From the NCBI RefSeq assembly GCF_001425485.1, contig NZ_LMQW01000053.1, forward strand, positions 63,312-127,311: a stretch of DNA of 64,000 bases. Direction: 5' to 3'. Positions 1-64,000 of this stretch are shown here, piece by piece. Both the position numbers and the translations under genes were made by a program. Under the pieces are notes generated by a model. The model worked only from the letters and a program-made list of their open reading frames with translations. It was not told the origin of the DNA and did not search any database. Origin of the DNA: Aureimonas sp. Leaf427. Lineage in GTDB: Bacteria; Pseudomonadota; Alphaproteobacteria; Rhizobiales; Rhizobiaceae. Position 1 is the first letter of the stretch, and each line of letters begins with the position of its first letter.

Positions 1-516
1 GAGATCGTCGCGGGCGTCGTCTTCAACCCGGCGGCGGACGAGCTCTACTCGGCGGAGAAGGGCGGCGGCGCCTTCATGAACGACCGCCGCATCCGCGTGG
101 CGGCCCGCACCAAGCTGCACGAAGGCCTGTTCGGCACGGGCGCGCCCTTCCTCGGGCACGGCGACCACGCGCGCTTCCTCTTCGAGATGCGCCATGTGAT
201 GACGCAGTCCTCCGGCATCCGGCGCATCGGCTCGGCCGCTCTCGATCTCTGCTACGTCGCGGCCGGCCGTCTCGACGGATTCTGGGAGCGCGACCTCAAG
301 CCCTGGGACATCGCTGCCGGCGCCGTGATCATCCGCGAGGCCGGCGGCTTCGTCTCCAATGCCGACGGCGGCAAGTTCGACCACATCGCGGGCGACGTCG
401 CCTGCGGCAACGAGACCATGCACCGCCAGCTCGTCGAGCAGCTGAAGACGGCGGGCGCGGCCTATCGCGGTTCGAAGGCCCCTCCGGCGGCGCCGGCGGC
501 CGAGCCCTCGGCCTGA
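1..516 (+). CDS. suhB: inositol monophosphatase family protein (3' part, start outside window)
   Basis: The frame is open from the first base, so the gene starts upstream; 171 residues of the C-terminal part are visible. The metal-binding motif of the family, PWDIAAGAVIIREAGG, lies near residue 102 of the visible part, and GVVFNPAADELYSA at its start matches the central region of IMPase/SuhB proteins. The family is Mg-dependent and hydrolyses inositol-1-phosphate or related sugar phosphates. The tail after about residue 150 is rich in Ala and Pro. The family call is firm; the symbol is the usual alphaproteobacterial name and the exact substrate is not shown. Confidence 0.85.
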   Translation, partial: EIVAGVVFNPAADELYSAEKGGGAFMNDRRIRVAARTKLHEGLFGTGAPFLGHGDHARFLFEMRHVMTQSSGIRRIGSAALDLCYVAAGRLDGFWERDLKPWDIAAGAVIIREAGGFVSNADGGKFDHIAGDVACGNETMHRQLVEQLKTAGAAYRGSKAPPAAPAAEPSA

Positions 517-691
517 AGGCGGCCGAGACGGCGTTGGACGATGGGCGGAACCTTCGTTTCATCCGCCGTCCGGTAGGTCGCCCCGACCGATGCGTTCGGT
601 AAGGCGAAGCGGAGCCGAGCGACGATCGGGACGCGCGCTGGCTGTTTCCTTTTAACGCCTGTCGCTTAAGCTGCGAGGAAAGCATGTCTCA

Positions 692-1771
692 GTGAGCATG
701 CCGTTCCTTGTTGGGGTTGCAGGCGCGATGCAGGGTTTCAATTCGCCGACGGACGACCTGAAGAGGCGCCCGGGCGGTTTCGATTCCGACGACCTGACGA
801 GCCCGATGGTGTTCCTCTGGTCGATGCTGGTCTTCCTGGCGCTGGCCGGCTTCGTGGCCGCCGTGCTCGGGCGCCAGATCACCAGCGCCTTCTCCACCAA
901 TCCCGGCCTCAACGGCCTGATCGTCGGCGTCCTGACGGTCGGCATTCTGCTCGCGCTGATCCAGATCGTGCGCCTCGCCCACGAGGTGCGCTGGGTCAAC
1001 GCCTATCGCAACGGCTCCGACGAGTTCGAGCGGATGCGCGATCCCGTTCTTCTCGCGCCGATGCGCGCGCTGATCGGGCGCCGCCAGTCGCTGGCGCTCA
1101 ACACGCAGTCGATGCGCGCGGTGCTGGATTCGGTGGCGACGCGGCTCGACGAGACGCGCGACATCGCCCGCTACCTCACGGGCCTTCTGGTCTTCCTCGG
1201 CCTTCTCGGAACGTTCTGGGGTCTTCTCGGCACGATCGGCTCCATCGGCGACACGATCCGCTCCCTCGATCCGGGCGGCGGCGACACGTCGAGCGTGCTC
1301 GACGCGCTGAAGGCGGGCCTCGCCGCGCCGCTGGAGGGCATGGGCACGGCCTTTTCCTCCTCGCTCTTCGGCCTCTCCGGCTCGCTCGTGCTCGGCTTCC
1401 TCGATCTGCAGATCGGGCGGGCGCAGAACAGGTTCTACACCGAGCTGGAGAACTGGCTCTCCTCCGTCACCGATGTCGGCTCGGATGTCGCGCTCTCGCC
1501 GATCTCCGCCGGGTCGGGCTCCTCCACCGAGGAGGTGCGCCTTCTCGCGGAGCGGTTGGCCAAGGCGGTGGCCGAACAGGGTGTCTCGACGAAGACGAGC
1601 GCCTCCATGGCGAGCTTGGCCGAAAGCATTCAGGGTCTCGTCCAGCACATGCGCTCCGAGCAGCAGCTCCTGCGTGATTTCGTCGAGGCGCAGGCGGGCG
1701 AGCAGCGCGAGCTGCGCGGCGTGCTCGAACGGCTCGCCAGCTCCATCACCCCGCCCCGGCGCGAGGGCTGA
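692..1771 (+). CDS. MotA/TolQ/ExbB-type proton channel family protein
   Basis: A 359-residue inner-membrane protein with four predicted membrane segments near residues 38-60, 73-93, 161-183 and 217-239. The segment GLLGTFWGLLGTIGS is the typical MotA/TolQ/ExbB signature. The next gene, 4 bp downstream, encodes a MotB-like OmpA partner, so the pair probably forms a proton-driven stator-like complex in the envelope. No flagellar or tol-pal genes are adjacent, so it may be neither the flagellar motor nor TolQ. The GTG start at 692 has GAGGAA 11 bp upstream; ATG at 698 or 728 is possible. Confidence 0.85.
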   Translation: MSMPFLVGVAGAMQGFNSPTDDLKRRPGGFDSDDLTSPMVFLWSMLVFLALAGFVAAVLGRQITSAFSTNPGLNGLIVGVLTVGILLALIQIVRLAHEVRWVNAYRNGSDEFERMRDPVLLAPMRALIGRRQSLALNTQSMRAVLDSVATRLDETRDIARYLTGLLVFLGLLGTFWGLLGTIGSIGDTIRSLDPGGGDTSSVLDALKAGLAAPLEGMGTAFSSSLFGLSGSLVLGFLDLQIGRAQNRFYTELENWLSSVTDVGSDVALSPISAGSGSSTEEVRLLAERLAKAVAEQGVSTKTSASMASLAESIQGLVQHMRSEQQLLRDFVEAQAGEQRELRGVLERLASSITPPRREG

Positions 1772-1775
1772 GGCG

Positions 1776-2804
1776 ATGGCGCTCTCGCGCAACCGGCGGT
1801 CCGAGCGGACGATCGACTACTGGCCGGGCTTCGTCGACGCGCTCTCGACGCTGCTTCTCGCCATCATGTTCCTGCTCTCGGTCTTCGTGCTCGCGCAGTT
1901 CCTGCTCAGCCGCGAGATTTCGGGGCGGGACGCCGTTCTCGACCGGCTGAACTCGCAGATCCAGGAGCTGACGCAGCTCCTGTCGCTCGAACGCAGCACC
2001 GGCCAGGATTTCCAGGACCAGATTGCCAGCCTCCAAGCCTCCCTGCAGGAAGCGGAGGACGGCCGCTCGCGGCTCCAGAGGGCCCTCACGGAAGGCTCGG
2101 GCACGGCGGCGAGCGCGAGCGCGGAGGCGGGGCAGCTGCGCACCGAGCTCGAAGGCGAGCGGACGGTGTCGCAGCGCGCGGCCGCGCAGGTCGAACTTCT
2201 GAACCAGCAGCTCTCCGCGCTCCGCCAGCAGATCGCGGCGCTGGAAGACGCGCTGAACGCCTCCGAGACGCGCGACAAGGAGAGCCAGACGCGGATCGCG
2301 GATCTCGGCAGCCGGCTCAACGTGGCGCTGGCGCAACGCGTGCAGGAGCTGGCGCGCTACCGGTCCGACTTCTTCGGGCGGCTCAGGGAAATCCTGTCGG
2401 ATCGCGAGAACATCCGAATCGTCGGCGACCGCTTCGTCTTCCAGTCCGAGGTTCTCTTCCCCTCCGGTTCCGACGTCCTGCAGCCGAGCGGCACGGAGGA
2501 GATGCGCAAGCTCGCCGCCGCCGTCGTGGAGCTGTCGCGCGAAATTCCCTCCGACATCAACTGGATCATCCGGGTGGACGGCCATACGGACGCCGTGCCC
2601 ATCACCGGCGGTCGCTTCGCCGACAATTGGCAGCTCTCGACGGCGCGCGCGGCTGCGGTCGTACGCTACCTGATCTCCGAGGGCGCGCCGGCGAACCGGC
2701 TGGCCGCGACGGGGTTCGGAGAGTTCCAGCCGATTGATCCCGCCGACACGCCGGAGGCCCGCAACCGCAATCGCCGAATCGAGCTGAAGCTCACCGAGCG
2801 CTGA
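1776..2804 (+). CDS. MotB-like peptidoglycan-binding OmpA family protein
   Basis: 342 residues. One membrane helix near residues 20-43 (PGFVDALSTLLLAIMFLL) carries an aspartate at 21 placed like the proton-binding Asp of MotB. A long coiled-coil region rich in Gln, Glu, Arg and Ala (about 45-190) follows, then a C-terminal OmpA domain (about 215-342) with the peptidoglycan-binding pattern VDGHTDAVPI...NWQLSTARAAAVVRYL. It partners the channel protein just upstream. ATG at 1776 was chosen because the frame upstream of it overlaps the previous gene and has no family similarity. Confidence 0.85.
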   Translation: MALSRNRRSERTIDYWPGFVDALSTLLLAIMFLLSVFVLAQFLLSREISGRDAVLDRLNSQIQELTQLLSLERSTGQDFQDQIASLQASLQEAEDGRSRLQRALTEGSGTAASASAEAGQLRTELEGERTVSQRAAAQVELLNQQLSALRQQIAALEDALNASETRDKESQTRIADLGSRLNVALAQRVQELARYRSDFFGRLREILSDRENIRIVGDRFVFQSEVLFPSGSDVLQPSGTEEMRKLAAAVVELSREIPSDINWIIRVDGHTDAVPITGGRFADNWQLSTARAAAVVRYLISEGAPANRLAATGFGEFQPIDPADTPEARNRNRRIELKLTER

Positions 2805-2838
2805 AGGGCCGGTCGGATCGGAGTGCTGCGGCCGCTCC

Positions 2839-4653
<1,815 letters not shown>

Positions 4654-4909
4654 GACGAGGCTGCTTCCTCCTGCCGGCGATCTGGGGCCTTTTCGGCCCT
4701 CGGAAGCCGCGGCTCGGCGCAAGCCGCGCCTTCCGCAGGGGCGGTGTCCGGCGACCCTTGTGCCCTTATGGGTGCTGATGTATAGGCTCACCCTCGAATT
4801 TGGAAGCTTATCGCGCCCGAATGCCCGTCGAAATGCGTCTCTCCTGCGGCTCCCGTCGCAGCGCGGCGCGACCTTCGGGACAGCGCCACTCTAGAGACGG
4901 ACAGACCCG

Positions 4910-5131
4910 ATGAAGGCCAACACCCATCCCGACTACCACACGATCAAGGTCGTGATGACGAACGGCACCGAGTACCTCACCCGCTCCACCTGGGGCTCCG
5001 AGGGCGACACGATGAACCTCGACATCGACCCGACCAGCCACCCGGCCTGGACCGGCGGCAACCAGCAGCTGATGGATCGCGGCGGCCGCGTCTCGCGCTT
5101 CAAGAAGCGCTACGAAGGCCTCGGCATCTGA
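4910..5131 (+). CDS. rpmE: 50S ribosomal protein L31
   Basis: 73 residues matching the zinc-free type of bL31: [20 protein letters not shown] at the start and [12 protein letters not shown] at the end. There is no CxxC pair, as is usual for this form in alphaproteobacteria. It is a peripheral protein of the large ribosomal subunit. The gene stands alone, divergent from the ABC exporter, and is followed 24 bp later by a strong intrinsic terminator, so it is probably transcribed as a single-gene unit. Confidence 0.96.
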
Positions 5132-5155
5132 TCTCGTCCACCCGGACGACATGCG

Positions 5156-5184
5156 AAAAAGCCCGGAGCGATCCGGGCTTTTTT
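5156..5184 (+). terminator. intrinsic terminator after rpmE
   Basis: A perfect 7-bp stem (5161-5167 with 5172-5178) around a GCGA tetraloop is followed by six Ts. It lies 25 bp after the rpmE stop codon. Confidence 0.9.
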
Positions 5185-5213
5185 CGTTTGCGGTCCGAGA
5201 GCCGACATCGACG

Positions 5214-5247
5214 AAAAAAGGGCGCCCGCTTTCGCGAGGCGCCCTTT
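5214..5247 (-). terminator. intrinsic terminator of the RcdA-like gene
   Basis: A 7-bp GC stem (5220-5226 with 5238-5244) is followed, read on the minus strand, by a run of Ts complementary to 5214-5219. It lies about 40 bp past the stop of the minus-strand gene at 5286. Confidence 0.85.
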
Positions 5248-5285
5248 GCTCATGACGGCGATGCTTATGATGGCGCTGATCGTGC

Positions 5286-5816
5286 TCAGCGGGCGAGGAA
5301 GGCCGTGCGCAGGAGGTCGATCTGCTCGCCGACCGGGTTGGTCGCCTCGATCTGGATCTGGTCGATGTCGCCGTAGATCTCGCGATCGAGAATGGCGATG
5401 CGGCGCTCCAGCTTGAGGGCGCGGTCGACCAATGTGCGGAAGGCTTCGGGAAGCTCGCCGAAATAGGGGGAATCGCGGCCGGTGCCCACGCCTTCGAGAC
5501 GGACCTTGACCTTCTCGGCCTCGACCTGCGCCCGCGACATGTCGCCCTGGTTGGCCGCGCGCTGGAGCAGCAGCCAGGAGGCGACCTGCATCAGCCGCGT
5601 CGTCAGGCGCATGGATTCGGCGGCATAGAGCGTGGAAACGGCTCGGGACAGCGCCTTGGCTTCGACCCGGCCGGGACCGTCGAGATAGATCGCCGTCTCG
5701 TCGACGAGCGTCATCCCTTCGTTGAACAGCGGCTGGAACGAACGGGAAAAGGCCAGATGCTCCGCCAGTCGGATCGTTCTGTCCTCGTCGCGCGGCTCCA
5801 GGGTCTGAATGGTCAT
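5286..5816 (-). CDS. rcdA: DUF1465 family protein, RcdA-like regulator
   Basis: 176 residues, mostly alpha-helical, with the DUF1465 pattern AEHLAFSRSFQPLFNEGMTL near the N-terminus and PYFGELPEAFRTLVDRAL in the second half. In Caulobacter the family member RcdA is an adaptor that helps the ClpXP protease degrade the cell-cycle regulator CtrA; that role is carried over by family only. The ATG at 5816 gives the usual family length and has GGAAAG upstream; a GTG at 5852 would add 12 residues. Confidence 0.8.
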   Translation of the reverse strand: MTIQTLEPRDEDRTIRLAEHLAFSRSFQPLFNEGMTLVDETAIYLDGPGRVEAKALSRAVSTLYAAESMRLTTRLMQVASWLLLQRAANQGDMSRAQVEAEKVKVRLEGVGTGRDSPYFGELPEAFRTLVDRALKLERRIAILDREIYGDIDQIQIEATNPVGEQIDLLRTAFLAR

Positions 5817-5986
5817 GAGGCGCACCAGCTTTCCAAAGGAATCGCGGCGCACCGCCGGGTTTGTCCGACGGTGCAGACCGTTGGCCCGAAAGTGCGTCGA
5901 AGCAGAGCCGATGGCAAGGCCGACTCAACCATCCTGGTTAACGGGCCTTAAGCCTGTCGGTTCGCTTTCGAGCGCCCGTCGAAACG

Positions 5987-6182
5987 AAAAAAAGGGCCGC
6001 GCGAGCAGCCCTTCGAAGTTTTCAACAGGGAGACGTCGGAGGAAGCGGCAGGCCGCTTCGTCAGCCAGCAAGCTGGATGCCCTGATAAGACCGCGTAAAC
6101 CCTAATCCTTGGTGAAGACGGGATGACCTCGCTCATTCCTCCTCTACCTTGTCGAGGGAATTGCGGGGACGAAGAGACAAGC
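5987..6182 (-). ncRNA. possible small RNA ending in an orphan terminator
   Basis: The 366-bp stretch between the RcdA-like gene and the next plus-strand gene holds no convincing protein gene. Read on the minus strand it contains three successive hairpins: 6065-6076 (5-bp stem), 6043-6058 (perfect 7-bp stem) and 5994-6013, the last followed by seven Ts (5987-5993), a textbook intrinsic terminator. No minus-strand gene lies upstream for it to terminate, which suggests a small RNA. The 5' end is not defined and no clear promoter was found. No known family was recognised. Confidence 0.35.
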
Positions 6183-6183
6183 G

Positions 6184-7191
6184 ATGACAGCCGATAGAGA
6201 AATGACCGCGATCACGATCGAGGCACCCGGCGGGCCGGAGGTTCTCAAACCCTCCCGCGTGCCCATGCCGGTTGCGGGCGATGGGCAGGTTCTGATCGAG
6301 GTGCACGCGGCCGGCGTGAACCGGCCCGACGTGTTGCAGCGTCTCGGCGCCTACCCTTCGCCGAAGGGCGCGCCGGACTGGCCGGGGCTGGAGATCGCCG
6401 GAACGGTCGTGGAACTGGGGCAGGGCTGTTCGCGCTACCGCCTGGGCGACCGGGTCATGGCGCTGGTGCCGGGCGGCGGCTATGCCGAATATGCGGCTGT
6501 GGCCGAGGCGAACACGCTGCCGATTCCCGACGGTTTCGGCTTCGTGGAGGCCGCCGCGATCCCCGAGACCTTCTTCACCGTCTGGCACAACGTCTTCCAG
6601 CGCGGCGGGCTGACGGCGGGCGAGAGCTTTCTCGTGCATGGCGGCACGTCCGGCATCGGCACGACGGCGATCCAGCTGGCCGCGCATCGCGGCGCGAAGG
6701 TCTATGCCACCGCCGGCAGCCGCGAGAAGTGCGAAGCGGCCGTCCGGCTCGGCGCGACGGCGGCGATCAACTATCGCGACGAGGATTTTGCGGAGGTGCT
6801 GGAGGGGCTGACCGGCGGCCACGGGATCGACGTGACGCTCGACATGGTCGGCGGGCCTTATACGGCCAAGAATCTCAAGATCGCGGCCGAGGACGGGCGG
6901 ATCGTGCAGATCGCCTATCTGAAGGGGCAGAAGGTGGAGATCGATCTCCAGCCCATCATGCAGAAGCGCCTGCATCTGACGGGCTCGACGCTGCGGGCGC
7001 GCAGCGTCGATTTCAAGGCGTCGGTCGCGCGGGAGATCGAGGCGGAGGTGTTTCCGCTGTTTCGGTCCGGGGCCGTGAAGCCCCTGATCGATACGGTCTA
7101 TCCCCTGGAAAAGGCGGCGGACGCGCATCGTCACATGGACGACGACCATATCGGCAAGATCGTTCTGACGACGTCCCACCACAAAGGCTGA
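6184..7191 (+). CDS. NAD(P)H-quinone oxidoreductase, zinc-free MDR (PIG3-like)
   Basis: 335 residues of the medium-chain dehydrogenase/reductase superfamily. The N-terminal GroES-like domain has VNRPDVLQRLGAYPSPKGAP (substrate side) and the Rossmann domain has VHGGTSGIGTTAIQLA near residue 157 for NADPH. It lacks the zinc-binding cysteines of alcohol dehydrogenases, so it fits the quinone oxidoreductase/TP53I3 branch, which reduces quinones or alpha,beta-unsaturated carbonyls in the cytoplasm. A second in-frame ATG at 6202 is an alternative start. The physiological substrate is unknown. Confidence 0.88.
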   Translation: MTADREMTAITIEAPGGPEVLKPSRVPMPVAGDGQVLIEVHAAGVNRPDVLQRLGAYPSPKGAPDWPGLEIAGTVVELGQGCSRYRLGDRVMALVPGGGYAEYAAVAEANTLPIPDGFGFVEAAAIPETFFTVWHNVFQRGGLTAGESFLVHGGTSGIGTTAIQLAAHRGAKVYATAGSREKCEAAVRLGATAAINYRDEDFAEVLEGLTGGHGIDVTLDMVGGPYTAKNLKIAAEDGRIVQIAYLKGQKVEIDLQPIMQKRLHLTGSTLRARSVDFKASVAREIEAEVFPLFRSGAVKPLIDTVYPLEKAADAHRHMDDDHIGKIVLTTSHHKG

Positions 7192-7328
7192 GGATGACGG
7201 AAGAGCGACCGCATCGATTTCCTTGCGGAGCGCACGCGGAGGTCTTATAACCCTTCGCAATTCCTTAAATCGTGGTGAAGTTTCACCGGCCTGCCCCTCT
7301 GGAGCTGGCGTAGCGGAGGACCGCATTC

Positions 7329-8030
7329 ATGTCCCAGCAGCTTCTCATGCCGAAGGCCACCGCCGTCTGGCTGGTCGACAACACGTCGCTGTCCTTCGAG
7401 CAGATCGCCGACTTCTGCACCTTGCACCCGCTCGAGGTGAAGGCGATCGCGGACGGCGAGTCGGCGCAGGGCATCAAGGGCATGGACCCGATCATGACCG
7501 GCCAGCTCACCCGCGAGGAAATCCTGAAGGGCGAGACCGACGAGAAGCATCGCCTGAAGCTCTCGCCGCCGAAGGTTCGCGTGCCCGAGGCCAAGCGCAA
7601 GGGGCCGCGCTACACGCCGGTCTCCAAGCGCCAGGACCGCCCGAACGCCATTCTCTGGCTCGTGCGCAACCATCCCGAACTGCCGGACCCCGCGATCTCG
7701 CGCCTCGTCGGCACGACCAAGAACACGATCCAGCAGATCCGCGAGCGCTCGCACTGGAACGCCGCCAACCTCACGCCGATGGACCCGGTGACGCTCGGCC
7801 TCTGCTCGCAGATTGATCTCGACATCGAGATCGAGAAGGCATCGCGCGGCATCGCGCGGCCCGAGGAGGTCGCGGAGGAGGAGCGCCTGCTCTCCGCCGC
7901 CCAGACCCAGAACTATCGGGGCCGCGAGACGACCGAGGACCAGGAGCTCGACGCCGCCGCCGTCTTCGCCAAGCTGACCTCCATGCGCCGCACGCCCGCC
8001 GAAGTGGCGGAGGACGAGGACCAGCTCTGA
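7329..8030 (+). CDS. trcR: DUF1013 family, TrcR-type cell-cycle transcriptional regulator
   Basis: 233 residues beginning MPKATAVWLVDNTSLSFEQI, the highly conserved start of the DUF1013/TrcR family of alphaproteobacteria. A helix-turn-helix-like segment is seen near residues 100-145 (AILWLVRNHPELPDPAISRL). Family members are described as transcription factors linked to cell-cycle control. The C-terminal third is acidic. Inside it a 10-bp unit is directly repeated at 7841-7860 without breaking the frame. A strong terminator follows at 8221. Confidence 0.87.
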   Translation: MSQQLLMPKATAVWLVDNTSLSFEQIADFCTLHPLEVKAIADGESAQGIKGMDPIMTGQLTREEILKGETDEKHRLKLSPPKVRVPEAKRKGPRYTPVSKRQDRPNAILWLVRNHPELPDPAISRLVGTTKNTIQQIRERSHWNAANLTPMDPVTLGLCSQIDLDIEIEKASRGIARPEEVAEEERLLSAAQTQNYRGRETTEDQELDAAAVFAKLTSMRRTPAEVAEDEDQL

Positions 8031-8048
8031 TCCCGGCTGCCTAGCGGC

Positions 8049-8199
8049 TGTCTGAAAAGCCCCTCGGGTCGGCCCGGCGGTGCTTTTCCGGCGTCACTTC
8101 GTTGCCGATCCTCGCCGATGCCCCGGCATCGACTGCGTTCGGCGCTTCGTGATCGCCGAAAAATCCCTCGACGGTCCTGCGCCGGGGATTTCTCAGACA
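8049..8199. repeat. 151-bp imperfect palindromic element
   Basis: TGTCTGA at 8049-8055 is mirrored by TCAGACA at 8193-8199. The arms stay partly complementary inward to a perfect central hairpin GATGCC-CC-GGCATC at 8117-8130, the exact midpoint. The layout is that of an intergenic palindromic element or a small non-autonomous transposon (MITE). It contains no coding frame. It explains most of the gap between trcR and the SDR gene. Confidence 0.6.
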
Positions 8200-8220
8200 A
8201 CCTCTTAGAGACATTTTGGA

Positions 8221-8251
8221 AAGGGCCGTCCGGCAACGGGCGGCCCTTTTT
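8221..8251 (+). terminator. intrinsic terminator downstream of trcR
   Basis: A 12-bp stem (8221-8232 with 8237-8248, one G-T pair) with a GCAA loop, continuing into five Ts. It may also reduce read-through from the convergent SDR gene. Confidence 0.85.
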
Positions 8252-8262
8252 CGTTGGGGCGG

Positions 8263-9072
8263 TCAGCCGTTGCCGCGAAACTCCGGATAGAGCGTCATGC
8301 CGCCGTCGACGAAGAGCGTCTGGCCGGTCATGTAGTCCGACGCATCCGAGGCGAGGAAGGCGACGGCGCGGCCGATATCTGCGGGCTCGCCGATCCGGCC
8401 GTAGGGGATGAGCTTCAGCATGCCCTCCTCGTTCCGGGCGCGCTCCTGCGCGTTGATCGCGGTCGCGATGGCGCCGGGGGCGACCGCGTTGACGCGAATT
8501 TTTTCGGCGGAGACCTCCTGGGCGAGGGACTGCATGAGAAGATGCAGCCCGCCCTTGGAGGCCGCATAGTTCACATGGAAGGCCCAGGGGATGACCTGGT
8601 GCACCGAGGAATCGAAAATCAGCTTGCCCATGGCCGGGCTGACCTGCGAACGGACGCCCTTCTTTCGAAAGCGCTTGATCGCCTCGCGCCCGACGAGAAA
8701 GCCGCCGGTGAGATTGACCGAGATGACGGCGTTCCAGTCGTCCAGCGTCATGTCGCCGATCTTGGCGTCCTTCTGCAGGCCGGCATTGGAGACGACGATG
8801 TCGAGGGGCCCAAGGGCCTCCTCCGCCTGATCAAAGAGCCGGACGATATCGGCCTCGACCGAGACGTCCGCCTGGATGACGACGGCGTGCTGGCCGAGCG
8901 CCTCGATCTCGGCGGCGGTCTCCTTCGCCTCGTCCTCGGAATGGCGGTGGTTGACGACGACATCGGCGCCGGCGCGCGCCAGCTCGATCGCGCAGGCCCG
9001 GCCGATGCCGGCGGAAGCGCCGGTCACCAGGGCGACCTGGCCGACGAGACTGTGTTTTTCAAAAGACGCCAT
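8263..9072 (-). CDS. SDR family oxidoreductase (glucose 1-dehydrogenase-like)
   Basis: 269 residues, a classical short-chain dehydrogenase/reductase. The cofactor motif TGASAGIG is at 17-24, NAG at 96-98, active-site Ser at 155/156, and YAASK with Tyr169 and Lys173. The C-terminal VDGGMTLYPEF resembles glucose 1-dehydrogenase-type SDRs. It oxidises or reduces a sugar or alcohol with NAD(P) in the cytosol. Its start overlaps the end of the upstream GH15 gene by 14 bp, so the two are co-transcribed and may act on related sugars. The substrate is inferred only. Confidence 0.88.
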   Translation of the reverse strand: MASFEKHSLVGQVALVTGASAGIGRACAIELARAGADVVVNHRHSEDEAKETAAEIEALGQHAVVIQADVSVEADIVRLFDQAEEALGPLDIVVSNAGLQKDAKIGDMTLDDWNAVISVNLTGGFLVGREAIKRFRKKGVRSQVSPAMGKLIFDSSVHQVIPWAFHVNYAASKGGLHLLMQSLAQEVSAEKIRVNAVAPGAIATAINAQERARNEEGMLKLIPYGRIGEPADIGRAVAFLASDASDYMTGQTLFVDGGMTLYPEFRGNG

Positions 9073-11053
9073 CGGGGTCCTCCGTCTGGTGGAATCGGTG
9101 GAAGGCGGGATCGCTGCGGTCGCCGTTCAACGAGCGGTCGAGCCATATGGCTGCCGAGATCAGCGACAGATGCGTGAGGCCTTGCGGGAAATTGCCGAGA
9201 TGGTCTCCGGCCGAGGAGAGCTCCTCGGAATAGAGGCCGAGATGGTTGGCATAGGAATGGAGCTTCTCGAACAGGAAGCGCGCCTCGCCGACCTTGCCCG
9301 TGCGGGCGAGGGCCTCGACATACCAAAAGGAGCAGATGGTGAAGGAGCCTTCCTCGCCCTCCAGCCCGTCGGAATTCTCGTCGAGATTGACGTAGCGGTG
9401 GACGAGGCAGTCGTGGACGAGCTCGCGCTTCACGGCGGCCAGCGTCGAGATCCACATCGGATCGCGCGGGTTGATGAACTTCACGAGCGGCATGAGCAGC
9501 ACCACCGCATCGAGGCCGCGCCCGCCCTTGTATTGCGTGAAGGCGCCGATCTCGGGGTTCCAGAACTCCTCCAGCAGCGTCTTCTGGATCTTGTCGCGCT
9601 CGGCGCGCCAGCGCTCGATCGGCGCGGGCAGGGAGTGGCGGATCGCGAGGCGCAGCGCCCGGTCGAACGCGACCCAGCACATGAGGCGCGAGGACAGGTA
9701 CTCGCGCGGCTCGCCTCGGCTTTCCCAGATGCCGTGATCGGGCAGGCCCCAATTGTCGGCGAGCCAGTCGATGATCCGCGACGTCGTCGACCAGACGGCA
9801 TTGGACGGTTTTCCGCGGACGCGCGACGCGATGTAGAGCGTGTCCATGAACTCGCCGTAGATATCCATCTGGCGCTGGTCGAAGGCCCCGTTGCCGATGC
9901 GCACGGGGCGGGAGTTCTCGTAGCCCGAGAGATGGTCGAGTGAGATTTCGGGAAGCTCGGTGCCGCCGTCCATTCCGTACATGATCTGAAGATGCGGCTC
10001 CCCGCCGGAGAGCGCGTGCTGCATGAGGAAGTGCATGAAGTCTTCCGCCTCGTCGAAATAGCCGAGGCGCGAGAAGGCGTAGATCGTGAAGGCGGAATCG
10101 CGGACCCAGGTGAACCGGTAGTCCCAATTGCGCTCGCCCCCGATCACCTCGGGCAGGCCGAACGTGCCGGCCGCGGCGATCGAGCCGTGTTTCATGGAGG
10201 TCAGGAGCTTCAGCGTCAGGGCCGAGCGCACGACGAGATCCTGGCGGAAGGTCGGGTAGGTTCCGGCGGCCACCCAGTCGTGCCAGAAGGCGCGCGTCTC
10301 CACGAAAGCGTCGCGCACATAGGCGTCGTCGACCGCCTTCTGGCCTTTGCGGCCGGGGCAGAGGACGGCGTGGCAGGTCTCGCCCTCCTTCAGCCGGACC
10401 GTCGCGGTCGCCGTGCCGTTCTCCAGCGTCACGGGCATGGACGTGTGGAAATAGAGGGGCTCGGCGCCCGGCCACGCGGCGCTGAAGCCGCCGTCGAAGA
10501 GGGTGAGCGTCGGGGTGATCCGGGCATAGTCCGGGCGGGGCGAGACCGACAGTTCGAAGAGAAGTTCGCCGACGATCGCCTTGGCCCGCCGCACGATCCG
10601 GCCGGAGCCGTCGAGCGGCATGAAGTCGGAGACCTCGCCGATGCCGGACTCGCCGAGAAACCGCGTGATGAGGATGTTGGTGTCGGGCAGGTAGATCTGG
10701 CGATGGCGCATCGTCTCGTCGCGCACGCCGAAGCGGAAGTGGCCGCCCCGCTCGGCATCCAGCAACTCGGCGAAGATCGAGGGCGAATCGATGTCGGGCT
10801 GGCAGAAGTAATCGATCGTTCCGTCGATCGCGACGAGGGCGAGGGTCTGCATGTCGCCGATGACGCCGTGATCTGCGATCGGCCTTGAGGTTCTCTGCGG
10901 CAAGGGGTTCTCTCGTTCCAATGCGAATGGCTCGATGTCGATGGCGGGGGAGATTGGGCTCACCGGCGCCAAGTAAATCCGTGCCCGGCGAAGTTTCCGG
11001 CCGAAGGGGCTCCGCGACGATTCTTTTTGGCGGTGGTGCCCTTCTTCAGCCAT
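9059..11053 (-). CDS. glycoside hydrolase family 15 protein (glucoamylase/trehalase-like)
   Basis: Up to 664 residues. RPIADHGVIGDMQTLALVAI near the N-terminus and WDYRFTWVRDSAFTIYAFSR in the catalytic (alpha/alpha)6 barrel mark bacterial GH15 proteins, which cleave alpha-glucosidic bonds in starch-like glucans or trehalose. No signal peptide is seen, so it probably acts in the cytoplasm. The first 45-50 residues are unlike the family, and no good ribosome site precedes 11053. A TTG at 10903 with GGAACGAGAG before it would give 614 residues, closer to the family norm. It forms an operon with the SDR gene. Confidence 0.85.
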   Translation of the reverse strand: MAEEGHHRQKESSRSPFGRKLRRARIYLAPVSPISPAIDIEPFALERENPLPQRTSRPIADHGVIGDMQTLALVAIDGTIDYFCQPDIDSPSIFAELLDAERGGHFRFGVRDETMRHRQIYLPDTNILITRFLGESGIGEVSDFMPLDGSGRIVRRAKAIVGELLFELSVSPRPDYARITPTLTLFDGGFSAAWPGAEPLYFHTSMPVTLENGTATATVRLKEGETCHAVLCPGRKGQKAVDDAYVRDAFVETRAFWHDWVAAGTYPTFRQDLVVRSALTLKLLTSMKHGSIAAAGTFGLPEVIGGERNWDYRFTWVRDSAFTIYAFSRLGYFDEAEDFMHFLMQHALSGGEPHLQIMYGMDGGTELPEISLDHLSGYENSRPVRIGNGAFDQRQMDIYGEFMDTLYIASRVRGKPSNAVWSTTSRIIDWLADNWGLPDHGIWESRGEPREYLSSRLMCWVAFDRALRLAIRHSLPAPIERWRAERDKIQKTLLEEFWNPEIGAFTQYKGGRGLDAVVLLMPLVKFINPRDPMWISTLAAVKRELVHDCLVHRYVNLDENSDGLEGEEGSFTICSFWYVEALARTGKVGEARFLFEKLHSYANHLGLYSEELSSAGDHLGNFPQGLTHLSLISAAIWLDRSLNGDRSDPAFHRFHQTEDPDGVF

Positions 11054-11150
11054 TTTCGGTAAGGCGTTCAGAGGGAGGCTGGCGGGAGCGTCCCGTGTTC
11101 AAATGCCGACCCAGCCTTTATGTCTGGACGGAGCGAGCGGGGAGACGACG

Positions 11151-12254
11151 ATGAGCGCGATGGAACAGAGCCTGCGGCGCGCGCTCGATGCGGGCGATGC
11201 GAGCGATCCGGCCTTTCGCGAGACGATCTACGCGGCCTCCGAACGGGCGCTGGAGCGCATGCTCGCCGAGCGACCGCTGGACGAAGGCGCGGCGCAGGCG
11301 CAGCGGATTCGTCTGGCCGAAACGATCAACCGGGTCGAGCAGGACTACTATCAGGCGACCGAAGCGGGCCTCGATGCGGGGGAGGCGGGTTGGACGCCCG
11401 ATTCCGAGCCCGAGGACGGGGAGCCGGACGAGCGTGCCATGCCCGGCGAGCTTCGTGCCCATGCCGCCGACCTTCCGCCGCCACCCGCCGCCACGGCCGC
11501 CGATGCTCGAACGGGCTCGGCCTCCGGCCATCGGCTCGTGGACGAGAATGCGCCGGCCTTTCTGCGCCGCTCGTCCGAGCCGGCCGCGGACCGGCGCGCC
11601 GGCCCGGCCGCTCTCCGGCCGCAGCGCGTGCCCTCGACCAGCGGCTTCGGCAGCGGCGGCAAGGCCCCGTCCGGCGGTTTCCGCCGGATCTTCGTCCTCG
11701 TCGTCGCGCTCGCCTTCGCGCTTCTGGCCTATCTCGTCTACGGCATGATCTACGGCCCGACCACGACGGAGCCGGCCGCGACCTCCGATGCGAGCCCGGG
11801 GAGCGACGACGATCGATGGATCGCGCTCTTCGACGGCACGCAGCTCGCGGCCATCGCGACGCCCACCGGCGGCCGGGTCGAGACCGTCACCGGCTTCGAC
11901 GACCGGCCGGCCGTCCGCATGAGCTCGGCCGGCGAGGGCGGCGAGATCGAGGTTGCGGTCGGTCCGGGCGTCGCCCGCGAGCTGGCCGGCGAGACCGTGC
12001 GCGTGGAACTGACCGTCGGCTCGCCCGATGGCGAGCCGCGCGAATTCGGCGTGCGCTGCCTCTTCTCCGGCCAGACGGTCTGCGGCACGCAGCGCTTCAG
12101 AACCGCGCAGTCCAGCGAGGCCTTCGTCTTCGACATGGCGGTTCCGCGCGGCGCCCGAAACGCCGGAAGCATCGCGATCGAGCCGGGCTATGGCGCAGGC
12201 AGCCGTCCGCTCGACCTCTACGGCGTGCGTGCCCGGATGGGCGAGGCGGCCTGA
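11151..12254 (+). CDS. hypothetical single-pass membrane protein
   Basis: 367 residues. The first 80 are helical and acidic (ALERMLAERPLDEGAAQAQR), followed by a Pro/Ala-rich linker, a basic stretch, one membrane helix at about 180-200 and a C-terminal beta-rich domain (about 215-367) likely in the periplasm. That domain contains two cysteines (VRCLFSGQTVCGTQRF) that could form a disulfide. No family is recognised. ATG at 11151 has GGAG 9 bp upstream. It sits alone before phoR and no function is proposed. Confidence 0.7.
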   Translation: MSAMEQSLRRALDAGDASDPAFRETIYAASERALERMLAERPLDEGAAQAQRIRLAETINRVEQDYYQATEAGLDAGEAGWTPDSEPEDGEPDERAMPGELRAHAADLPPPPAATAADARTGSASGHRLVDENAPAFLRRSSEPAADRRAGPAALRPQRVPSTSGFGSGGKAPSGGFRRIFVLVVALAFALLAYLVYGMIYGPTTTEPAATSDASPGSDDDRWIALFDGTQLAAIATPTGGRVETVTGFDDRPAVRMSSAGEGGEIEVAVGPGVARELAGETVRVELTVGSPDGEPREFGVRCLFSGQTVCGTQRFRTAQSSEAFVFDMAVPRGARNAGSIAIEPGYGAGSRPLDLYGVRARMGEAA

Positions 12255-12352
12255 CGAAACCGCCGTCCGGCTGACATGCCCTTGTCGCCGGATTCAGGGA
12301 TAAGGACCGAATCGGCCGCGATTTCGAGACGGCGGCCGGATTCGGAGATGCG

Positions 12353-13633
12353 ATGAGCACGATGAACGAGCCCGGAGTGAAGGAGGCGCCCCGCCAGTTG
12401 CCGCTGGCGCGCGTCGTCGCATTGGCGCTCGCCGCCTTCTCCGCCATCGCGTTCTTCGACGAGAGCGCGCGCTGGGTCGCGGTTGCGGCGGGCTCTCTCT
12501 TCCTCGTGGCCTGTCTCGCTCTGTCGCGGGATACGGCCGTGCCGCGCCGCGAGCGCGGGACGCGCCGCCGGCAGGCGACGCTCTGGCCGGACAGCGGCAC
12601 GAAATCGGTGGTCGAGGCGATGGCCGAGCCCGCCTTCCTCATCGACCGCAATCTCCTCCTGCGCTTCCAGAACAGCGTGTCGGAGCGCGTCTTCGGCGCG
12701 ATGGCGCTGGGCGACGCGATCTCGCTGCGCTTCCGCTCGCCCGAACTGATCGCCGCCATCGAGACGGCCGTGCGCGAGCGCAAGACGACGCATGCCGCTC
12801 TCGTGGAGGGACGTTTCGCCGAACGCTCCTGGAGCGTGGAGATCCTGCCCGTTCCGGTCGGGCAGGGCGGCGAGCCCGCCTTCTTCCTCCTTCTTTTCCG
12901 CGACCGCACGGCGGAGCGCCGCATCGAGCAGATGCGCACCGACTTCATCGCCAATGCCAGCCACGAGCTGCGCACGCCGCTCGCCTCCCTCATGGGCTTC
13001 ATTGAGACCCTGCAGGGGCCGGCCAAGGACGATGCGCAGGCGCGGCTCCGCTTTCTCGACATCATGCGCGACCAGGCCGGGCGCATGTCGCGGCTGATCG
13101 ACGATCTTCTCTCGCTCTCGCGCATCGAGATGAAGCGGCACGTTCCGGTCGAGAGCATCGTCGATCTCGCCGAGATTCTCGACGACGTGCGCGAAGCGCT
13201 GTCGCCGCTGGCCTCCGAGACCGGCGTCACCATCGAAATGGACCCCGAGACCGCGCCGCTGGCGGTGGCGGGCGAGCGCGACGAGCTGGTTCAGGTCTTC
13301 TCCAATCTCGTCGAGAACGCCTGCAAGTACGGCGAGAGCGGCGGCCGGGTGACGATCCAGCTCCTGGAGACGCGCGAGCGCGGGCGCCATTTCGTCGATG
13401 TGGCCGTGCGGGACTTCGGTCCTGGCATCCCGCCCGAACACGTCCCGCGCCTCACCGAGCGATTCTACCGCGTCGACGTCGGCTCCTCGCGCGGCAAGCG
13501 CGGCACCGGACTTGGCCTCTCCATCGTGCGCAATATCCTCATCCGACACCGCGCCCGATTGCTCGTCCATTCGGTGGTCGGCGAGGGATCGACCTTCACA
13601 GCCCGCTTCCCGGCCCTCGACAAGACGTCGTGA
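12353..13633 (+). CDS. phoR: phosphate regulon sensor histidine kinase PhoR
   Basis: 426 residues: membrane helices around 20-57, a PAS-like sensor region about 85-185, the HisKA domain with phospho-acceptor His204 (ANASHELRTPLASL), and a HATPase domain with N-box ENACKYG (321-327), DFGPG (354-358) and GTGLGL (384-389). It phosphorylates PhoB when phosphate is scarce. The identity rests on position: it opens the pst-phoU-phoB cluster as in other Rhizobiales. No PHO box is seen directly before it. Confidence 0.93.
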   Translation: MSTMNEPGVKEAPRQLPLARVVALALAAFSAIAFFDESARWVAVAAGSLFLVACLALSRDTAVPRRERGTRRRQATLWPDSGTKSVVEAMAEPAFLIDRNLLLRFQNSVSERVFGAMALGDAISLRFRSPELIAAIETAVRERKTTHAALVEGRFAERSWSVEILPVPVGQGGEPAFFLLLFRDRTAERRIEQMRTDFIANASHELRTPLASLMGFIETLQGPAKDDAQARLRFLDIMRDQAGRMSRLIDDLLSLSRIEMKRHVPVESIVDLAEILDDVREALSPLASETGVTIEMDPETAPLAVAGERDELVQVFSNLVENACKYGESGGRVTIQLLETRERGRHFVDVAVRDFGPGIPPEHVPRLTERFYRVDVGSSRGKRGTGLGLSIVRNILIRHRARLLVHSVVGEGSTFTARFPALDKTS

Positions 13634-13667
13634 CGAATCGCGATTCAAGCGATTTCAAAGACTTATA

Positions 13668-13707
13668 TTGTCACAAAAGCGCAATCGAAGTGTCATAGAC
13701 CAGTCGT
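13668..13707 (+). promoter_or_regulatory. PHO box array upstream of pstS
   Basis: Four 7-bp units start at 13668, 13679, 13690 and 13701, exactly 11 bp apart: TTGTCAC, GCGCAAT, GTGTCAT, CAGTCGT. The known PhoB site is two CTGTCAT-like units separated by 4 bp, so this fits two tandem PHO boxes. The second unit is poor. It lies about 100 bp before the pstS start and should activate the operon under phosphate limitation. Confidence 0.75.
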
Positions 13708-13807
13708 CCAAGGGGGCTATCCAAACCCCCGTGAACCACGGCGGCCGCAGAGGCCTCCGGCTCCCCCATTCCGGTTCGGTCTCCAATCCCATCAGGAAGG
13801 TCCCGTC

Positions 13808-14848
13808 ATGACCATTCGCTCTTTCGCCGCAGGCCTCGCGCTCGGCGCCGCCTTCGTCGCCGCTCCCGCCTACGCCCAGTCCACCGAAGCGCTGCAGATC
13901 GCCGGCTCCTCGACCGTCCTGCCCTACGCGCAGATCGTCGCCGAGACCTTCGGCGAGACCTATCCCGACTTCCCGACCCCGGTCGTGGAATCCGGCGGCT
14001 CGGGCGCGGGCCTCAAGCAGTTCTGCGCGGGCGTCGGCTCCTCGACCATCGACATCGCGAACTCCTCGCGCGCCATCAAGGACTCCGAGAAGGAGACCTG
14101 CAAGTCCAACGGCGTCTCCGACATCCAGGAGGTCAAGTTCGGCTATGACGGCATCGTCTTCGCCAGCGACGCGGCCGGCCCGGACTTCAAGCTGACCCCG
14201 GCCCTCGTCTTCAAGGCGCTCGCCGCCAAGACCGTCGTCGACGGCAAGGTCGTCGACAACGCGGCCAAGACCTGGGCCGACGTCGACGCCTCGCTCCCGG
14301 CCTGGAAGATCGAGACCTACATTCCGGGCGAGAAGCACGGCACGCGCGAAGTCTTCGAGGAGAAGCTTCTGGCCGCCGGCTGCAAGGAGACCGGTGCCCT
14401 CGAAGCCTTCAAGGCGTCCGGCCTCGACGAGAAGGCCGCTGCCGAGCAGTGCCATGCGGTCCGCAAGGACGGCGGCGCGGTCGATATCGACGGCGACTAC
14501 AACGAGACGCTCGCCCGCATCGATTCGAACAAGCAGGGCGTCGGCGTCTTCGGCCTCGCCTTCTTCGAGCAGAACCAGGACAAGCTGAAGGTCGCGACCG
14601 TCAACGACGTCGTCCCCACCGTCGAGACCATCTCGAAGGGCGAGTATCCGGTGTCGCGTCCGCTCTACTTCTACGTGAAGAAGGCGCATATCGGCGTCGT
14701 TCCCGGCCTCAAGGAATATGTCGACTTCTTCCTCTCCGAGGACATGATCGGCCCCGAGAGCCCGCTCGCCCAGTACGGCCTCGTGCCGGCTCCCGATGCC
14801 GAGCGCGAAGCCTACCGCTCGGACTTCGACGCCGGGAAGACTATGTAA
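13808..14848 (+). CDS. pstS: phosphate ABC transporter substrate-binding protein PstS
   Basis: 346 residues with a signal peptide ending in PAYA (cleavage after about residue 23). The phosphate-binding pattern IAGSSTVLPYAQIVAE follows at once, then ESGGSGAGLKQFCAGVG. It binds phosphate in the periplasm and delivers it to PstCA. The ribosome site is AGGAAGG. It is preceded by the PHO boxes and followed by a strong hairpin. The presence of four cysteines is typical of the long alphaproteobacterial form. Confidence 0.95.
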   Translation: MTIRSFAAGLALGAAFVAAPAYAQSTEALQIAGSSTVLPYAQIVAETFGETYPDFPTPVVESGGSGAGLKQFCAGVGSSTIDIANSSRAIKDSEKETCKSNGVSDIQEVKFGYDGIVFASDAAGPDFKLTPALVFKALAAKTVVDGKVVDNAAKTWADVDASLPAWKIETYIPGEKHGTREVFEEKLLAAGCKETGALEAFKASGLDEKAAAEQCHAVRKDGGAVDIDGDYNETLARIDSNKQGVGVFGLAFFEQNQDKLKVATVNDVVPTVETISKGEYPVSRPLYFYVKKAHIGVVPGLKEYVDFFLSEDMIGPESPLAQYGLVPAPDAEREAYRSDFDAGKTM

Positions 14849-14861
14849 GATCGATGTTCTT

Positions 14862-14894
14862 CCGGGGCCGGGCGCTTGTCGCGCCCGGCCCCGG
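14862..14894 (+). promoter_or_regulatory. 14-bp perfect hairpin between pstS and pstC
   Basis: Positions 14862-14875 and 14881-14894 are perfectly complementary around a 5-base loop, all GC. There is no T-run, so it is not a simple terminator. Such a structure between a binding-protein gene and its permease genes can stabilise the upstream mRNA or attenuate read-through, giving more PstS than PstC. That role is inferred. Confidence 0.7.
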
Positions 14895-14990
14895 AGTCCA
14901 TTCGGCCGGCGCCTCTTGGCGCCCGGTCATCATCCGTTGCCGGTTGCCGCTCCCGCCGAGCCGCCTGCCGTTGGTAGGGTAACTTTTCCG

Positions 14991-16463
14991 TTGTCGATCC
15001 CCGCGCTTGTCGCCATCGTTCTCCTGATCGGAGCGGCCGCAGCCTATATGGCCGTGGTCAAAGGCCGTCGCCTGACGCCCGAGCCCGGCCAGAAGGTTCA
15101 CTCCCGCCCGCCCTATCACGGCTCCTACGTGTTTTCCTGGGCCGTCCTGCCGGCCCTCCTGGCGCTCGCGCTCTGCCTGATCGCGGCGCCCGTCGTCATC
15201 TCGCACAATGTCGCCGGCGCCATGCCGGAATCCGCCGATGCCGGCCAGGCGACGCTCGCGCGCTCGATGGTCGATACGGTGGCGCAGGGCCTTCGCATCC
15301 TGCCCGATGCCGAGCGTGAAGGGGCGGCCAGCCTTTCGGTCGCCGAGCTTCGGCCGCTTCTGGAGCGGCGCGGCATCGCCATCGCCTCCTCCACCGAGGA
15401 CTACATGGTGCCGATCGCGGCCGAGCAGAACCGGCAGCAGGCCATCGCCTGGACCGGAACGACGGCTCTCGTCCTCCTGCTCTCGGTCGCCGGCGCGCTG
15501 CTGAGCCTGTCGCAGATCGCCGTGCGCATGCGGGCCCGCAACCGGGTCGAGGGCATCGTGCGCAGCATGCTGATCCTCGCCTCGTCGGTCGCGATCCTCA
15601 CGACCATCGGCATCGTCTCCTCCATGCTCTTCGAGACGGTCGACTTCTTCTCCCGCGTGCCGGCCACGAGCTTCTTCTTCGGCACGGTCTGGGACCCCCG
15701 CTTCTCCGGCGGCACGGGCGGCGAGGGCCAGTTCGGCCTGATCCCGCTTCTCGCCGGCACGCTCTACATCGCCTTCGTCGCCATGCTCGTCGCCGTGCCG
15801 ATCGGCCTCTTCGCCGCCATCTACATGGCCGAATATGCCCGGGGCGCCGTGCGCTCCTTCGTGAAGCCGATGCTGGAAGTGCTCGCGGGCATCCCGACCA
15901 TCGTCTACGGCTTCTTCGCCCTGATCACCGTCGGTCCGTTCCTGCGCGATCTCTCGGCGGAGCTGAACGGCATCGTCACCGGCGACTACACGAACTTCAT
16001 CCAGGGGCAGAGCGTTCTGACGGCGGGCCTCGTCATGGGCGTCATGCTCATCCCCTTCGTCTCCTCGCTCTCCGACGACATCATCACCTCGGTGCCGGGA
16101 ACCCTTCGCGACGGCTCGCTCGGCCTCGGGGCCACGCGCTCCGAGACGATCAAGAACGTGATCCTGCCGGCGGCCTTGCCGGGCATCGTCTCCGCGCTGC
16201 TCCTCACCGCCTCCCGCGCCATCGGCGAGACGATGATCGTGGTGCTGGCGGCCGGCGTCGCGCCGAACCTCACGCTCAATCCGTTCGAAGCCATGACGAC
16301 GGTGACGGTCAAGATCGTCAACCAGTTGACCGGTGATCTCGAATTCAACTCGCCGCAGACGCTCGTCGCCTTCGCGCTGGGCCTGACGCTCTTCGTCATC
16401 ACGCTCTGCCTGAACATCTTCGCGCTCTACATCGTGCGCAAATACCGGGAGCAGTACGAATGA
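14991..16463 (+). CDS. pstC: phosphate ABC transporter permease PstC
   Basis: About 490 residues, the long rhizobial form with an extra N-terminal membrane helix and periplasmic segment before the conserved permease core. The core has AAIYMAEYARGAVRSFVKPM and the EAA-like loop GLGATRSETIKNVILPAALP. With PstA it forms the phosphate channel in the inner membrane. The start is uncertain: TTG at 14991 gives MSIPALVAIV, a good first helix, with AGGG 11 bp upstream. The frame upstream to 14796 overlaps the hairpin and pstS. It overlaps pstA by 4 bp. Confidence 0.9.
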   Translation: MSIPALVAIVLLIGAAAAYMAVVKGRRLTPEPGQKVHSRPPYHGSYVFSWAVLPALLALALCLIAAPVVISHNVAGAMPESADAGQATLARSMVDTVAQGLRILPDAEREGAASLSVAELRPLLERRGIAIASSTEDYMVPIAAEQNRQQAIAWTGTTALVLLLSVAGALLSLSQIAVRMRARNRVEGIVRSMLILASSVAILTTIGIVSSMLFETVDFFSRVPATSFFFGTVWDPRFSGGTGGEGQFGLIPLLAGTLYIAFVAMLVAVPIGLFAAIYMAEYARGAVRSFVKPMLEVLAGIPTIVYGFFALITVGPFLRDLSAELNGIVTGDYTNFIQGQSVLTAGLVMGVMLIPFVSSLSDDIITSVPGTLRDGSLGLGATRSETIKNVILPAALPGIVSALLLTASRAIGETMIVVLAAGVAPNLTLNPFEAMTTVTVKIVNQLTGDLEFNSPQTLVAFALGLTLFVITLCLNIFALYIVRKYREQYE

Positions 16464-17782
16464 CCGACGCGACCGTCGACGGGGCCGCCATCCCCCGCCG
16501 GGCCGTGCCCCGGCGCGACATCGGCATCAAGAAGCGCTACGCCGCCGAGCGCCGGTTCCAGGCCTACGGAATCACCGCGATCGCGATCGGCATGATCTTC
16601 CTCGCCATCCTGCTCTGGAGCGTCATCTCGAAGGGCTACACGTCCTTCTTCCAGACCGAGATCCTGCTGCCCGTGACCTATGCGGAGAGCGTGATCGACC
16701 CGAAGAACCAGCGGGCCGACGATCCGCGCATCCTCGCCCGGCCGCTCGCCTACCAGAAGATCGGCCGCGAATCGCTCTACGGGCTGATCGGCGTCGATCC
16801 GCAGGACAAGGCGGCCACGCGGCTGGCCGGCGCGCTCCTCTCCGACGGTGCCCCCGCGCAGCTGTCGCAGATCGTCCAGGCGGATCTCACCGCGCTGAAC
16901 CAGACGCGGGAGGTCTGGGTCTATGCATCCGGCGCCGTGGACAGCGTTGTGAAGGGCCAGTTCGACGTCTCGATCCCCGAGAGCCGCCGCCCGATCAAGG
17001 ACGCGCAGCTCGCCTGGATCGAGCAGCTGAAGGCCTCCGGCCATCTGAAGCAGAACTTCAACTGGGGCTTCTTCACCAACGGCGCCTCCAGCCGCGCGGA
17101 GACCTCGGGCGTCGGCGTCGCCATCGTCGGCTCGCTGACCATGATGCTGGTCGTCCTCGTCCTGGCGCTGCCGCTCGGCGTCGCCGCCTCGATCTATCTC
17201 GAGGAGTTCGCCCCGAAGAACCGGTTCACCGACCTCATCGAGGTGAACATCAACAATCTCGCGGCCGTGCCCTCGATCGTCTACGGCATCCTCGGTCTCG
17301 CGGTGTTCATCGGCTATCTCGGCATGCCGCGCTCGGCCTCGCTGGTCGGCGGTCTCGTCCTGACGCTGATGACGCTGCCGACGATCATCATCGCCACCCG
17401 CGCGGCGCTGAAGGCCGTGCCTCCCTCGATCCGCTCGGCCGCCCTCGGCCTCGGCGCGTCGAAGATGCAGACGACGTTCCAGCACGTTCTCCCCCTGGCC
17501 ATGCCGGGCATCCTCACCGGCACGATCATCGGGCTCGCCCATGCGCTCGGCGAGACCGCGCCGCTGCTCCTCATCGGCATGAAGGCCTTCGTCGCGGACT
17601 ATCCCTCGACCCCGCTCGATGCCTCCAGCGCGCTGCCCGTTCAGATCTATCTCTGGTCGATCGAGGCCGACCGCGCCTTCGTGGAGCGCACCTCCGGCGC
17701 GATCATGGTGCTCCTCGCCTTCCTCGCGGTGATGAACGTCTCCGCTATCTTGCTTCGTCGTCGCTTCGAGCGGCGCTGGTAG
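16460..17782 (+). CDS. pstA: phosphate ABC transporter permease PstA
   Basis: 440 residues, longer than enteric PstA because of a large periplasmic insert after the first helix (about residues 55-200), as is usual in Rhizobiales. Six membrane helices; the EAA loop reads [20 protein letters not shown] and is followed by [16 protein letters not shown]. The start codon overlaps the pstC stop in ATGA, which implies translational coupling and equal amounts of the two permease subunits. Confidence 0.94.
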
Positions 17783-17795
17783 AACGGTCCGAACC

Positions 17796-18608
<813 letters not shown>

Positions 18609-18630
18609 CCGGCGGACGAGGAGGAAGACC

Positions 18631-19368
18631 ATGGACGAGCATATCGTCAGATCCTACGACGAAGAACTGAAGTTCATCGTGCGCCGCATCTCGGAAATGG
18701 GAGGCCAGGCCGAGCGCATCGTGGAGCGGGCCGTCGCCGCGCTGATGCGCAGCGACTGGGGCCTCGCGCAGTCGGTCGTCGCGGACGACCTGCTTCTCGA
18801 CGCCGCCCAGCGCGAGCTCGACGAGCGCGCCATCATGACCATCGCCAAGCGCCAGCCGATGGCGCACGACCTGCGCGAGATCGTCGGCGCCATCCGCATC
18901 TCCAACGATCTCGAGCGCATCGGCGATCTCGGCAAGAACATCGCCAAGCGCGTCATCGCGGTCCACGAGCACCAGCAGCCGATCAAGCTCGTGCGCGGCA
19001 TCGAGCATCTCTCGGAACTGGCGATCGAGCAGCTGAAGCAGGTGCTCGACGCCTATGCGCAGCGCGATCACGTCCGCGCGGAGGACATCCGCGAGGGCGA
19101 CGAAGAGATCGACGCCATGTACACCTCGATCTTCCGCGAACTCCTGACCTACATGATGGAAGATCCGCGCAACATCACCGCCTGCACGCATCTCCTCTTC
19201 TCGGCCAAGAACATCGAGCGGATCGGCGATCACGCGACGAACATCGCGGAGACGATCTACTACATCAAGACGGGCGAGCAGATGGCCCAGGAGCGGCCGA
19301 AGAACGACCAGACCGCTTCGATGCGGCTCACGGTCGAGGACGGCATCGCGCCGGCCTCCGGCAGTTAA
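18631..19368 (+). CDS. phoU: phosphate signalling complex protein PhoU
   Basis: 245 residues forming two repeats of a three-helix bundle. The paired metal-binding motifs are [15 protein letters not shown] (first repeat) and [14 protein letters not shown] (second repeat). PhoU links PstSCAB to PhoR and shuts off PhoB signalling when phosphate is ample. Between pstB and phoB, it completes the standard operon. Confidence 0.96.
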
Positions 19369-19380
19369 GGGGCCGTCGAG

Positions 19381-20112
19381 GTGAACGCCCGCATCGCGGT
19401 GGTCGAGGACGAGGAAGCGCTGGGAGTTCTCCTGCGCTACAATCTGGAGGCCGAGGGCTACATCGTCGACACGATCGCGCGTGGCGACGAGGCCGACCTC
19501 CGGCTGAAGGAGGCGGTTCCCGACCTTCTCATCCTGGACTGGATGCTGCCCGGCCTTTCCGGCGTCGAGCTGTGCCGGCGTCTGCGGACGCGGCCGGAGA
19601 CCGAGCGGCTGCCGATCATCATGCTCACCGCGCGCGGCGAGGAATCCGAGCGCGTGCGCGGCCTCTCGGTCGGCGCGGACGACTATGTGGTGAAGCCCTT
19701 CTCGACGCCTGAGCTTCTGGCCCGTGTGCGCGCCATGCTGCGGCGGGCGAAGCCCGAGAAGATCTCGACGCTTCTCTCCGCCGGCGACATCGACCTCGAT
19801 CGGGAGACGCATCGCGTCCGCCGGTCGGGCCGCGAGATCAAGCTCGGACCGACGGAGTTCAAGCTCCTCGAGTTCCTGATGCAGTCGCCCGGCCGCGTCT
19901 TCTCGCGCGAGCAGCTGCTCGACGGGGTCTGGGGCCGGGACATCTATGTCGACGAGCGCACGGTGGACGTCCATGTCGGGCGCCTGCGCAAGTCGATCAA
20001 CCGGGGCCGGCAGCGCGATCCCATCCGCACCGTGCGCGGCGCGGGCTATGCGCTGGACGAGCAGTTCACGGCGGCCAAGGCCGTCGTGCGAAGCGACGCC
20101 CTCAGCGCCTGA
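19381..20112 (+). CDS. phoB: phosphate regulon response regulator PhoB
   Basis: 243 residues. The receiver domain has the acidic pocket VVEDEE, phospho-acceptor Asp53 (LILDWMLPG) and VVKPFS. The C-terminal winged helix (OmpR/PhoB type) has GPTEFKLLEFLM and RTVDVHVGRLRKS. It binds PHO boxes such as those before pstS, giving autoregulation if the operon is transcribed through. It starts with GTG, 12 bp after phoU. Confidence 0.96.
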   Translation: MNARIAVVEDEEALGVLLRYNLEAEGYIVDTIARGDEADLRLKEAVPDLLILDWMLPGLSGVELCRRLRTRPETERLPIIMLTARGEESERVRGLSVGADDYVVKPFSTPELLARVRAMLRRAKPEKISTLLSAGDIDLDRETHRVRRSGREIKLGPTEFKLLEFLMQSPGRVFSREQLLDGVWGRDIYVDERTVDVHVGRLRKSINRGRQRDPIRTVRGAGYALDEQFTAAKAVVRSDALSA

Positions 20113-20212
20113 CGCCACGCTTCCTTCTGCTTCGAGGCCATCGCATCCTGCCGGATGCGGTGGCCTTTTCGCGTCGCGGCGGATGTTCGGACTTCGCGCC
20201 GGGCCTGAAACG

Positions 20213-20240
20213 AAAAACGGCGCCTCGAAGGGCGCCGTTT
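20213..20240 (-). terminator. intrinsic terminator of gcrA
   Basis: A 10-bp perfect stem (20215-20224 with 20231-20240) followed on the minus strand by five Ts (20213-20217). It is about 20 bp past the gcrA stop. In the plus direction only three Ts follow, so it may stop phoB transcripts weakly. Confidence 0.8.
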
Positions 20241-20260
20241 CGATCTCGTGTCGGTGCCGC

Positions 20261-20842
20261 TCAGCGGACGCGGCGGCGTTCCGAGACGGGCTGGAAGGCG
20301 AGGCGCGCGTGATAGGCGCAATAGGGGGAGGCGTCGTTCGAATGGTTGCCGCAGAAGCGGAAATCGGCCTGGAGCGGGTCGCCGAGCGGCCATTTGCAGG
20401 TGCGGTCGCTGAGCTGGACGAGCGTCAGGTTGCGCGAGATCGGAACGACCTCGCCGGGCACGCGCGGCTGCAGGTCGCCGATGACGAGCTCTTCGTCCGG
20501 CTCGATCTTGAAGGCCGTAGCCCCGTCCACGCGGGGGGCGGAGCGGGGGGCGGACGGGCTGGCGACGACGCGCAGGGTGGCCGGAATGACGACGGCCTCC
20601 TCGACGGAGACGTCGCTCTCCTCCACGATCACCGTGTTCAGCTCGTCGGCACCGACCAGCTCCGACGCCGCCAGGACGCCGCTCGATGCGGGCCGGGCCC
20701 GGCCTTCGAGCTTCAGGCGATGGACCTTGCCGATCACCGCGTTGCGCGTGACGCCGCCGAGCTGGGTGGCGATCTGGCTGGCGCTCAGCCCCTCGCTCCA
20801 GAGCTTGCTCAGAAGCTCCACTCTCTCGTCGGTCCAGCCCAT
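20261..20842 (-). CDS. gcrA: cell-cycle regulator GcrA
   Basis: 193 residues. The N-terminal helix-turn-helix MGWTDERVELLSKLWSEGLS...TRNAVIGKVHRLKL is the GcrA hallmark, and the C-terminal domain has CKWPLGDP and FCGNHSNDASPYCAYH, which contacts sigma-70. GcrA activates promoters containing GANTC methylated by CcrM. ATG at 20842 is preceded by AAGGAG; the frame stays open upstream to 21244 but without similarity. Five GANTC sites lie in its upstream region. Confidence 0.95.
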   Translation of the reverse strand: MGWTDERVELLSKLWSEGLSASQIATQLGGVTRNAVIGKVHRLKLEGRARPASSGVLAASELVGADELNTVIVEESDVSVEEAVVIPATLRVVASPSAPRSAPRVDGATAFKIEPDEELVIGDLQPRVPGEVVPISRNLTLVQLSDRTCKWPLGDPLQADFRFCGNHSNDASPYCAYHARLAFQPVSERRRVR

Positions 20843-21291
20843 GCAAAGCTCCTTCACTTCTGGCCCGCGCGGCAGGACGGAATCCATCATCCCCTTCCCA
20901 GCCACAGGCCAGGAAGCGATATCAACATCTATTGGTTGACGAGGTCCGCCGCACGAAATCTTGTGTCTTGGAAAATTTAACCTATCGGGTGAGTCCGTGA
21001 CAAGAGTCGGTCCCATTGACTGGAATCGATTTCGAGCTTTTCCCCAGGTGTCTCGATTCGAAACCCGGTTCGGCCGCTTGACCGAAAGCGCCCGCCGCCG
21101 ACCGAGGAAGACCCGGCTTCGATTGACATTTCCGCTTCTTTCTATGGTATAGGCACGAAACTTCCTCGAAAGCGGATGCTCCTGCGGGGGCGTTATCAGG
21201 ACCGCCGGTGAGCGCCTCGGGCGCGCTTCGGCCCCAAGAGCCATTGCGGCGAGCCCTCCATGGATTCCGGGCCGCCCCTTCCGATACGGAA
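20843..21291. promoter_or_regulatory. divergent control region between gcrA and argD, with a GANTC cluster
   Basis: This 449-bp stretch holds no convincing gene. GANTC sites, the target of the CcrM methyltransferase, occur at 20880-20884, 20991-20995, 21004-21008, 21023-21027 and 21055-21059; four fall within 69 bp. The argD promoter lies at its right part. The run between 20930 and 21150 is clearly richer in A and T than the flanking genes. Confidence 0.6.
21123..21153 (+). promoter_or_regulatory. sigma-70 promoter for argD-argF-hslO
   Basis: A consensus -35 TTGACA at 21123-21128 is followed by TATAGG at 21148-21153 (19-bp spacer; GGTATA at 17 bp is also possible). It leaves a leader of about 130 bases before argD. 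Confidence 0.6.
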
Positions 21292-22515
21292 ATGAGCGTC
21301 GTCATGTCTGCCGAGTCCCCGTCGTCCTCCCCCCTCTACTCCACCTATGCGCGCGCGCCGCTCCAGTTCGAGCGCGGTGCCGGTGTCTGGCTGGAGACGG
21401 CGGACGGCCGCCGATATCTCGATCTGGCGGGCGGCGTCGCGGTCAACTCGCTCGGCCATGCCCATCCCCATCTCGTCGAGGCGCTCAAGAGCCAGGCCGA
21501 GAAGCTCTGGCACGTCTCGAACCTCTACGAGATCCCCGGACAGAACCGGCTCGCCGAGCGTCTGACGGCCGTGACCTTCGCCGACCGCGCCTTCTTCACC
21601 AATTCCGGCGCCGAGGCGATCGAATGCGCGGTGAAGACCGCGCGGCGCTATCACTATGTGAACGGCAATCCCGAGCGTTTCCGGATCGTCACCTTCGAGG
21701 GCGCCTTCCATGGCCGCACGCTTGCCACGATCGCCGCGGGCGGGCAGGCGAAGTATCTGGAAGGCTTCGGGCCGAAGGTCGAGGGCTTCGATCAGGTCGC
21801 CTTCGGCGATCACGAGGGGCTGAAGGCCGCGATCACCGATGCGACGGCCGCCATCCTCGTCGAGCCGATCCAGGGCGAAGGCGGCATCCGCTCGGTCCCG
21901 CCGGAGTGCCTGCGGGGGCTTCGCGAGCTTTGCGACGAGGCCGGCATCCTCCTCATCTACGACGAGGTCCAGACCGGCGTTGGACGCACCGGGCATCTCT
22001 TCGCGCATGAGGCATCGGGCGCCTTCCCCGACATCATGGCGGTGGCCAAGGGCATCGGCGGCGGTTTCCCCATGGGCGCGTGCCTTGCGACCGAGGAAGC
22101 GGCCAAGGGCATGACGGCCGGCACGCACGGCTCGACCTTCGGCGGCAATCCGCTCGCCATGGCGGTCGGCAATGCCGTGCTCGACGTGATTCTGGAGGAC
22201 GATTTCCTGCAGAACGTCCGCGACGCCGCGCTGCAGTTCAAGCAGGGCCTCGCCTCGCTGGTCGACCGCTTTCCCGACGTCGTGTCCGAAGTGCGCGGGG
22301 AGGGGCTCCTTCTCGGCATCAAGGCCAAGGTGCAGAACACGGCGCTGATCGCCGAGATCCGCGATCATGGCGTTTTGACCGTTCCCGCGGGCGACAATGT
22401 CGTGCGCCTCCTGCCGCCGCTGATCATCACGGCGGACGAGGTGCGCGAGGCGCTGGCGCGCATCGAGGCCGCCGTTTCGAGCCTGTCGCTCGCCTCCGCC
22501 AAGAAGTCGGCGTGA
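21292..22515 (+). CDS. argD: acetylornithine transaminase ArgD
   Basis: 407 residues, class III PLP aminotransferase. [16 protein letters not shown] binds the phosphate of [14 protein letters not shown] precedes the catalytic lysine, and Lys253 ([13 protein letters not shown]) forms the Schiff base. It converts N-acetylglutamate semialdehyde to N-acetylornithine in arginine synthesis and may also serve lysine synthesis. ATG at 21292 was chosen because the upstream frame lacks similarity. It is followed immediately by argF, the usual Rhizobiales pairing. Confidence 0.94.
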
Positions 22516-22520
22516 GCGGC

Positions 22521-23462
22521 ATGGGGATGAACGGAGCCTTCGGGCAGAAGCCCCGGCATTTCATCGATCTGGCCGTGGTCGAGAAGGCCGAGCTGCATTC
22601 GATCGTGAGCGATGCGATCCAGCGCAAGGCGCTCGGCCGTGACGGGCCGAAGCCGCTTTCCGGCAAGGTCCTGGCGATGATCTTCGACAAGCCCTCGACG
22701 CGCACGCGCGTCTCCTTCGACGTCGCCATGCGCCAGCTCGGCGGCGAGACGCTGTTCCTCTCCGGCACCGAGATGCAGCTCGGCCGGTCCGAGACGATCG
22801 CGGACACCGCGCGCGTCCTCTCGCGCTATGTCGACGCGATCATGATCCGCACGACGACGCACGACCGGCTGCTCGAAATGGCCGAATTCGCGACGGTGCC
22901 CGTCATCAACGGGCTGACCGACGACACGCATCCCTGCCAGATCATGGCCGATCTCATGACCTATCAGGAGAAGCGCGGCTCCGTCGCGGGCAAGACGATC
23001 GCCTGGAGCGGCGACGGCAACAACGTCCTGAACAGCTTCATCGAGGCCTCCGCGCGTTTCGACTTCACCTTGCGCATCGCGACGCCCGAGGGCTCGGAGC
23101 CGGATGCGGGCCGCATCGCGCGCGCGCGCGCCGACGGCGGCTCGATCGTCACGACCTTCGATGCCGTGGAAGCCGTGCGCGGCGCCGATCTCGTCGTGAC
23201 CGACACCTGGGTCTCGATGGGCCGCGAGGATCAGGCGCGGGGGCACAACGTCTTCCAGCCCTATCAGGTCGACGGACGCCTGATGAGCCACGCCGCGCCG
23301 GACGCGTTGTTCATGCACTGCCTGCCAGCCCATCGGGGCGAGGAGGTCACGGACGAGGTGATCGACGGGCCGCAGTCGGTGGTGTTCGACGAGGCGGAGA
23401 ACCGTCTTCACGCCCAGAAGTCGATCCTCGCCTGGTGCTTCGGCGAGGTCGCCGCATCATGA
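22521..23462 (+). CDS. argF: ornithine carbamoyltransferase ArgF
   Basis: 313 residues. The carbamoyl-phosphate motif STRTR is at 59-63 in [12 protein letters not shown], then HPCQIMADL and the ornithine-binding HCLPAHRG near the C-terminus. It makes citrulline from ornithine and carbamoyl phosphate in the cytosol. The start is ATG 22521; a GTG at 22512 overlapping the argD stop in GTGA is an equal alternative. The stop overlaps the hslO start in ATGA. Confidence 0.95.
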
Positions 23463-24478
23463 GTTCGCAGATCACTTCGGACGAGGCGGGTTATTCCGGG
23501 CTCGGCGGCTTCGGCTTTGCCGGCGACGACGCGGTCGTGCCCTTCCATGTGGAGGCGCTGGACGCGCGCGGCCGCGCCGTGCAGCTCGGCACCATGCTCG
23601 ATCAGGTTCTCGGACGTCACGACTATCCCGAGCCCGTCTCGCGGCTTCTGGCCGAGATGATCGTTCTGACCGTCCTTCTCGGCACTTCGCTGAAGTTCGA
23701 CGGCAAGTTCATCGCGCAGGCGCAGACGGACGGGCCGGTCGATCTTCTCGTGGTCGATTTCACGACGCCCTCCAGCGTCCGCGCCTATGCGCGCTTCGAC
23801 GAGGAGCGGGTCGCCGCCGCCGCTGCCGGCCCGCACGCGGCCGAGACGCTGCTCGGCGCCGGCACGCTGGCTTTGACCGTCGATCAGGGCGGCCACATGC
23901 AGCGCTATCAGGGCATCGTGGAACTCACCGGCGGCTCCTCGCTGGAGGACGTGGCCGAGGGCTATTTCCGGCAGTCCGAGCAGATCCCGACGACCGTGCG
24001 CCTTGCCGTCGCCCGGATCGCACGGCGTTCGGAGGCCGGCGGCTTCGTCGAGACCTGGCGGGCCGGTGGCCTCATCGCGCAGTTCCTGCCCGAAGCGCCC
24101 GAGCGGATGCGCATGCCCGACCTGCCCGGCGGCGACGCGCCCGAAGGCGCCGAGGACCTGTCCGTCTTCGCAGACGACGACGCCTGGACCGAGGTCAAGG
24201 CGCTGGTCGAGACCGTCCACGACTCCGAACTCGCCGATCCCGATGTCGGCGTCGAGCGCCTTCTCTTCCGGCTGTTCCACGAGCGCGGCGTTCGCGTCTT
24301 TCCGGCGACGGCCGTCATCGACGACTGCTCCTGCTCGCGCGAGCGCATCAAGGAGGTCCTTTCCAACTTCTCCGCCGAGGAGATCACGGAGAGCGTCGAG
24401 GAGGGCCGGATCGCGGTCACCTGCGAATTCTGCGGCGAGCATTACGACTTCGCGCCGGAGGAATTCGAGACCGACTGA
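23459..24478 (+). CDS. hslO: redox-regulated chaperone Hsp33
   Basis: 339 residues. The C-terminal zinc centre is intact: [10 protein letters not shown] and [12 protein letters not shown] provide the CxC and CxxC pairs. Oxidation of these cysteines releases zinc and activates the holdase during oxidative stress. The N-terminal substrate-binding fold shows [20 protein letters not shown]. Its 4-bp overlap with argF places it in the arginine operon, an arrangement common in Rhizobiales. Confidence 0.95.
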
Positions 24479-24498
24479 ATTCGCGCGACCGGTTCGGC

Positions 24499-24891
24499 TC
24501 AGTTCAGGATACGCCGGTGGACCGGGGCATCCAGCGAGAAGGCGGGGATGTCGGCCTCGAAGCTTTTGCCGGAGGGAAGCTGCATCCGGTAATGGCCGCG
24601 CATGATGCCGGACGGCGTCGGCAGCGGGCAGCCGGACGTGTAGGTGTAGCTGTCGCCCGGCGACAGGATCGGCGTGTCGCCGACGACGCCCGCCCCGCGC
24701 ACCTCTTCGACATGGCCCCGGCCATCCGTGATGTGCCAGTAGCGATGCGTCAGCTGCACGGTGTCGCGGCTGCCGTTCTCGATCTCCACCTTGTAGGCGA
24801 AGACCCAGCGTCCGTCGTCCGGCTTCGACTGCGCCTCCAGATAGCTCGGCGTGACCGTGATCGTGATGTGGCGGGTGGTGGCGCTGTACAT
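24499..24891 (-). CDS. apaG: Co2+/Mg2+ efflux protein ApaG
   Basis: 130 residues, the full length of the single-domain ApaG fold (fibronectin type III-like). Conserved patterns are [20 protein letters not shown] and [20 protein letters not shown]. The family is named for effects on cobalt and magnesium resistance in enterobacteria, but its molecular role is poorly defined. It is convergent with hslO (20-bp gap) and lies downstream of metZ on the same strand, with 155 bp between. Confidence 0.95.
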
Positions 24892-25046
24892 GGGCTGTCC
24901 TGATCCCTTCCGTCCGATGCTCTACCAGCCGTTGTCCTCGGACCTATCGCCGGGCGGCATGCCGGTCAACGACCGGGGGCGCGGAAGGTGTCGCTGCCGC
25001 GCCCGCCGATGGGGCGGGCACGGTGATCCCGGTTGCGAGAGGCCGC

Positions 25047-26243
25047 TCAGATCGCGCGAAGGGCGATCTCGATATCGTCGATGAGATCCGCCACGTCCTC
25101 GATGCCGACGGACAGGCGCAGGAGTCCGTCGTTGATGCCGAGTTCGGCGCGGATTTCGGGGGCGAGGTTCTTGTGCGTCGTCGTCGCGGGATGCGTGATG
25201 AGGCTCTTGGAATCACCGAGATTGTTCGAAATCTTGATGACTTCGAGCGCGTTGGAGAAGCGGAAGGCCGCTTCCTTTCCGCCCTTCAGATCGAAGGCGA
25301 CGAGCGTCGAGCCGCCCGTCATCTGCTTGGCGATGACGGCGGCATCGGGATGGTCGGCGCGGCCGGGATAGAGGACGCGCGCGATCTCGTCCGACTGCGC
25401 GAGCCGATCGGCGAGGAGCCCGGCGCTCGTCGTCTGGCGCGCGACGCGCAGCGGCAACGTCTCGAGGCCCTTCAGCATGGTCCAGGCATTGAAGGGCGAG
25501 AGCGAGGGGCCGGTGTGGCGGAAGAAGTCCGCCAGATTCTTGTCGATCCAGTCCTGGTTCGACAGGATGACACCGCCGAGGCACCGTCCCTGGCCGTCGA
25601 TATGCTTGGTCGCGGAATAGACGACGATGTCGGCGCCGAGCTGCAGCGGCTTCTGCTGCATGGGCGTGGCGAAGACGTTGTCGACGACGACGGTGGCGCC
25701 GGCCGCATGGGCGATCTCGGCGACGGCCGCGATGTCGATGACCTCCAGCGTCGGATTGGTCGGCGTCTCCATGAAGAAGACCTTGGTCTCCGGGCGCACG
25801 GCCTCGCGCCAGGCGTCGAGATCGCGCCCGTCGACGAAGGTGGACGCGACGCCGGCGCGTCCGAGAACGGTTTCCACCACATAGCGACACGAGCCGAAGA
25901 GGGCGCGCGAGGAGACGATGTGATCCCCCGCCTTCACCTGGCACTGGAGCGCGGCGGTCACGGCGGCCATGCCGGAGGCGGTGGCGCGCGCGTCCTCGGC
26001 GCCTTCGAGCGCAATCATGCGCTCCTCGAACATGCGCGTCGTCGGATTGCCGTAGCGCGAATAGATGAAGCCGGGCTCCTCGCCCTTGAAGCGGGCCTCG
26101 GCGGCTTCGGCGCTGTCGTAGACGAAGCCCTGCGTCAGGAAGAGCGCCTCGGAGGTCTCGCCGAAGCCGGAACGCACGGTTCCGCCATGCACCATCTGCG
26201 TTGCCGGGCGAAGCGTGCGGCTGGTCTTCGATTTCGTGTCCAT
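25047..26243 (-). CDS. metZ: O-succinylhomoserine sulfhydrylase MetZ
   Basis: 398 residues of the Cys/Met-metabolism PLP family. The phosphate-binding loop ATASGMAAVTAAL is at about 87-99 and the PLP lysine is Lys213 (VVYSATKHIDGQGRC). It makes homocysteine directly from O-succinyl- or O-acetylhomoserine and sulfide. ATG at 26243 has AGGAGA upstream. Control by methionine is supported by the SAM-II riboswitch in its leader. Confidence 0.93.
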   Translation of the reverse strand: MDTKSKTSRTLRPATQMVHGGTVRSGFGETSEALFLTQGFVYDSAEAAEARFKGEEPGFIYSRYGNPTTRMFEERMIALEGAEDARATASGMAAVTAALQCQVKAGDHIVSSRALFGSCRYVVETVLGRAGVASTFVDGRDLDAWREAVRPETKVFFMETPTNPTLEVIDIAAVAEIAHAAGATVVVDNVFATPMQQKPLQLGADIVVYSATKHIDGQGRCLGGVILSNQDWIDKNLADFFRHTGPSLSPFNAWTMLKGLETLPLRVARQTTSAGLLADRLAQSDEIARVLYPGRADHPDAAVIAKQMTGGSTLVAFDLKGGKEAAFRFSNALEVIKISNNLGDSKSLITHPATTTHKNLAPEIRAELGINDGLLRLSVGIEDVADLIDDIEIALRAI

Positions 26244-26349
26244 CGACAGGTCTCCTGATCCGGGGCGGCGCAGCCAAGCGCGAACCCAACGCGAAAAGGC
26301 CGGTCTTCGCGTCGCCGCAAAGCCGGTCTCCGAGCCAATACGTTCGGGA

Positions 26350-26406
26350 CGGCCCTTTAGCGAATTGTTTAACGTGGCTGCAAGCCGGCCGGCCAAATCA
26401 CCACGA
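26350..26406 (-). promoter_or_regulatory. SAM-II riboswitch upstream of metZ
   Basis: Read on the minus strand, the segment from 26405 has the SAM-II layout. CGTGG (26405-26401) pairs with CCACG (26377-26373) to form P1. The conserved GTGATTTGGCCGG loop, the TTAAACAA linker and the downstream GCTAAAGGGCC pair as the pseudoknot (GGCC near 26394 with GGCC near 26355). SAM-II in alphaproteobacteria binds S-adenosylmethionine and shuts off met genes. It lies about 105 bases before the metZ start, so the control mechanism is less obvious than direct masking of the ribosome site. Confidence 0.92.
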
Positions 26407-26414
26407 TGCGCGCC

Positions 26415-26444
26415 GATATAGCGCCGTAGACCCCGAAGCGTCAA
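26415..26444 (-). promoter_or_regulatory. sigma-70 promoter of metZ
   Basis: On the minus strand TTGACG (26444-26439) and TATATC (26420-26415) are separated by 18 bp. Transcription would start near 26408, so the riboswitch begins at the very 5' end of the mRNA. Confidence 0.7.
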
Positions 26445-26543
26445 TTCCTCGAATGCGGGGTCTCTTGGCTCTTGGCCGCCGCTCCGCTAGGGGAAGGGGG
26501 CTGCCGAAACGGCAGGCGTCGGGCGTCAGGGATCGGAACGGGC

Positions 26544-27626
26544 ATGACAGGGGGCATCCTGCCGGATCGCGAGATCGCGGCGCTCTACAGCGCGGGGGCG
26601 ATTTCATCCATTGCGGCGCTCGATGCCGACCAGATCCAGCCGGCGAGCCTCGATCTTCGCCTGGGGAAGACGGCCTATCGCGCGCGCGCGAGCTTCCTGC
26701 CCGGGCCGAACGCGACCGTTTCCGACAAGCTGAAGCGCTTCTCCTTGCACGAGATCGACCTCTCCAACGGTGCGGTTCTGGAGACGGGCTGCGTCTATCT
26801 CGTGCCGCTGATGGAGAGCCTCGCGCTGCCCACCGGCGTCACGGCCGCGGCGAACCCGAAATCCTCCACCGGGCGGCTCGACATCTTCACCCGGGTCATC
26901 ACCGACGGGGCGCAGGAATTCGACAAGGTGCCGGCCGGCTACACGGGGCCGCTCTTTCTGGAAATCTCGCCGCGCACCTTTCCCATCGTGGTGCGGCCGG
27001 GCTCGCGCCTCAGCCAGATCCGCTTTCGCGCCGGCGGCACGCTTCTCACCGAAGCCGACCTTGCCGCGCTTCATGCGGCGGAAACGCTGGTCGCGAGCCG
27101 CGAGGCCAATATCTCGCATGGCGGCATCGCGCTTTCGATCGACCTCGTGGGCGACGAGGACGGGCTCGTCGGCTATCGCGGCAAGCGGCACACGGGCGTC
27201 GTCGACGTCGACAGGCGGGGCGCGCATGCCGTCGCCGAGTTCTGGGAGCCGATCCGGCGCTCGGGGGAGGGCGAACTCGTGCTCGATCCCGACGAGTTCT
27301 ACATCCTCGTCTCCGCCGAGGCCGTGCACGTGCCGCCCGCCTATGCCGCCGAGATGACGCCGTACGATCCGCTCGTCGGCGAGTTCCGCGTCCACTATGC
27401 GGGCTTCTTCGACCCGGGTTTCGGCCATTCCTCCGCCGGCGGGACGGGCAGCCGCGCCGTGCTCGAAGTGCGCAGCCACGAGGTGCCCTTCATCCTGGAG
27501 CACGGGCAGATCGTCGGCCGCCTCGTCTACGAGCGCATGGCCGCGCTGCCCGAACGGCTCTACGGCCTCGACCTCGCCTCCAACTACCAGGCCCAGGGCC
27601 TTAAACTCTCCAAGCATTTCGCCTGA
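26544..27626 (+). CDS. dcd: 2'-deoxycytidine 5'-triphosphate deaminase, long alphaproteobacterial form
   Basis: 360 residues, about twice the length of enteric Dcd. Two related halves are visible: the first has IQPASLDLRLG and NPKSSTGRLDIFTRVITDG, the second GFFDPGFGHSS and RSHEVPFILEHGQIVGRLVY, both dUTPase/Dcd-fold signatures. It converts dCTP to dUTP for thymidylate synthesis. Start at ATG 26544 with GGAACGGG before it. It is divergent from metZ. Confidence 0.88.
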   Translation: MTGGILPDREIAALYSAGAISSIAALDADQIQPASLDLRLGKTAYRARASFLPGPNATVSDKLKRFSLHEIDLSNGAVLETGCVYLVPLMESLALPTGVTAAANPKSSTGRLDIFTRVITDGAQEFDKVPAGYTGPLFLEISPRTFPIVVRPGSRLSQIRFRAGGTLLTEADLAALHAAETLVASREANISHGGIALSIDLVGDEDGLVGYRGKRHTGVVDVDRRGAHAVAEFWEPIRRSGEGELVLDPDEFYILVSAEAVHVPPAYAAEMTPYDPLVGEFRVHYAGFFDPGFGHSSAGGTGSRAVLEVRSHEVPFILEHGQIVGRLVYERMAALPERLYGLDLASNYQAQGLKLSKHFA

Positions 27627-27640
27627 CGCCTGCCCGACCC

Positions 27641-27667
27641 GATCCGCCGCCTCTTGCGCGGCGGATC
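27641..27667 (+). terminator. hairpin after dcd
   Basis: A perfect 10-bp stem (27641-27650 with 27658-27667) with a 7-base loop, 15 bp after the stop codon. No T-run follows, so its termination strength is uncertain. Confidence 0.5.
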
Positions 27668-27693
27668 GCCGTCCACTACCAAGATGGCCGAGC

Positions 27694-27733
27694 GCGGGCG
27701 TAGTTCAGCGGTAGAACGCCAGCTTCCCAAGCC
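27694..27733 (+). tRNA. 5' half of a tRNA-Gly(CCC), interrupted by prophage (attL)
   Basis: The sequence matches the acceptor strand, D-arm and anticodon arm of tRNA-Gly: GCGGGCG, then GTTC...GAAC as D-stem, then CCAGC-TTCCCAA-GC with anticodon CCC at 27726-27728. After that the match stops; no variable loop, T-arm or acceptor 3' strand follows. The phage integrase gene ends only 14 bp further on. This is the left attachment site, with crossover in or just after the anticodon loop. Confidence 0.85.
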
Positions 27734-27746
27734 TCATTGCTCATTC

Positions 27747-28844
27747 TCATTCTCCAGCCATTTTCAATATCTTAGCAGTTTCTGCGGCGTCTGTCGTGGC
27801 AACGGGCGTGGTAATCGCTGCACGCTCCACCGCTTCGAGCCCATTTCGCAGGTCGTCGTTCGTCACATGGGCATAGCGCGCGGTGGTCGTGACCTGTGTA
27901 TGGCCCAAGAGCTTCTGCGCCAGTTTCAGGTTCCCGGTCGCGCGCACGAGGCGCGTCGCAGCGGTGTGTCGGGTGTCGTGAAACCTGAAGTCTTTCAGGA
28001 CTGGCGCGACGTGCCTGGCCCAGACGGTGTGAAGCCCTTCGGCTGTGATCGGGTAGCGCTCGCCTTTGACGCGGCCATCGCGCGTCCGTTTGGCGATGAA
28101 GGTGAACACCTCGGGGCCGTCATCACGGCGCAGCGACCATAGAAGGTCGTAGACGGGCTGGATCATGGGAATGGTGCGGGCCACATCGCCCTTGCCGGTC
28201 ACGCGGAACTCGCGGGCGAAGAAGTTCACGTCGCGCCACGTCAAGCCGACGATCTCAGCGCGCCGGCATCCGGTTAGGATCGCGAACCGCAGTAGCGGCC
28301 GATAGTCCTCGGGGATCGCCGCGAGAGCTGCCGTCTCCTCGTCGTGGCTGGCCTCCCGAACCCGCTCCTGCGGCTCCTTCAGCTTGTGGTCTGCCCAATC
28401 AATCTCTTGAAGTTTTGCGCCGTTCATTTTCTTGGCCCGGTTCAGGATCGTCCGTAGCGGCTCGACCACCGTCCGGTTCACAGTCGCGTTGGCGACGCCT
28501 TCCCCGCGTCGTTTGGCGACAAGGCGAGCCACCATCGCGTTCGTGATATCCGCAATCATGGTGGTCTTGCCGATTTGGTCTTGTAGCCATGCGATGTTGC
28601 GCTGCGGCCCGGACGGATCTGAATGGTGCTGGCCGATCTCGTCGTAGTAGAGGAACGCGGCGCTCTCGAAGCTCAAGGGCTTTGAGGTGTCGATCCGATT
28701 GGCTTCGGCTGTTCGTTTGATGCCTTCCTCGAATTTCTCCGCGTCCCGCTTTTTCGCGCACTCAGTAGAGCCTGAAAATCGCTGACCCCGAAGACGGAAG
28801 TCGTAGGAATAGTGCGCCGCGCCGGGGCGCTTGAATACAGACAT
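27747..28844 (-). CDS. int: phage integrase, tyrosine recombinase
   Basis: 365 residues. The catalytic set is complete: Arg194 in LTGCRRAEIVG, His289 and Arg292 in FHDTRHTAATR, His315 in LLGHTQVTTTARYAH and the nucleophile Tyr324. The N-terminus MSVFKRPGAAHYSYDFRLRG is an arm-binding domain typical of alphaproteobacterial phage integrases. It catalyses site-specific integration at the adjacent tRNA-Gly. Its first 172 bp overlap the excisionase-like gene in another frame. Confidence 0.96.
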   Translation of the reverse strand: MSVFKRPGAAHYSYDFRLRGQRFSGSTECAKKRDAEKFEEGIKRTAEANRIDTSKPLSFESAAFLYYDEIGQHHSDPSGPQRNIAWLQDQIGKTTMIADITNAMVARLVAKRRGEGVANATVNRTVVEPLRTILNRAKKMNGAKLQEIDWADHKLKEPQERVREASHDEETAALAAIPEDYRPLLRFAILTGCRRAEIVGLTWRDVNFFAREFRVTGKGDVARTIPMIQPVYDLLWSLRRDDGPEVFTFIAKRTRDGRVKGERYPITAEGLHTVWARHVAPVLKDFRFHDTRHTAATRLVRATGNLKLAQKLLGHTQVTTTARYAHVTNDDLRNGLEAVERAAITTPVATTDAAETAKILKMAGE

Positions 28845-29017
28845 CTCCGCTCCTCAATGAAGGCTTCGAGGTCGGACGGGTGATACCGTCGCGTCTCCCG
28901 ATCCCGTTGGCCGATGTTCACGTAGCGGATGCTGCCGTTCTGCGTCAGGTCGCGCAACTGGCGGGTGGAGATGGCAAGATGCTTCGCCGCCTCCGCTGGT
29001 GTGAGAAGGCCCATCAC
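28673..29017 (-). CDS. xis: excisionase-like MerR-type helix-turn-helix protein
   Basis: 114 residues. Residues 1-57 form the winged helix-turn-helix seen in excisionases (LLTPAEAAKHLAISTRQLRD, then a wing and a helix ending EAFIEERR). The remaining residues lie wholly inside the integrase start in a different frame and have no recognisable fold. Either the tail is a by-product of the overlap or the two genes truly share 172 bp. Its start overlaps the upstream gene in ATGA. It probably directs integrase toward excision. Confidence 0.75.
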   Translation of the reverse strand: MMGLLTPAEAAKHLAISTRQLRDLTQNGSIRYVNIGQRDRETRRYHPSDLEAFIEERRCLYSSAPARRTIPTTSVFGVSDFQALLSARKSGTRRNSRKASNEQPKPIGSTPQSP

Positions 29018-29436
29018 GCCCCCTCCTTGTCTGGAGCCGTGAGAGAATGGATGGCGGCGCGCTCCATCGGGAGCATGCAGCCCATCGCGCGAAAGATATG
29101 TCCTAGGCCAGCAGTCCCTGGTTCATCATAGAACCGCTCCCAAATCGCGTCTTTTCCGTCCTCGACGCCCCGGCGGTATGCCTCTGCCTCCCGCTCGGAG
29201 CCCATGCCGTTGAGGCGGGCTTGCTCTGCGAGCCGCTCGGGCAGCTGGATCTGGTCCTCGTCGTCGGTCTTCTTGATGTAGTCCATCAGGATATCGTCGG
29301 GGCTCCAGACGCCTTTGCACTTGGCGGCGCGAATACCTTGCCGTGCACACCAGATTGTCCATCGGATGGCATCGCGAATGAGCGTGGCCCGAGCCTCACG
29401 GCAGATTGCTTCGTCGCGCTGTGCATCGTCGGTCAC
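29014..29436 (-). CDS. hypothetical phage protein
   Basis: 140 residues, charged and helical, with DDEDQIQLPERLAEQARLNG in the middle. Two cysteines near residues 30-40 (WTIWCARQGIRAAKCKG) are not in a metal-binding spacing. No family is recognised. It overlaps both neighbours by 4 bp in a minus-strand run of small early genes that leads from the CI-controlled leftward promoter to int. Confidence 0.7.
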   Translation of the reverse strand: MTDDAQRDEAICREARATLIRDAIRWTIWCARQGIRAAKCKGVWSPDDILMDYIKKTDDEDQIQLPERLAEQARLNGMGSEREAEAYRRGVEDGKDAIWERFYDEPGTAGLGHIFRAMGCMLPMERAAIHSLTAPDKEGA

Positions 29437-29747
29437 GGCTTTTTCTCCTCTGCCAGATGCGGGGAGGCGGCGCGGCGCGCGAGGTATTCACGGGCACACT
29501 TCTCGCCTAGTGTCTCTTCCGCCACCGGCTGCGGCTCGGGCTCTGAGGCAAGGGCGGCGCGGAGAAGCTTGGATGCCGAGCGAAGAGAGTTGGCCGCAGC
29601 CTTGTCCTGCGCCGCCTCCGGGTCCCCGTACATTAGCCAGTTGCCTCCCATTGTGCGGTGAAGCTTGACGCGGGCTTCGAGGATTTCCGCGTGTCGATCG
29701 AAACCCAACGCCCCGATAAGGTCCGGGCGGGATGGATGGGCGGTCAT
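29433..29747 (-). CDS. hypothetical phage protein
   Basis: 104 residues; helical, with SASKLLRAALASEPEPQPVA toward the end. The ATG at 29747 overlaps the upstream stop in ATGA, which fixes the start better than the longer frame to 29804. Function unknown; it belongs to the leftward accessory operon. Confidence 0.65.
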   Translation of the reverse strand: MTAHPSRPDLIGALGFDRHAEILEARVKLHRTMGGNWLMYGDPEAAQDKAAANSLRSASKLLRAALASEPEPQPVAEETLGEKCAREYLARRAASPHLAEEKKP

Positions 29748-29902
29748 GGGCGCGGCTCCTGCTTCGTGTCCGATCGATAAGCGTTGATCACCCGGTTGGC
29801 CCAACGATCGTCCAGAGGCATCATGATCGCTTCAGCGATGCGGCTTTGTGGCGGCTCGTAGCTCGACCAGAAGCCGGGATCGTTCTCAGGGTGCTTCCCC
29901 AT
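29744..29902 (-). CDS. small hypothetical phage protein
   Basis: 52 residues starting MGKHPENDPGFWSSYEPPQS. The ATG at 29902 shares one base with the upstream stop (TGATG) and its own stop overlaps the next start in ATGA. Protein-like composition and coupling on both sides support it. No family recognised. Confidence 0.65.
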   Translation of the reverse strand: MGKHPENDPGFWSSYEPPQSRIAEAIMMPLDDRWANRVINAYRSDTKQEPRP

Positions 29903-30324
29903 CACGCGCCTCCATCCTGCCCGGCGCGGGCTCGCTGACGATCGGCGGGGAACAGGCAAGGGTTGACCCTGTGACCTTTGGAGGCGACGCGCATTGCAAT
30001 TTCACGGGACTTGGTTCGGACCGTGTACCCGTTGCGGCTATAGGTCCATATCTGCTCCTCGACCGCCTGGGGCGCGGCGGCGGGTGTGCAATACGGACAG
30101 CGCGCCGCGTTGTGGTGGTTCGTTGGATCGAACCCGAGTGCTTCGCAGACCGCGCGCATGTCCTCCGCGTCCGTTGCCGGGGCGGCGGGACGGGATGCGC
30201 GATCGGCCATGATGGCGCGTTCCATCAATTCGTATACTGACAAACGCTCGTCTCTGTTCGCCATGTCGTCATAGACACGAACAACCAACGCCCGGACATG
30301 AGCCGGCACCTCGTCCCGGCTCAT
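29902..30324 (-). CDS. hypothetical phage protein
   Basis: 140 residues. An N-terminal helical part (RVYDDMANRDERLSVYELME) is followed by a short stretch with one CxxC (NAARCPYC) and a C-terminal basic segment. A second metal-binding pair is lacking. It overlaps both neighbours. Function unknown. Confidence 0.65.
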   Translation of the reverse strand: MSRDEVPAHVRALVVRVYDDMANRDERLSVYELMERAIMADRASRPAAPATDAEDMRAVCEALGFDPTNHHNAARCPYCTPAAAPQAVEEQIWTYSRNGYTVRTKSREIAMRVASKGHRVNPCLFPADRQRARAGQDGGA

Positions 30325-31079
30325 GTCCGACGCTCCGAGAGGGCGGCGGGCGTATTGCGGACAGGCGGCGCACGATCTTCAACGGCTGTTCCGTCGTTGT
30401 TGTACATGTAGATGCCGAACCCGACTTTGAGCCATTTGCAGTCGCCGTCGTCCGTGTGAAGGGTGACGGGCATCTTCAAGCCTCGCGAGACCTCCAAAGG
30501 CTTCGTCCAGTCGATAAGCTCCTCCACCTCCTCCGTCCGCCCATCCGGTACGGCCGGGGCGGTGGCGAGGGCGGCAGCGAGAACTCTAAGGGCAGCGTTC
30601 ACCGCATAGAGTTGCTCGTGCTCGCCCGACGCCTTAAGCGCGCCCGCCGATACCTTGTCCATCTGGTCGCCAGGGAAGAGGAAATGGATACGCTCTGCCG
30701 CCGCCCGCAGGCTCGCCTCCGCGTTCTGGACTTCGGGGGCGAGGGTGGCCGCAGTACAAGCGGTGCATTCTCCAAGCCATTCGCCATCCGCACGATGCAC
30801 GTCGCCTGTTCCGTCGCAGTATTCGCAACGCTCCTCCCGCGCCGTCCCGTCCTCTACGACGGGGGCGGGCTGGAGACAGGCGAGGCGCTGGAGAGCATCG
30901 CGGATTTGCTCGCCATGACGCTCGACCGTGCGCAGGAGGTCGTAGTTGTGCCGTCCGGCGAGAGGGTCCTTCGGGTGTGCCGAAAGGCTGACGACGCCCA
31001 TCATATCGCGCACCTGATCAGCGGCCCACTTCAGGTCGCGCTCGACCCTCGCCCGGACATCATCTGAAACGAAGTTCAT
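30321..31079 (-). CDS. hypothetical phage protein with a DnaJ-like zinc motif
   Basis: 252 residues. CEYCDGTGDVHRADG and CTAC give two CxxC pairs spaced like a single DnaJ-type zinc ribbon, near residues 85-110. The C-terminal part has VTLHTDDGDCKWLKVGFGIY. ATG at 31079 overlaps the stop of a small upstream gene in ATGA; a TTG at 31088 with GGAGGAG 8 bp upstream is an alternative start. Probably DNA- or protein-binding, but unproven. Confidence 0.68.
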   Translation of the reverse strand: MNFVSDDVRARVERDLKWAADQVRDMMGVVSLSAHPKDPLAGRHNYDLLRTVERHGEQIRDALQRLACLQPAPVVEDGTAREERCEYCDGTGDVHRADGEWLGECTACTAATLAPEVQNAEASLRAAAERIHFLFPGDQMDKVSAGALKASGEHEQLYAVNAALRVLAAALATAPAVPDGRTEEVEELIDWTKPLEVSRGLKMPVTLHTDDGDCKWLKVGFGIYMYNNDGTAVEDRAPPVRNTPAALSERRT

Positions 31080-31222
31080 CTCAAGCAATGCAGCGCTCCT
31101 CCGGCGAACGGGCTAAATAGCCATGTGGCAACAATCCAGAGCGGGTTTCCGGTATTACAAGCTACTTTGAAACTAACAGGCCAGACAACGAAGAGAAGGA
31201 AGAGCTGAATAACCGAGATCAC
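31076..31222 (-). CDS. small two-helix membrane protein
   Basis: 48 residues beginning with GTG at 31222. It is almost entirely hydrophobic with two candidate membrane segments, VIQLFLLFVVWPVSF and PLWIVATWLFSPFAG. Its GTG overlaps the preceding stop (GTGA) and its stop overlaps the next ATG (ATGA), so both junctions are coupled. The stretch would otherwise be a 140-bp gap in a gapless operon. No family recognised. Confidence 0.55.
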   Translation of the reverse strand: MISVIQLFLLFVVWPVSFKVACNTGNPLWIVATWLFSPFAGGALHCLR

Positions 31223-31611
31223 CCCCTCCCCTCCGCCTTGACGAGTGCCGCCTGCCGCTCATCCGAAGCCTTGTCCATCGGAGAGGATGCGGAGGCGAGA
31301 GGGCGGCAGGATAGAATGCGGTTTTTCAGATGCCGCTTGAGAAAAGTAGCCATCGGAAAGGCTGTCGTGGCTTTCTCGATGGCCTGCTTCAGAATACTTT
31401 CAACTAGAAGTTCGATTTCTGAAACGACATGATCCACCGTGACAGCATAGCCGTCCGCATCATCAGCAGTTTTCCAGAACTCAGCATCTTCTAATATCTT
31501 GCGGATATCAGCGCTCATTGCCTGCCATCCTTCTCTAGGAATGGGCTGGGTCTCGGTGCCTGTGGCGTTCGGCATGGTGGTGGCGGGGATGGTCGTCGAG
31601 AGAGTGCTCAT
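31219..31611 (-). CDS. hypothetical phage protein
   Basis: 130 residues. The first 25 are Thr-rich (MSTLSTTIPATTMPNATG), then a helical region DIRKILEDAEFWKTADDADG and a basic C-terminus. ATG at 31611 overlaps the upstream stop in ATGA. Lower GC than most of the prophage. Function unknown. Confidence 0.65.
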   Translation of the reverse strand: MSTLSTTIPATTMPNATGTETQPIPREGWQAMSADIRKILEDAEFWKTADDADGYAVTVDHVVSEIELLVESILKQAIEKATTAFPMATFLKRHLKNRILSCRPLASASSPMDKASDERQAALVKAEGRG

Positions 31612-31919
31612 GCGGGTGCCTTCGTGGCCTTGGCGATTGCCGCCTTCATCTGCTTGTGAATTGTGCCGTTCATCGCCCACGTGTGCTCAAACAGGCGCTC
31701 GCTCGCGATCAGAGCGGCCAGCAGGTCATCGTGAGAGTTCAGCATGTCAGCGACCTTTTGCAGCTCGCCTTTGGCCACCCATTCTGTCTGCTTGGCGACT
31801 GGGAAACCGAGTGTTATGCAGGTGCGGCCTTCCGCATCTTTGGTTTTGCGGGGCGACTGATGGAGTGTGCCGTCTTCGACGTAGAAGCTGCCGTCTTCCA
31901 GGCTTTTCATCTCGCTCAT
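31608..31919 (-). CDS. hypothetical phage protein
   Basis: 103 residues from ATG 31919, preceded by GGAG at 7 bp. A start at 31979, which overlaps the previous gene in ATGA, would add 20 residues. The protein has SFYVEDGTLHQSPRKTKDAE and the helical HDDLLAALIASERLFEHTWA, a pattern common in small phage proteins of unknown role. Confidence 0.65.
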   Translation of the reverse strand: MSEMKSLEDGSFYVEDGTLHQSPRKTKDAEGRTCITLGFPVAKQTEWVAKGELQKVADMLNSHDDLLAALIASERLFEHTWAMNGTIHKQMKAAIAKATKAPA

Positions 31920-31975
31920 GTTCGTCTCCGATGAGTTGAACCCGCTCGCCTTGGCGGGAGAAAAGTCGCGGACGC

Positions 31976-32110
31976 TCATCCGAACACCGCCCACGCGCCG
32001 CCGGCCACGATCAGCCAAAACACGGTCCCGAGCTTGATTGCATTCGCGAACCCCAGCGCTTCCGAGATCGGGGCGCGGGTGGTGCTAGGTGTGTCTGTGA
32101 TGGGGTGCAT
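31976..32110 (-). CDS. small membrane protein
   Basis: 44 residues; one C-terminal membrane helix AIKLGTVFWLIVAGGAWAVF after a polar N-terminus. It begins at ATG 32110, 2 bp after the previous stop. Too small to assign, but it fills the operon exactly. Confidence 0.55.
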   Translation of the reverse strand: MHPITDTPSTTRAPISEALGFANAIKLGTVFWLIVAGGAWAVFG

Positions 32111-32112
32111 GG

Positions 32113-32433
32113 TCAGGCCCTCACGAGGTCGGAGAGGCGGCTTACGGCACCGCTTTCGCTGTTCGGCCAAGTCGTCCAAGCCCACTCGCCCGCTATGGCG
32201 CGGATGTTGACTTCACTCGTTCCACGAAGCACTCGGTCCCCGACCTTCAGCGGGTGGGGCTCGACGGAGACGATGTCGAGGCGCGAGTGATGGAAGGCGC
32301 CGCTCGGATCAGGGTTGAGGGTATCGATCGATACGAGCGGCCCAGCCTTGCCCATTTCGATGATCTTGCCGCGCACTGTAACGACATCGCCCTCACGCAG
32401 CGTTGAAACGTCGATCTGTGATGGGGTGGTCAT
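32113..32433 (-). CDS. hypothetical phage protein
   Basis: 106 residues, largely beta-strand, with LREGDVVTVRGKIIEMGKAG and LDIVSVEPHPLKVGDRVLRG, resembling a small OB- or SH3-like barrel. That fold is a guess from pattern only. ATG at 32433 overlaps the HNH gene stop in ATGA. Confidence 0.65.
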   Translation of the reverse strand: MTTPSQIDVSTLREGDVVTVRGKIIEMGKAGPLVSIDTLNPDPSGAFHHSRLDIVSVEPHPLKVGDRVLRGTSEVNIRAIAGEWAWTTWPNSESGAVSRLSDLVRA

Positions 32434-32813
32434 CGGACATCGTCCTTGATGGCGCGCAGACCGAACGGACCCTGCTCGTAGCGGGTGCCGGGCGCGGGTT
32501 TGCGGAAGGAGGAGGGCTTGCGCGGGCCGCCGGCGCGCTCGGCTTGGCGCTTGGTCTTGGCGGCGCGCGGCGTGTCGACGGTGCGGGTCTTGATCGCGTG
32601 GCATCGCTTGCAGACGCAGGCGCAGTTCTCGAGCGTGGCCTCGCCGCCGATGCTGTCTGCGATGATGTGGTCGAAGTCGAAGCCTGCGGAGAGATCGCCG
32701 TTGCAGCGGGCGCCGGGCTCCAGGCCATAGTCGGCGCCGACGGCTTCGCACTTCTTGCCGGCTCGCTTGAAGGCTTCTCGGCGAATGACGATTCCGAACT
32801 CGGTCCGGCTCAT
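32430..32813 (-). CDS. HNH endonuclease
   Basis: 127 residues. The HNH core is clear: GFDFDHIIADSIGG with the DH pair, ENCACVCKRCHAIKT with the second half and its CxxC, plus an upstream zinc cysteine pattern (KKCEAVG...ARCNGDL). HNH proteins nick or cut DNA using a metal-bound histidine. Set next to recT and a RecE-like gene, it may serve recombination or DNA processing. Overlaps recT by 4 bp. Confidence 0.85.
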   Translation of the reverse strand: MSRTEFGIVIRREAFKRAGKKCEAVGADYGLEPGARCNGDLSAGFDFDHIIADSIGGEATLENCACVCKRCHAIKTRTVDTPRAAKTKRQAERAGGPRKPSSFRKPAPGTRYEQGPFGLRAIKDDVR

Positions 32814-34030
32814 CGGCGCGCCGCCGGGCGAACATCCGCCTCCTTCACTCCGATCTCAGCGGCGATCAGCGCGACCGCGGCGGCGAGGTTGGACTTGCCG
32901 AGGATGACGTCGTTGGACCGGGTGACGATCTTCTTCAGCGCCGGATGGTGATCCTCGGGGATCTCCTTCTTCCAGAAGGCCGATGCGGTAGCGATGGCGT
33001 CCTGACGTGCCTTGCCGTCCAGATCGTTGGTGGCGATCTCCAGGAGTTTGGAGGCCGCCTCGGCGAGGAGGTTGGCGACGGCAGCCGGCGCAGGCTGAGT
33101 GCTCTCGTCGGGCTGCTCTTCCGCCGCCGTGTCTCCCGGGAAGCCTTCGTCCGCTTCCGTGCCTTCAGCGGCCTCCTCTTCGGCGTCCTCGATCTCGTCT
33201 TCGTCCAGAGTTTCGTTGTCGGGTTCCTCGACGGTCTCCACCGTCGCCTGATCACGATTGAAGCCTTCCCGTGCATCGGTGAGGCTCGCCTGCCTGCCGG
33301 CGGTGAGCCGATCCTGCAGCGAGGGCCGTGCATCCGGCGCGCGCGACAGGTCATACATCGCGTCGTCCCGGGCGATCAGGTCGTGAAGATCGGTCGAGAG
33401 CGGGAGGCGCTTGGACAGCCGTCGGATGGCCGACTTCTTCGCCATCTCCTCCCACCATGTCGCCCACGGGCCGCTGTCGCGCGACCGGGAGACGGAGCGG
33501 ATCTTCTCGATGTCGCGCGGCGTCAGCGTCTCGACGTAGATCGAGCCATCCTTCATCTTCGCCATCGCGAAGACCTGCCGGATGTGGCCGTAGTCGGGGA
33601 GCTCGGCCTGCTCATAGGCAAGATGCTCGCCCTCGTCGTCGATCCAGGACCGGAAGCTGTCGCCGCCGAACACGACCTTGGCCGTGATCATCGCGACTTC
33701 GCCGGACTGGTGGATGCGCTTAATCACGCCGCCGATCATCGGCATCCACTGGACCTTGCCCTTGAAGACGACAAAGGCGCCTTCGCGCTTGTCCGGCAGA
33801 AGACCGTCCTGCGCCGCGCGAATGGCCGATTCCATCAGGCTCTTGCGATCGGCGCTGAGGATGTTCGGATCAGAGAGGACCGCCGTCATCACGACGCGCT
33901 GAAACTTCTCCGGCTTGATGTGCGACGGCAGGGCCGCGGCGAACTGCTCGCCCATGCGGTCCAACTCGTTGCGAAACCGATCGCGCGGAGAGAGCTCGCG
34001 CCCTTGATCGGTCGTGGCGAGCGCGCTCAT
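32810..34030 (-). CDS. recT: RecT-family single-strand annealing protein
   Basis: 406 residues. The RecT core is at about 15-250: PEKFQRVVMTAVLSDPNIL, MESAIRAAQDGLLPDKREGA, WMPMIGGVIKRIHQSGEV and WEEMAKKSAIRRLSKRLP. A long acidic linker (about 285-320) leads to a C-terminal helical tail. It anneals complementary single strands during phage recombination. The gene partner, a RecE-like nuclease, lies directly upstream with a 4-bp overlap. Confidence 0.93.
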   Translation of the reverse strand: MSALATTDQGRELSPRDRFRNELDRMGEQFAAALPSHIKPEKFQRVVMTAVLSDPNILSADRKSLMESAIRAAQDGLLPDKREGAFVVFKGKVQWMPMIGGVIKRIHQSGEVAMITAKVVFGGDSFRSWIDDEGEHLAYEQAELPDYGHIRQVFAMAKMKDGSIYVETLTPRDIEKIRSVSRSRDSGPWATWWEEMAKKSAIRRLSKRLPLSTDLHDLIARDDAMYDLSRAPDARPSLQDRLTAGRQASLTDAREGFNRDQATVETVEEPDNETLDEDEIEDAEEEAAEGTEADEGFPGDTAAEEQPDESTQPAPAAVANLLAEAASKLLEIATNDLDGKARQDAIATASAFWKKEIPEDHHPALKKIVTRSNDVILGKSNLAAAVALIAAEIGVKEADVRPAARR

Positions 34031-34992
34031 GCGGCCTTCTCCATCTCGAGGAAGTCGTCGATCTTCTGCTTCGCCCAGGGCTTGAGCTGCAGGTGGCGCT
34101 CGCCAGCGGCGAACGGACGCGCGCCGGGCCACTCGCCAGCGTCGAGGCACTTGCGGATCGTCTTCAGAGCCCAGCGGATTTCGCGTTCGCCGCGGTCGAG
34201 CTCGTGCTCGGACATTTCGACATGCGCGGTGTCCGGCACTTCGTCCTTCAGCACGTAGACGAGGGCGAAGGTCGTGAACGGCAGATCGAGTGCGCGACAC
34301 ACCATGCGGATCATGGCACCCTGCAGGTAGTAGCAGGCGTCGAAGGCCTGCTTCTCGAGGAAGTCCTCGCTGAAGTCCGCCGTGGTCTTCAGGTCGGCAT
34401 AGATGCCATCGCCGCTCGGGATGACGTCGGGCCGGACCTTGATCCAGATGCCGGTCTCCGGGTCCTTGAAGGCCATCGTGCGCTCAATGGCGCCGTCGAG
34501 GATTCGCGCGTCGCGGATCAGCGGATAGCGCGCGGCGTCGTCGCGGATGCGGCCGATCATGGCGCGCTGGTCCGGCGAGATGATCGTCTTGCCGCCTTGC
34601 TGGTCGCGCCAGTCCTGGCAGAAGCCGGCGTTCCAGTTCCAAGGCTTGGTGTCGCCCTCGCCCTTCTTCGGCTTCTCGTTCGGGTAGACCGCCGGGTGGA
34701 CGGCATAGGCCGCGTCGAAGTCCTCGTCGCCGAGGAGAAGGGCGTGCGTCGCCTTGCCGAAGCTGAGCGCCTTCGTGGTCTCGACTGCGATGTGATCCGG
34801 GTTGTGCTTCCAGCGTCCCCAGAAGGCCTTCGGGCTGCCGCCATGCGAGGGTAGGAGCCACTTCATCGCGCTCTTGGAGAGCGACGGCGCATCGAACAGG
34901 TCGACGTCGCCGTGATAGGTCTCGATCGGGACGCCCGCATAGATGCCGGGCTCGGTGATCTGCGTGCCATCCCATGTGCGTTCGGTGATCAT
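34027..34992 (-). CDS. PD-(D/E)XK exonuclease, RecE-like (DUF3799)
   Basis: 321 residues. LSKSAMKWLLPSHGGSPKAF and LSFGKATHALLLGDEDF are the conserved N-terminal helices of this family. The metal-binding core reads VRPDVIPSGDGIYADLKTTA, giving Asp and the D-x-K pair. It should digest double-stranded DNA ends to single strands for RecT. Start ATG 34992. Confidence 0.88.
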   Translation of the reverse strand: MITERTWDGTQITEPGIYAGVPIETYHGDVDLFDAPSLSKSAMKWLLPSHGGSPKAFWGRWKHNPDHIAVETTKALSFGKATHALLLGDEDFDAAYAVHPAVYPNEKPKKGEGDTKPWNWNAGFCQDWRDQQGGKTIISPDQRAMIGRIRDDAARYPLIRDARILDGAIERTMAFKDPETGIWIKVRPDVIPSGDGIYADLKTTADFSEDFLEKQAFDACYYLQGAMIRMVCRALDLPFTTFALVYVLKDEVPDTAHVEMSEHELDRGEREIRWALKTIRKCLDAGEWPGARPFAAGERHLQLKPWAKQKIDDFLEMEKAA

Positions 34993-35264
34993 GCTGCGAC
35001 CTTTCTGCGGCGCTCGGCGCGCTCTGCGGATGCGACCTTGGCGGCGGCGATCTCTGCCTGGCGCTCGGTCCACCAAGCTTCGGCGCGGGCGAGCGCATGG
35101 GCCTTGGACTTCGACCAAAACCGCATGTTGAAGGCCTGCTCGCGCGGGTTCGGGTTGCCAGCGGTGGACGCCGGCTGAAGCAGGATTTCGCCGTACCAGC
35201 GGAGGTGCTCGGGCGCCTCGGGCGAGGTGTAAGCGACGAAGCGGACTGACTGGACGCGGGCCAT
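34989..35264 (-). CDS. hypothetical phage protein
   Basis: 91 residues. The N-terminal half is beta-like (VQSVRFVAYTSPEAPEHLRW), the C-terminal half a basic helix (AEIAAAKVASAERAERRRKV). Overlaps the nuclease gene by 4 bp. No family recognised. Confidence 0.65.
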   Translation of the reverse strand: MARVQSVRFVAYTSPEAPEHLRWYGEILLQPASTAGNPNPREQAFNMRFWSKSKAHALARAEAWWTERQAEIAAAKVASAERAERRRKVAA

Positions 35265-35266
35265 CG

Positions 35267-35530
35267 TCAGAGCCTCCCCGCCGCGCGCAGGCAGGCCTCA
35301 GCCTCGGCGCGACGTTCCTGGCGGTTGCTTTCCTTGGCCTTCTCGGCCCACTTCATCGCGGCCTCGTCGTCGTCTTTGGCGCGGATGATCGTGCCGTAGA
35401 TCGCGATGGCGCCGCGCTCGATGAGATCGGCGGGCAGAGGCTTGGCGCGGGCAGGGCGCGCCGGGCGATCGTCCTCGAACGGATCGAACGAGGTGGCGAG
35501 CTTCTGCGCCTGGAGGATGCGGCCGCTCAT
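35267..35530 (-). CDS. hypothetical phage protein
   Basis: 87 residues, highly charged and helical, with DDEAAMKWAEKAKESNRQER toward the C-terminus. It overlaps its upstream neighbour by 4 bp. Function unknown. Confidence 0.65.
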   Translation of the reverse strand: MSGRILQAQKLATSFDPFEDDRPARPARAKPLPADLIERGAIAIYGTIIRAKDDDEAAMKWAEKAKESNRQERRAEAEACLRAAGRL

Positions 35531-35700
35531 GCCCGACGCTCCGACCGATCCACCTTCACCTTGTGGAAGATCACAGGGTCCGGCAGGCAGGCGATGCGGA
35601 TGCAGTCGCGAGCGGCCTCGGGCGTGTCGGCCTGGACGACCTTGATCTGGTCGTCACCGCCGGCGGCGTAGTGAACGCGGAAGGGGATCGCGGGCGCCAT
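35527..35700 (-). CDS. small hypothetical phage protein
   Basis: 57 residues from ATG 35698-35700. Contains VVQADTPEAARDCIRIAC, a beta-alpha pattern. The start shares bases with the stop of the upstream small gene (TAATG). The open frame extends to 35958 but overlaps that gene. Confidence 0.6.
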   Translation of the reverse strand: MAPAIPFRVHYAAGGDDQIKVVQADTPEAARDCIRIACLPDPVIFHKVKVDRSERRA

Positions 35701-35870
35701 TACTCGGCCGCCTCCCGAGCCGCACGGGCGCGTTCTGCGTCCTGACGCTCCAGTTCCTCGCGATAGACGTCGTCGCGATCCTGGCGGCGCTTGTGGTCGT
35801 GGTAGGCCGCGGCATCGGCGAACCCGAGATATCCAGGGCCGTCGTTCCAGCCGTAGGGAGAGCGGCCCAT
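35700..35870 (-). CDS. small hypothetical phage protein
   Basis: 56 residues: an aromatic/Gly start MGRSPYGWNDGPGYLGFADA and a long charged helix rich in Arg, Glu and Ala. Both ends share a base or two with neighbouring start or stop codons, so it fits the coupled operon exactly. Confidence 0.6.
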   Translation of the reverse strand: MGRSPYGWNDGPGYLGFADAAAYHDHKRRQDRDDVYREELERQDAERARAAREAAE

Positions 35871-36100
35871 CACTCGGCCGCCTCTGCCAGGGCGTGGACT
35901 TCCGGTTCAGCATAGAGGACGCGGAACCGCGCAGCGCGAGGCAGCCCCTCCAGCGCATCGGTCGAACCGAAAAGGGTGATGCTCAGTTCGCCGTCCGCGG
36001 TGGAGATCGTGAGCGTCCGGCTGTTGCCGTTGTCCGGCATGGCGGAAGTCAGCTCGACCGCAGTCACGCCGTGGATCATGAGGCTGGACAGCATCCCCAT
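35870..36100 (-). CDS. hypothetical phage protein
   Basis: 76 residues, mostly beta-strand (RTLTISTADGELSITLFGST). ATG at 36100 begins 1 bp after the stop of the upstream small membrane gene. No family recognised. Confidence 0.6.
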   Translation of the reverse strand: MGMLSSLMIHGVTAVELTSAMPDNGNSRTLTISTADGELSITLFGSTDALEGLPRAARFRVLYAEPEVHALAEAAE

Positions 36101-36101
36101 C

Positions 36102-36236
36102 TCAGCGGCTCCCCATCGAAGCGATGAGGGGCAACGAAGGGCGCGCCGTGTCGGAGAGGATGAGAGCCGAGCCCATGAAGCAGGCCATGAAGGCCCCAAG
36201 GGCGAGGAGTTCGGCTAACGGCTTGAGGATGTGCAT
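36102..36236 (-). CDS. small membrane protein
   Basis: 44 residues with one hydrophobic helix, LAELLALGAFMACFMGSALI, and a ribosome site GGGAG before ATG 36236. It ends 1 bp before the next gene. Confidence 0.55.
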   Translation of the reverse strand: MHILKPLAELLALGAFMACFMGSALILSDTARPSLPLIASMGSR

Positions 36237-36270
36237 GGCAAAGCTCCCGGCGGGTGCGCGGTGAAAGGGT

Positions 36271-36477
36271 TCAGGCTGCGATGAGGTGTTCGACGAGGAC
36301 GGGTGCCGAGCGGCCGGTGATCTTCACGACCATCGCGCCACGTCCGATCTCCCAAGGACGGGAGACGACTTCGGCTTCCTGGGCATGCTGCTCGCCGGAG
36401 ACGGGGAAGAACTTGACCTTGGCGCCGAGGGGAAAGCGCTTGGCGGCTTCGGCAACGGTCAGGGTGGGTTGGCGCAT
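36271..36477 (-). CDS. hypothetical phage protein
   Basis: 68 residues, beta-rich, with GAKVKFFPVSGEQHAQEAEV resembling a small SH3-like barrel. It is the second gene after the leftward promoter. Function unknown. Confidence 0.65.
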   Translation of the reverse strand: MRQPTLTVAEAAKRFPLGAKVKFFPVSGEQHAQEAEVVSRPWEIGRGAMVVKITGRSAPVLVEHLIAA

Positions 36478-36521
36478 GGTGTGTCTCCCGAGCCGGTGAT
36501 CCGAACCCGCGATGGGGTGGA

Positions 36522-36875
36522 TCAGGCGGCAGGCTTGTTCATCATGCCGGCGAGCGTCGACACCGGGTCTGCCGAACGCTGCATCGTGCCGCGTGTCACG
36601 GTGACCGTGTCGCCATAAGCGGAGGTCGCCTTCTCGGCTGCAGCCTTCCAGTTGGCCTCGGCCTCATGGCGGGTCGGCATGTCGGGGAGCCCGATGCGGG
36701 CGTGAGCGCCGATCGCATCCATCGTCTCGCGGTGGCCGAGTTCGTGCGTCCAGACGTCGTGACCGGCCAAGACAGTCGCGATCTCGTGCATGCGGCTGAT
36801 GGAGGTCGAGCACAGGGCGATGCCGGTCATCGCAGTCGCGACCTCAAGCGTCGGGAATTCGTGGGTCTCGGCCAT
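36522..36875 (-). CDS. first gene of the leftward phage operon, hypothetical
   Basis: 117 residues. ATG at 36875 has GGAG 9 bp upstream and lies about 45 bp after the predicted leftward promoter. Contains AGHDVWTHELGHRETMDAIG; the HELGH string resembles a zinc-protease HExxH motif by letter count (H-E-L-G-H), but the surrounding sequence is not metalloprotease-like. By position it could be an early regulator. Confidence 0.65.
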   Translation of the reverse strand: MAETHEFPTLEVATAMTGIALCSTSISRMHEIATVLAGHDVWTHELGHRETMDAIGAHARIGLPDMPTRHEAEANWKAAAEKATSAYGDTVTVTRGTMQRSADPVSTLAGMMNKPAA

Positions 36876-36922
36876 CTGTCTGCTCCATCGGTTGGCGTGT
36901 TCGCCGTCGTTCGATGGAGCCA

Positions 36923-36994
36923 TTCGTACGGTATGTACGATTGCCGGTCAAGTACGTTTTGTACGATTTCCGTTGACCGCACGTTTTGTACGAT
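36923..36994. promoter_or_regulatory. left operator region, three CI operators and leftward promoter
   Basis: Three 19-bp sites of the form TTCGTAC-N5-GTACGAA lie at 36923-36941, 36949-36967 and 36976-36994. On the minus strand TTGACC (36951-36946) and TACGAA (36928-36923), 17 bp apart, form a promoter covered by the first site. This should be the repressed leftward early promoter. Confidence 0.8.
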
Positions 36995-37002
36995 CGTATA
37001 GA
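36973..37002 (+). promoter_or_regulatory. outward promoter facing the repressor gene
   Basis: TTGACC at 36973-36978 and TATAGA at 36997-37002 are 18 bp apart on the plus strand, with the third left operator inside the spacer. Transcription would run into the 257-bp gene-poor stretch before the cI stop and then antisense to cI. A 65-codon frame from GTG 37005 to 37202 is present but Pro/Arg/Ala-rich and unconvincing. Confidence 0.5.
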
Positions 37003-37259
37003 GGGTGCATCGGCGACGAGTGGTGCAATCCCACTACCAGCACTGCGTCGATGGCGTGGGAGTTAGATCACCCTACAGCGCCGCTGGAGAAATGAGGGCG
37101 GAGAAGCCGACGAGGCCTCCTGGCGTATGTCCCATCCCGGCTCCGGTCGTCAGGACAGCCAAGGCTCCCCAGCCTGCGAAAGCTTCGGCTTCCGTGGGTT
37201 AGGGGAGTCTTTGGCTCGAACCCTCCCACACCAGACGTCAGAACACTGAAGCAGACCTA

Positions 37260-37973
37260 TCAGAGGTCAGTGATCACACGCCTCACGCGACCGACCACGT
37301 AGACGTCATCCTCATCTACCGGAAGCGACATGTGATCGAGGTTGGTTGAAAACGGTTGCAGCATCGGACGCGGAGTTCGGCGGAACCGCTTGAAGGTCGT
37401 CTCGCCACCATCTAGCGCGAAGACGTAGTATCGATCGTTGATCAGCGAATCGTCGGCGCGGTTTACGATGATGATAGACCCGTCAGGCGCGATGCGGTTC
37501 ATGGAATCGCCTTCGACCTTCAATGCCAGCCAGTCTCCTCGCGGCAGGTCGGCGATCGGCAAATAACGTTCGACCTCATCAAGAATAACGCCGTCCCTCT
37601 TTTTCAAGCCGCCGGCGCTTACCCACGAGACAACAGGTATCTGTATCACAGGATAACCTGGCGTAGCCTCTCCGAGGTCAGGATCGTAGTCGTCGTCTGC
37701 AGACGGTGTGGTCGTGCCAAGGTCAAGAAGGACCTTGTCGATAGCTTCTTTCATGGTCGCCGATTCATGGTTGGCGCCATAGATGATCCAAGCAGGGTCT
37801 ACGTCCAAGGCGGAACCATACTTCAAGGCGGCCTTCAGGCTGATTTCCCGGTTCCCGTTCTCGTGGCTATTCCACGAATGCAGATTCAACTTGGTTGCCC
37901 GCGACGCTTCCGACCGCGTTTCATAGCCTTTCGCGAGGCGGGCTTGCTTGAGGCGTTCTCTAGGCTCTTCCAT
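37260..37973 (-). CDS. cI: CI-like phage repressor with S24 (LexA-type) domain
   Basis: 237 residues. The N-terminal helix-turn-helix (about 1-60) has RLKQARLAKGYETRSEASRA. The C-terminal S24 peptidase domain has cleavage site Ala120-Gly121 (SWVSAGG), nucleophile Ser157 (VEGDSMNRI) and Lys195 (GGETTFKRF). It should hold the lysogenic state and cleave itself when RecA is activated by DNA damage. ATG at 37973 lies inside an operator, pointing to autorepression. Confidence 0.93.
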   Translation of the reverse strand: MEEPRERLKQARLAKGYETRSEASRATKLNLHSWNSHENGNREISLKAALKYGSALDVDPAWIIYGANHESATMKEAIDKVLLDLGTTTPSADDDYDPDLGEATPGYPVIQIPVVSWVSAGGLKKRDGVILDEVERYLPIADLPRGDWLALKVEGDSMNRIAPDGSIIIVNRADDSLINDRYYVFALDGGETTFKRFRRTPRPMLQPFSTNLDHMSLPVDEDDVYVVGRVRRVITDL

Positions 37974-38049
37974 GCGTACGTTCTGAACGATTTCCTTCGT
38001 GCAGGGTGTACGATTTCCGCTTGCGCTTAATTCGTACTGAATGTACGAA
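37973..38049. promoter_or_regulatory. right operator region, three CI operators
   Basis: Sites at 37973-37991 (TGCGTAC-GTTCT-GAACGAT), 37996-38014 (TTCGTGC-AGGGT-GTACGAT) and 38031-38049 (TTCGTAC-TGAAT-GTACGAA, a perfect palindrome). The first overlaps the cI start codon and the last covers the -10 of the rightward promoter. Confidence 0.8.
38021..38049 (+). promoter_or_regulatory. rightward early promoter
   Basis: TTGCGC at 38021-38026 and TACGAA at 38044-38049, 17 bp apart; the -10 is the right half of the strongest operator. The predicted start of transcription falls on or next to the ATG at 38056. Confidence 0.6.
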
Positions 38050-38055
38050 TTGGGA

Positions 38056-38289
38056 ATGAGCGACGAACCCGCATCGATCTCCGCCATTATCGACACTTTC
38101 CCGACGATCGCAGTCTTCGCGACTGAGGTTGGATGTGGATACGAGGCCGCACGGCAGATGCGGAGGCGCGAGAGCATCGCGCCCGAGCACTGGTCCCGAG
38201 TGATTGAGGTGTGTTCCGCACGTCAGATCACCGGCGTCACGTTCGAGTGGCTCGCCCGGCAGCGTGCGAACGCATCGGTGGCGGCATGA
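38056..38289 (+). CDS. Cro-like regulator
   Basis: 77 residues with a compact helix-turn-helix: VFATEVGCGYEAARQMRRRE, the YdaS/Cro type. Divergent from cI across the right operators, as Cro is in lambdoid phages. ATG 38056 was chosen; ATG 38041 is inside the operator. It likely competes with CI to favour lytic growth, inferred from position. Confidence 0.75.
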   Translation: MSDEPASISAIIDTFPTIAVFATEVGCGYEAARQMRRRESIAPEHWSRVIEVCSARQITGVTFEWLARQRANASVAA

Positions 38290-39266
38290 GCACGCTCCGC
38301 GTCATCGACCGGGGCGAGCAGGTCGCCTTCTCCTATGAGAGCGTCGCAGTCGACGTTGCGACGGAAGCACGGCAGGCAGCGGAGCGGATCAACCTTCGTC
38401 TGCGCAGGACGGCCGAAGACGTGGTTGAGATCGGCCGCGATCTGACCCGGATGAAAGAGCGGCTGCCACACGGTTCGTTCCTGCCGTGGATATCTGCCGA
38501 GTTCGGCATGAGTGACCAGACGGCTAGACGATTCATGCAGGTGACGAAGGTCTTCGCCAGCAAATCCAACATGTTGTTGAATTTGGACGCATCTGCTCTC
38601 TACGAACTCGCCGCTCCCAAGACTCCGATCGAGGTCCGCGAGGAAGTGGAGCGGATGATTGAGGCCGGCGAGGTGGTTCGCTCCGCCGATGTCGCCGAAC
38701 TGAAGCGGCAGCATGCAGCCTCTGAGGCCGCGAAGTTCTCCGCCGATCTTGATGCCGAGAAGGCGACTGCGAAGGCCGGCGAGCTGCAGTCCGACTTCGA
38801 TATCAAGATCGCCGAGGCCGTAGCCGTCGCGGCTAGGAAGATCGAAGACGGCTACCTCGCCAAGCAGGCGCAGCTCGACGAGCAGATCGCGAAGCTCCGT
38901 TCCGAGAATGCGCGGCTCAAGGCCGGGCCCGTCACGGCGCCGATCATCGACCACGACACCGGCAACGTCGTCTCGTTCACTCCCCGATCGCTGACCGAAG
39001 CCCTGGCAGCCGAGATCGACGCTGAGCACGACGAGCATGTCGACGCCGAATTCAATGAGACAGCCAATCCCGAAAAGCGAGCCCGCGTGGTTGTCGGTGT
39101 CTGCCGGCAGATCGTGGCCGTGAAGGCAGACCCGCGGTCGGTGTTCCGCGGCATGACCCAAGGCAAGCCAGAGCAAATCATCGCTGAAAACAAGGCGATG
39201 ATCGAGACCGCCTTCTCCCTCTTCAAATCCATAAAGGACCAGTTTGATGGCAAACCGCGTCGTTGA
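38286..39266 (+). CDS. DUF3102 domain-containing protein
   Basis: 326 residues. INLRLRRTAEDVVEIGRDLT and LPHGSFLPWISAEFGMSDQT define DUF3102, a family of phage and plasmid proteins. A long coiled coil (about 145-225) follows and a C-terminal helical region ends in KSIKDQFDGKPRR. Its function is not established; some members sit beside replication genes, as here. Overlaps cro by 4 bp. Confidence 0.82.
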   Translation: MSTLRVIDRGEQVAFSYESVAVDVATEARQAAERINLRLRRTAEDVVEIGRDLTRMKERLPHGSFLPWISAEFGMSDQTARRFMQVTKVFASKSNMLLNLDASALYELAAPKTPIEVREEVERMIEAGEVVRSADVAELKRQHAASEAAKFSADLDAEKATAKAGELQSDFDIKIAEAVAVAARKIEDGYLAKQAQLDEQIAKLRSENARLKAGPVTAPIIDHDTGNVVSFTPRSLTEALAAEIDAEHDEHVDAEFNETANPEKRARVVVGVCRQIVAVKADPRSVFRGMTQGKPEQIIAENKAMIETAFSLFKSIKDQFDGKPRR

Positions 39267-39822
39267 GACGAAGGAATTTCGAGAGGCTTTCCGAAGAGAG
39301 ATCATCGCCTGCGGTGATGTCTCGCCGGAAGGCAAGCGCCGCCGCAACATCCTCGGCATCGGCGGCCGGCAGCTCAGCATCAGCGCTGGCGTCGACATCC
39401 TCGGAACCCTCATTCGCCAGTTCCAGGACAAGGGCGCGACGCTCTGCCGGTCGCAGATCGACCTCCTGAACCCGAAGGGCGCGCGTCGGTACGTCTCCGA
39501 GCAGATGAACGCGATGGCCTCGGCCAAGCTGTCCGTCGGCGCCAATCCGATCGAGACCCTGCACAAGTCGCTCGGCGATCTGATCGTCGTGGCCCGGAAG
39601 ACCGGCCGAAACGTGTACATCAGCAAGGCCTCTGCGACGGCGCTGGAAATCCAATGCTGCATCGATCTGCGCATCGGCAAGTCGAACGCCCAGGCCGAGC
39701 GGACGGAAGCTCTGACGGAGCATCTGAAGGAGGGCATGGTCGCCCTCGGCGATCGGACGGTGGCGGATGCGATGGTCGCGGACGTCGAGCAGTATTTCCG
39801 CGCCGTCGATCGCGCCGCATGA
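39247..39822 (+). CDS. hypothetical phage protein
   Basis: 191 residues; helical C-terminus with NAQAERTEALTEHLKEGMVA and a middle beta segment IVVARKTGRNVYISKASATA. No family recognised. Starts inside the end of the DUF3102 gene (20-bp overlap). Confidence 0.7.
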   Translation: MANRVVETKEFREAFRREIIACGDVSPEGKRRRNILGIGGRQLSISAGVDILGTLIRQFQDKGATLCRSQIDLLNPKGARRYVSEQMNAMASAKLSVGANPIETLHKSLGDLIVVARKTGRNVYISKASATALEIQCCIDLRIGKSNAQAERTEALTEHLKEGMVALGDRTVADAMVADVEQYFRAVDRAA

Positions 39823-40058
39823 CTCTCGTGGCCGCCGTTCCCCTTCAAGCTGCCAAGGGCGTCTTCAAGCCTTGCCGCTGGTGCAGCGGAGCGCGCGGCC
39901 ACATCGACGCGGCGCCGGTCATTGAGCCGGCCCGCCACGTCGGCCGGATGATCTGCGACGGCTGCGGCCGGCAGACCGGATGGGTGTCCGACAGGGCGCT
40001 CCGCAAGGCCGAAAAGCTCACCCATCACGCCGCTCCCGCCAGCGAGGCCGCAGCATGA
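39819..40058 (+). CDS. small zinc-ribbon phage protein
   Basis: 79 residues. FKPCRWCSGARGHID and MICDGCGRQTGWVS give two CxxC pairs about 25 residues apart, a treble-clef or zinc-ribbon arrangement. ATGA overlap with the upstream gene. Likely DNA- or protein-binding. Confidence 0.7.
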   Translation: MTLVAAVPLQAAKGVFKPCRWCSGARGHIDAAPVIEPARHVGRMICDGCGRQTGWVSDRALRKAEKLTHHAAPASEAAA

Positions 40059-40350
40059 CATCGTTCTTGCCTGTGTCGCCATCTGGATCGGCATCTCGCT
40101 TGCCGCATGCTGCCTTCTCGGCCCCTTCCTCCGCGACAGCGCAGCGGCGCAAAGCATCCAAGCGCCTGAGGGTTTCGACCCTGTGCCAGTTTCTCTCCGT
40201 GCCGTGCTTACGGGCCGCGACGTAGGCCAGATCCACGCTGCTCACGCCCATGGCGCCGAGCAAGGCTGCCACCGCCTCCACCATCGTCAGTCCGTCCATG
40301 TCGTCGCCGCTGGGTTCCATGCAGCGAACATGTCGCAGGGCCGGCAATAG
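40057..40350 (+). other. open frame for a possible small membrane protein without a clear start
   Basis: From 40057 to the stop at 40348-40350 one plus-strand frame reads DIVLACVAIWIGISLAACCL, a good membrane helix, followed by LGPFLRDSAA and a polar tail. No usable start codon precedes it in frame. The ATG at 40055 lies one frame off; one extra base after ATGA would join the two. This may be a frameshifted gene, an unusual start, or chance. The stretch between 40058 and 40396 holds nothing better. Confidence 0.3.
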
Positions 40351-40395
40351 CTCACTGAAATCCCGCAGCGCACTCTTTCACCGACAGGTCAGAAG

Positions 40396-40884
40396 ATGTC
40401 CGATCTCAGAAAATCCACGGGTGCGATGCGCTTGGCGATCAAGGCGGCGGTCCGGCGCGCTCTGACGCTGGCCGGCGGCGGGGAGAGCGTCCAGCACGCC
40501 ACGCGCGTCAACGGCGCCTCGCTTTCGCGCTATGCCAGCGCCAACCCGGATCACGAATTGAACCACGCGCCGATCGACGTCGTGCTCGATCTCGACCTTG
40601 AGGCTGGGCAGCCCGTCATCCTGGCCGCCTTCGCCGATGCGCAGGGCTACGACATCGTTCGGCGCGAGCGGCCCGACACCGCGTCCGACATGCCGTGGTG
40701 CGCCAAGATGGGCATCCTGTCGAAGCAGGACAGCGCCGTGCTCGGGCAGATCGGTGATGCGCTGGCCGACGGCAAGATCAGCCCGGCCGAGGGCCGCTGC
40801 ATCGTCGACGAGATCGAGAAGGAGGAGCTTCTCCTCCGCCGGCTCAAGGAGCGGGTGATCGCGGAATCCGGGGCGGGCCGATGA
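40396..40884 (+). CDS. phage regulatory CII-like protein (CP76 family)
   Basis: 162 residues. The helix-turn-helix region VQHATRVNGASLSRYASANP and the following IDVVLDLDLEAGQPVILAAF resemble phage regulatory CII proteins of the CP76 family, which control lysis-lysogeny choice. The C-terminal helix EIEKEELLLRRLKERVIA may form a coiled coil. Family call is moderate. Confidence 0.65.
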   Translation: MSDLRKSTGAMRLAIKAAVRRALTLAGGGESVQHATRVNGASLSRYASANPDHELNHAPIDVVLDLDLEAGQPVILAAFADAQGYDIVRRERPDTASDMPWCAKMGILSKQDSAVLGQIGDALADGKISPAEGRCIVDEIEKEELLLRRLKERVIAESGAGR

Positions 40885-41183
40885 GCGGCCGCTCCCTCAC
40901 AGACAGTCCGTCCGGGACTTTCGACCGGTGCCAGTTCGGCGCATCGGAACAGCTTTCATGTGCGGCGGGCCCGGACGGGCTACGGACTTGCTTCCCCGCC
41001 AATGAGAGCATGCCGACGAGGGGCGGGGAGGCTGTAGCGGCTTCCCCGTTCCGCCCCGTCGGCCCCTATGCAGAGCACATCGTTCGCGGGCTGGCCCGCC
41101 ATCTCCATAACCGCGCGATTGACGAGGCCGCCACGAAAGAGGCGATGGCGCTCGGCTCCCGCGTCCAGCGGAGGGAAGGCTGA
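40881..41183 (+). CDS. hypothetical phage protein
   Basis: 100 residues. The first 60 look disordered (SLTDSPSGTFDRCQFG); the last 40 are helical (AEHIVRGLARHLHNRAIDEA). Coupled to both neighbours (ATGA before, TGATG after). No family recognised. Confidence 0.6.
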   Translation: MSGRSLTDSPSGTFDRCQFGASEQLSCAAGPDGLRTCFPANESMPTRGGEAVAASPFRPVGPYAEHIVRGLARHLHNRAIDEAATKEAMALGSRVQRREG

Positions 41184-41680
41184 TGCCTCACTTCACCTGG
41201 ACCGACGAGGCCAAGGCCGAGGTCGTGAAGCGCTCCCGCATGGGCTTCACCTATGCCGAGATCGCCGCCTATCTCGGAACCACGCGGGAAGCCATCTCGC
41301 GCGCCGTCACCCGGCACAAGCTGATCTCCGTCGAAGAGCGCCGCAAGCTCCAGTCCGAGCGGCTCATCGGAAAGAAGCAGCCGAAGGCCGTGGTCGCCAA
41401 GCGCTCGCGGCACATGAAAGCGACGTGGGCCGATCCCGTCATCCGGGCCGAGCGCGTCTCCCGCCGGCGGAAGGCCTGCGAGCGGCCCGAGGTCCAGGCG
41501 CAGATCGCGGCAGCTGCTCAGGCATCCTTCCGTAAGCGCCGTGGTGGCTTCGACCTGCCGGACGCGGAGACCGCGGCGAAATACCGATTCCTTCGCGAGA
41601 GCAAAGGCATCCCGGCAGCCGAGGCCGGTCGAATGCTCGGCCTTCTTCCATCATCCACCAGCCAAGAACGGAGAGCCTGA
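41183..41680 (+). CDS. GcrA-like / homeodomain-like DNA-binding phage protein
   Basis: 165 residues. The start FTWTDEAKAEVVKRSRMGFT with YAEIAAYLGTTREAISRAVT matches the DNA-binding domain of GcrA, including the WTDE, IA..LG and R.AI...V positions of the host GcrA at 20261-20842. The C-terminal sigma-binding domain of GcrA is absent; a basic helical region replaces it. It may act on host or phage promoters. Confidence 0.65.
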   Translation: MPHFTWTDEAKAEVVKRSRMGFTYAEIAAYLGTTREAISRAVTRHKLISVEERRKLQSERLIGKKQPKAVVAKRSRHMKATWADPVIRAERVSRRRKACERPEVQAQIAAAAQASFRKRRGGFDLPDAETAAKYRFLRESKGIPAAEAGRMLGLLPSSTSQERRA

Positions 41681-42261
41681 TGGCCCGCGCCGCGAAGAAC
41701 ACCGCATCCGCCGAAACCGGCCCGGCCGGCATCGGGCACAACGACATCGCCTTGAAGGACCTCAAGGTTCTCTTCTTCATCGGCCGGCAGAAGTATCTCG
41801 CTGCCCAGGCTGCGCAGAAGGCCGCCAACGCGGAGATGAAGCGCGTCGGCAAGGTGATCAAGGTGGACCTCGGGGAGTTCGGCCTCGACAGCATCAAGGC
41901 CTACGAGAAAGCCCAGACGCCCGAGGGCAAGGCAGCGCTCCAGGCCCGCCAGGAAGCCGAGCGGCAGGCCATGAGCTTCGCTGGCATCCCGATCAACACG
42001 CAGCTCGATCTTCTCACCGATCGCATGCCGCTCGTGGAGCGAGCCTATCGCGATGGCGAAGAGGCGGGTCTTCGTGGCGACACGCTGAACAACCCTTTCA
42101 GCGAGGCATCCGAGGAAGGCCACGAATATGCTCGCGGATGGCATGACGGGCAGGGCGCCCTCTTCGCCGGCATCAAGCAGAAGGAAGCCGAGGCGGCGGC
42201 CGAGCTGATCAAAGGCCCCGGCCATGACGGCGGCGGCGATCTCGACGAGGAGCAGGACTGA
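41680..42261 (+). CDS. phage protein with an Rmf/CrpP-like segment
   Basis: 193 residues. The N-terminal part is helical with many Lys and Ala. Near residues 124-165, VERAYRDGEEAGLRGD and EGHEYARGWHDGQ fit the repeated pattern of the ribosome modulation factor/CrpP fold. The role is unknown; the pattern alone does not prove ribosome binding. Confidence 0.6.
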   Translation: MARAAKNTASAETGPAGIGHNDIALKDLKVLFFIGRQKYLAAQAAQKAANAEMKRVGKVIKVDLGEFGLDSIKAYEKAQTPEGKAALQARQEAERQAMSFAGIPINTQLDLLTDRMPLVERAYRDGEEAGLRGDTLNNPFSEASEEGHEYARGWHDGQGALFAGIKQKEAEAAAELIKGPGHDGGGDLDEEQD

Positions 42262-42938
42262 TGGCTGGGTCTGCTCGCGGGCTGTTCCGCGCCACCGGCA
42301 AGAAGTCCAAGCCCGTTGCCGTCCGTGACCTTGCTGGCGACATCGTCATGGCCGATGCGCTGGAACGTGAGAAGGACGACTTCTACCCGACTCCGCCCGA
42401 GCCGACCCGCGCCATCCTCTCGGCCGAACTAAGGCGGCTGAGGGACTTCCATACGGTCTGGGAGCCGGCGGCTGGCGACGGCGCCATGGTGCGCGAGATG
42501 GAATCGGTCGGGCTGACCGTCCGCGCATCGGACCTGATTGACCGCGGCTGCGGTGCTGACATCCGGTCCTTCTACGACTTCCCGGCAGCGCCATCGCCTG
42601 CGATCCTCACGAACCCGCCCTTCGCCGAATGCGGCTGGGGCAACGGCAAGGCTCGCTGGCTGACGCATGCGCTCGACAACCTCGGCGTCGAGTACATGGC
42701 GCTCCTGATGAACTGGGGCTTCCCAGGCGCCGGTGGACTCGGGCCCTTCTGGGCGAAGCATCCGGCAGCCCGCGTCTATCTGATGCGCTGGAAGATCGAC
42801 TTCACCGGGCAGGGTGCCCCGCCCATGCTCAACGCGTGGTTCGTCTGGGATCGCCAGCACCGCGGCGAGACGGTCCTTCGGATGCTGGACCGGGCCGATG
42901 CGCGTCAGGCGGAGATGTTTGGCGAGGTGGCGGCATGA
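42261..42938 (+). CDS. DNA N6-adenine methyltransferase-like protein
   Basis: 225 residues. DFYPTPPEPT is at 40-49, the SAM-binding motif WEPAAGDG at 67-74 and the catalytic TNPPF at 117-121, in the order of gamma-class adenine methyltransferases. The target site is unknown. It lies between a GcrA-like gene and a RuvC-like gene, so it could mark phage DNA before packaging. Confidence 0.82.
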   Translation: MAGSARGLFRATGKKSKPVAVRDLAGDIVMADALEREKDDFYPTPPEPTRAILSAELRRLRDFHTVWEPAAGDGAMVREMESVGLTVRASDLIDRGCGADIRSFYDFPAAPSPAILTNPPFAECGWGNGKARWLTHALDNLGVEYMALLMNWGFPGAGGLGPFWAKHPAARVYLMRWKIDFTGQGAPPMLNAWFVWDRQHRGETVLRMLDRADARQAEMFGEVAA

Positions 42939-43510
42939 GCCTGATCCTCGGCCTCGACGCCGCCTCCACCACCGGCTTCGCCTATTACGACGACACCCGC
43001 AGCATATCGGCCATGGAGGTCGGAGTGCTCCGCGCCAAGGGCGACGGCTTCGAGGACCGCGCGTCGTTCCTCGGCCGCGAGCTCGTCGTCATGCTCCGCA
43101 AGCGGCGGCCCGACTTCGTGGCGATCGAGCAGCCGCTCCGCATGCTTCCCGGCGGCAAGCGCAAGGAAAAGTTCATGGGCGAGGAGGTGGAGGTCTCCGG
43201 CGCCGGCGGCGGGACCAACGCGCTCATCCTCTCCAACCAGATCGTGAGCGCCTTCTGCACCGCGGCCCGGATCAAGGACATCCCCTTCGTCCTGATCGCC
43301 TCCGCCACCTGGCGCACGCAGTTTCTCGGCTTCGGCCGCAAGCCCGGATTCGACCGGAAGGCCTGGAAGAAGGCGGCCCGCGAGCGCTGCGCTGCGCTGA
43401 AGATCTCCGTGACCAACGACGACATGGCCGAGGCCTGCGGCGTGGCCTTCGCCGCCACCGCGACCGACGCCTTCAAGATGATGAAGCACCAGATGGAGCG
43501 AGCCGCATGA
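42935..43510 (+). CDS. RuvC-like Holliday junction resolvase
   Basis: 191 residues, RNase H fold. Asp8 (LILGLDAASTTGFAYYD) and Glu65 (FVAIEQPL) match catalytic positions; the C-terminal acidic pair is probably in NDDMAEACGVAFAA. Phage resolvases of this type cut branched DNA before packaging or in recombination. Overlaps its neighbours by 4 bp on each side. Confidence 0.8.
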   Translation: MSLILGLDAASTTGFAYYDDTRSISAMEVGVLRAKGDGFEDRASFLGRELVVMLRKRRPDFVAIEQPLRMLPGGKRKEKFMGEEVEVSGAGGGTNALILSNQIVSAFCTAARIKDIPFVLIASATWRTQFLGFGRKPGFDRKAWKKAARERCAALKISVTNDDMAEACGVAFAATATDAFKMMKHQMERAA

Positions 43511-44166
43511 TGAACCTCGTCGACATCCGCGAGCGCGCCGAACGTCGGCAGCAGGCCGCGCACCAGAACCAGAGCTTCCATCGCGAGCAGCTGTCCAAGG
43601 CAGAGGCGGAGGAGGGGGATCTCGGTATCATCATCGACGGGATCGACGACCTGATCGAGGCGCAGGCTACGTTCGCGAAGATCATGCACGGCGCGTCGCC
43701 CGAGCTTCTCGCCGCTATCGGCGCGACCGAGACGACCACTGGCACCATACCGGCCATCCCGGCTGAGGAGCCGGTCGCTGAAGAGGTCGGCGTCGGAACG
43801 CCGCCCGCCGCGGTCGAGCCGCCTGTCGCTCCGAAGCGCGCGGTTGCCCGCAAGGCGAAGGAAGCCCCTGCCGATCCCATAGTCCAAGCCGCCGCCAAAC
43901 CGCCAGCACCCGCCGACGCGCCGCGTCCGACAGACGCCGCCCTCGACGCCAAGGTGCTCGACATCATGCAGCGCGCGGCGGCCAGCGGCGATGGGCAGGC
44001 GATGTTCGACATGGCGACGTTGGCCGGCAAGATGGAAGTCACCTCCCTCGCGCTCGACAAGTCCTTCACCCGCCTGGCCGAGGCCGGCCGCATCGTGCGC
44101 CAGAGGTGCGAGCTTAAGGGCCATGCCGCGTTCGAGGTGATCGCCGAGACGGAGGCGGCGGAGTGA
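43507..44166 (+). CDS. hypothetical phage protein with Ala/Pro linker
   Basis: 219 residues. N-terminal coiled coil (IRERAERRQQAAHQNQSFHR), an Ala/Pro/Val-rich linker (about 85-140) and a C-terminal domain that looks like a winged helix (LDKSFTRLAEAGRIVRQRCE). Function unknown; perhaps a DNA-bound accessory for the replication genes that follow. Confidence 0.65.
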   Translation: MMNLVDIRERAERRQQAAHQNQSFHREQLSKAEAEEGDLGIIIDGIDDLIEAQATFAKIMHGASPELLAAIGATETTTGTIPAIPAEEPVAEEVGVGTPPAAVEPPVAPKRAVARKAKEAPADPIVQAAAKPPAPADAPRPTDAALDAKVLDIMQRAAASGDGQAMFDMATLAGKMEVTSLALDKSFTRLAEAGRIVRQRCELKGHAAFEVIAETEAAE

Positions 44167-45281
44167 CAATCTCCACATTCCTCGACGGCCGGGTACGGCT
44201 TCATCTGGGCGATGTGCGGGAGCGGCTCGCCCTCATGCCCGAAGGTTCGATCGACTGTGTCGTGACCTCGCCGCCTTACTTCGGCCTTCGCGATTACGGG
44301 ATGCTTGGTCAGATCGGAATGGAAGCTACGCCTGCTGAGTTCGTCGCGGCACTGGTCCAGGTGTTCCGGCAGGTGCGTCGCGTCCTGAAAGCCGATGGAT
44401 CACTCTGGCTGAACATCGGCGACAGCTATGCGGGATCGTGGGGCGCGCAGTCTCGAGGAGATGACACGCCCGGCACCTTGGAAGGTGGGTCGATGATCTC
44501 GGCGCGCCAGATTGCCGCTCACCCAAGAGGGCAGTCCGGGACAGGATCGCTCAAGCGCACGCCCGGATTGAAGCCGAAAGACCTCATGATGATTCCGGCG
44601 CGCGTCGCGATCGCCCTTCAGGATGACGGCTGGTATCTGCGGCAAGACATCATCTGGCACAAGCCGAACCCGATGCCGGAGAGCGTACGCGATCGCTGCA
44701 CCAAGGCGCATGAGTATGTCTTCCTCCTCACCAAGTCGCCTCGTTATTTCTACGATGCTGACGCAATCGCAGAGGGCCTCGCGCCAGCTTCGGTCGGTCG
44801 TCTCGCGCAGGTAGGTCTCGCATCTCAGGCAGGTTCTTCTCGCGTCCCTGGTAAGGCGAATGGGGCCATGAAGGCAGTCGCGGGCGGAAGAAAGCGTGGC
44901 GTTCCTCCTCGCCATGCTTCCTACGAAAGCAGCGATCAGTCGGGCCTTGATGACGTTGGCCGCGGCTATCGCAATAAGCGATCCGTCTGGTCGATCTCAA
45001 CGCAGCCGTTCTCTGATGCGCATTTCGCCACCATGGCGCCGGAGCTTGCGGAGACGTGCATCCTCGCCGGCTGCCCGAAGGGCGGCACCGTTCTCGACCC
45101 GTTTGGCGGCGCAGGCACTACCGCTCTGGTCGCGCTACGCCATGGCCGTAAGGCCGAGCTGATCGAGTTGAACCCCGACTACGCGGCAATGGCGCGGCGC
45201 CGGATCGAGACGGAATGGCGGGTATCGATTCCATCTGTAGGCTCCGACTTCGGGCCCCTTTTTTCGGAGTCCGCAGCATGA
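44163..45281 (+). CDS. site-specific DNA methyltransferase (N4-cytosine or N6-adenine, beta class)
   Basis: 372 residues starting with GTG. The catalytic motif TSPPYFGLRDYG is at 35-46 and the SAM-binding motif DPFGGAGTT at 312-320, the reversed order of beta-class enzymes. SPPY more often marks N4-cytosine enzymes, DPPY adenine ones. A long insert (about 95-290) probably holds target recognition. No cognate restriction enzyme is seen, so it is a solitary phage methyltransferase. Confidence 0.88.
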   Translation: MTISTFLDGRVRLHLGDVRERLALMPEGSIDCVVTSPPYFGLRDYGMLGQIGMEATPAEFVAALVQVFRQVRRVLKADGSLWLNIGDSYAGSWGAQSRGDDTPGTLEGGSMISARQIAAHPRGQSGTGSLKRTPGLKPKDLMMIPARVAIALQDDGWYLRQDIIWHKPNPMPESVRDRCTKAHEYVFLLTKSPRYFYDADAIAEGLAPASVGRLAQVGLASQAGSSRVPGKANGAMKAVAGGRKRGVPPRHASYESSDQSGLDDVGRGYRNKRSVWSISTQPFSDAHFATMAPELAETCILAGCPKGGTVLDPFGGAGTTALVALRHGRKAELIELNPDYAAMARRRIETEWRVSIPSVGSDFGPLFSESAA

Positions 45282-46774
45282 ACGCGCTCACCCCCATCGA
45301 CTTCGACGGCGCGGTCAACATCGAGGCCGAGCAGGCGCTTCTCGGCGCGATCCTCGTGAACAACGAAGCTCTGGCGCCTGTGCTGGAGGTCGGCTTCGAG
45401 GCCCGGTTCTTCGAGGAGGCGATCCACCGCGACATCTTCACCGCGGCGAGCTCGCTCATCACGTCGGGCCGGAAGGCCGATCCGGTGACGCTCCGCCCGT
45501 TCCTGCCGGTCGATGCGGAGATCGGCGACACGAACCTCGGCGGCTACCTCATGCGTCTTTGTGCCGAGGCCGTCACCGTCCTGCATGCTCGCGACTATGC
45601 CCTGGCGGTGCTCGACGCCTATGCCGCGCGGGTCGCTGCCCAGACGCTCGACCGCTACATCGAAGAGTTCGTCCGGCGCGATCCGGCGAAGGGCATCACC
45701 GATATCATCTCCAGGCTCGAGGACGATCTCGGCGGCATCCGCGCGCTCTCGCCCGCGATGAAGGCCCGCGAATCCATGAGCGGCGTGATGGACGCATTCC
45801 TGCGCCGGCTGAACGAAGGCCGGACGAAGGGGGGGCGGGTCATCCCGTTCCCGCTCGGCGAGATCGCGGACGTTCTCCAGGAGGACGGGTTTCAGGTCGG
45901 CAACCTCTACGGCCTCCTGGGCTCGTCAGGGGAAGGCAAGACGTCGCTGATGCTCCAGTGCGTCCGCGCCGCGGCCGACGCTGGCAACCCGGTCCTGCTC
46001 CTCTCCTACGACCAGACTTTCGAGCAGGTCGCTCGGCAGATGATTTCGCAACAGACCGGCATCTCGGTCTCGCAGATGCTCCGGCACAATCCCGGCAAGT
46101 CCGAGACGCTGAACCGGAAGGAGATCGACCTCATCACCGAGGCCGGCGTCGACCTGCAGGAACTCCCGATCCAGGTCCGCAAGCTCCACAATCAGAAGAT
46201 CGGCGGCATCCTCTCCATCGCCCGCAACTGGACGAAAACGATCCGCAAGGGCCGGCAGCCGAATGGTGAGCCCTGGGGCTCGCCGCTCATCATCCTCGAC
46301 CACAACCGCAAGGTCACGCCCGAGGATCCGAAGGCGCACGAGGGCCGCATCGCCGGCGCAGTGAACGGTGCCGGGAAGGCGATGGCCGAGGAGTTGGGCG
46401 CCGCGGTGCTCTTCCTCAACCAGCGCAACGGCAAGGGCGCGGATCGGTACGTGCCCCGGCCGATCGCAGCGGACCTCTTCGGCGGAGAGCAGGCGCGCGA
46501 GGACTATGACGCGATCCTCTACATCTACAGGCCCGAGCGCTGGCGCGACGAGCAACTGAGCGTCGCCAAGGACCAGAAGCAGGCCGACGAGATCCGCCGG
46601 CGCTTCATGCTCCGATCCTCATGGGAGGACACGCCTCGCGATCCCGAGGGCATGGCCGAGATCGGCGCCATCAAAGTCCGATACGGCGCCGGCGGCGTCC
46701 GGTCCGAGCTGAAGTTCGAAGGCCGATACACCCGCTACGCCAGCACACGCCAGACCGAGCCGGAGCTGTTCTGA
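45278..46774 (+). CDS. dnaB: replicative DNA helicase, DnaB-like
   Basis: 498 residues. The N-terminal DnaB domain begins IEAEQALLGAILVNNEALAP; the RecA-like motor has Walker A GSSGEGKTS at 215-223 and GSPLIILDHNRKV as Walker B. The C-terminal arginine-finger region is near LFGGEQAREDYDAILYIYRP. It would unwind phage DNA at the replication fork. Starts in the methyltransferase stop (ATGA). Confidence 0.9.
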   Translation: MNALTPIDFDGAVNIEAEQALLGAILVNNEALAPVLEVGFEARFFEEAIHRDIFTAASSLITSGRKADPVTLRPFLPVDAEIGDTNLGGYLMRLCAEAVTVLHARDYALAVLDAYAARVAAQTLDRYIEEFVRRDPAKGITDIISRLEDDLGGIRALSPAMKARESMSGVMDAFLRRLNEGRTKGGRVIPFPLGEIADVLQEDGFQVGNLYGLLGSSGEGKTSLMLQCVRAAADAGNPVLLLSYDQTFEQVARQMISQQTGISVSQMLRHNPGKSETLNRKEIDLITEAGVDLQELPIQVRKLHNQKIGGILSIARNWTKTIRKGRQPNGEPWGSPLIILDHNRKVTPEDPKAHEGRIAGAVNGAGKAMAEELGAAVLFLNQRNGKGADRYVPRPIAADLFGGEQAREDYDAILYIYRPERWRDEQLSVAKDQKQADEIRRRFMLRSSWEDTPRDPEGMAEIGAIKVRYGAGGVRSELKFEGRYTRYASTRQTEPELF

Positions 46775-47136
46775 TGACCGACACATCCCGTCCCGAGGTC
46801 AGATCCTTCCCGTGGGCCCGAGGCTATCAGGGCCAGTTCAAGATGCCCGGCGGCGGCTGGAAGTTCGTGCGCATCCCCGGCACGAAGGAGGCGCAGGTCT
46901 TCCCGACATCCGAGGCGGCGAAGGATGCCGCGACCAAGTTGGTGTTTCAATTCATGTGCCCGCCGATTGTCTCGGAGCGGGTGGAGGAAGTCGATCTGTT
47001 TGCGAAGGGCGTAACGGCAGCGGTCCTGGAGTTCAAAGCGGGCCAGCAGCGCCAGCGCGTCGAGGACCGGAAGGTGTTCGCCCGGGCCGGCCAGAAGCCC
47101 GTCATCGTCCAGACAAAGCGGAGCCGCCTCGCATGA
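46774..47136 (+). CDS. hypothetical phage protein
   Basis: 120 residues. Beta-rich start (GYQGQFKMPGGGWKFVRIPG) and a helical middle. TGATG overlap with the helicase gene. No family recognised. Confidence 0.62.
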   Translation: MTDTSRPEVRSFPWARGYQGQFKMPGGGWKFVRIPGTKEAQVFPTSEAAKDAATKLVFQFMCPPIVSERVEEVDLFAKGVTAAVLEFKAGQQRQRVEDRKVFARAGQKPVIVQTKRSRLA

Positions 47137-47444
47137 GCCGCGAAGTCCTGCCCCACCGCCGCCCGTCCGAGAACGAAGAGATCGTGTTCGCCGGCATGCC
47201 GATCTCCGTCACCTTCGGCTACACCGATGATGCCCGGATCACCGAGGTCTTCATGTCCACCCGCAAGGTCGGGACCATGATGGACATCGCCGTCCGCGAT
47301 CTGGCCGTCACCATCTCGCTCGCGCTTCAGTATGGCGTCACACCGACGGTGCTGGAGCGCTCGCTCACCGCTGACGAGAGCGGCAAGCCGGAAGGCCTCG
47401 CTGGCAAGATTGTCGCCATGATCCGGGAGCGTGCCGTCGCATGA
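47133..47444 (+). CDS. TSCPD domain-like protein
   Basis: 103 residues. ITEVFMSTRKVGTMMDIAVR and LAVTISLALQYGVTPTVLER match the TSCPD domain found at the C-terminus of some ribonucleotide reductases and as stand-alone phage proteins. Stand-alone function is unknown. 4-bp overlaps on both sides. Confidence 0.68.
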   Translation: MSREVLPHRRPSENEEIVFAGMPISVTFGYTDDARITEVFMSTRKVGTMMDIAVRDLAVTISLALQYGVTPTVLERSLTADESGKPEGLAGKIVAMIRERAVA

Positions 47445-47875
47445 CCAACGCCAAGAGCCATCTAGACCAGTTCCTAGACGGCATTGGCGTTCGCCTGGTG
47501 CCGGTGGCACGCCGGCGCCGCGGTGCCCAGAGCCACGCCCGGGCCACCATGCGCGAGATCCTGAACGATCACGGCGGCGATCACCTCGCGCTCGTGCTCC
47601 GCTTCATCCGCGACAGCGAGGGGAACAAGGGCGCGCTTTGGTCCGAGACCATCGGCGCCGTGTCGGACATCCTCCTGCAGCGTCCAGACTGGGCGGAGAG
47701 GCCGTCCGACGTCTTCGCCGCACTCGACACCATCGATCTGAACGACGCGCGCCGTGAGGCCGTCCTGCGCCGCCCTTGGCCGGTCCGACAAACCCTCCGC
47801 GCCTACCTCTACCGTGACCTGCAGCGCGCGCTCGACGCCCGCATTGATCAAGACCTTCTCGGAGCTGCCGCATGA
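47441..47875 (+). CDS. hypothetical phage protein
   Basis: 144 residues, all-helical, with MREILNDHGGDHLALVLRFI and SETIGAVSDILLQRP. This pattern recurs in alphaproteobacterial prophages near replication genes but has no assigned role. Overlaps the next gene by 4 bp. Confidence 0.65.
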   Translation: MTNAKSHLDQFLDGIGVRLVPVARRRRGAQSHARATMREILNDHGGDHLALVLRFIRDSEGNKGALWSETIGAVSDILLQRPDWAERPSDVFAALDTIDLNDARREAVLRRPWPVRQTLRAYLYRDLQRALDARIDQDLLGAAA

Positions 47876-48864
47876 AAATGATCACCCAATCTGAGCTCAT
47901 GCAGCTCTTTTCATACGATCCTTCCACCGGAGACTTCACGCGGCTTTCCCGTATTCGACGGCATCAAGCCGGCGAGACTGCCGGTTGGACCGATGATCGA
48001 GGCTATCGGCGCATCAAGATTGATGGGCGAAACCACTTCGCGCACCGTTTGGCATGGCTTTACGTCCATGGGACGCTCCCAACTCAAATCGATCACATCA
48101 ACCAGGACACTGGCGATAATCGGATTGCCAATCTGCGTGACGCGACCCATGCTCTTAACCAGAGGAACAAGCGCAATTCGTCGTTGTATCGACCGCCATC
48201 AACCATGCGGCCATGGAGCTTCGAGGAAGAGGCAATCCTCGCGCCGCTGATCATTTTGGCAAAGGCCCGCTTTGTTGAGGCTGCAGACACGTTCGCTCAT
48301 CTCGGACCCGAGTACACCGGTCCATCTCTGATGCGATCAGTCTGGCCCACGTATGCCTCAACAACTCTGGGCGGGCATGACGTTGGCTACGGCGGGAATG
48401 GTCAGAGGGTGATCTACCGGCCAAATTCAGCAGCAGTCTCCAGAGCGGAGGAGGTTGTCAGCCAATGGGTTCCGACGATCCGTCAGCAAGACGACAGAGT
48501 GCTAGCTGGAGCCTGGGCTCAGTGTCTTGCCGCACCTCGGATTGCGGGGTCTTGGCGTTCATATTGTCGGGAGAAGAGACTAAATCGAACCACCGCAGAC
48601 AGACACGTTTTCAGTGCATTCCATAGTGTTGCTGTAGGCTTATCGAAAAACTCTCAAATGTTGCACGAGCCTGATTGGGTTCGGCTAGTGCCAAGGTTCC
48701 CAATCTCGGGTACTGACATTGATATGGTCGCAGAACGTGTGACAGAGCGCGCCAACCACTGGCGAGCCGACGACGCAAAGCCGACCAGCCAGCCCGACAT
48801 GCGCGATACCTCGTGGGCCGAAGGGCAGAACGAGATGCGGCGTCGTCGGGTGGCGAACGGATAG
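47872..48864 (+). CDS. HNH endonuclease fused to a DUF6362-like phage domain
   Basis: 330 residues. Residues 1-105 are an HNH homing-type endonuclease: YRRIKIDGRNHFAHRLAWLY and THALNQRNKRNSS, with QIDHINQDTGDNRIANLRDA as the HNH core. Residues from about 112 (MRPWSFEEEAILAPLI) on have the WP...WRSYCREKRLNRTTADRH pattern of DUF6362-like phage proteins. An in-frame Met at 48205 marks the join. Base composition is lower in GC than the neighbours. The fusion probably arose by insertion of a mobile HNH gene. Confidence 0.7.
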   Translation: MKMITQSELMQLFSYDPSTGDFTRLSRIRRHQAGETAGWTDDRGYRRIKIDGRNHFAHRLAWLYVHGTLPTQIDHINQDTGDNRIANLRDATHALNQRNKRNSSLYRPPSTMRPWSFEEEAILAPLIILAKARFVEAADTFAHLGPEYTGPSLMRSVWPTYASTTLGGHDVGYGGNGQRVIYRPNSAAVSRAEEVVSQWVPTIRQQDDRVLAGAWAQCLAAPRIAGSWRSYCREKRLNRTTADRHVFSAFHSVAVGLSKNSQMLHEPDWVRLVPRFPISGTDIDMVAERVTERANHWRADDAKPTSQPDMRDTSWAEGQNEMRRRRVANG

Positions 48865-49259
48865 CAGATCGGCCTCCGCATAGGGCCGTTGGCGATGAGC
48901 GTAATCCGGACAAAGCGGAACAAGGTCGGACGCGGGGGCAGCGCCCGCCGCCTCCACCAAGACCACACCGGCCAGTGCGGGACACCCGTTTAAGGCCCAA
49001 GCCTCTGATCAAGGTCACTCCCTAAGATAGGTGGGAGAGCTGCGAATCCGGTGTGGTCTTGATGGGGGCGAAACAGGATCGACGGCCTAGGGAAGTGGCG
49101 AACGCGCTCGGGAATGGCTCCACCCTCATCGGGCCGAACGGAAAGCTGTCAACGACAACTCTCCCCACTCGGGTCTCGCCCTCGCGGCGTGATGTCTGAC
49201 GGGCCGCCGGCGCCTTGGAACAGAAGCCCGGCACCGATCGCAGCAGCAGGAATGCGCAG
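48865..49259. other. gene-free stretch with a 104-bp inverted-repeat structure
   Basis: No convincing coding frame in these 395 bp. A 14-bp perfect inverted repeat, 48958-48971 (CAAGACCACACCGG) and 49048-49061, extends to 18 bp with one mismatch and encloses 76 bp. It lies upstream of the terminase genes, where many phages keep the cos or pac packaging site, so a packaging site or a structured RNA is plausible. Confidence 0.5.
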
Positions 49260-49430
49260 ATGGAAGATCGCGCCTACTTCACGACAGAGGGCGAGCGGCT
49301 GGAGGTCGTTGCGTTCGCTGACGAGGACATGATGGAATGCCCGGAAGAGGGCGCCTTCTACGCCATCGCCAACATGCCAGACGGAGCGCTTGAAGCCGTC
49401 GAAATCATTGAGCGGCCTCGCGCCCACTAA
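49260..49430 (+). CDS. small hypothetical phage protein
   Basis: 56 residues, acidic, beginning MEDRAYFTTEGERLEVVAFA with AGGA upstream of ATG 49260. No family recognised. Confidence 0.6.
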   Translation: MEDRAYFTTEGERLEVVAFADEDMMECPEEGAFYAIANMPDGALEAVEIIERPRAH

Positions 49431-49507
49431 CCGCCGCCCCATTCCATTACTCGCCCGCCGGAGAAATCCGAGCGGGCTTTTCTATGCCCGGCGCGGAGGG
49501 ATACCCC

Positions 49508-49735
49508 ATGGCATCCAAGCGGCGGCTCCGGCGGAAGTCCTGCACCTCCAAGGTCCGGCACGAGACAGAAGGCAGCGCCTGGGGCGTGGTTCGCAACCTG
49601 ATCCGCAAAGGCAAGGGTGACGGCCTGCGCGCCTATCGGTGCGGGAACTGCAGCGGCTGGCATGTCGGCCACCCAATCGGCAGCGGCAACAGCGGGCTTC
49701 TGATCGCCTGCCGCTCTGCTCGCCCTCATCACTGA
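49508..49735 (+). CDS. small zinc-binding phage protein
   Basis: 75 residues. Basic start (SKRRLRRKSCTSKVRHETEG) and YRCGNCSGWHVGH, the CxxC...H pattern seen in small phage proteins near terminase. Probably one zinc site. Function unknown. Confidence 0.68.
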   Translation: MASKRRLRRKSCTSKVRHETEGSAWGVVRNLIRKGKGDGLRAYRCGNCSGWHVGHPIGSGNSGLLIACRSARPHH

Positions 49736-49745
49736 TCGGAAAACC

Positions 49746-49973
49746 ATGCGCCTCTCTGGCAACCTGCTGCCCTTCATCGGCCGCGTCATCAGCCCCTGCG
49801 ATGCAAACGGCATCCCGGCCATGACGGACGAAGAGGCGGGTGAAGCTCACTTCGAGACGACCGCGCTATGCCTGGCATGGTTCGGCCGGGTGATCATGAT
49901 CGGCATTGGCGCCGTAGGGCCCCGGGCGGTCGATCCTGACAACCCGAGGGCCTATCTCGCCGGAAACCTCTGA
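49746..49973 (+). CDS. small hypothetical phage protein
   Basis: 75 residues with AHFETTALCLAWFGRVIMIG in the centre. Stop shares a base with the next start (TGATG). No family recognised. Confidence 0.6.
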   Translation: MRLSGNLLPFIGRVISPCDANGIPAMTDEEAGEAHFETTALCLAWFGRVIMIGIGAVGPRAVDPDNPRAYLAGNL

Positions 49974-50143
49974 TGCCGCCCTGCCGATCCTGTGAAGAGC
50001 GCCGGCGCATGCTCTCCGACGCCAAGGCCAAGGACGGCATCAAGGGTATGGTGCGAGCCATCCCAGCTGTCGGGCGGCATCTGATGGCGAACCCGCCGAA
50101 GCTGAAGGACGACGATGCCAGCGCTCAGCAACGCGAAGCATGA
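49973..50143 (+). CDS. small CxxC phage protein
   Basis: 56 residues beginning MPPCRSCEERRRMLSDAKAK with a single CxxC and a basic helix. It overlaps the terminase small-subunit gene by 29 bp. Supported by coupling on the left (TGATG) and codon pattern. Confidence 0.55.
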   Translation: MPPCRSCEERRRMLSDAKAKDGIKGMVRAIPAVGRHLMANPPKLKDDDASAQQREA

Positions 50144-50600
50144 GGCATTCGCTCGTGCGCTCGCAAAGGGCTCCAGCGCGGTCGACGCATATGCCAAGGC
50201 GGGATATGCCCCAAACAGGTCCCACGCCTCCCGGCTGGTCGCAAATGGTAACGTGCGGAAGCGGGTGTCCGAACTGCAGCGCGACGCCGCCGGACGAGCC
50301 AAGGTGACAATCCAGAGCATCGCCGACCAACTCGACGAGGACCGCGCCTTCGCTCGTCTCCAGGGGCAGGCCAAGGCAGCGATCGACGCGACCATGAACA
50401 AGGCAAAGCTCCTCGGCCTCTACAGCGAGCGTCGTGAGGTGTCCGGCCCTGGCGGGGGCCCCATCCAGACCGTGGACCTGACGAACCTCTCCGATGACCA
50501 GCTTACCGCCCTCGAAGATATCTTCGGCCCGCTTGCCGCCGGCGCCGATGATGATGAGGATGCTGCGAGCGGAGAGGGCGAGGCGGACCCAACAGGCTGA
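50115..50600 (+). CDS. terS: phage terminase small subunit
   Basis: 161 residues. The N-terminal helix-turn-helix LSNAKHEAFARALAKGSSAV with DAYAKAGYAPNRSHASRLV is the terminase small-subunit pattern; LGLYSERREVSG marks the oligomerisation end. It recognises the packaging site. Overlaps the large-subunit gene. Confidence 0.85.
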   Translation: MPALSNAKHEAFARALAKGSSAVDAYAKAGYAPNRSHASRLVANGNVRKRVSELQRDAAGRAKVTIQSIADQLDEDRAFARLQGQAKAAIDATMNKAKLLGLYSERREVSGPGGGPIQTVDLTNLSDDQLTALEDIFGPLAAGADDDEDAASGEGEADPTG

Positions 50601-52020
50601 GCGCGACCGCGTCGCAAAGGACGCCGAACGTATCCGGGCCAAGTGCCAGACGCTCTCCGGGTTCGTCCGCGAGGCCTGGCATGTGCTGGAGCCCACAGCG
50701 AAATACACCCACGGCTGGCACATCGACGCCATCTGCGCGCATCTGGAAGCGGTGACCGACGGCCGGATCAACCGGCTTCTGATCAACGTGCCGCCGGGCT
50801 CATCGAAATCCCTGCTCGTCTCTGTGATGTGGCAGGCGTGGGAATGGGGCCCGCGCGGGCTTTCCTCGCTCCGCTACCTTACCACCTCCTTCAACGATGG
50901 CCCGGTGAAGCGCGACACGCGCAAGTGCCGCGACCTGATGCTGTCGGACTGGTATCGGTCGCTTTGGCCCGAGGTCGAGCTGAACCGCACCGGCGAGACG
51001 TCGTTCTCGAACACGAAGACCGGCACGCGAGAAGGCGTCCCGTTCGGTTCCCTGACGTCGCAGCGTGGCGACCGGCTGGTGATCGACGATCCGCACTCGA
51101 CCGAGACCGCGGAATCGGCAGCCGATCGCCTCGCCACGACCCGCAAGTTCCGAGAGGGCGCGCAGAACCGCCTCAACGATCAAGAGCGCTCGGCCATCGT
51201 GGTCATCATGCAGCGCCTTCACGAAGAGGACGTGTCGGGCGTCATCGCCAAAGTCGGGATGGAATACGTCCACCTGATGCTGCCGATGGAGTTCGAGCCG
51301 GAGCGGGTCTGCACCACAGAGATCGGGTTCACGGACCCGCGCAAGCACGAGGGCGATCTCCTTGACCCCGTCAGGTTCGGGCCTGAGGCGGTCGCCAAGC
51401 TCAAGCGCGACATGGGCAGTTATGCCTATGCCGGCCAGTACCAACAGCGCCCGGCACCCCGCGCAGGCGGCATGTTCCAGCGCGGCGATTTCGAGATCGT
51501 TGATGCAGTCCCGGCCGGCGCAGTGCGCTGCAGGGCTTGGGATTTCGCCGCCAGCACGCCAAAGCCGGGCAAGCAGCCCGATTGGACCGTGGGGCTGCGC
51601 ATGGCCTACGTCGATGGGCTCTTCTTCGTGGAGGATGTCCGGCGGGATCGCTGGTCGCCGGCCGACGTCGAACGCAACCTGAAGAACATCGCCACCCAAG
51701 ACGGGCAGATGGTCCGCATACGGATGCCGCAGGATCCTGGCGCCGCCGGCAAGTCAGACGCTCATACGAAGGTCAAGATCCTCGCCGGCTACGACGTGAA
51801 GGTTGTCCCGCCGACAGGTGAGAAGGCTCTCCGCGCCAAGCCGGCATCAGCACAGACCGAGGCAGGGAACGTCAGGCTGCTTCGAGGGCCTTGGAACGAC
51901 GCCTTCCTCGATGAGGTCTGCTCGTTTCCGAATTCGCAGTTCGACGATCAGGTGGACGCCTTCGCCGACGCTCTAAACGAGCTCGCGCTCGGGTCCAGCT
52001 ACACCCTCGCCAACCTCTAG
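50548..52020 (+). CDS. terL: phage terminase large subunit
   Basis: 490 residues. The ATPase has NVPPGSSKSLLVSVMW (Walker A) and GDRLVIDDPHS (Walker B); the RNase H-like nuclease has RAWDFAAS and FDDQVDAFADALNELALG. It pumps and cuts DNA during packaging. The start is one of four closely spaced ATGs (50548-50560) inside the small-subunit gene; the exact one is unclear. Confidence 0.93.
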   Translation: MMMRMLRAERARRTQQAERDRVAKDAERIRAKCQTLSGFVREAWHVLEPTAKYTHGWHIDAICAHLEAVTDGRINRLLINVPPGSSKSLLVSVMWQAWEWGPRGLSSLRYLTTSFNDGPVKRDTRKCRDLMLSDWYRSLWPEVELNRTGETSFSNTKTGTREGVPFGSLTSQRGDRLVIDDPHSTETAESAADRLATTRKFREGAQNRLNDQERSAIVVIMQRLHEEDVSGVIAKVGMEYVHLMLPMEFEPERVCTTEIGFTDPRKHEGDLLDPVRFGPEAVAKLKRDMGSYAYAGQYQQRPAPRAGGMFQRGDFEIVDAVPAGAVRCRAWDFAASTPKPGKQPDWTVGLRMAYVDGLFFVEDVRRDRWSPADVERNLKNIATQDGQMVRIRMPQDPGAAGKSDAHTKVKILAGYDVKVVPPTGEKALRAKPASAQTEAGNVRLLRGPWNDAFLDEVCSFPNSQFDDQVDAFADALNELALGSSYTLANL

Positions 52021-52028
52021 GACCGTCG

Positions 52029-53846
52029 ATGCGCATCCCGTTCCTGGACAGCCTGACCAATCTCATCACAGGGATGGGCGGGTCGAAGGAAAAGGGCGCG
52101 TCCACAGTCTATGCCTTCGTGCCGATGCAGGCTGGCGAGCTGGATGCGGCCTATCGCGGGTCTTGGCTGCCCAGGAAAGTCGTCGACATCCCGGCGATGG
52201 ACATGTGCCGCGCATGGCGCGCATGGCAGGCCGACGACGACCAGATCGAGAAGCTGGAGGCTGAGGAGAAGCGCCTCGACGTGCAGCGGAAGGTGCTGGA
52301 GGCGAAGACCAAGGCGCGGCTCTACGGCGGCGCGGCGATCGTGATCAGCGATGGTTCGCAGCTGCCGGGCGAGGAGCTTCGGCCGGAGCGAATGCAGCGC
52401 GGCAAGATCGAGTTCCTGACGGTGATGACGCCGCAGCATCTCACAGCGGGCGAGATCGATCGCGATCCGCTGTCGCGCACGTTCGGCCAGCCGCGGTTCT
52501 ACACGATCCAGGGCGCCACAGGCACTCAGGTCAAGGTCCACGCCTCGCGTGTGGTCCGGTTCCTCGGTAACCCGGTTCCTGACGATGCTCATGTCCTGCA
52601 CCAAGGCTGGGGCGACAGCATCCTCGAGACCGTCAGCCGCGCGCTGAAGGACGCGGAATCGGCAGCCGGCAACATCGCGGAGATGACGCACGAGGCCAAG
52701 CTCGACGTGGTCCGCATCCCGAACTTGATGGCCTTCGCGTCTCAGCCCGAATACGAGGCTCGGTTCCTCCGCCGCATGACCCTGGCCGGCATGGCGAAGG
52801 GCATCCACAACATGCTCATCCTCGACAAGGAGGAGGAGTGGGAGACCAAGCAGCTGTCTTTCGCGACGCTGCCCGAGGTGCTGGACCGCTTCCTGCAGAT
52901 CGCTTCAGGCGCGGCCGACATCCCCGCCACGCGCCTTCTGGGCCAGTCGCCGGCCGGCATGAACGCCACCGGGGAATCGGACCTGATCAACTACTACGAT
53001 CGGATCAGCGCGGGGCAGAACCTTGAACTCGGCCCGGCCCTGTCGATCCTCGACGAATGCCTGATCTGGTCCGCGCTCGGCAGCCGGCCGGCGGAGATCC
53101 ACTACCGCTGGCTCCCGCTCTGGCAGCTGAGCGAGAAGGACAAGGCCGACGTCGGGCTGAAGAAGGCGCAGGCCTTCCAGATCGACGTCAACGGCGGGCT
53201 CTTCCCCGACAGCGCCATGTCCAAGGCTCGGCGCAATCAGCTGGTCGAGGACGGCACCTATCCGGGGCTCGAGGCGGCGCTCGACGAGGCTGCGGCGGAA
53301 GGCGACGAGATCGACTTCTCCGCCAAGGCTGCAGAGCCCGAGGTCGACCCGGCCGAGACGGCATCCATCCTGCGCATGCGGGCCGCTGCGAACGATGCGG
53401 CGCCCGCCACGCTCTACGTGCACCGCAAGGTGAAGAACGGCGCGGAGATCATCGCCTGGGCCAAGCGGCAGGGCTTCACCTCCACGCTGGAGGCGTCTGA
53501 CCTTCACGTCACCATCGCCTTCTCACGCCAACCCGTCGACTGGATGGCCGTTGGCGAGACATGGGAGAGCGAGATCAAGATCGCTGCTGGCGGACCGCGC
53601 CTCATGGAGCAGTTCGGCGAGGCGACCGTGCTTCTCATCTCCTCGCGCTCGCTGAAGTGGCGACATGAGGAGATCATCGCGGCGGGCGCGTCGTGGGATC
53701 ATCCCGAGTACCAGCCGCACATCACGATCAGCTACGGCGGGGCACCGGCGGACCTGACGAAGGTGCAGGCCTACCAGGGCGAGATCGTGCTCGGGCCGGA
53801 GATCTTCGAGCCGCTTGACGAGGACTGGAAGGCGAAGGTGACATGA
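52029..53846 (+). CDS. phage portal protein (DUF1073) with C-terminal Acb1-type 2H phosphoesterase
   Basis: 605 residues. Residues 1 to about 430 are the DUF1073 portal: YRGSWLPRKVVDIPAMDMCR, MTPQHLTAGEIDRDPLSRTF and PATRLLGQSPAGMNATGESD. Residues about 455-600 are a 2H phosphoesterase of the anti-CBASS Acb1 type with two H-x-T motifs, His493/Thr495 (DLHVTIAFS) and His564/Thr566 (QPHITISYG). Acb1 degrades the cyclic nucleotide signals of CBASS immunity. The linker is Ala/Glu-rich. Portal and Acb1 families are both firm; enzyme activity of this fusion is inferred. Confidence 0.9.
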   Translation: MRIPFLDSLTNLITGMGGSKEKGASTVYAFVPMQAGELDAAYRGSWLPRKVVDIPAMDMCRAWRAWQADDDQIEKLEAEEKRLDVQRKVLEAKTKARLYGGAAIVISDGSQLPGEELRPERMQRGKIEFLTVMTPQHLTAGEIDRDPLSRTFGQPRFYTIQGATGTQVKVHASRVVRFLGNPVPDDAHVLHQGWGDSILETVSRALKDAESAAGNIAEMTHEAKLDVVRIPNLMAFASQPEYEARFLRRMTLAGMAKGIHNMLILDKEEEWETKQLSFATLPEVLDRFLQIASGAADIPATRLLGQSPAGMNATGESDLINYYDRISAGQNLELGPALSILDECLIWSALGSRPAEIHYRWLPLWQLSEKDKADVGLKKAQAFQIDVNGGLFPDSAMSKARRNQLVEDGTYPGLEAALDEAAAEGDEIDFSAKAAEPEVDPAETASILRMRAAANDAAPATLYVHRKVKNGAEIIAWAKRQGFTSTLEASDLHVTIAFSRQPVDWMAVGETWESEIKIAAGGPRLMEQFGEATVLLISSRSLKWRHEEIIAAGASWDHPEYQPHITISYGGAPADLTKVQAYQGEIVLGPEIFEPLDEDWKAKVT

Positions 53847-54085
53847 CGCTGGTGATCGCTGGAATGCGCGTCCCTTCGAACTTCCATGTCTTTCTGAACG
53901 GAGAAGCTGTCGCTGACTGTGTGGAGGCAGACGATATTGCCGGTTACGTCATAGTGACCCCTCGTGATGAGCGCGGGCGCTTGATTATCGAAGGCGAGTG
54001 CTACGCTCAACAGCGTAAGACGGGCCGCGTCGAGTTCAGCGTACCGCTCAGCACGCCTGCGCCCCACTTGGTCGAGCATGGCTGA
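53843..54085 (+). CDS. hypothetical phage protein
   Basis: 80 residues, beta-rich (SNFHVFLNGEAVADCVEADD). Overlaps the portal gene by 4 bp and the next gene by 8 bp. No family recognised. Confidence 0.65.
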   Translation: MTLVIAGMRVPSNFHVFLNGEAVADCVEADDIAGYVIVTPRDERGRLIIEGECYAQQRKTGRVEFSVPLSTPAPHLVEHG

Positions 54086-54311
54086 CGTCGTCGCCTTCAC
54101 CGGCATCACGAAGCTCGACACGGACCCGGATCGGGTTCTCGCAGAAGCGGCGGATAAGCTCGAAGGGGTGGTCATTTGCGGCGTCGGCAAGGACGGAGAC
54201 CTCTACTTCGCATCGTCATTCGCCGATGGCGCTGACGTGCTGTGGTGGATGCGCCGTGCCGAGCATGCGCTGATGAAGATCACCGACGCTCTGGAGAGCG
54301 GCGAAAGCTGA
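54078..54311 (+). CDS. hypothetical phage protein
   Basis: 77 residues with GVVICGVGKDGDLYFASSFA and LWWMRRAEHALMKITD, a small alpha/beta pattern met in phage genomes. Function unknown. Confidence 0.65.
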   Translation: MADVVAFTGITKLDTDPDRVLAEAADKLEGVVICGVGKDGDLYFASSFADGADVLWWMRRAEHALMKITDALESGES

Positions 54312-54321
54312 CGGGGCTGGA

Positions 54322-55152
54322 ATGCAGACCTTCAACCTCGCCCGCCTCGCTGCCGCCAAGACCCGCCGCGCCTCCGTCACGCTCCCGCCGATCGTGGACA
54401 GCGGCGGGGCGCAGAAGGAATATCTCCGCGCAGAGCGGGCCATGCTGCGGGCTCTGGCGGCGCGGACCATGTCCGACGTTGTCCCGCAGGTGGAAGCCGA
54501 GATCGCCCGCCAGAGGTCAGCCCTGACGCAGGACGCGCTCTTCTCGGGCATGTTCGAGACGCTGAAAGATCTGGCCGTCACGCTCGGCATCATCGCGGAG
54601 GGCACGGTCAGCCGCATCCTTGGGCTTGAGGCCGGCCGCCACACCGAGAAGTGGAAGGCCTCTGTCCGGTCCACGCTGGGCATCGACATCGCTGCGGTCG
54701 TCTCGCAGGAGGACTTGGGCGACAAGCTGCAGGACGCGGTGGGGCGCAACGCCTCGCTGATCAAGAGCCTCGCCAGCGACACCGTCGCGAAGGTGGAGCG
54801 GGCCGCCTATGACGCGGTGCTGCAGGGCCAGACGGCCAAGCAGTTCCGCGAGCGCCTGACGGAGGAGTTCGGGGTCGCCGATCGCCGCGCCAAGGTCATC
54901 GCGCGGGATCAGGTCGCCAAGCTGACAAGCGATCTCAACCGCTTTCGGCATGTGCAGGCCGGCGTCACGTCTTACGCCTGGAGCACGTCGCACGACGAGC
55001 GGGTGAGGGCGCGGCACAAGGCTCTTGAGGGCAAGGAATACGAATACGGGAAGCCGACGGACGCTGAGAACGGCTTGCCACCTGGGCAGCCTATCCAGTG
55101 CCGGTGCGTTGCGCGCGGGATCGTCTACTTCGACGGTGAGCGCTTCGACTGA
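54322..55152 (+). CDS. phage minor head protein, MuF-like
   Basis: 276 residues. The MuF domain lies near the C-terminus: ADRRAKVIARDQVAKLTSDL, then YAWSTSHDERVRARHKALEG and QCRCVARG. MuF proteins enter the procapsid with the portal and may be ejected with DNA. No toxin domain follows the MuF part. Confidence 0.88.
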   Translation: MQTFNLARLAAAKTRRASVTLPPIVDSGGAQKEYLRAERAMLRALAARTMSDVVPQVEAEIARQRSALTQDALFSGMFETLKDLAVTLGIIAEGTVSRILGLEAGRHTEKWKASVRSTLGIDIAAVVSQEDLGDKLQDAVGRNASLIKSLASDTVAKVERAAYDAVLQGQTAKQFRERLTEEFGVADRRAKVIARDQVAKLTSDLNRFRHVQAGVTSYAWSTSHDERVRARHKALEGKEYEYGKPTDAENGLPPGQPIQCRCVARGIVYFDGERFD

Positions 55153-55376
55153 GGCAGGGGCAGCGTGTGGCTGGGGCGAGGGCCCTTGCCGAGCAGCGAC
55201 ATGAACGTGTCGAGCTCCTTCATCCCGCCGATATGCGCGATGTCGTTGATGCGAAGGCCGGCCTGCAGATCGTCCATCTGCACCTGCAGCCGTCGCACAT
55301 GGTTCGCCAGGTCGGACAGCCGGCAGTTCTGATCCAAGAGGATCTGCTTCAGCTCTCGGAATTGCTCGTCGTTCAT
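55125..55376 (-). CDS. possible small coiled-coil protein on the opposite strand
   Basis: 83 residues, minus strand, in a region where the plus strand has no gene (55153-55412). MNDEQFRELKQILLDQNCRL and HVRRLQVQMDDLQAGL form a convincing coiled coil. No good ribosome site is visible and its end overlaps the MuF gene by 28 bp. It may be a phage cargo gene (moron). Confidence 0.5.
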   Translation of the reverse strand: MNDEQFRELKQILLDQNCRLSDLANHVRRLQVQMDDLQAGLRINDIAHIGGMKELDTFMSLLGKGPRPSHTLPLPQSKRSPSK

Positions 55377-55412
55377 GGGCGGCGACGATAGCCGCGATCA
55401 AGGACATCGCCA

Positions 55413-56555
55413 ATGAAATTCACCGACGCTGCACCGATCGCGGACACGCGACGGACGGCAGACGGCTATCTCGTCGCGGACGCGCGCATCGTGCGCACCG
55501 GCATCCAGGCCTACACCGGCGCGGAGGTCGGCAAGCCCGATCTCGCCATCGTCCGGGTCTACCGGCCCGAGGCGGAGGTCTTCGACGCCAAGAGCCTCGC
55601 CTCCTTCAGCCATGTCCCGATCACGAACGACCATCCGACGGTCGCGGTCACGGCCGACAACTGGAAAGACCTGGCAGTCGGGGAGACCAGCGGCGAGGTT
55701 CTTCGCGACGGTCACCGCCTGCGCATTCCCCTGATCGTCAAGGATGCCTCCGCCATCGCGTCGATCGAGGGCGGGAAGCGCGAGCTTTCCGCCGGATACA
55801 CCTGCGACCTCGCTTTCGAGAGCGGCAAGACCGCCGACGGCGAGTCCTACGACGCCATCCAGAAGAACATCCGGGCCAACCACGTCGCGATCGTCGCGCG
55901 AGGGCGGGCGGGTGCCGAATGCCGCATCGGCGATGCTGCCGGCGGACCATGGGGCGCCGCCCCGATCAACGATGCCAATCACTCACAGGAGGGCCGTATG
56001 GCCGATGCTCTGCGCAAGGTGATGGTCGACGGGCTGCAGGTCGAGACGACCGACGCGGGCGCCGCTGCCATCGAGAAGATCACGAAGGACAAGCAGGCGG
56101 TCGAGACCCGTCTCTCGGATGCCGAGAAGGCGCACGTCACCGCGCTCGCGGCCAAGGATGCCGAACTCGCCAAGAAGGACGCCGCGATCGACGATCTGAA
56201 GGGGAAGGTGCTGTCCGACGCCGATCTCGACAAGCGCGTCCAGGACCGCGCGCTGCTCGTCACGGTCGCCGGCATGATCGCCAAGGACGTGAAGACCGCG
56301 GGCCTCTCGGATGCTGCGATCAAGAAGGCCGTCGTCGTCGCCAAGCTCGGGGATGCCGCAGTGGCCGGCAAGTCCGACGCCTACTTCGACGCGCGTTTCG
56401 ACATCCTCGCGGAGGACGCCGCCAAGGCCGACCCGCTGCGCGATGCACTGCTCGGCCAGCCGCAGCCCGTCACCGACGCTGCCGTTCCCGAAGCTGCCTG
56501 GAAGGCGATGGTCGCCGACATGCAGGCCGCGTCCCGTCCCTCCAAGGCCGCCTGA
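55413..56555 (+). CDS. DUF2213 prohead protease fused to scaffold
   Basis: 380 residues. The protease part (1-190) has VPITNDHPTV with His74 and GGKRELSAGYT with Ser126, the likely catalytic pair of DUF2213. After about residue 195 comes a coiled-coil scaffold (AKDAELAKKDAAIDDLKGKV). It would mature the head shell. An internal start at 55998 may make the scaffold part alone. Confidence 0.85.
   Translation: MKFTDAAPIADTRRTADGYLVADARIVRTGIQAYTGAEVGKPDLAIVRVYRPEAEVFDAKSLASFSHVPITNDHPTVAVTADNWKDLAVGETSGEVLRDGHRLRIPLIVKDASAIASIEGGKRELSAGYTCDLAFESGKTADGESYDAIQKNIRANHVAIVARGRAGAECRIGDAAGGPWGAAPINDANHSQEGRMADALRKVMVDGLQVETTDAGAAAIEKITKDKQAVETRLSDAEKAHVTALAAKDAELAKKDAAIDDLKGKVLSDADLDKRVQDRALLVTVAGMIAKDVKTAGLSDAAIKKAVVVAKLGDAAVAGKSDAYFDARFDILAEDAAKADPLRDALLGQPQPVTDAAVPEAAWKAMVADMQAASRPSKAA
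55998..56555 (+). CDS. internal in-frame scaffold protein (nested start)
   Basis: 185 residues, same frame as the protease gene. ATG 55998 is preceded by AGGAGGG at 55987-55993, a perfect Shine-Dalgarno at normal spacing. The predicted product is exactly the coiled-coil scaffold part. Lambda C/Nu3 is the known parallel. Confidence 0.6.
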   Translation: MADALRKVMVDGLQVETTDAGAAAIEKITKDKQAVETRLSDAEKAHVTALAAKDAELAKKDAAIDDLKGKVLSDADLDKRVQDRALLVTVAGMIAKDVKTAGLSDAAIKKAVVVAKLGDAAVAGKSDAYFDARFDILAEDAAKADPLRDALLGQPQPVTDAAVPEAAWKAMVADMQAASRPSKAA

Positions 56556-56569
56556 AGGAGACCCTGATC

Positions 56570-57049
56570 ATGGCAACGCTTCAGACCACCTATGGCGGCA
56601 CGCCTCCGAAGGGCCTCAAGGGCCAGATCGCGAACGAGGAGAGCTGCAACAAGATCAGCCGCTCCGTCGAGAACGCGGCCGGCATCAAGTTCGGCCAGCC
56701 CGTCCAGCGTGGCGCCGGCGATCATGGCGTCGTCCCGTTCGCGGCCGGCGGCAAGTTCATGGGCTTCGCGGTCCTGAACCCGGCGGTCCCGCCCGTTTCG
56801 CCCGGCGCCACGCTGGTCGACGGCTACCCGCAGTTCTTCACCGGCGCCTTCATGACCCGCGGTCAGATGTACCACGTCGCCGGCGGCACCGTCGCGGACG
56901 GCGATCCCGTCTACTACGACACGGTCAATGACCGGGTGGTGGCGGCGGCTGGCACGGGCATCGTCGGCCCGTTCCCCGAGACCTTCTTCGACACCTCCGG
57001 CGCGGCCGGTGCCGTCGTCGAGTTCAGCACCAAGAACCGGAGCGCCTGA
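56570..57049 (+). CDS. capsid cement/decoration protein (Gp24-like)
   Basis: 159 residues of beta structure: KFGQPVQRGAGDHGVVPFAA, KFMGFAVLNPAVPPVS and ADGDPVYYDTVNDRVVAAAG, the pattern of structural cement proteins that stabilise the capsid surface. Good ribosome site GAAGGAG. Sits directly before the capsid gene. Confidence 0.78.
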   Translation: MATLQTTYGGTPPKGLKGQIANEESCNKISRSVENAAGIKFGQPVQRGAGDHGVVPFAAGGKFMGFAVLNPAVPPVSPGATLVDGYPQFFTGAFMTRGQMYHVAGGTVADGDPVYYDTVNDRVVAAAGTGIVGPFPETFFDTSGAAGAVVEFSTKNRSA

Positions 57050-57051
57050 TC

Positions 57052-58029
57052 ATGAACATGCAACGCCAGGCCTTCGCAGACGCGCAGGCAGCGTACCCCT
57101 TCGTCCTCGCGCAGGGGCGCAACATCGAGACGCGGATCTATCAGCGCCGCTACCCGACCTTCAACTACGCGGCCCATGTGCCCGTGGTCACGGAAGGCAA
57201 CGAGTGGGCGATCGGAACCACGTTCTTCACGATCGACACCGCGGGCGAGGCCAAGTTCCTCTCCGGCGCCGGCACCGACATGCCGTTCAACCAGGCGACC
57301 CGCGATCAGGCGAGCCAGGACTTCGCCATGATCGGCTCCGGCTGGGAATGGAACATTGAGGAGGTCAATCAGGCGGCCCTTTACGGGATCAACCTGAACG
57401 ACACGAAGGCGATCTCCGCGGCGGACAAGGTCGAGCGCCTGCTCAACTCCGTTGCCATGGTTGGCGCCGCCGAGAAGGGCTGGACCGGCTTCGCGAACAA
57501 CCCGCTGGTGACGCGCATCGATGTTCCTGCCAACGGCACGGGCTCGTCTCGGCTCTGGTCTACCAAGACGGTCGATCTGATTCTGAACGACATCAACAAC
57601 CTGCTCGCCAGCATCCGCAGCAACACAGCTGAAACGGAGTGGGCGGACAGCGTGCGTCTGCCGCCGGATGCCTTCCGGCTGCTCTCGACCATCCGCGTCG
57701 GCTCCGGTGACTTCCTCATCAGCGGGCTCGAGTATCTGCAGAAGGGGAACATCTACACGGCCGAGACCGGACAGGCGCTCGACATCAAGCCGCTTCGTGA
57801 ACTCGGCGCAGCCGGCGCCGGCGGCACGGGCCGGATGGTCGCTTACCGCAAGGACCCGGAGGTTCTGCGCTTCCATCTCCCGATGCCGCGGCGGGTTCTG
57901 CCGACCCGTCAGAAGTCCATCATGGGCTTCGAGACCGGCATCATCGCGCGCACCGGTGGCACGGAAGTCCGTCTCCCCGGCGCCATGGCCTACGCGGACG
58001 GTATGTCGCCGGCCCCGAGCGTTCAGTAA
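57052..58029 (+). CDS. major capsid protein (DUF2184)
   Basis: 325 residues, matching DUF2184 with IETRIYQRRYPTFNYAAHVP, GWEWNIEEVNQAALYGINLN and LRFHLPMPRRVLPTRQKSIM. HK97-fold capsid subunits of this family build the heads of several contractile-tailed phages. Two bp after the cement gene. Confidence 0.9.
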   Translation: MNMQRQAFADAQAAYPFVLAQGRNIETRIYQRRYPTFNYAAHVPVVTEGNEWAIGTTFFTIDTAGEAKFLSGAGTDMPFNQATRDQASQDFAMIGSGWEWNIEEVNQAALYGINLNDTKAISAADKVERLLNSVAMVGAAEKGWTGFANNPLVTRIDVPANGTGSSRLWSTKTVDLILNDINNLLASIRSNTAETEWADSVRLPPDAFRLLSTIRVGSGDFLISGLEYLQKGNIYTAETGQALDIKPLRELGAAGAGGTGRMVAYRKDPEVLRFHLPMPRRVLPTRQKSIMGFETGIIARTGGTEVRLPGAMAYADGMSPAPSVQ

Positions 58030-58041
58030 GGAGCGGCGGAC

Positions 58042-58569
58042 GTGAAGATCACGAACAACTCCAAGGCCCTGCAGGGCATTCATACGGCAGACGGTGGTGT
58101 TGCGTATCTCGCGCCGGGCGAGACGCGCGAACTCAGCGTCTTCAAGCGCGACAAGAAGGCGATCGACGACGCACCGTTCCTTACCGCCGAAGGAGACTAC
58201 GCGCCGAATCCTGACGAGCCGCCGCAGCCTCCTGAGACAAGCAAGGTGGAGCCAGAAGCGATCCTCGCGGCAATCGCCAGCCTGCGAGAGGACGTTTTCA
58301 GCAGGGTGGACGCTTTGAACGGTGTCGTTGAGAACTTGGGTGCGCGGTTGATCGCATCCCAAGAGACTTCGGAGAACGGCTCGGCTCCGAACACCGGTGC
58401 CCCAGCCACGAGCGTCTATGCGGTCGTCGGCAAGGCTGGCGGCTGGAACGTCGTGACGAAGGATGGCGTGCCCGTCACTAAGTCCCTCCGCGACGAGGCG
58501 GTGAAGGACTTCGACGCCAAGTCCGAAGACGACAAGGCCTCCTTCGTCGAGGCCAACAAGCCCGACTGA
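58042..58569 (+). CDS. hypothetical phage structural-region protein
   Basis: 175 residues, GTG start. The N-terminus (NNSKALQGIHTADGGVAYLA) is a small beta domain like those of capsid-edge proteins, then a Pro-rich linker and a helical part; the C-terminus GGWNVVTKDGVPVTKSLRDE forms a second small domain. No family recognised. The N-terminal pattern recurs in the gene at 61217. Confidence 0.68.
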   Translation: MKITNNSKALQGIHTADGGVAYLAPGETRELSVFKRDKKAIDDAPFLTAEGDYAPNPDEPPQPPETSKVEPEAILAAIASLREDVFSRVDALNGVVENLGARLIASQETSENGSAPNTGAPATSVYAVVGKAGGWNVVTKDGVPVTKSLRDEAVKDFDAKSEDDKASFVEANKPD

Positions 58570-58576
58570 CGCGATG

Positions 58577-58607
58577 GCGGGCAGCCGGTACCATCCCCGC
58601 TGCCCGC
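58577..58607 (+). terminator. hairpin after the capsid gene cluster
   Basis: A perfect 9-bp stem (58577-58585 with 58599-58607), 8 bp past the stop codon. No T-run. It may limit read-through or protect the capsid mRNA. Confidence 0.5.
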
Positions 58608-58668
58608 ATCCCTCTGACCTTCCACAACCCGCAACCGGCGGGCGCTTTCGTGCGCATTGGAGAAGTGA

Positions 58669-60234
58669 ATGGCCCGGTCCTCTCGCATGCGGCTGATGCG
58701 TCCGATCAATGGCGGGCCGAATGCGCCTATTCCAGGCTCGTTCTCCCCTGGCGCGGGTGGTGGGGTTGTTCCCGTCCTGCCGACGCCGGTTCTTTTGGAA
58801 GCCTTCGAGAGCCTCACCGGCTTCACCATCGGCGGCAATCCCGTCTCCTCGATCGACGCGACGACCAAACTTCGCGGCGCCGGCGCGATCCGGCTGGAAG
58901 GGCGCGGCACCGGCACGACGATGACGCTGACGAAGTCGGAGGGCACGATCGACCTCGCAGCCGACGACGTTCTGGTCTGGGCGACCCACGTCGAGAAGCC
59001 CACGATCGACGCTTATGCAGCCAACATTCAGATCGAGCGCGGCGGTAACGGCACCTATTACGGGCCTGGCGCGGCGGGCGGGCGGCCCGCCATGCTCTAC
59101 AACGGCAACCTCGGCACGACGGGCTTTCGGTTCGAGGCTGCAACGGTTCCCGAGTTCGGCTGCGCTCTCGGCCCCGCAGTCACGAACGTCCGTGCCCGCG
59201 ACGACTTCGGCGTGACCGGCATTGGCACGGGCCTCAACCCGGTCATTCGTCACGCTGGCCTGTGGAAGACTAAGGCGTTCCCAGGCACGGTCGTCCTGAC
59301 CAATGACGATGCCATGGCGAGCTTTCTTGCTAACGTCGCGCCCGCACTGGACGCCGCCGGCATCCCAATGTCGCACTATCTGCCGTGGGAACAGGTTGAG
59401 GCTGGCGCCGCGGGCAAGGCATCGAAGGCCACATATCAGGCTCGCTACGCCAAGGGCGACGACATCTGCCTCGACGGCCATCCCCTCGACCAGTCGGTCA
59501 CGACCTATGCCAATCCCGATGCTTGGCTCGCCAAGATGGCGGAAGGCGACCAGTGGCTTGTGAACAACGGGTGGACGCGCGGCCGGGGCCACACGACGTT
59601 TCCGAACGCCGACAAGGCGATCCTGCCAGCGACGAAGATCGTTGCCGCCGTCACCGCAAACGGCACGACCACGCTGGCCGTCACGAGCAAAAGCGCCGGC
59701 ACCATCGCCAACGGTCAGAGCGTTTACGGCTACCTCGTTCCCGCGGGCACGGTCGTCGTAAATGCCGCGGATCAGGCCAATCCGATCCTGAACAATCCGA
59801 TCCCCGCCGGCACGCCGAAGGTGACGTTCATCGACGAGACCGGCGTCTGGGCCGTTGGTCAGGCGCAGGCCAAGCTCGCCGCGTCCAAGTTCTGGAAGTC
59901 CGCGACCACGGGCGTTCGAGGCTCGGGGCAGGACAATGTCATGTTCACCCGCTTCGGGGTTCCGCAGCCGTTTGACCTCTGGCGCAAGTCGCACACCGAC
60001 CTGAGCTGGGCTGCGGCACAGCCCGAATACGATCGCGTCGTGGCGACGGGCGGCACGCTGATCCCGCTGTTCCACGGTTCTTATGCGGGCGCTACGGGTC
60101 TCGACACGCCGCCTGAGTTCTTCACGGCCGGCATGATCCCGTGGGCTGCCCCGCTGGTTGCTGCCGGCAAGCTGCAGTTCCTGACGCTGTCGCAGTGGTG
60201 GGCGCGCGACGGCGGCGCGACGGTGCCGGCCTGA
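58669..60234 (+). CDS. polysaccharide deacetylase-like virion-region protein
   Basis: 521 residues. An N-terminal beta domain (about 42-200) is followed by a carbohydrate-esterase-4-like domain: TVVLTNDDA at 207-215 (Asp213/214), DGHPLDQS at 269-276 (His271), TRFG at 427-430 and LFHGS at 467-471 (His469). These fit motifs 1, 2, 3 and 5 of NodB-type deacetylases. A beta-rich insert occupies about 318-395. It may remodel the host surface polysaccharide. Ribosome site GGAG. Confidence 0.65.
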   Translation: MARSSRMRLMRPINGGPNAPIPGSFSPGAGGGVVPVLPTPVLLEAFESLTGFTIGGNPVSSIDATTKLRGAGAIRLEGRGTGTTMTLTKSEGTIDLAADDVLVWATHVEKPTIDAYAANIQIERGGNGTYYGPGAAGGRPAMLYNGNLGTTGFRFEAATVPEFGCALGPAVTNVRARDDFGVTGIGTGLNPVIRHAGLWKTKAFPGTVVLTNDDAMASFLANVAPALDAAGIPMSHYLPWEQVEAGAAGKASKATYQARYAKGDDICLDGHPLDQSVTTYANPDAWLAKMAEGDQWLVNNGWTRGRGHTTFPNADKAILPATKIVAAVTANGTTTLAVTSKSAGTIANGQSVYGYLVPAGTVVVNAADQANPILNNPIPAGTPKVTFIDETGVWAVGQAQAKLAASKFWKSATTGVRGSGQDNVMFTRFGVPQPFDLWRKSHTDLSWAAAQPEYDRVVATGGTLIPLFHGSYAGATGLDTPPEFFTAGMIPWAAPLVAAGKLQFLTLSQWWARDGGATVPA

Positions 60235-61001
60235 TGGCCGACATCAAGCCCATCGTCTGGCACAGGGACGAAGAGCCGATCGAGGAGAACGGGCACAAAG
60301 GCCGCTTCATCCTGCCGCGCCCGCAACGGGATCGATGCTCGACGCGCTTTCCGGCGCCTCCGCGCGGCCCTATCGTTCGGGACTTCTCCGTGCGCTTCGG
60401 CGACTGCTCGGCCAACGAGGCCGCGCAATACGCCGCGAACCTGAACGAGGCGCCGCAACGCGCCATGGCGGGCTACGACGACGACCAGTACGACCGACGC
60501 CGCTTCGACAAGATGCTCCGCGCCGCGACGATGCTCAACCTCCTGCCGGACGCGCCGCAGTTCCTGCCCGTCCTTCAGCCGGGCTGGCCCTGGTGGGAGA
60601 TCTTGATCCAGTGGAATGTCAAGCCGCTGCTTCTTGGCGGTCGCTGGCGTTCCCCGTCCGCTGCTGTCGGCCGCAAGCGCACCGTGGCCGGCGAGTTCCT
60701 GATCTTCGACCTCCGCTGCGATCCAGGCGACCCGAAAGAGCAGGGCAAAGAGATCATCCTGCCGATGATCCCCATCGGCCGCGAACAGTATCATTTGGAG
60801 ATCATGTTCCTGGACGGTCGCGGCGGCACCGGCTTCTTCCAGGCCAAGCTGAACGGCAAGGTCGTCTGCGAGTATTGCGGCCCGCTCGGCTATGCCGGCT
60901 ACGGCCAACCCTACTTGGCGCACGGCATCTACCGTTCGCCGAACTCGCGAGGTCTCACGACTGTCCGGTACGAAGGTCTAGTCGAGGGCATCGCGGCGTA
61001 G
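60234..61001 (+). CDS. polysaccharide lyase-like (heparin lyase fold) protein
   Basis: 255 residues. The C-terminal jelly-roll pattern has HLEIMFLDGRGGTGFFQAKL and PYLAHGIYRSPNSRG; a GIYR motif near the end is typical of heparin-lyase-I-type proteins. TGATG overlap with the deacetylase-like gene suggests the two work together. Family assignment is tentative. Confidence 0.5.
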   Translation: MADIKPIVWHRDEEPIEENGHKGRFILPRPQRDRCSTRFPAPPRGPIVRDFSVRFGDCSANEAAQYAANLNEAPQRAMAGYDDDQYDRRRFDKMLRAATMLNLLPDAPQFLPVLQPGWPWWEILIQWNVKPLLLGGRWRSPSAAVGRKRTVAGEFLIFDLRCDPGDPKEQGKEIILPMIPIGREQYHLEIMFLDGRGGTGFFQAKLNGKVVCEYCGPLGYAGYGQPYLAHGIYRSPNSRGLTTVRYEGLVEGIAA

Positions 61002-61030
61002 CTCCCTGGGGCACCGTATCAAGTGCGGTC

Positions 61031-61067
61031 GCGCCGCGCAGAGTGCTGGTGGGGAACTGCGCGGCGC
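61031..61067 (+). terminator. hairpin after the lyase-like gene
   Basis: Perfect 11-bp GC stem (61031-61041 with 61057-61067) with a 15-base loop in the 215-bp gap before the connector genes. No T-run, so it may be an attenuator rather than a full terminator. Confidence 0.5.
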
Positions 61068-61216
61068 TCTTGCGGACCGAGGGTCTCCATCCGCTGATGT
61101 TTTCTAGCTGAACGCGATGTCACGTCAACGACTACCAACCGCCACCCCTGCATCATCTGCGGGCTATCCGCTGCCTCCATTCCGTTCCCGACCTGCCACG
61201 CCCGTAAGGAGCCCCC

Positions 61217-61423
61217 ATGGCCTCGACCAACATCACGAACAAGCATGAGGACGCGCTGACCGTCGGCGGCGTGACAATCCAGCCAGGCCGGACGGCGGCG
61301 GTGCCCGACTTCGATATCGCATCCCAGCCCGAACCGATCGCGACATGGGTGAAGCTCGGTCTCCTCGTGGATGCCGATGCCAAGCCGGCGGCCGAAGAGC
61401 CCAAGGGCAAGGCGAAGGACTGA
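61217..61423 (+). CDS. small phage structural-region protein
   Basis: 68 residues; NITNKHEDALTVGGVTIQPG resembles the N-terminus of the 58042 protein. AAGGAG precedes the ATG. Stop shares a base with the next start. Confidence 0.65.
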   Translation: MASTNITNKHEDALTVGGVTIQPGRTAAVPDFDIASQPEPIATWVKLGLLVDADAKPAAEEPKGKAKD

Positions 61424-61821
61424 TGCCCTACGTCGCCCCGACGCTCGCAGAGTTCCGGGCGCGCTATGCCGAGTTCGCTCCGGTCGGTGACGCGCTCGTG
61501 CAGGCGGTGCTCATTGAGGCGCAGGCGTCCGTCTCTACCTCGTGGGTCGAGCGCGACTATGTCCCGGCCATCTTGCTTCTGACGGCGCACCTCCTCCTGT
61601 CTGAGGACGCGATCCAGAAGGCGCAGGGCTCGGTCTCTTACGGCGATTATGCCGGCCCGATCACGAAGGAGAAGGTCGGGGAGGTCGAGGTCAGCTATGG
61701 CGGGGGCACAGCGGCCTCGTCAGGTGCGTCCGGCGGCTCGGACGACTATTCGTCCACGGAATACGGCAAGCGCTTCCTGAGGCTCCTACGGCTGAACTTC
61801 GCCGGGCCGATGGTGGCCTGA
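61423..61821 (+). CDS. head-tail connector protein (DUF4054)
   Basis: 132 residues. LAEFRARYAEFAPVGDALVQ and YVPAILLLTAHLLLSEDAIQ, then EYGKRFLRLLRLNFAGPMV, are characteristic of DUF4054 adaptor proteins that dock on the portal. Confidence 0.87.
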   Translation: MPYVAPTLAEFRARYAEFAPVGDALVQAVLIEAQASVSTSWVERDYVPAILLLTAHLLLSEDAIQKAQGSVSYGDYAGPITKEKVGEVEVSYGGGTAASSGASGGSDDYSSTEYGKRFLRLLRLNFAGPMVA

Positions 61822-62300
61822 TGTTCACGGCGCGGGTGGATCGAAACCAGAAGCTGGATGTCGCTAAGATCGCCGCGCTCCTCAAGGGCCCGACGAAGGT
61901 CAAGGTCGGCTTCCCGGCTGGCAAGGTCGAGAGCGATATTGTCCAGCGCGCGGTCTGGAACGAGTTCGGTACGCGCGGCGGTGCCTCTGGCGGCGGCTGG
62001 GGCGGACCGGTGCCGGAGCGGCCCTTCATGCGCAACACGATGCGCGCGAAAAGAGGGAAGTATCAGAAGTCGATGGCGGCCGGGGCCAGAGCGATCCTTC
62101 GCGGCTCGACGGCGATCGGAGAGGTGCTGCGCGGTCTGGGTGTTTCCGCTCAAGGCGACATGCAGCATGAGATTTCAACCCTCACCAGTCCTCCAAACAG
62201 CCCGGTCACGATCAAGCTGAAGGGCGCCGGCAAGAAGCCTCTGATCGACGAGGGCGACATGAGGACGAGGCTGACCTTCATGGTGGACGATGGCGCTTGA
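61821..62300 (+). CDS. HK97 gp10-like neck/tail completion protein
   Basis: 159 residues. VKVGFPAGKVESDIVQRAVW, NEFGTRGG and PERPFMRNTM are the usual gp10-family landmarks. Completes the neck or tail end. Overlaps the next gene by 11 bp. Confidence 0.82.
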   Translation: MFTARVDRNQKLDVAKIAALLKGPTKVKVGFPAGKVESDIVQRAVWNEFGTRGGASGGGWGGPVPERPFMRNTMRAKRGKYQKSMAAGARAILRGSTAIGEVLRGLGVSAQGDMQHEISTLTSPPNSPVTIKLKGAGKKPLIDEGDMRTRLTFMVDDGA

Positions 62301-62625
62301 TGTCTCTGCCGCTTTCAATTCGCGCCTGACCACCGCGGCGACGCACGAGCGCGACGTCGGTGGTGGATACGATGCCGACGGCTATGCCGTGCCAGGCACG
62401 ACGCAGACGACTGCGATCCGTGCATCCATTCAGCCGCTCTCGGCCAAGGAATTCGACAACATGCCGGAGGGCCTTCGCGACGAGGCCCAGGCAAAGGTCT
62501 TCACCCGGTTCCCGCTCGAGCCCGCCGATCGCATCATCACAGGGGAGCGCTACAAGGTGCTGTCCGTGGATGATTGGCAGCCTCTCGGCGGATATAGCCG
62601 AGCCATCCTCGGGGCGCTGCGATGA
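62290..62625 (+). CDS. head closure/stopper-like protein
   Basis: 111 residues, beta barrel pattern with IRASIQPLSAKEFDNMPEGL and ERYKVLSVDDWQPLGGYSRA. Matches the head-tail stopper type by pattern and position. Confidence 0.7.
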   Translation: MALDVSAAFNSRLTTAATHERDVGGGYDADGYAVPGTTQTTAIRASIQPLSAKEFDNMPEGLRDEAQAKVFTRFPLEPADRIITGERYKVLSVDDWQPLGGYSRAILGALR

Positions 62626-63113
62626 CGGAGAAGGAAGTCCGTGACGCGGTGCGCGCCTGGATCGCCAGCCTCATGGGCATCACCGTCATCCAGTCCTATC
62701 AAGGGCAGAAGGAGCCGGCTGAGCCCTACGGCGTCCTAAACCTGATGCTGGCGGACAGCGTGCGCGAGCTGCCAGCCGCCATGGAGATTACGTCGGTCGG
62801 CGCCGGCGAGAACGAGGTCTTCACCCAGACCACCGCGCACGAATGGTTCTGGCGCTTCTCCGTCAACGTCTATGGCGGGGAAGGCAAGACACTCCTACGC
62901 CAGATCAAAACGGCGCAGTTCTTCGCGAGCACGGCGGAGACGCTGCGCCCGCTGACGCTCTTCGAAACCAGCGCCATCCGCGACGCGGCCGAGATCCTCA
63001 ACGAGGAATGGCGGGCCCGCGCGCAGATGGACATCGAGATCCGCGGCATCGTCCGCGACGGCGTGACAGTCGACGTGGTCGACGTGGCGCCGGTCCAGAT
63101 CACCAAGGCCTGA
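62622..63113 (+). CDS. phage neck terminator protein (LIC_12616 family)
   Basis: 163 residues. RAWIASLMGITVIQSYQGQK, PYGVLNLMLADSVRE and HEWFWRFSVNVYGG fit the neck terminator family, which caps the tail in contractile-tailed phages. Overlaps the stopper gene by 4 bp. Confidence 0.83.
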   Translation: MTEKEVRDAVRAWIASLMGITVIQSYQGQKEPAEPYGVLNLMLADSVRELPAAMEITSVGAGENEVFTQTTAHEWFWRFSVNVYGGEGKTLLRQIKTAQFFASTAETLRPLTLFETSAIRDAAEILNEEWRARAQMDIEIRGIVRDGVTVDVVDVAPVQITKA

Positions 63114-63158
63114 AGCCTATCCATCGCGGCCGGCGTGCGCGCCATACGAGAGGACGCC

Positions 63159-64000
63159 ATGACAGTCCCCATTTCAAGATTTGTGAACGTGCAGGTCACG
63201 CGCAAGGACCGCTTCGCTGCGATCGAGGGCTTCGGCGTCGCCTTGCTCCTCCAGTCGAAAGCCGTGACCGGCTCGCTCGACGCCACGCGCCGGACGAAGG
63301 TCTATGGCGCGATCGAGGAGGTGGCAGTCGACTTCGTCCCGACCGACGCTTTCTACATCGCCGCCGAACAGGCGTTCGCGCAGCGCCCGCGTCCGCTCCA
63401 GATCAAGGCTGGCTTCGTCAGCCTCACGGCCTACACCGCTGCGGCCACGCCGACGCTGAAGAAGGCTGCGTTTAAGACCGAGCTCGACGCCATCCAGGAC
63501 TTCGATGAGCAGTGGTACTGGTCCGATGTCGAGGCCACGCTCCGCGACAGCCCGGCGGCGCAAGGCCTCATCGAATGGGTGCAGGCGCGCCGCAAGATCG
63601 CGTCCATCACGTCGAACGACGCCGGCATCGAGGATCTCGCGAACACCACGAACATCGCCGCGGTGAACAAGACCAGCGGCTTCGACCGGACGCGCATCTT
63701 CTACCACACCGACGCGGCCAAATACCCCGGCTTTGCCAACGCCGCCAAGCTCGGCAGCTACAACTTCGACGAGGAGGGCGCCGGCTACACCGCCAAGTTC
63801 AAGGCAGTCGAGGGGCTCGCCCCGCTCAACAAGCGATCCTCGGTCGTTCAGGCCATCACCGGATTCGTGCCGGCGCTCGGGCGCAATCCGGCCGCCGGAC
63901 ATCTCGCGGATACCTATGTCGACACCAAGGGCATCAGCCTGGTGGTGGAAGGCGGCACGCTGAACAAGGACGTCTTCATCGACGAGGTGCACGCCTGCGA
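63159..64000 (+). CDS. DUF3383 tail-sheath-like protein (5' part)
   Basis: 280 residues are visible before the window ends. MTVPISRFVNVQVTRKDRFA and ASITSNDAGIEDLANTTN with FDRTRIFYHTD match DUF3383, a sheath-like family in myovirus-type phages. ATG 63159 has GAGAGGA before it. Confidence 0.85.
   Translation, partial: MTVPISRFVNVQVTRKDRFAAIEGFGVALLLQSKAVTGSLDATRRTKVYGAIEEVAVDFVPTDAFYIAAEQAFAQRPRPLQIKAGFVSLTAYTAAATPTLKKAAFKTELDAIQDFDEQWYWSDVEATLRDSPAAQGLIEWVQARRKIASITSNDAGIEDLANTTNIAAVNKTSGFDRTRIFYHTDAAKYPGFANAAKLGSYNFDEEGAGYTAKFKAVEGLAPLNKRSSVVQAITGFVPALGRNPAAGHLADTYVDTKGISLVVEGGTLNKDVFIDEVHAC

Follow-up and report, generated by a model that had tools for sequence, protein, structure and literature searches.

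The window analysed here is a stretch of 64,000 nucleotides from Aureimonas sp. Leaf427. It contains a 605-aa open reading frame with an ATG start (52029–53846, + strand) that joins a phage portal protein to an Acb1-type 2H phosphoesterase domain. Frame, coordinates and motifs were checked and are as an earlier sequence-only reading had given them. The neighbouring genes, from terminase to capsid, are evidently the head-gene cluster of a prophage in a 5.4-Mb genome. The features are as follows.

50115–50600: terminase small subunit
50494–52020, + strand: terminase large subunit (Terminase_6C); the true start may lie further in
52029–53846, + strand: portal–Acb1 fusion ORF, 605 aa (ORF call, Pfam)
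52140–53180, + strand: Phage_portal_3 (PF06381) region, residues 38–384 (Pfam, E 1.7e-107)
53322–53396, + strand: predicted flexible linker, approximately residues 432–456, from the portal C-terminal helices to the enzyme domain (pLDDT)
53409–53834, + strand: Acb1 (PF23474) 2H phosphoesterase domain, residues 461–602 (Pfam 155.9 bits, model, Foldseek to 7t26)
53415–53417, + strand: Y463, aligned with Y12 of T4 Acb1, whose base-stacking role is described in passages of PMC9117128
53505–53513, + strand: first catalytic motif, H493-V-T495 (T4 H44, T46), from motif scan and alignment
53718–53726, + strand: second catalytic motif, H564-I-T566 (T4 H113, T115), from motif scan and alignment
53826–53828, + strand: W600, aligned with the lid residue W147 of T4 Acb1
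54322–55152, + strand: MuF-like head protein (PF04233), with no second Pfam domain
55413–56555, + strand: DUF2213 head maturation protease (PF09979, phrog_530)
57052–58029, + strand: major capsid protein (PF09950)

Identical copies (100%) of the portal occur in two IMG/VR contigs, and the next closest portals found by pattern scans of viral and genome contigs are those of one viral contig and of Aureimonas prophages (73%). The strand opposite the fusion ORF holds overlapping ORFs of 263 and 200 aa, with two stops in the frame read; these are probably chance frames of GC-rich DNA.

A Pfam profile search matched residues 38–384 to Phage_portal_3 with an E-value of 1.7e-107 and residues 461–602 to Acb1 with 155.9 bits, where the curated cut-off is 27. 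With scores of this size, neither match is due to chance. A phmmer search with the whole protein matched the PDB entry for the portal of phage Pam3 (8hds, E 3.3e-150), and one with just the C-terminal domain matched the Acb1 of FBB1 (7t26, E 1.3e-10). The portal family PHROG 146 covers the Acb1 domain too. The sequence-only reading had proposed a fusion of a portal and an Acb1-family 2H enzyme from two H-x-T motifs, and these are present where it placed them (HVT at 493–495, HIT at 564–566). The motif pair alone is weak evidence, since at least two H-x-[ST] motifs fell within the last 165 residues in 3.9% of 20,000 shuffles; the proposal is borne out by the two profile matches together with an aligned catalytic tetrad.

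The same reading had suggested comparing a predicted structure with Acb1, and this comparison also came out in its favor. A model of the domain alone (29 sequences, pLDDT = 90.8, pTM = 0.85) is a confident 2H fold whose best match in the PDB is FBB1 Acb1 (7t26), with a TM-score of 0.73 by query and 0.79 by target at 29% identity. In the Foldseek ranking, 7t26 and 7t27 take the first two places, with LigT and further 2H enzymes after them. For the full-length model (51 sequences), the mean pLDDT is 84.8; values are mostly 84–95 per block in the domain and fall below 50 at residues 432–440 and 446–456, both within the linker. The best Foldseek match of this model is again 8hds (E 1.2e-31), indicating a portal fold.

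The Pseudanabaena phage Pam3 portal is a full-length homologue (41% identity) that carries an Acb1 domain in its sequence. According to the phage record, this domain is 46% identical to that of the Leaf427 protein, and its second motif is HIS in place of HIT. The 8hds sequence has 621 residues, compared to 442 in the Foldseek chain, so that approximately 179 are missing. The Pam3 domain would be expected first among the matches of the domain model, yet it is not among the 50 listed of 119; it is thus apparently outside the solved coordinates, and may be either flexible or removed in the virion model. Two further phages are described in passages of structural papers: for E217, whose portal is related, residues 97–528 out of 765 were built and the C-terminal barrel extends into the head (PMC10329688), and residues 529–765 have no discernible density in Pa193 (PMC11042391).

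The key residues of Acb1 were taken from passages of PMC9117128, the numbering of which agrees with T4 57B. The tetrad H493/T495 and H564/T566 aligns to H44/T46 and H113/T115, and Y463, E594 and W600 align to Y12, E141 and W147 in the sequence alignment. T4 57B and FBB1 Acb1 (7t26, 7t27) share with the Leaf427 domain the 2H fold, the HxT/HxT tetrad and the Y12, E141 and W147 positions. In contrast, T4 Acb1 is encoded by a free-standing gene and is not part of a virion protein, and the positions of W74 and F107 differ, being occupied by E527 and H558 respectively by sequence alignment only.

Across 132 distinct fused relatives, H493 is conserved in 131, and T495, H564 and Y463 in every one; the residue at 566 is T in 101 relatives and S in the other 31. 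The single exception at the first histidine (L045) has R. Part of this set came from a viral scan that used an HVT-containing pattern besides the portal pattern, so the first motif was partly selected. The genome-contig sample was found with a portal-core pattern only, and there the H, T and H were kept in 48 of 48 fused loci (46 distinct domains), with T in 35 and S in 13 at the fourth position. The remaining Acb1 positions are more variable among the 132 relatives. The W74 position is E, D, S or A in all of them and never W; aromatic residues (W, F or Y) fill the F107 position in 92, with H in a further 38; E stands at the E141 position in 90; and the W147 position is W in 77 and lies past the protein end in 48.

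For pairs of relatives with dS of 0.1–1.5 in both parts, the median dN/dS over 38 non-overlapping pairs was 0.123 for the domain and 0.089 for the portal core. The domain exceeded a dN/dS of 1 in none of 287 pairs and evolved faster than the portal core in 177 of them. Both parts are under purifying selection. From this and the residue conservation, the domain is likely to be enzymatically active, and the family and fold make cyclic nucleotides its likeliest substrate.

The fusion is not confined to this prophage. A tblastn search with the portal–Acb1 protein matched 2333 of 50,697 phage records, 33 of them over at least 80% of its length, 31 as one piece (some being repeat records of the same phages) and two as two pieces. 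Where hosts are given, the 31 belong to phages of Rhizobium, Sinorhizobium, Aminobacter, Pseudomonas and cyanobacteria. A genome-contig sample of 80 loci comprised 48 fused loci, 32 with the portal only and none with a separate neighbouring Acb1 gene; the 80 were the best of 161 relatives, with long matches favoured, and the sample is consequently biased towards fused loci. When all loci are pooled and classified with profiles built here, both parts lie in one ORF at 148 (which include three copies of the window's own gene), in separate ORFs at two, portal only at 36, Acb1 only at two and neither at five.

Overlapping samples of 385, 397 and 398 genomes, drawn from the class, order and phylum respectively, contained eight different genomes above the Acb1 cut-off, the window's own included. 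The match lies in an open frame of more than 600 aa in six and in frames of 146–147 aa in two. Five of the six long frames match the portal profile made here. The sixth (L009) joins Acb1 to a portal of another Pfam family (PF04860) and has a C-terminal stretch of approximately 170 aa without a Pfam match. Weaker Acb1 matches, under the cut-off, occur in six further genomes of these samples.

The two-piece phage records are Yong-M3-232 and Edwardsiella phage ZHS. In Yong-M3-232 (L006 1593–2144), portal and Acb1 are two overlapping ORFs, and the sole difference over the gene from the fused Ssp-JY40 (L026) is a tandem duplication of 127 bp, which could be an error of assembly. In ZHS, a separate Acb1 gene lies upstream of the portal. 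With one record split and one gene separate, the fusion is not always kept. Two proteins labelled as prohead proteases, DSS3P8 gp129 (L003 4989–5441) and ZHS_4 (L005 2116–2715), were considered as protease fusions and rejected; both are Acb1-family by the profile built here, and ZHS_4 matches PF23474 with 79.4 bits.

The presence of the domain changes often along the portal phylogeny. A portal-core tree of 171 rows requires 25 changes between fused and not fused, and the label is clustered on it, as none of 500 shuffles was as low as 25. A tree of 108 portal rows made with a better model, for which rows were thinned by similarity within each state and cores shorter than 380 aa were dropped, requires 19 changes, of which 18 are forced by supported branches; nine long end branches were flagged. 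All 500 label shuffles on this second tree were as low as 19, which says little since the thinning within each state preceded the count.

Seven pairs of close loci (78–92% identity around the portal) were then compared as DNA. In three of them (L018/L023, L048/L157 and L043/L158), homology restarts approximately 5 bases or less from the fused stop codon, so that the exchanged stretch is the domain and part of the linker; its place is taken by about 610, 570 and 80 bp, respectively. The pair L090/L170 has about 760 bp against about 60 bp, and in L135/L173, L008/L007 and L027/L176 the exchange extends further downstream. A tblastn search found no Acb1 remnant in the 36 portal-only loci. Most of ten portal-only loci that were inspected have opposite-strand ORFs behind the portal, some of gene length. 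The domain dS was more than twice the portal dS in five of 38 close pairs (0.94 and 0.18 in L074/L091) and less than half in one, and the excess suggests that recombination has exchanged the domain in some pairs. From these sequence comparisons, the Acb1 domain comes and goes between close portals as removable cargo with its active site kept.

Other enzymes occupy the same place. In Aureimonas fodinaquatilis (L129), Acb1 is replaced by a domain related by phmmer to the PBECR3 domains of L017 and of Rhizobium phage N28_2. Locus L017 has the order portal–Acb1–PBECR3 (PBECR3 45.7 bits, cut-off 30), and in N28_2 the PBECR3 is an ORF of its own behind a domain-less portal. PBECR-type RNases on portal or MuF proteins are described in passages of PMC5512222 and represent enzyme cargo on head proteins of these same kinds, including the same slot in L129 and L017; unlike Acb1, the family is an RNase family and not 2H. 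A 2H domain can also have a different carrier. In L201 (1354–3003), a 2H domain precedes a DUF2213 head maturation protease in one ORF, and the portal is without a domain. This 2H domain matches PF13563 with 30.0 bits (cut-off 27) and Acb1 with 23.9 bits, under the cut-off, and has the motifs HVT and HVS. Used as a query, it recovered a single identical sequence among viral contigs (L205) and matched seven phage records with 31–35% identity, none over 80% of the query. Judging from these few matches, this second fusion seems to be rare. The portal and the maturation protease would have the head interior or head assembly in common as carriers.

A coupling of the domain to the MuF gene was considered and set aside. 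Among the 133 fused loci that reach DUF2213, 34 have a MuF gene between portal and DUF2213 and 99 do not; among the 33 portal-only loci that reach it, four have one. Another 15 fused and three portal-only loci did not reach DUF2213 and were left out.

The architecture itself has been reported before, as the sequence-only reading had said. Passages of PMC5512222 (2017) describe 2H domains fused to MuF or portal proteins and suggest either RNase action or degradation of defence nucleotides, and passages of PMC9503650 (2022) take such fusions as suggesting that the enzyme is packaged and injected so as to counter (oligo)nucleotide signalling. In so far as these passages describe them, the portal- and MuF-fused 2H phosphoesterases have the same architecture as the Leaf427 protein; loss and gain, the swapping of cargo at the site, residue conservation and the Pam3 structure are added here. 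The word portal is absent from the main text of the Acb1 paper (PMC9117128), and the portions of the literature covered by searches of Acb1, 2H phosphoesterase and anti-CBASS with portal contain no assay of a fused portal–Acb1 or portal–2H protein.

Taken together, the explanation that we prefer, and to which we give an even chance, is that the last ~145 residues are a working Acb1-type nuclease carried as dispensable portal cargo in the head, from which it is released and ejected or in which it acts. The domain would be metal-independent and would cut cyclic di- or trinucleotide alarm signals of CBASS. A flexible linker of approximately 25 residues would tie it to the C-terminal end of the portal and, since this end projects into the head in E217, up to twelve copies may sit in the head lumen. 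Either the linker would be cleaved and the domain ejected with the DNA, or the domain would act otherwise from the head. The occurrence of a fusion instead of a neighbouring gene suggests that its place matters.

Weighing against this explanation are E527 and H558 at the W74 and F107 positions, the variation among relatives at the E141 and W147 positions, the counts of SMODS given below, and Yong-M3-232 and ZHS, in which the fusion is not kept. In addition, the portal remains in the particle, so a tethered domain could not enter the cell unless it were cut. Our guess is that the maturation protease makes this cut, for which the DUF2213 protein encoded downstream would be the candidate. No conserved cleavage site was found in the variable linker besides a D-A-x-P at its end, which stands just before the domain in 139 of 145 complete fused ORFs. 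As a cleavage site this motif was rejected: A-x-P also precedes the domain in L009 and in the free-standing ZHS protein, and hence D-A-x-P may belong to the domain's own start.

The preferred explanation can be extended, tentatively, to the inner face of the head as a general dock for interchangeable cassettes, which would be cut loose and ejected and would disarm cyclic-nucleotide immunity before phage gene expression. The C-terminus of the portal would bear Acb1, a PBECR-type RNase, the two together or neither, and the maturation protease would bear a 2H domain.

The strongest competing explanation, possible though distinctly less probable than carriage and release, retains the enzyme and dispenses with delivery. 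The portal would be made late, and unassembled subunits or procapsids would degrade the signal inside the infected cell just when CBASS fires. The onset of CBASS is described as late in passages of PMC9117128, and both the two overlapping ORFs of the Yong-M3-232 record and the separate Acb1 gene upstream of the ZHS portal fit this explanation. However, a separate gene in the operon would do equally well for this purpose, yet 48 of the best 80 of 161 loci (long matches favoured) are fused, none has it separate and 32 lack it.

An active 2H enzyme that acts on something else, for instance on 2′,3′-cyclic RNA ends or linear oligonucleotides, is unlikely. The domain would then serve as an effector that processes RNA, in a slot where RNases also occur, as the PBECR-type cargo of L129 and L017 illustrates, and an RNase role for such 2H domains is proposed in passages of PMC5512222. 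The W74 of Acb1 is kept in 0 of 132 relatives and F107 is a histidine in the Leaf427 protein, which fits this alternative; however, the nearest match in both sequence and fold is Acb1 and not the LigT-type enzymes, and the Y12, E141 and W147 positions are kept. A structural use, which the sequence-only reading had also allowed, or an inactive domain kept for portal or head assembly is very improbable: the span of PHROG family 146 shows the domain to be common in this portal family and one of the 132 relatives (L045) has R for the first histidine, but the domain has been lost repeatedly between close relatives, is apparently absent from the Pam3 portal coordinates and, in the sample selected by the portal, keeps its catalytic histidines at all 48 fused loci. 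Overall, that earlier interpretation is partly supported: the portal–Acb1 architecture with its tetrad, the predicted 2H fold and the prior record of such fusions are borne out, and cleavage of cyclic nucleotides and twelve copies in every virion stay proposals.

The immune repertoire of the hosts was surveyed through SMODS, a single CD-NTase family. No SMODS match above the cut-off was found in the lysogen's own genome, and six of 60 relatives, own genome counted, have one. A link between the domain and SMODS CD-NTases in the lysogen was rejected. The genomes compared were those of 42 fused loci (out of 48 in the genome-contig sample) and 31 portal-only loci (out of 32); a match above the cut-off occurs in eight of the former and five of the latter, which is no clear difference. 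Lysogens are not the hosts that a phage must defeat, and these counts neither help nor hurt a connection of the domain with CBASS.

If the domain is active and delivered, the phage would carry an antidote to CBASS within its particle and would not have to express one, and one of its virion proteins would have a second role as an enzyme of immune evasion. Because the cargo is removable and kept with its active site intact, carriage of an enzyme by the particle becomes testable, and the close phage pairs with and without the domain that exist in nature offer a direct comparison with nothing to build.

The prophage region has further genes on either side of the head cluster. Behind the capsid gene, a 521-aa ORF (58669–60234, + strand) has no Pfam match; by eye it resembles a polysaccharide deacetylase and may be one. 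Upstream of the terminase lie an N6/N4 DNA methyltransferase (44163–45281) and an HNH endonuclease-like protein (47872–48864), both on the + strand, and a permuted tmRNA gene (48885–49192, + strand; RF04321 99.4 bits, RF01849 83.2 bits) with the ARAGORN tag VNDNSPHSGLALAA. A second, full-length tmRNA (287 bits) is present on another contig of the same genome.
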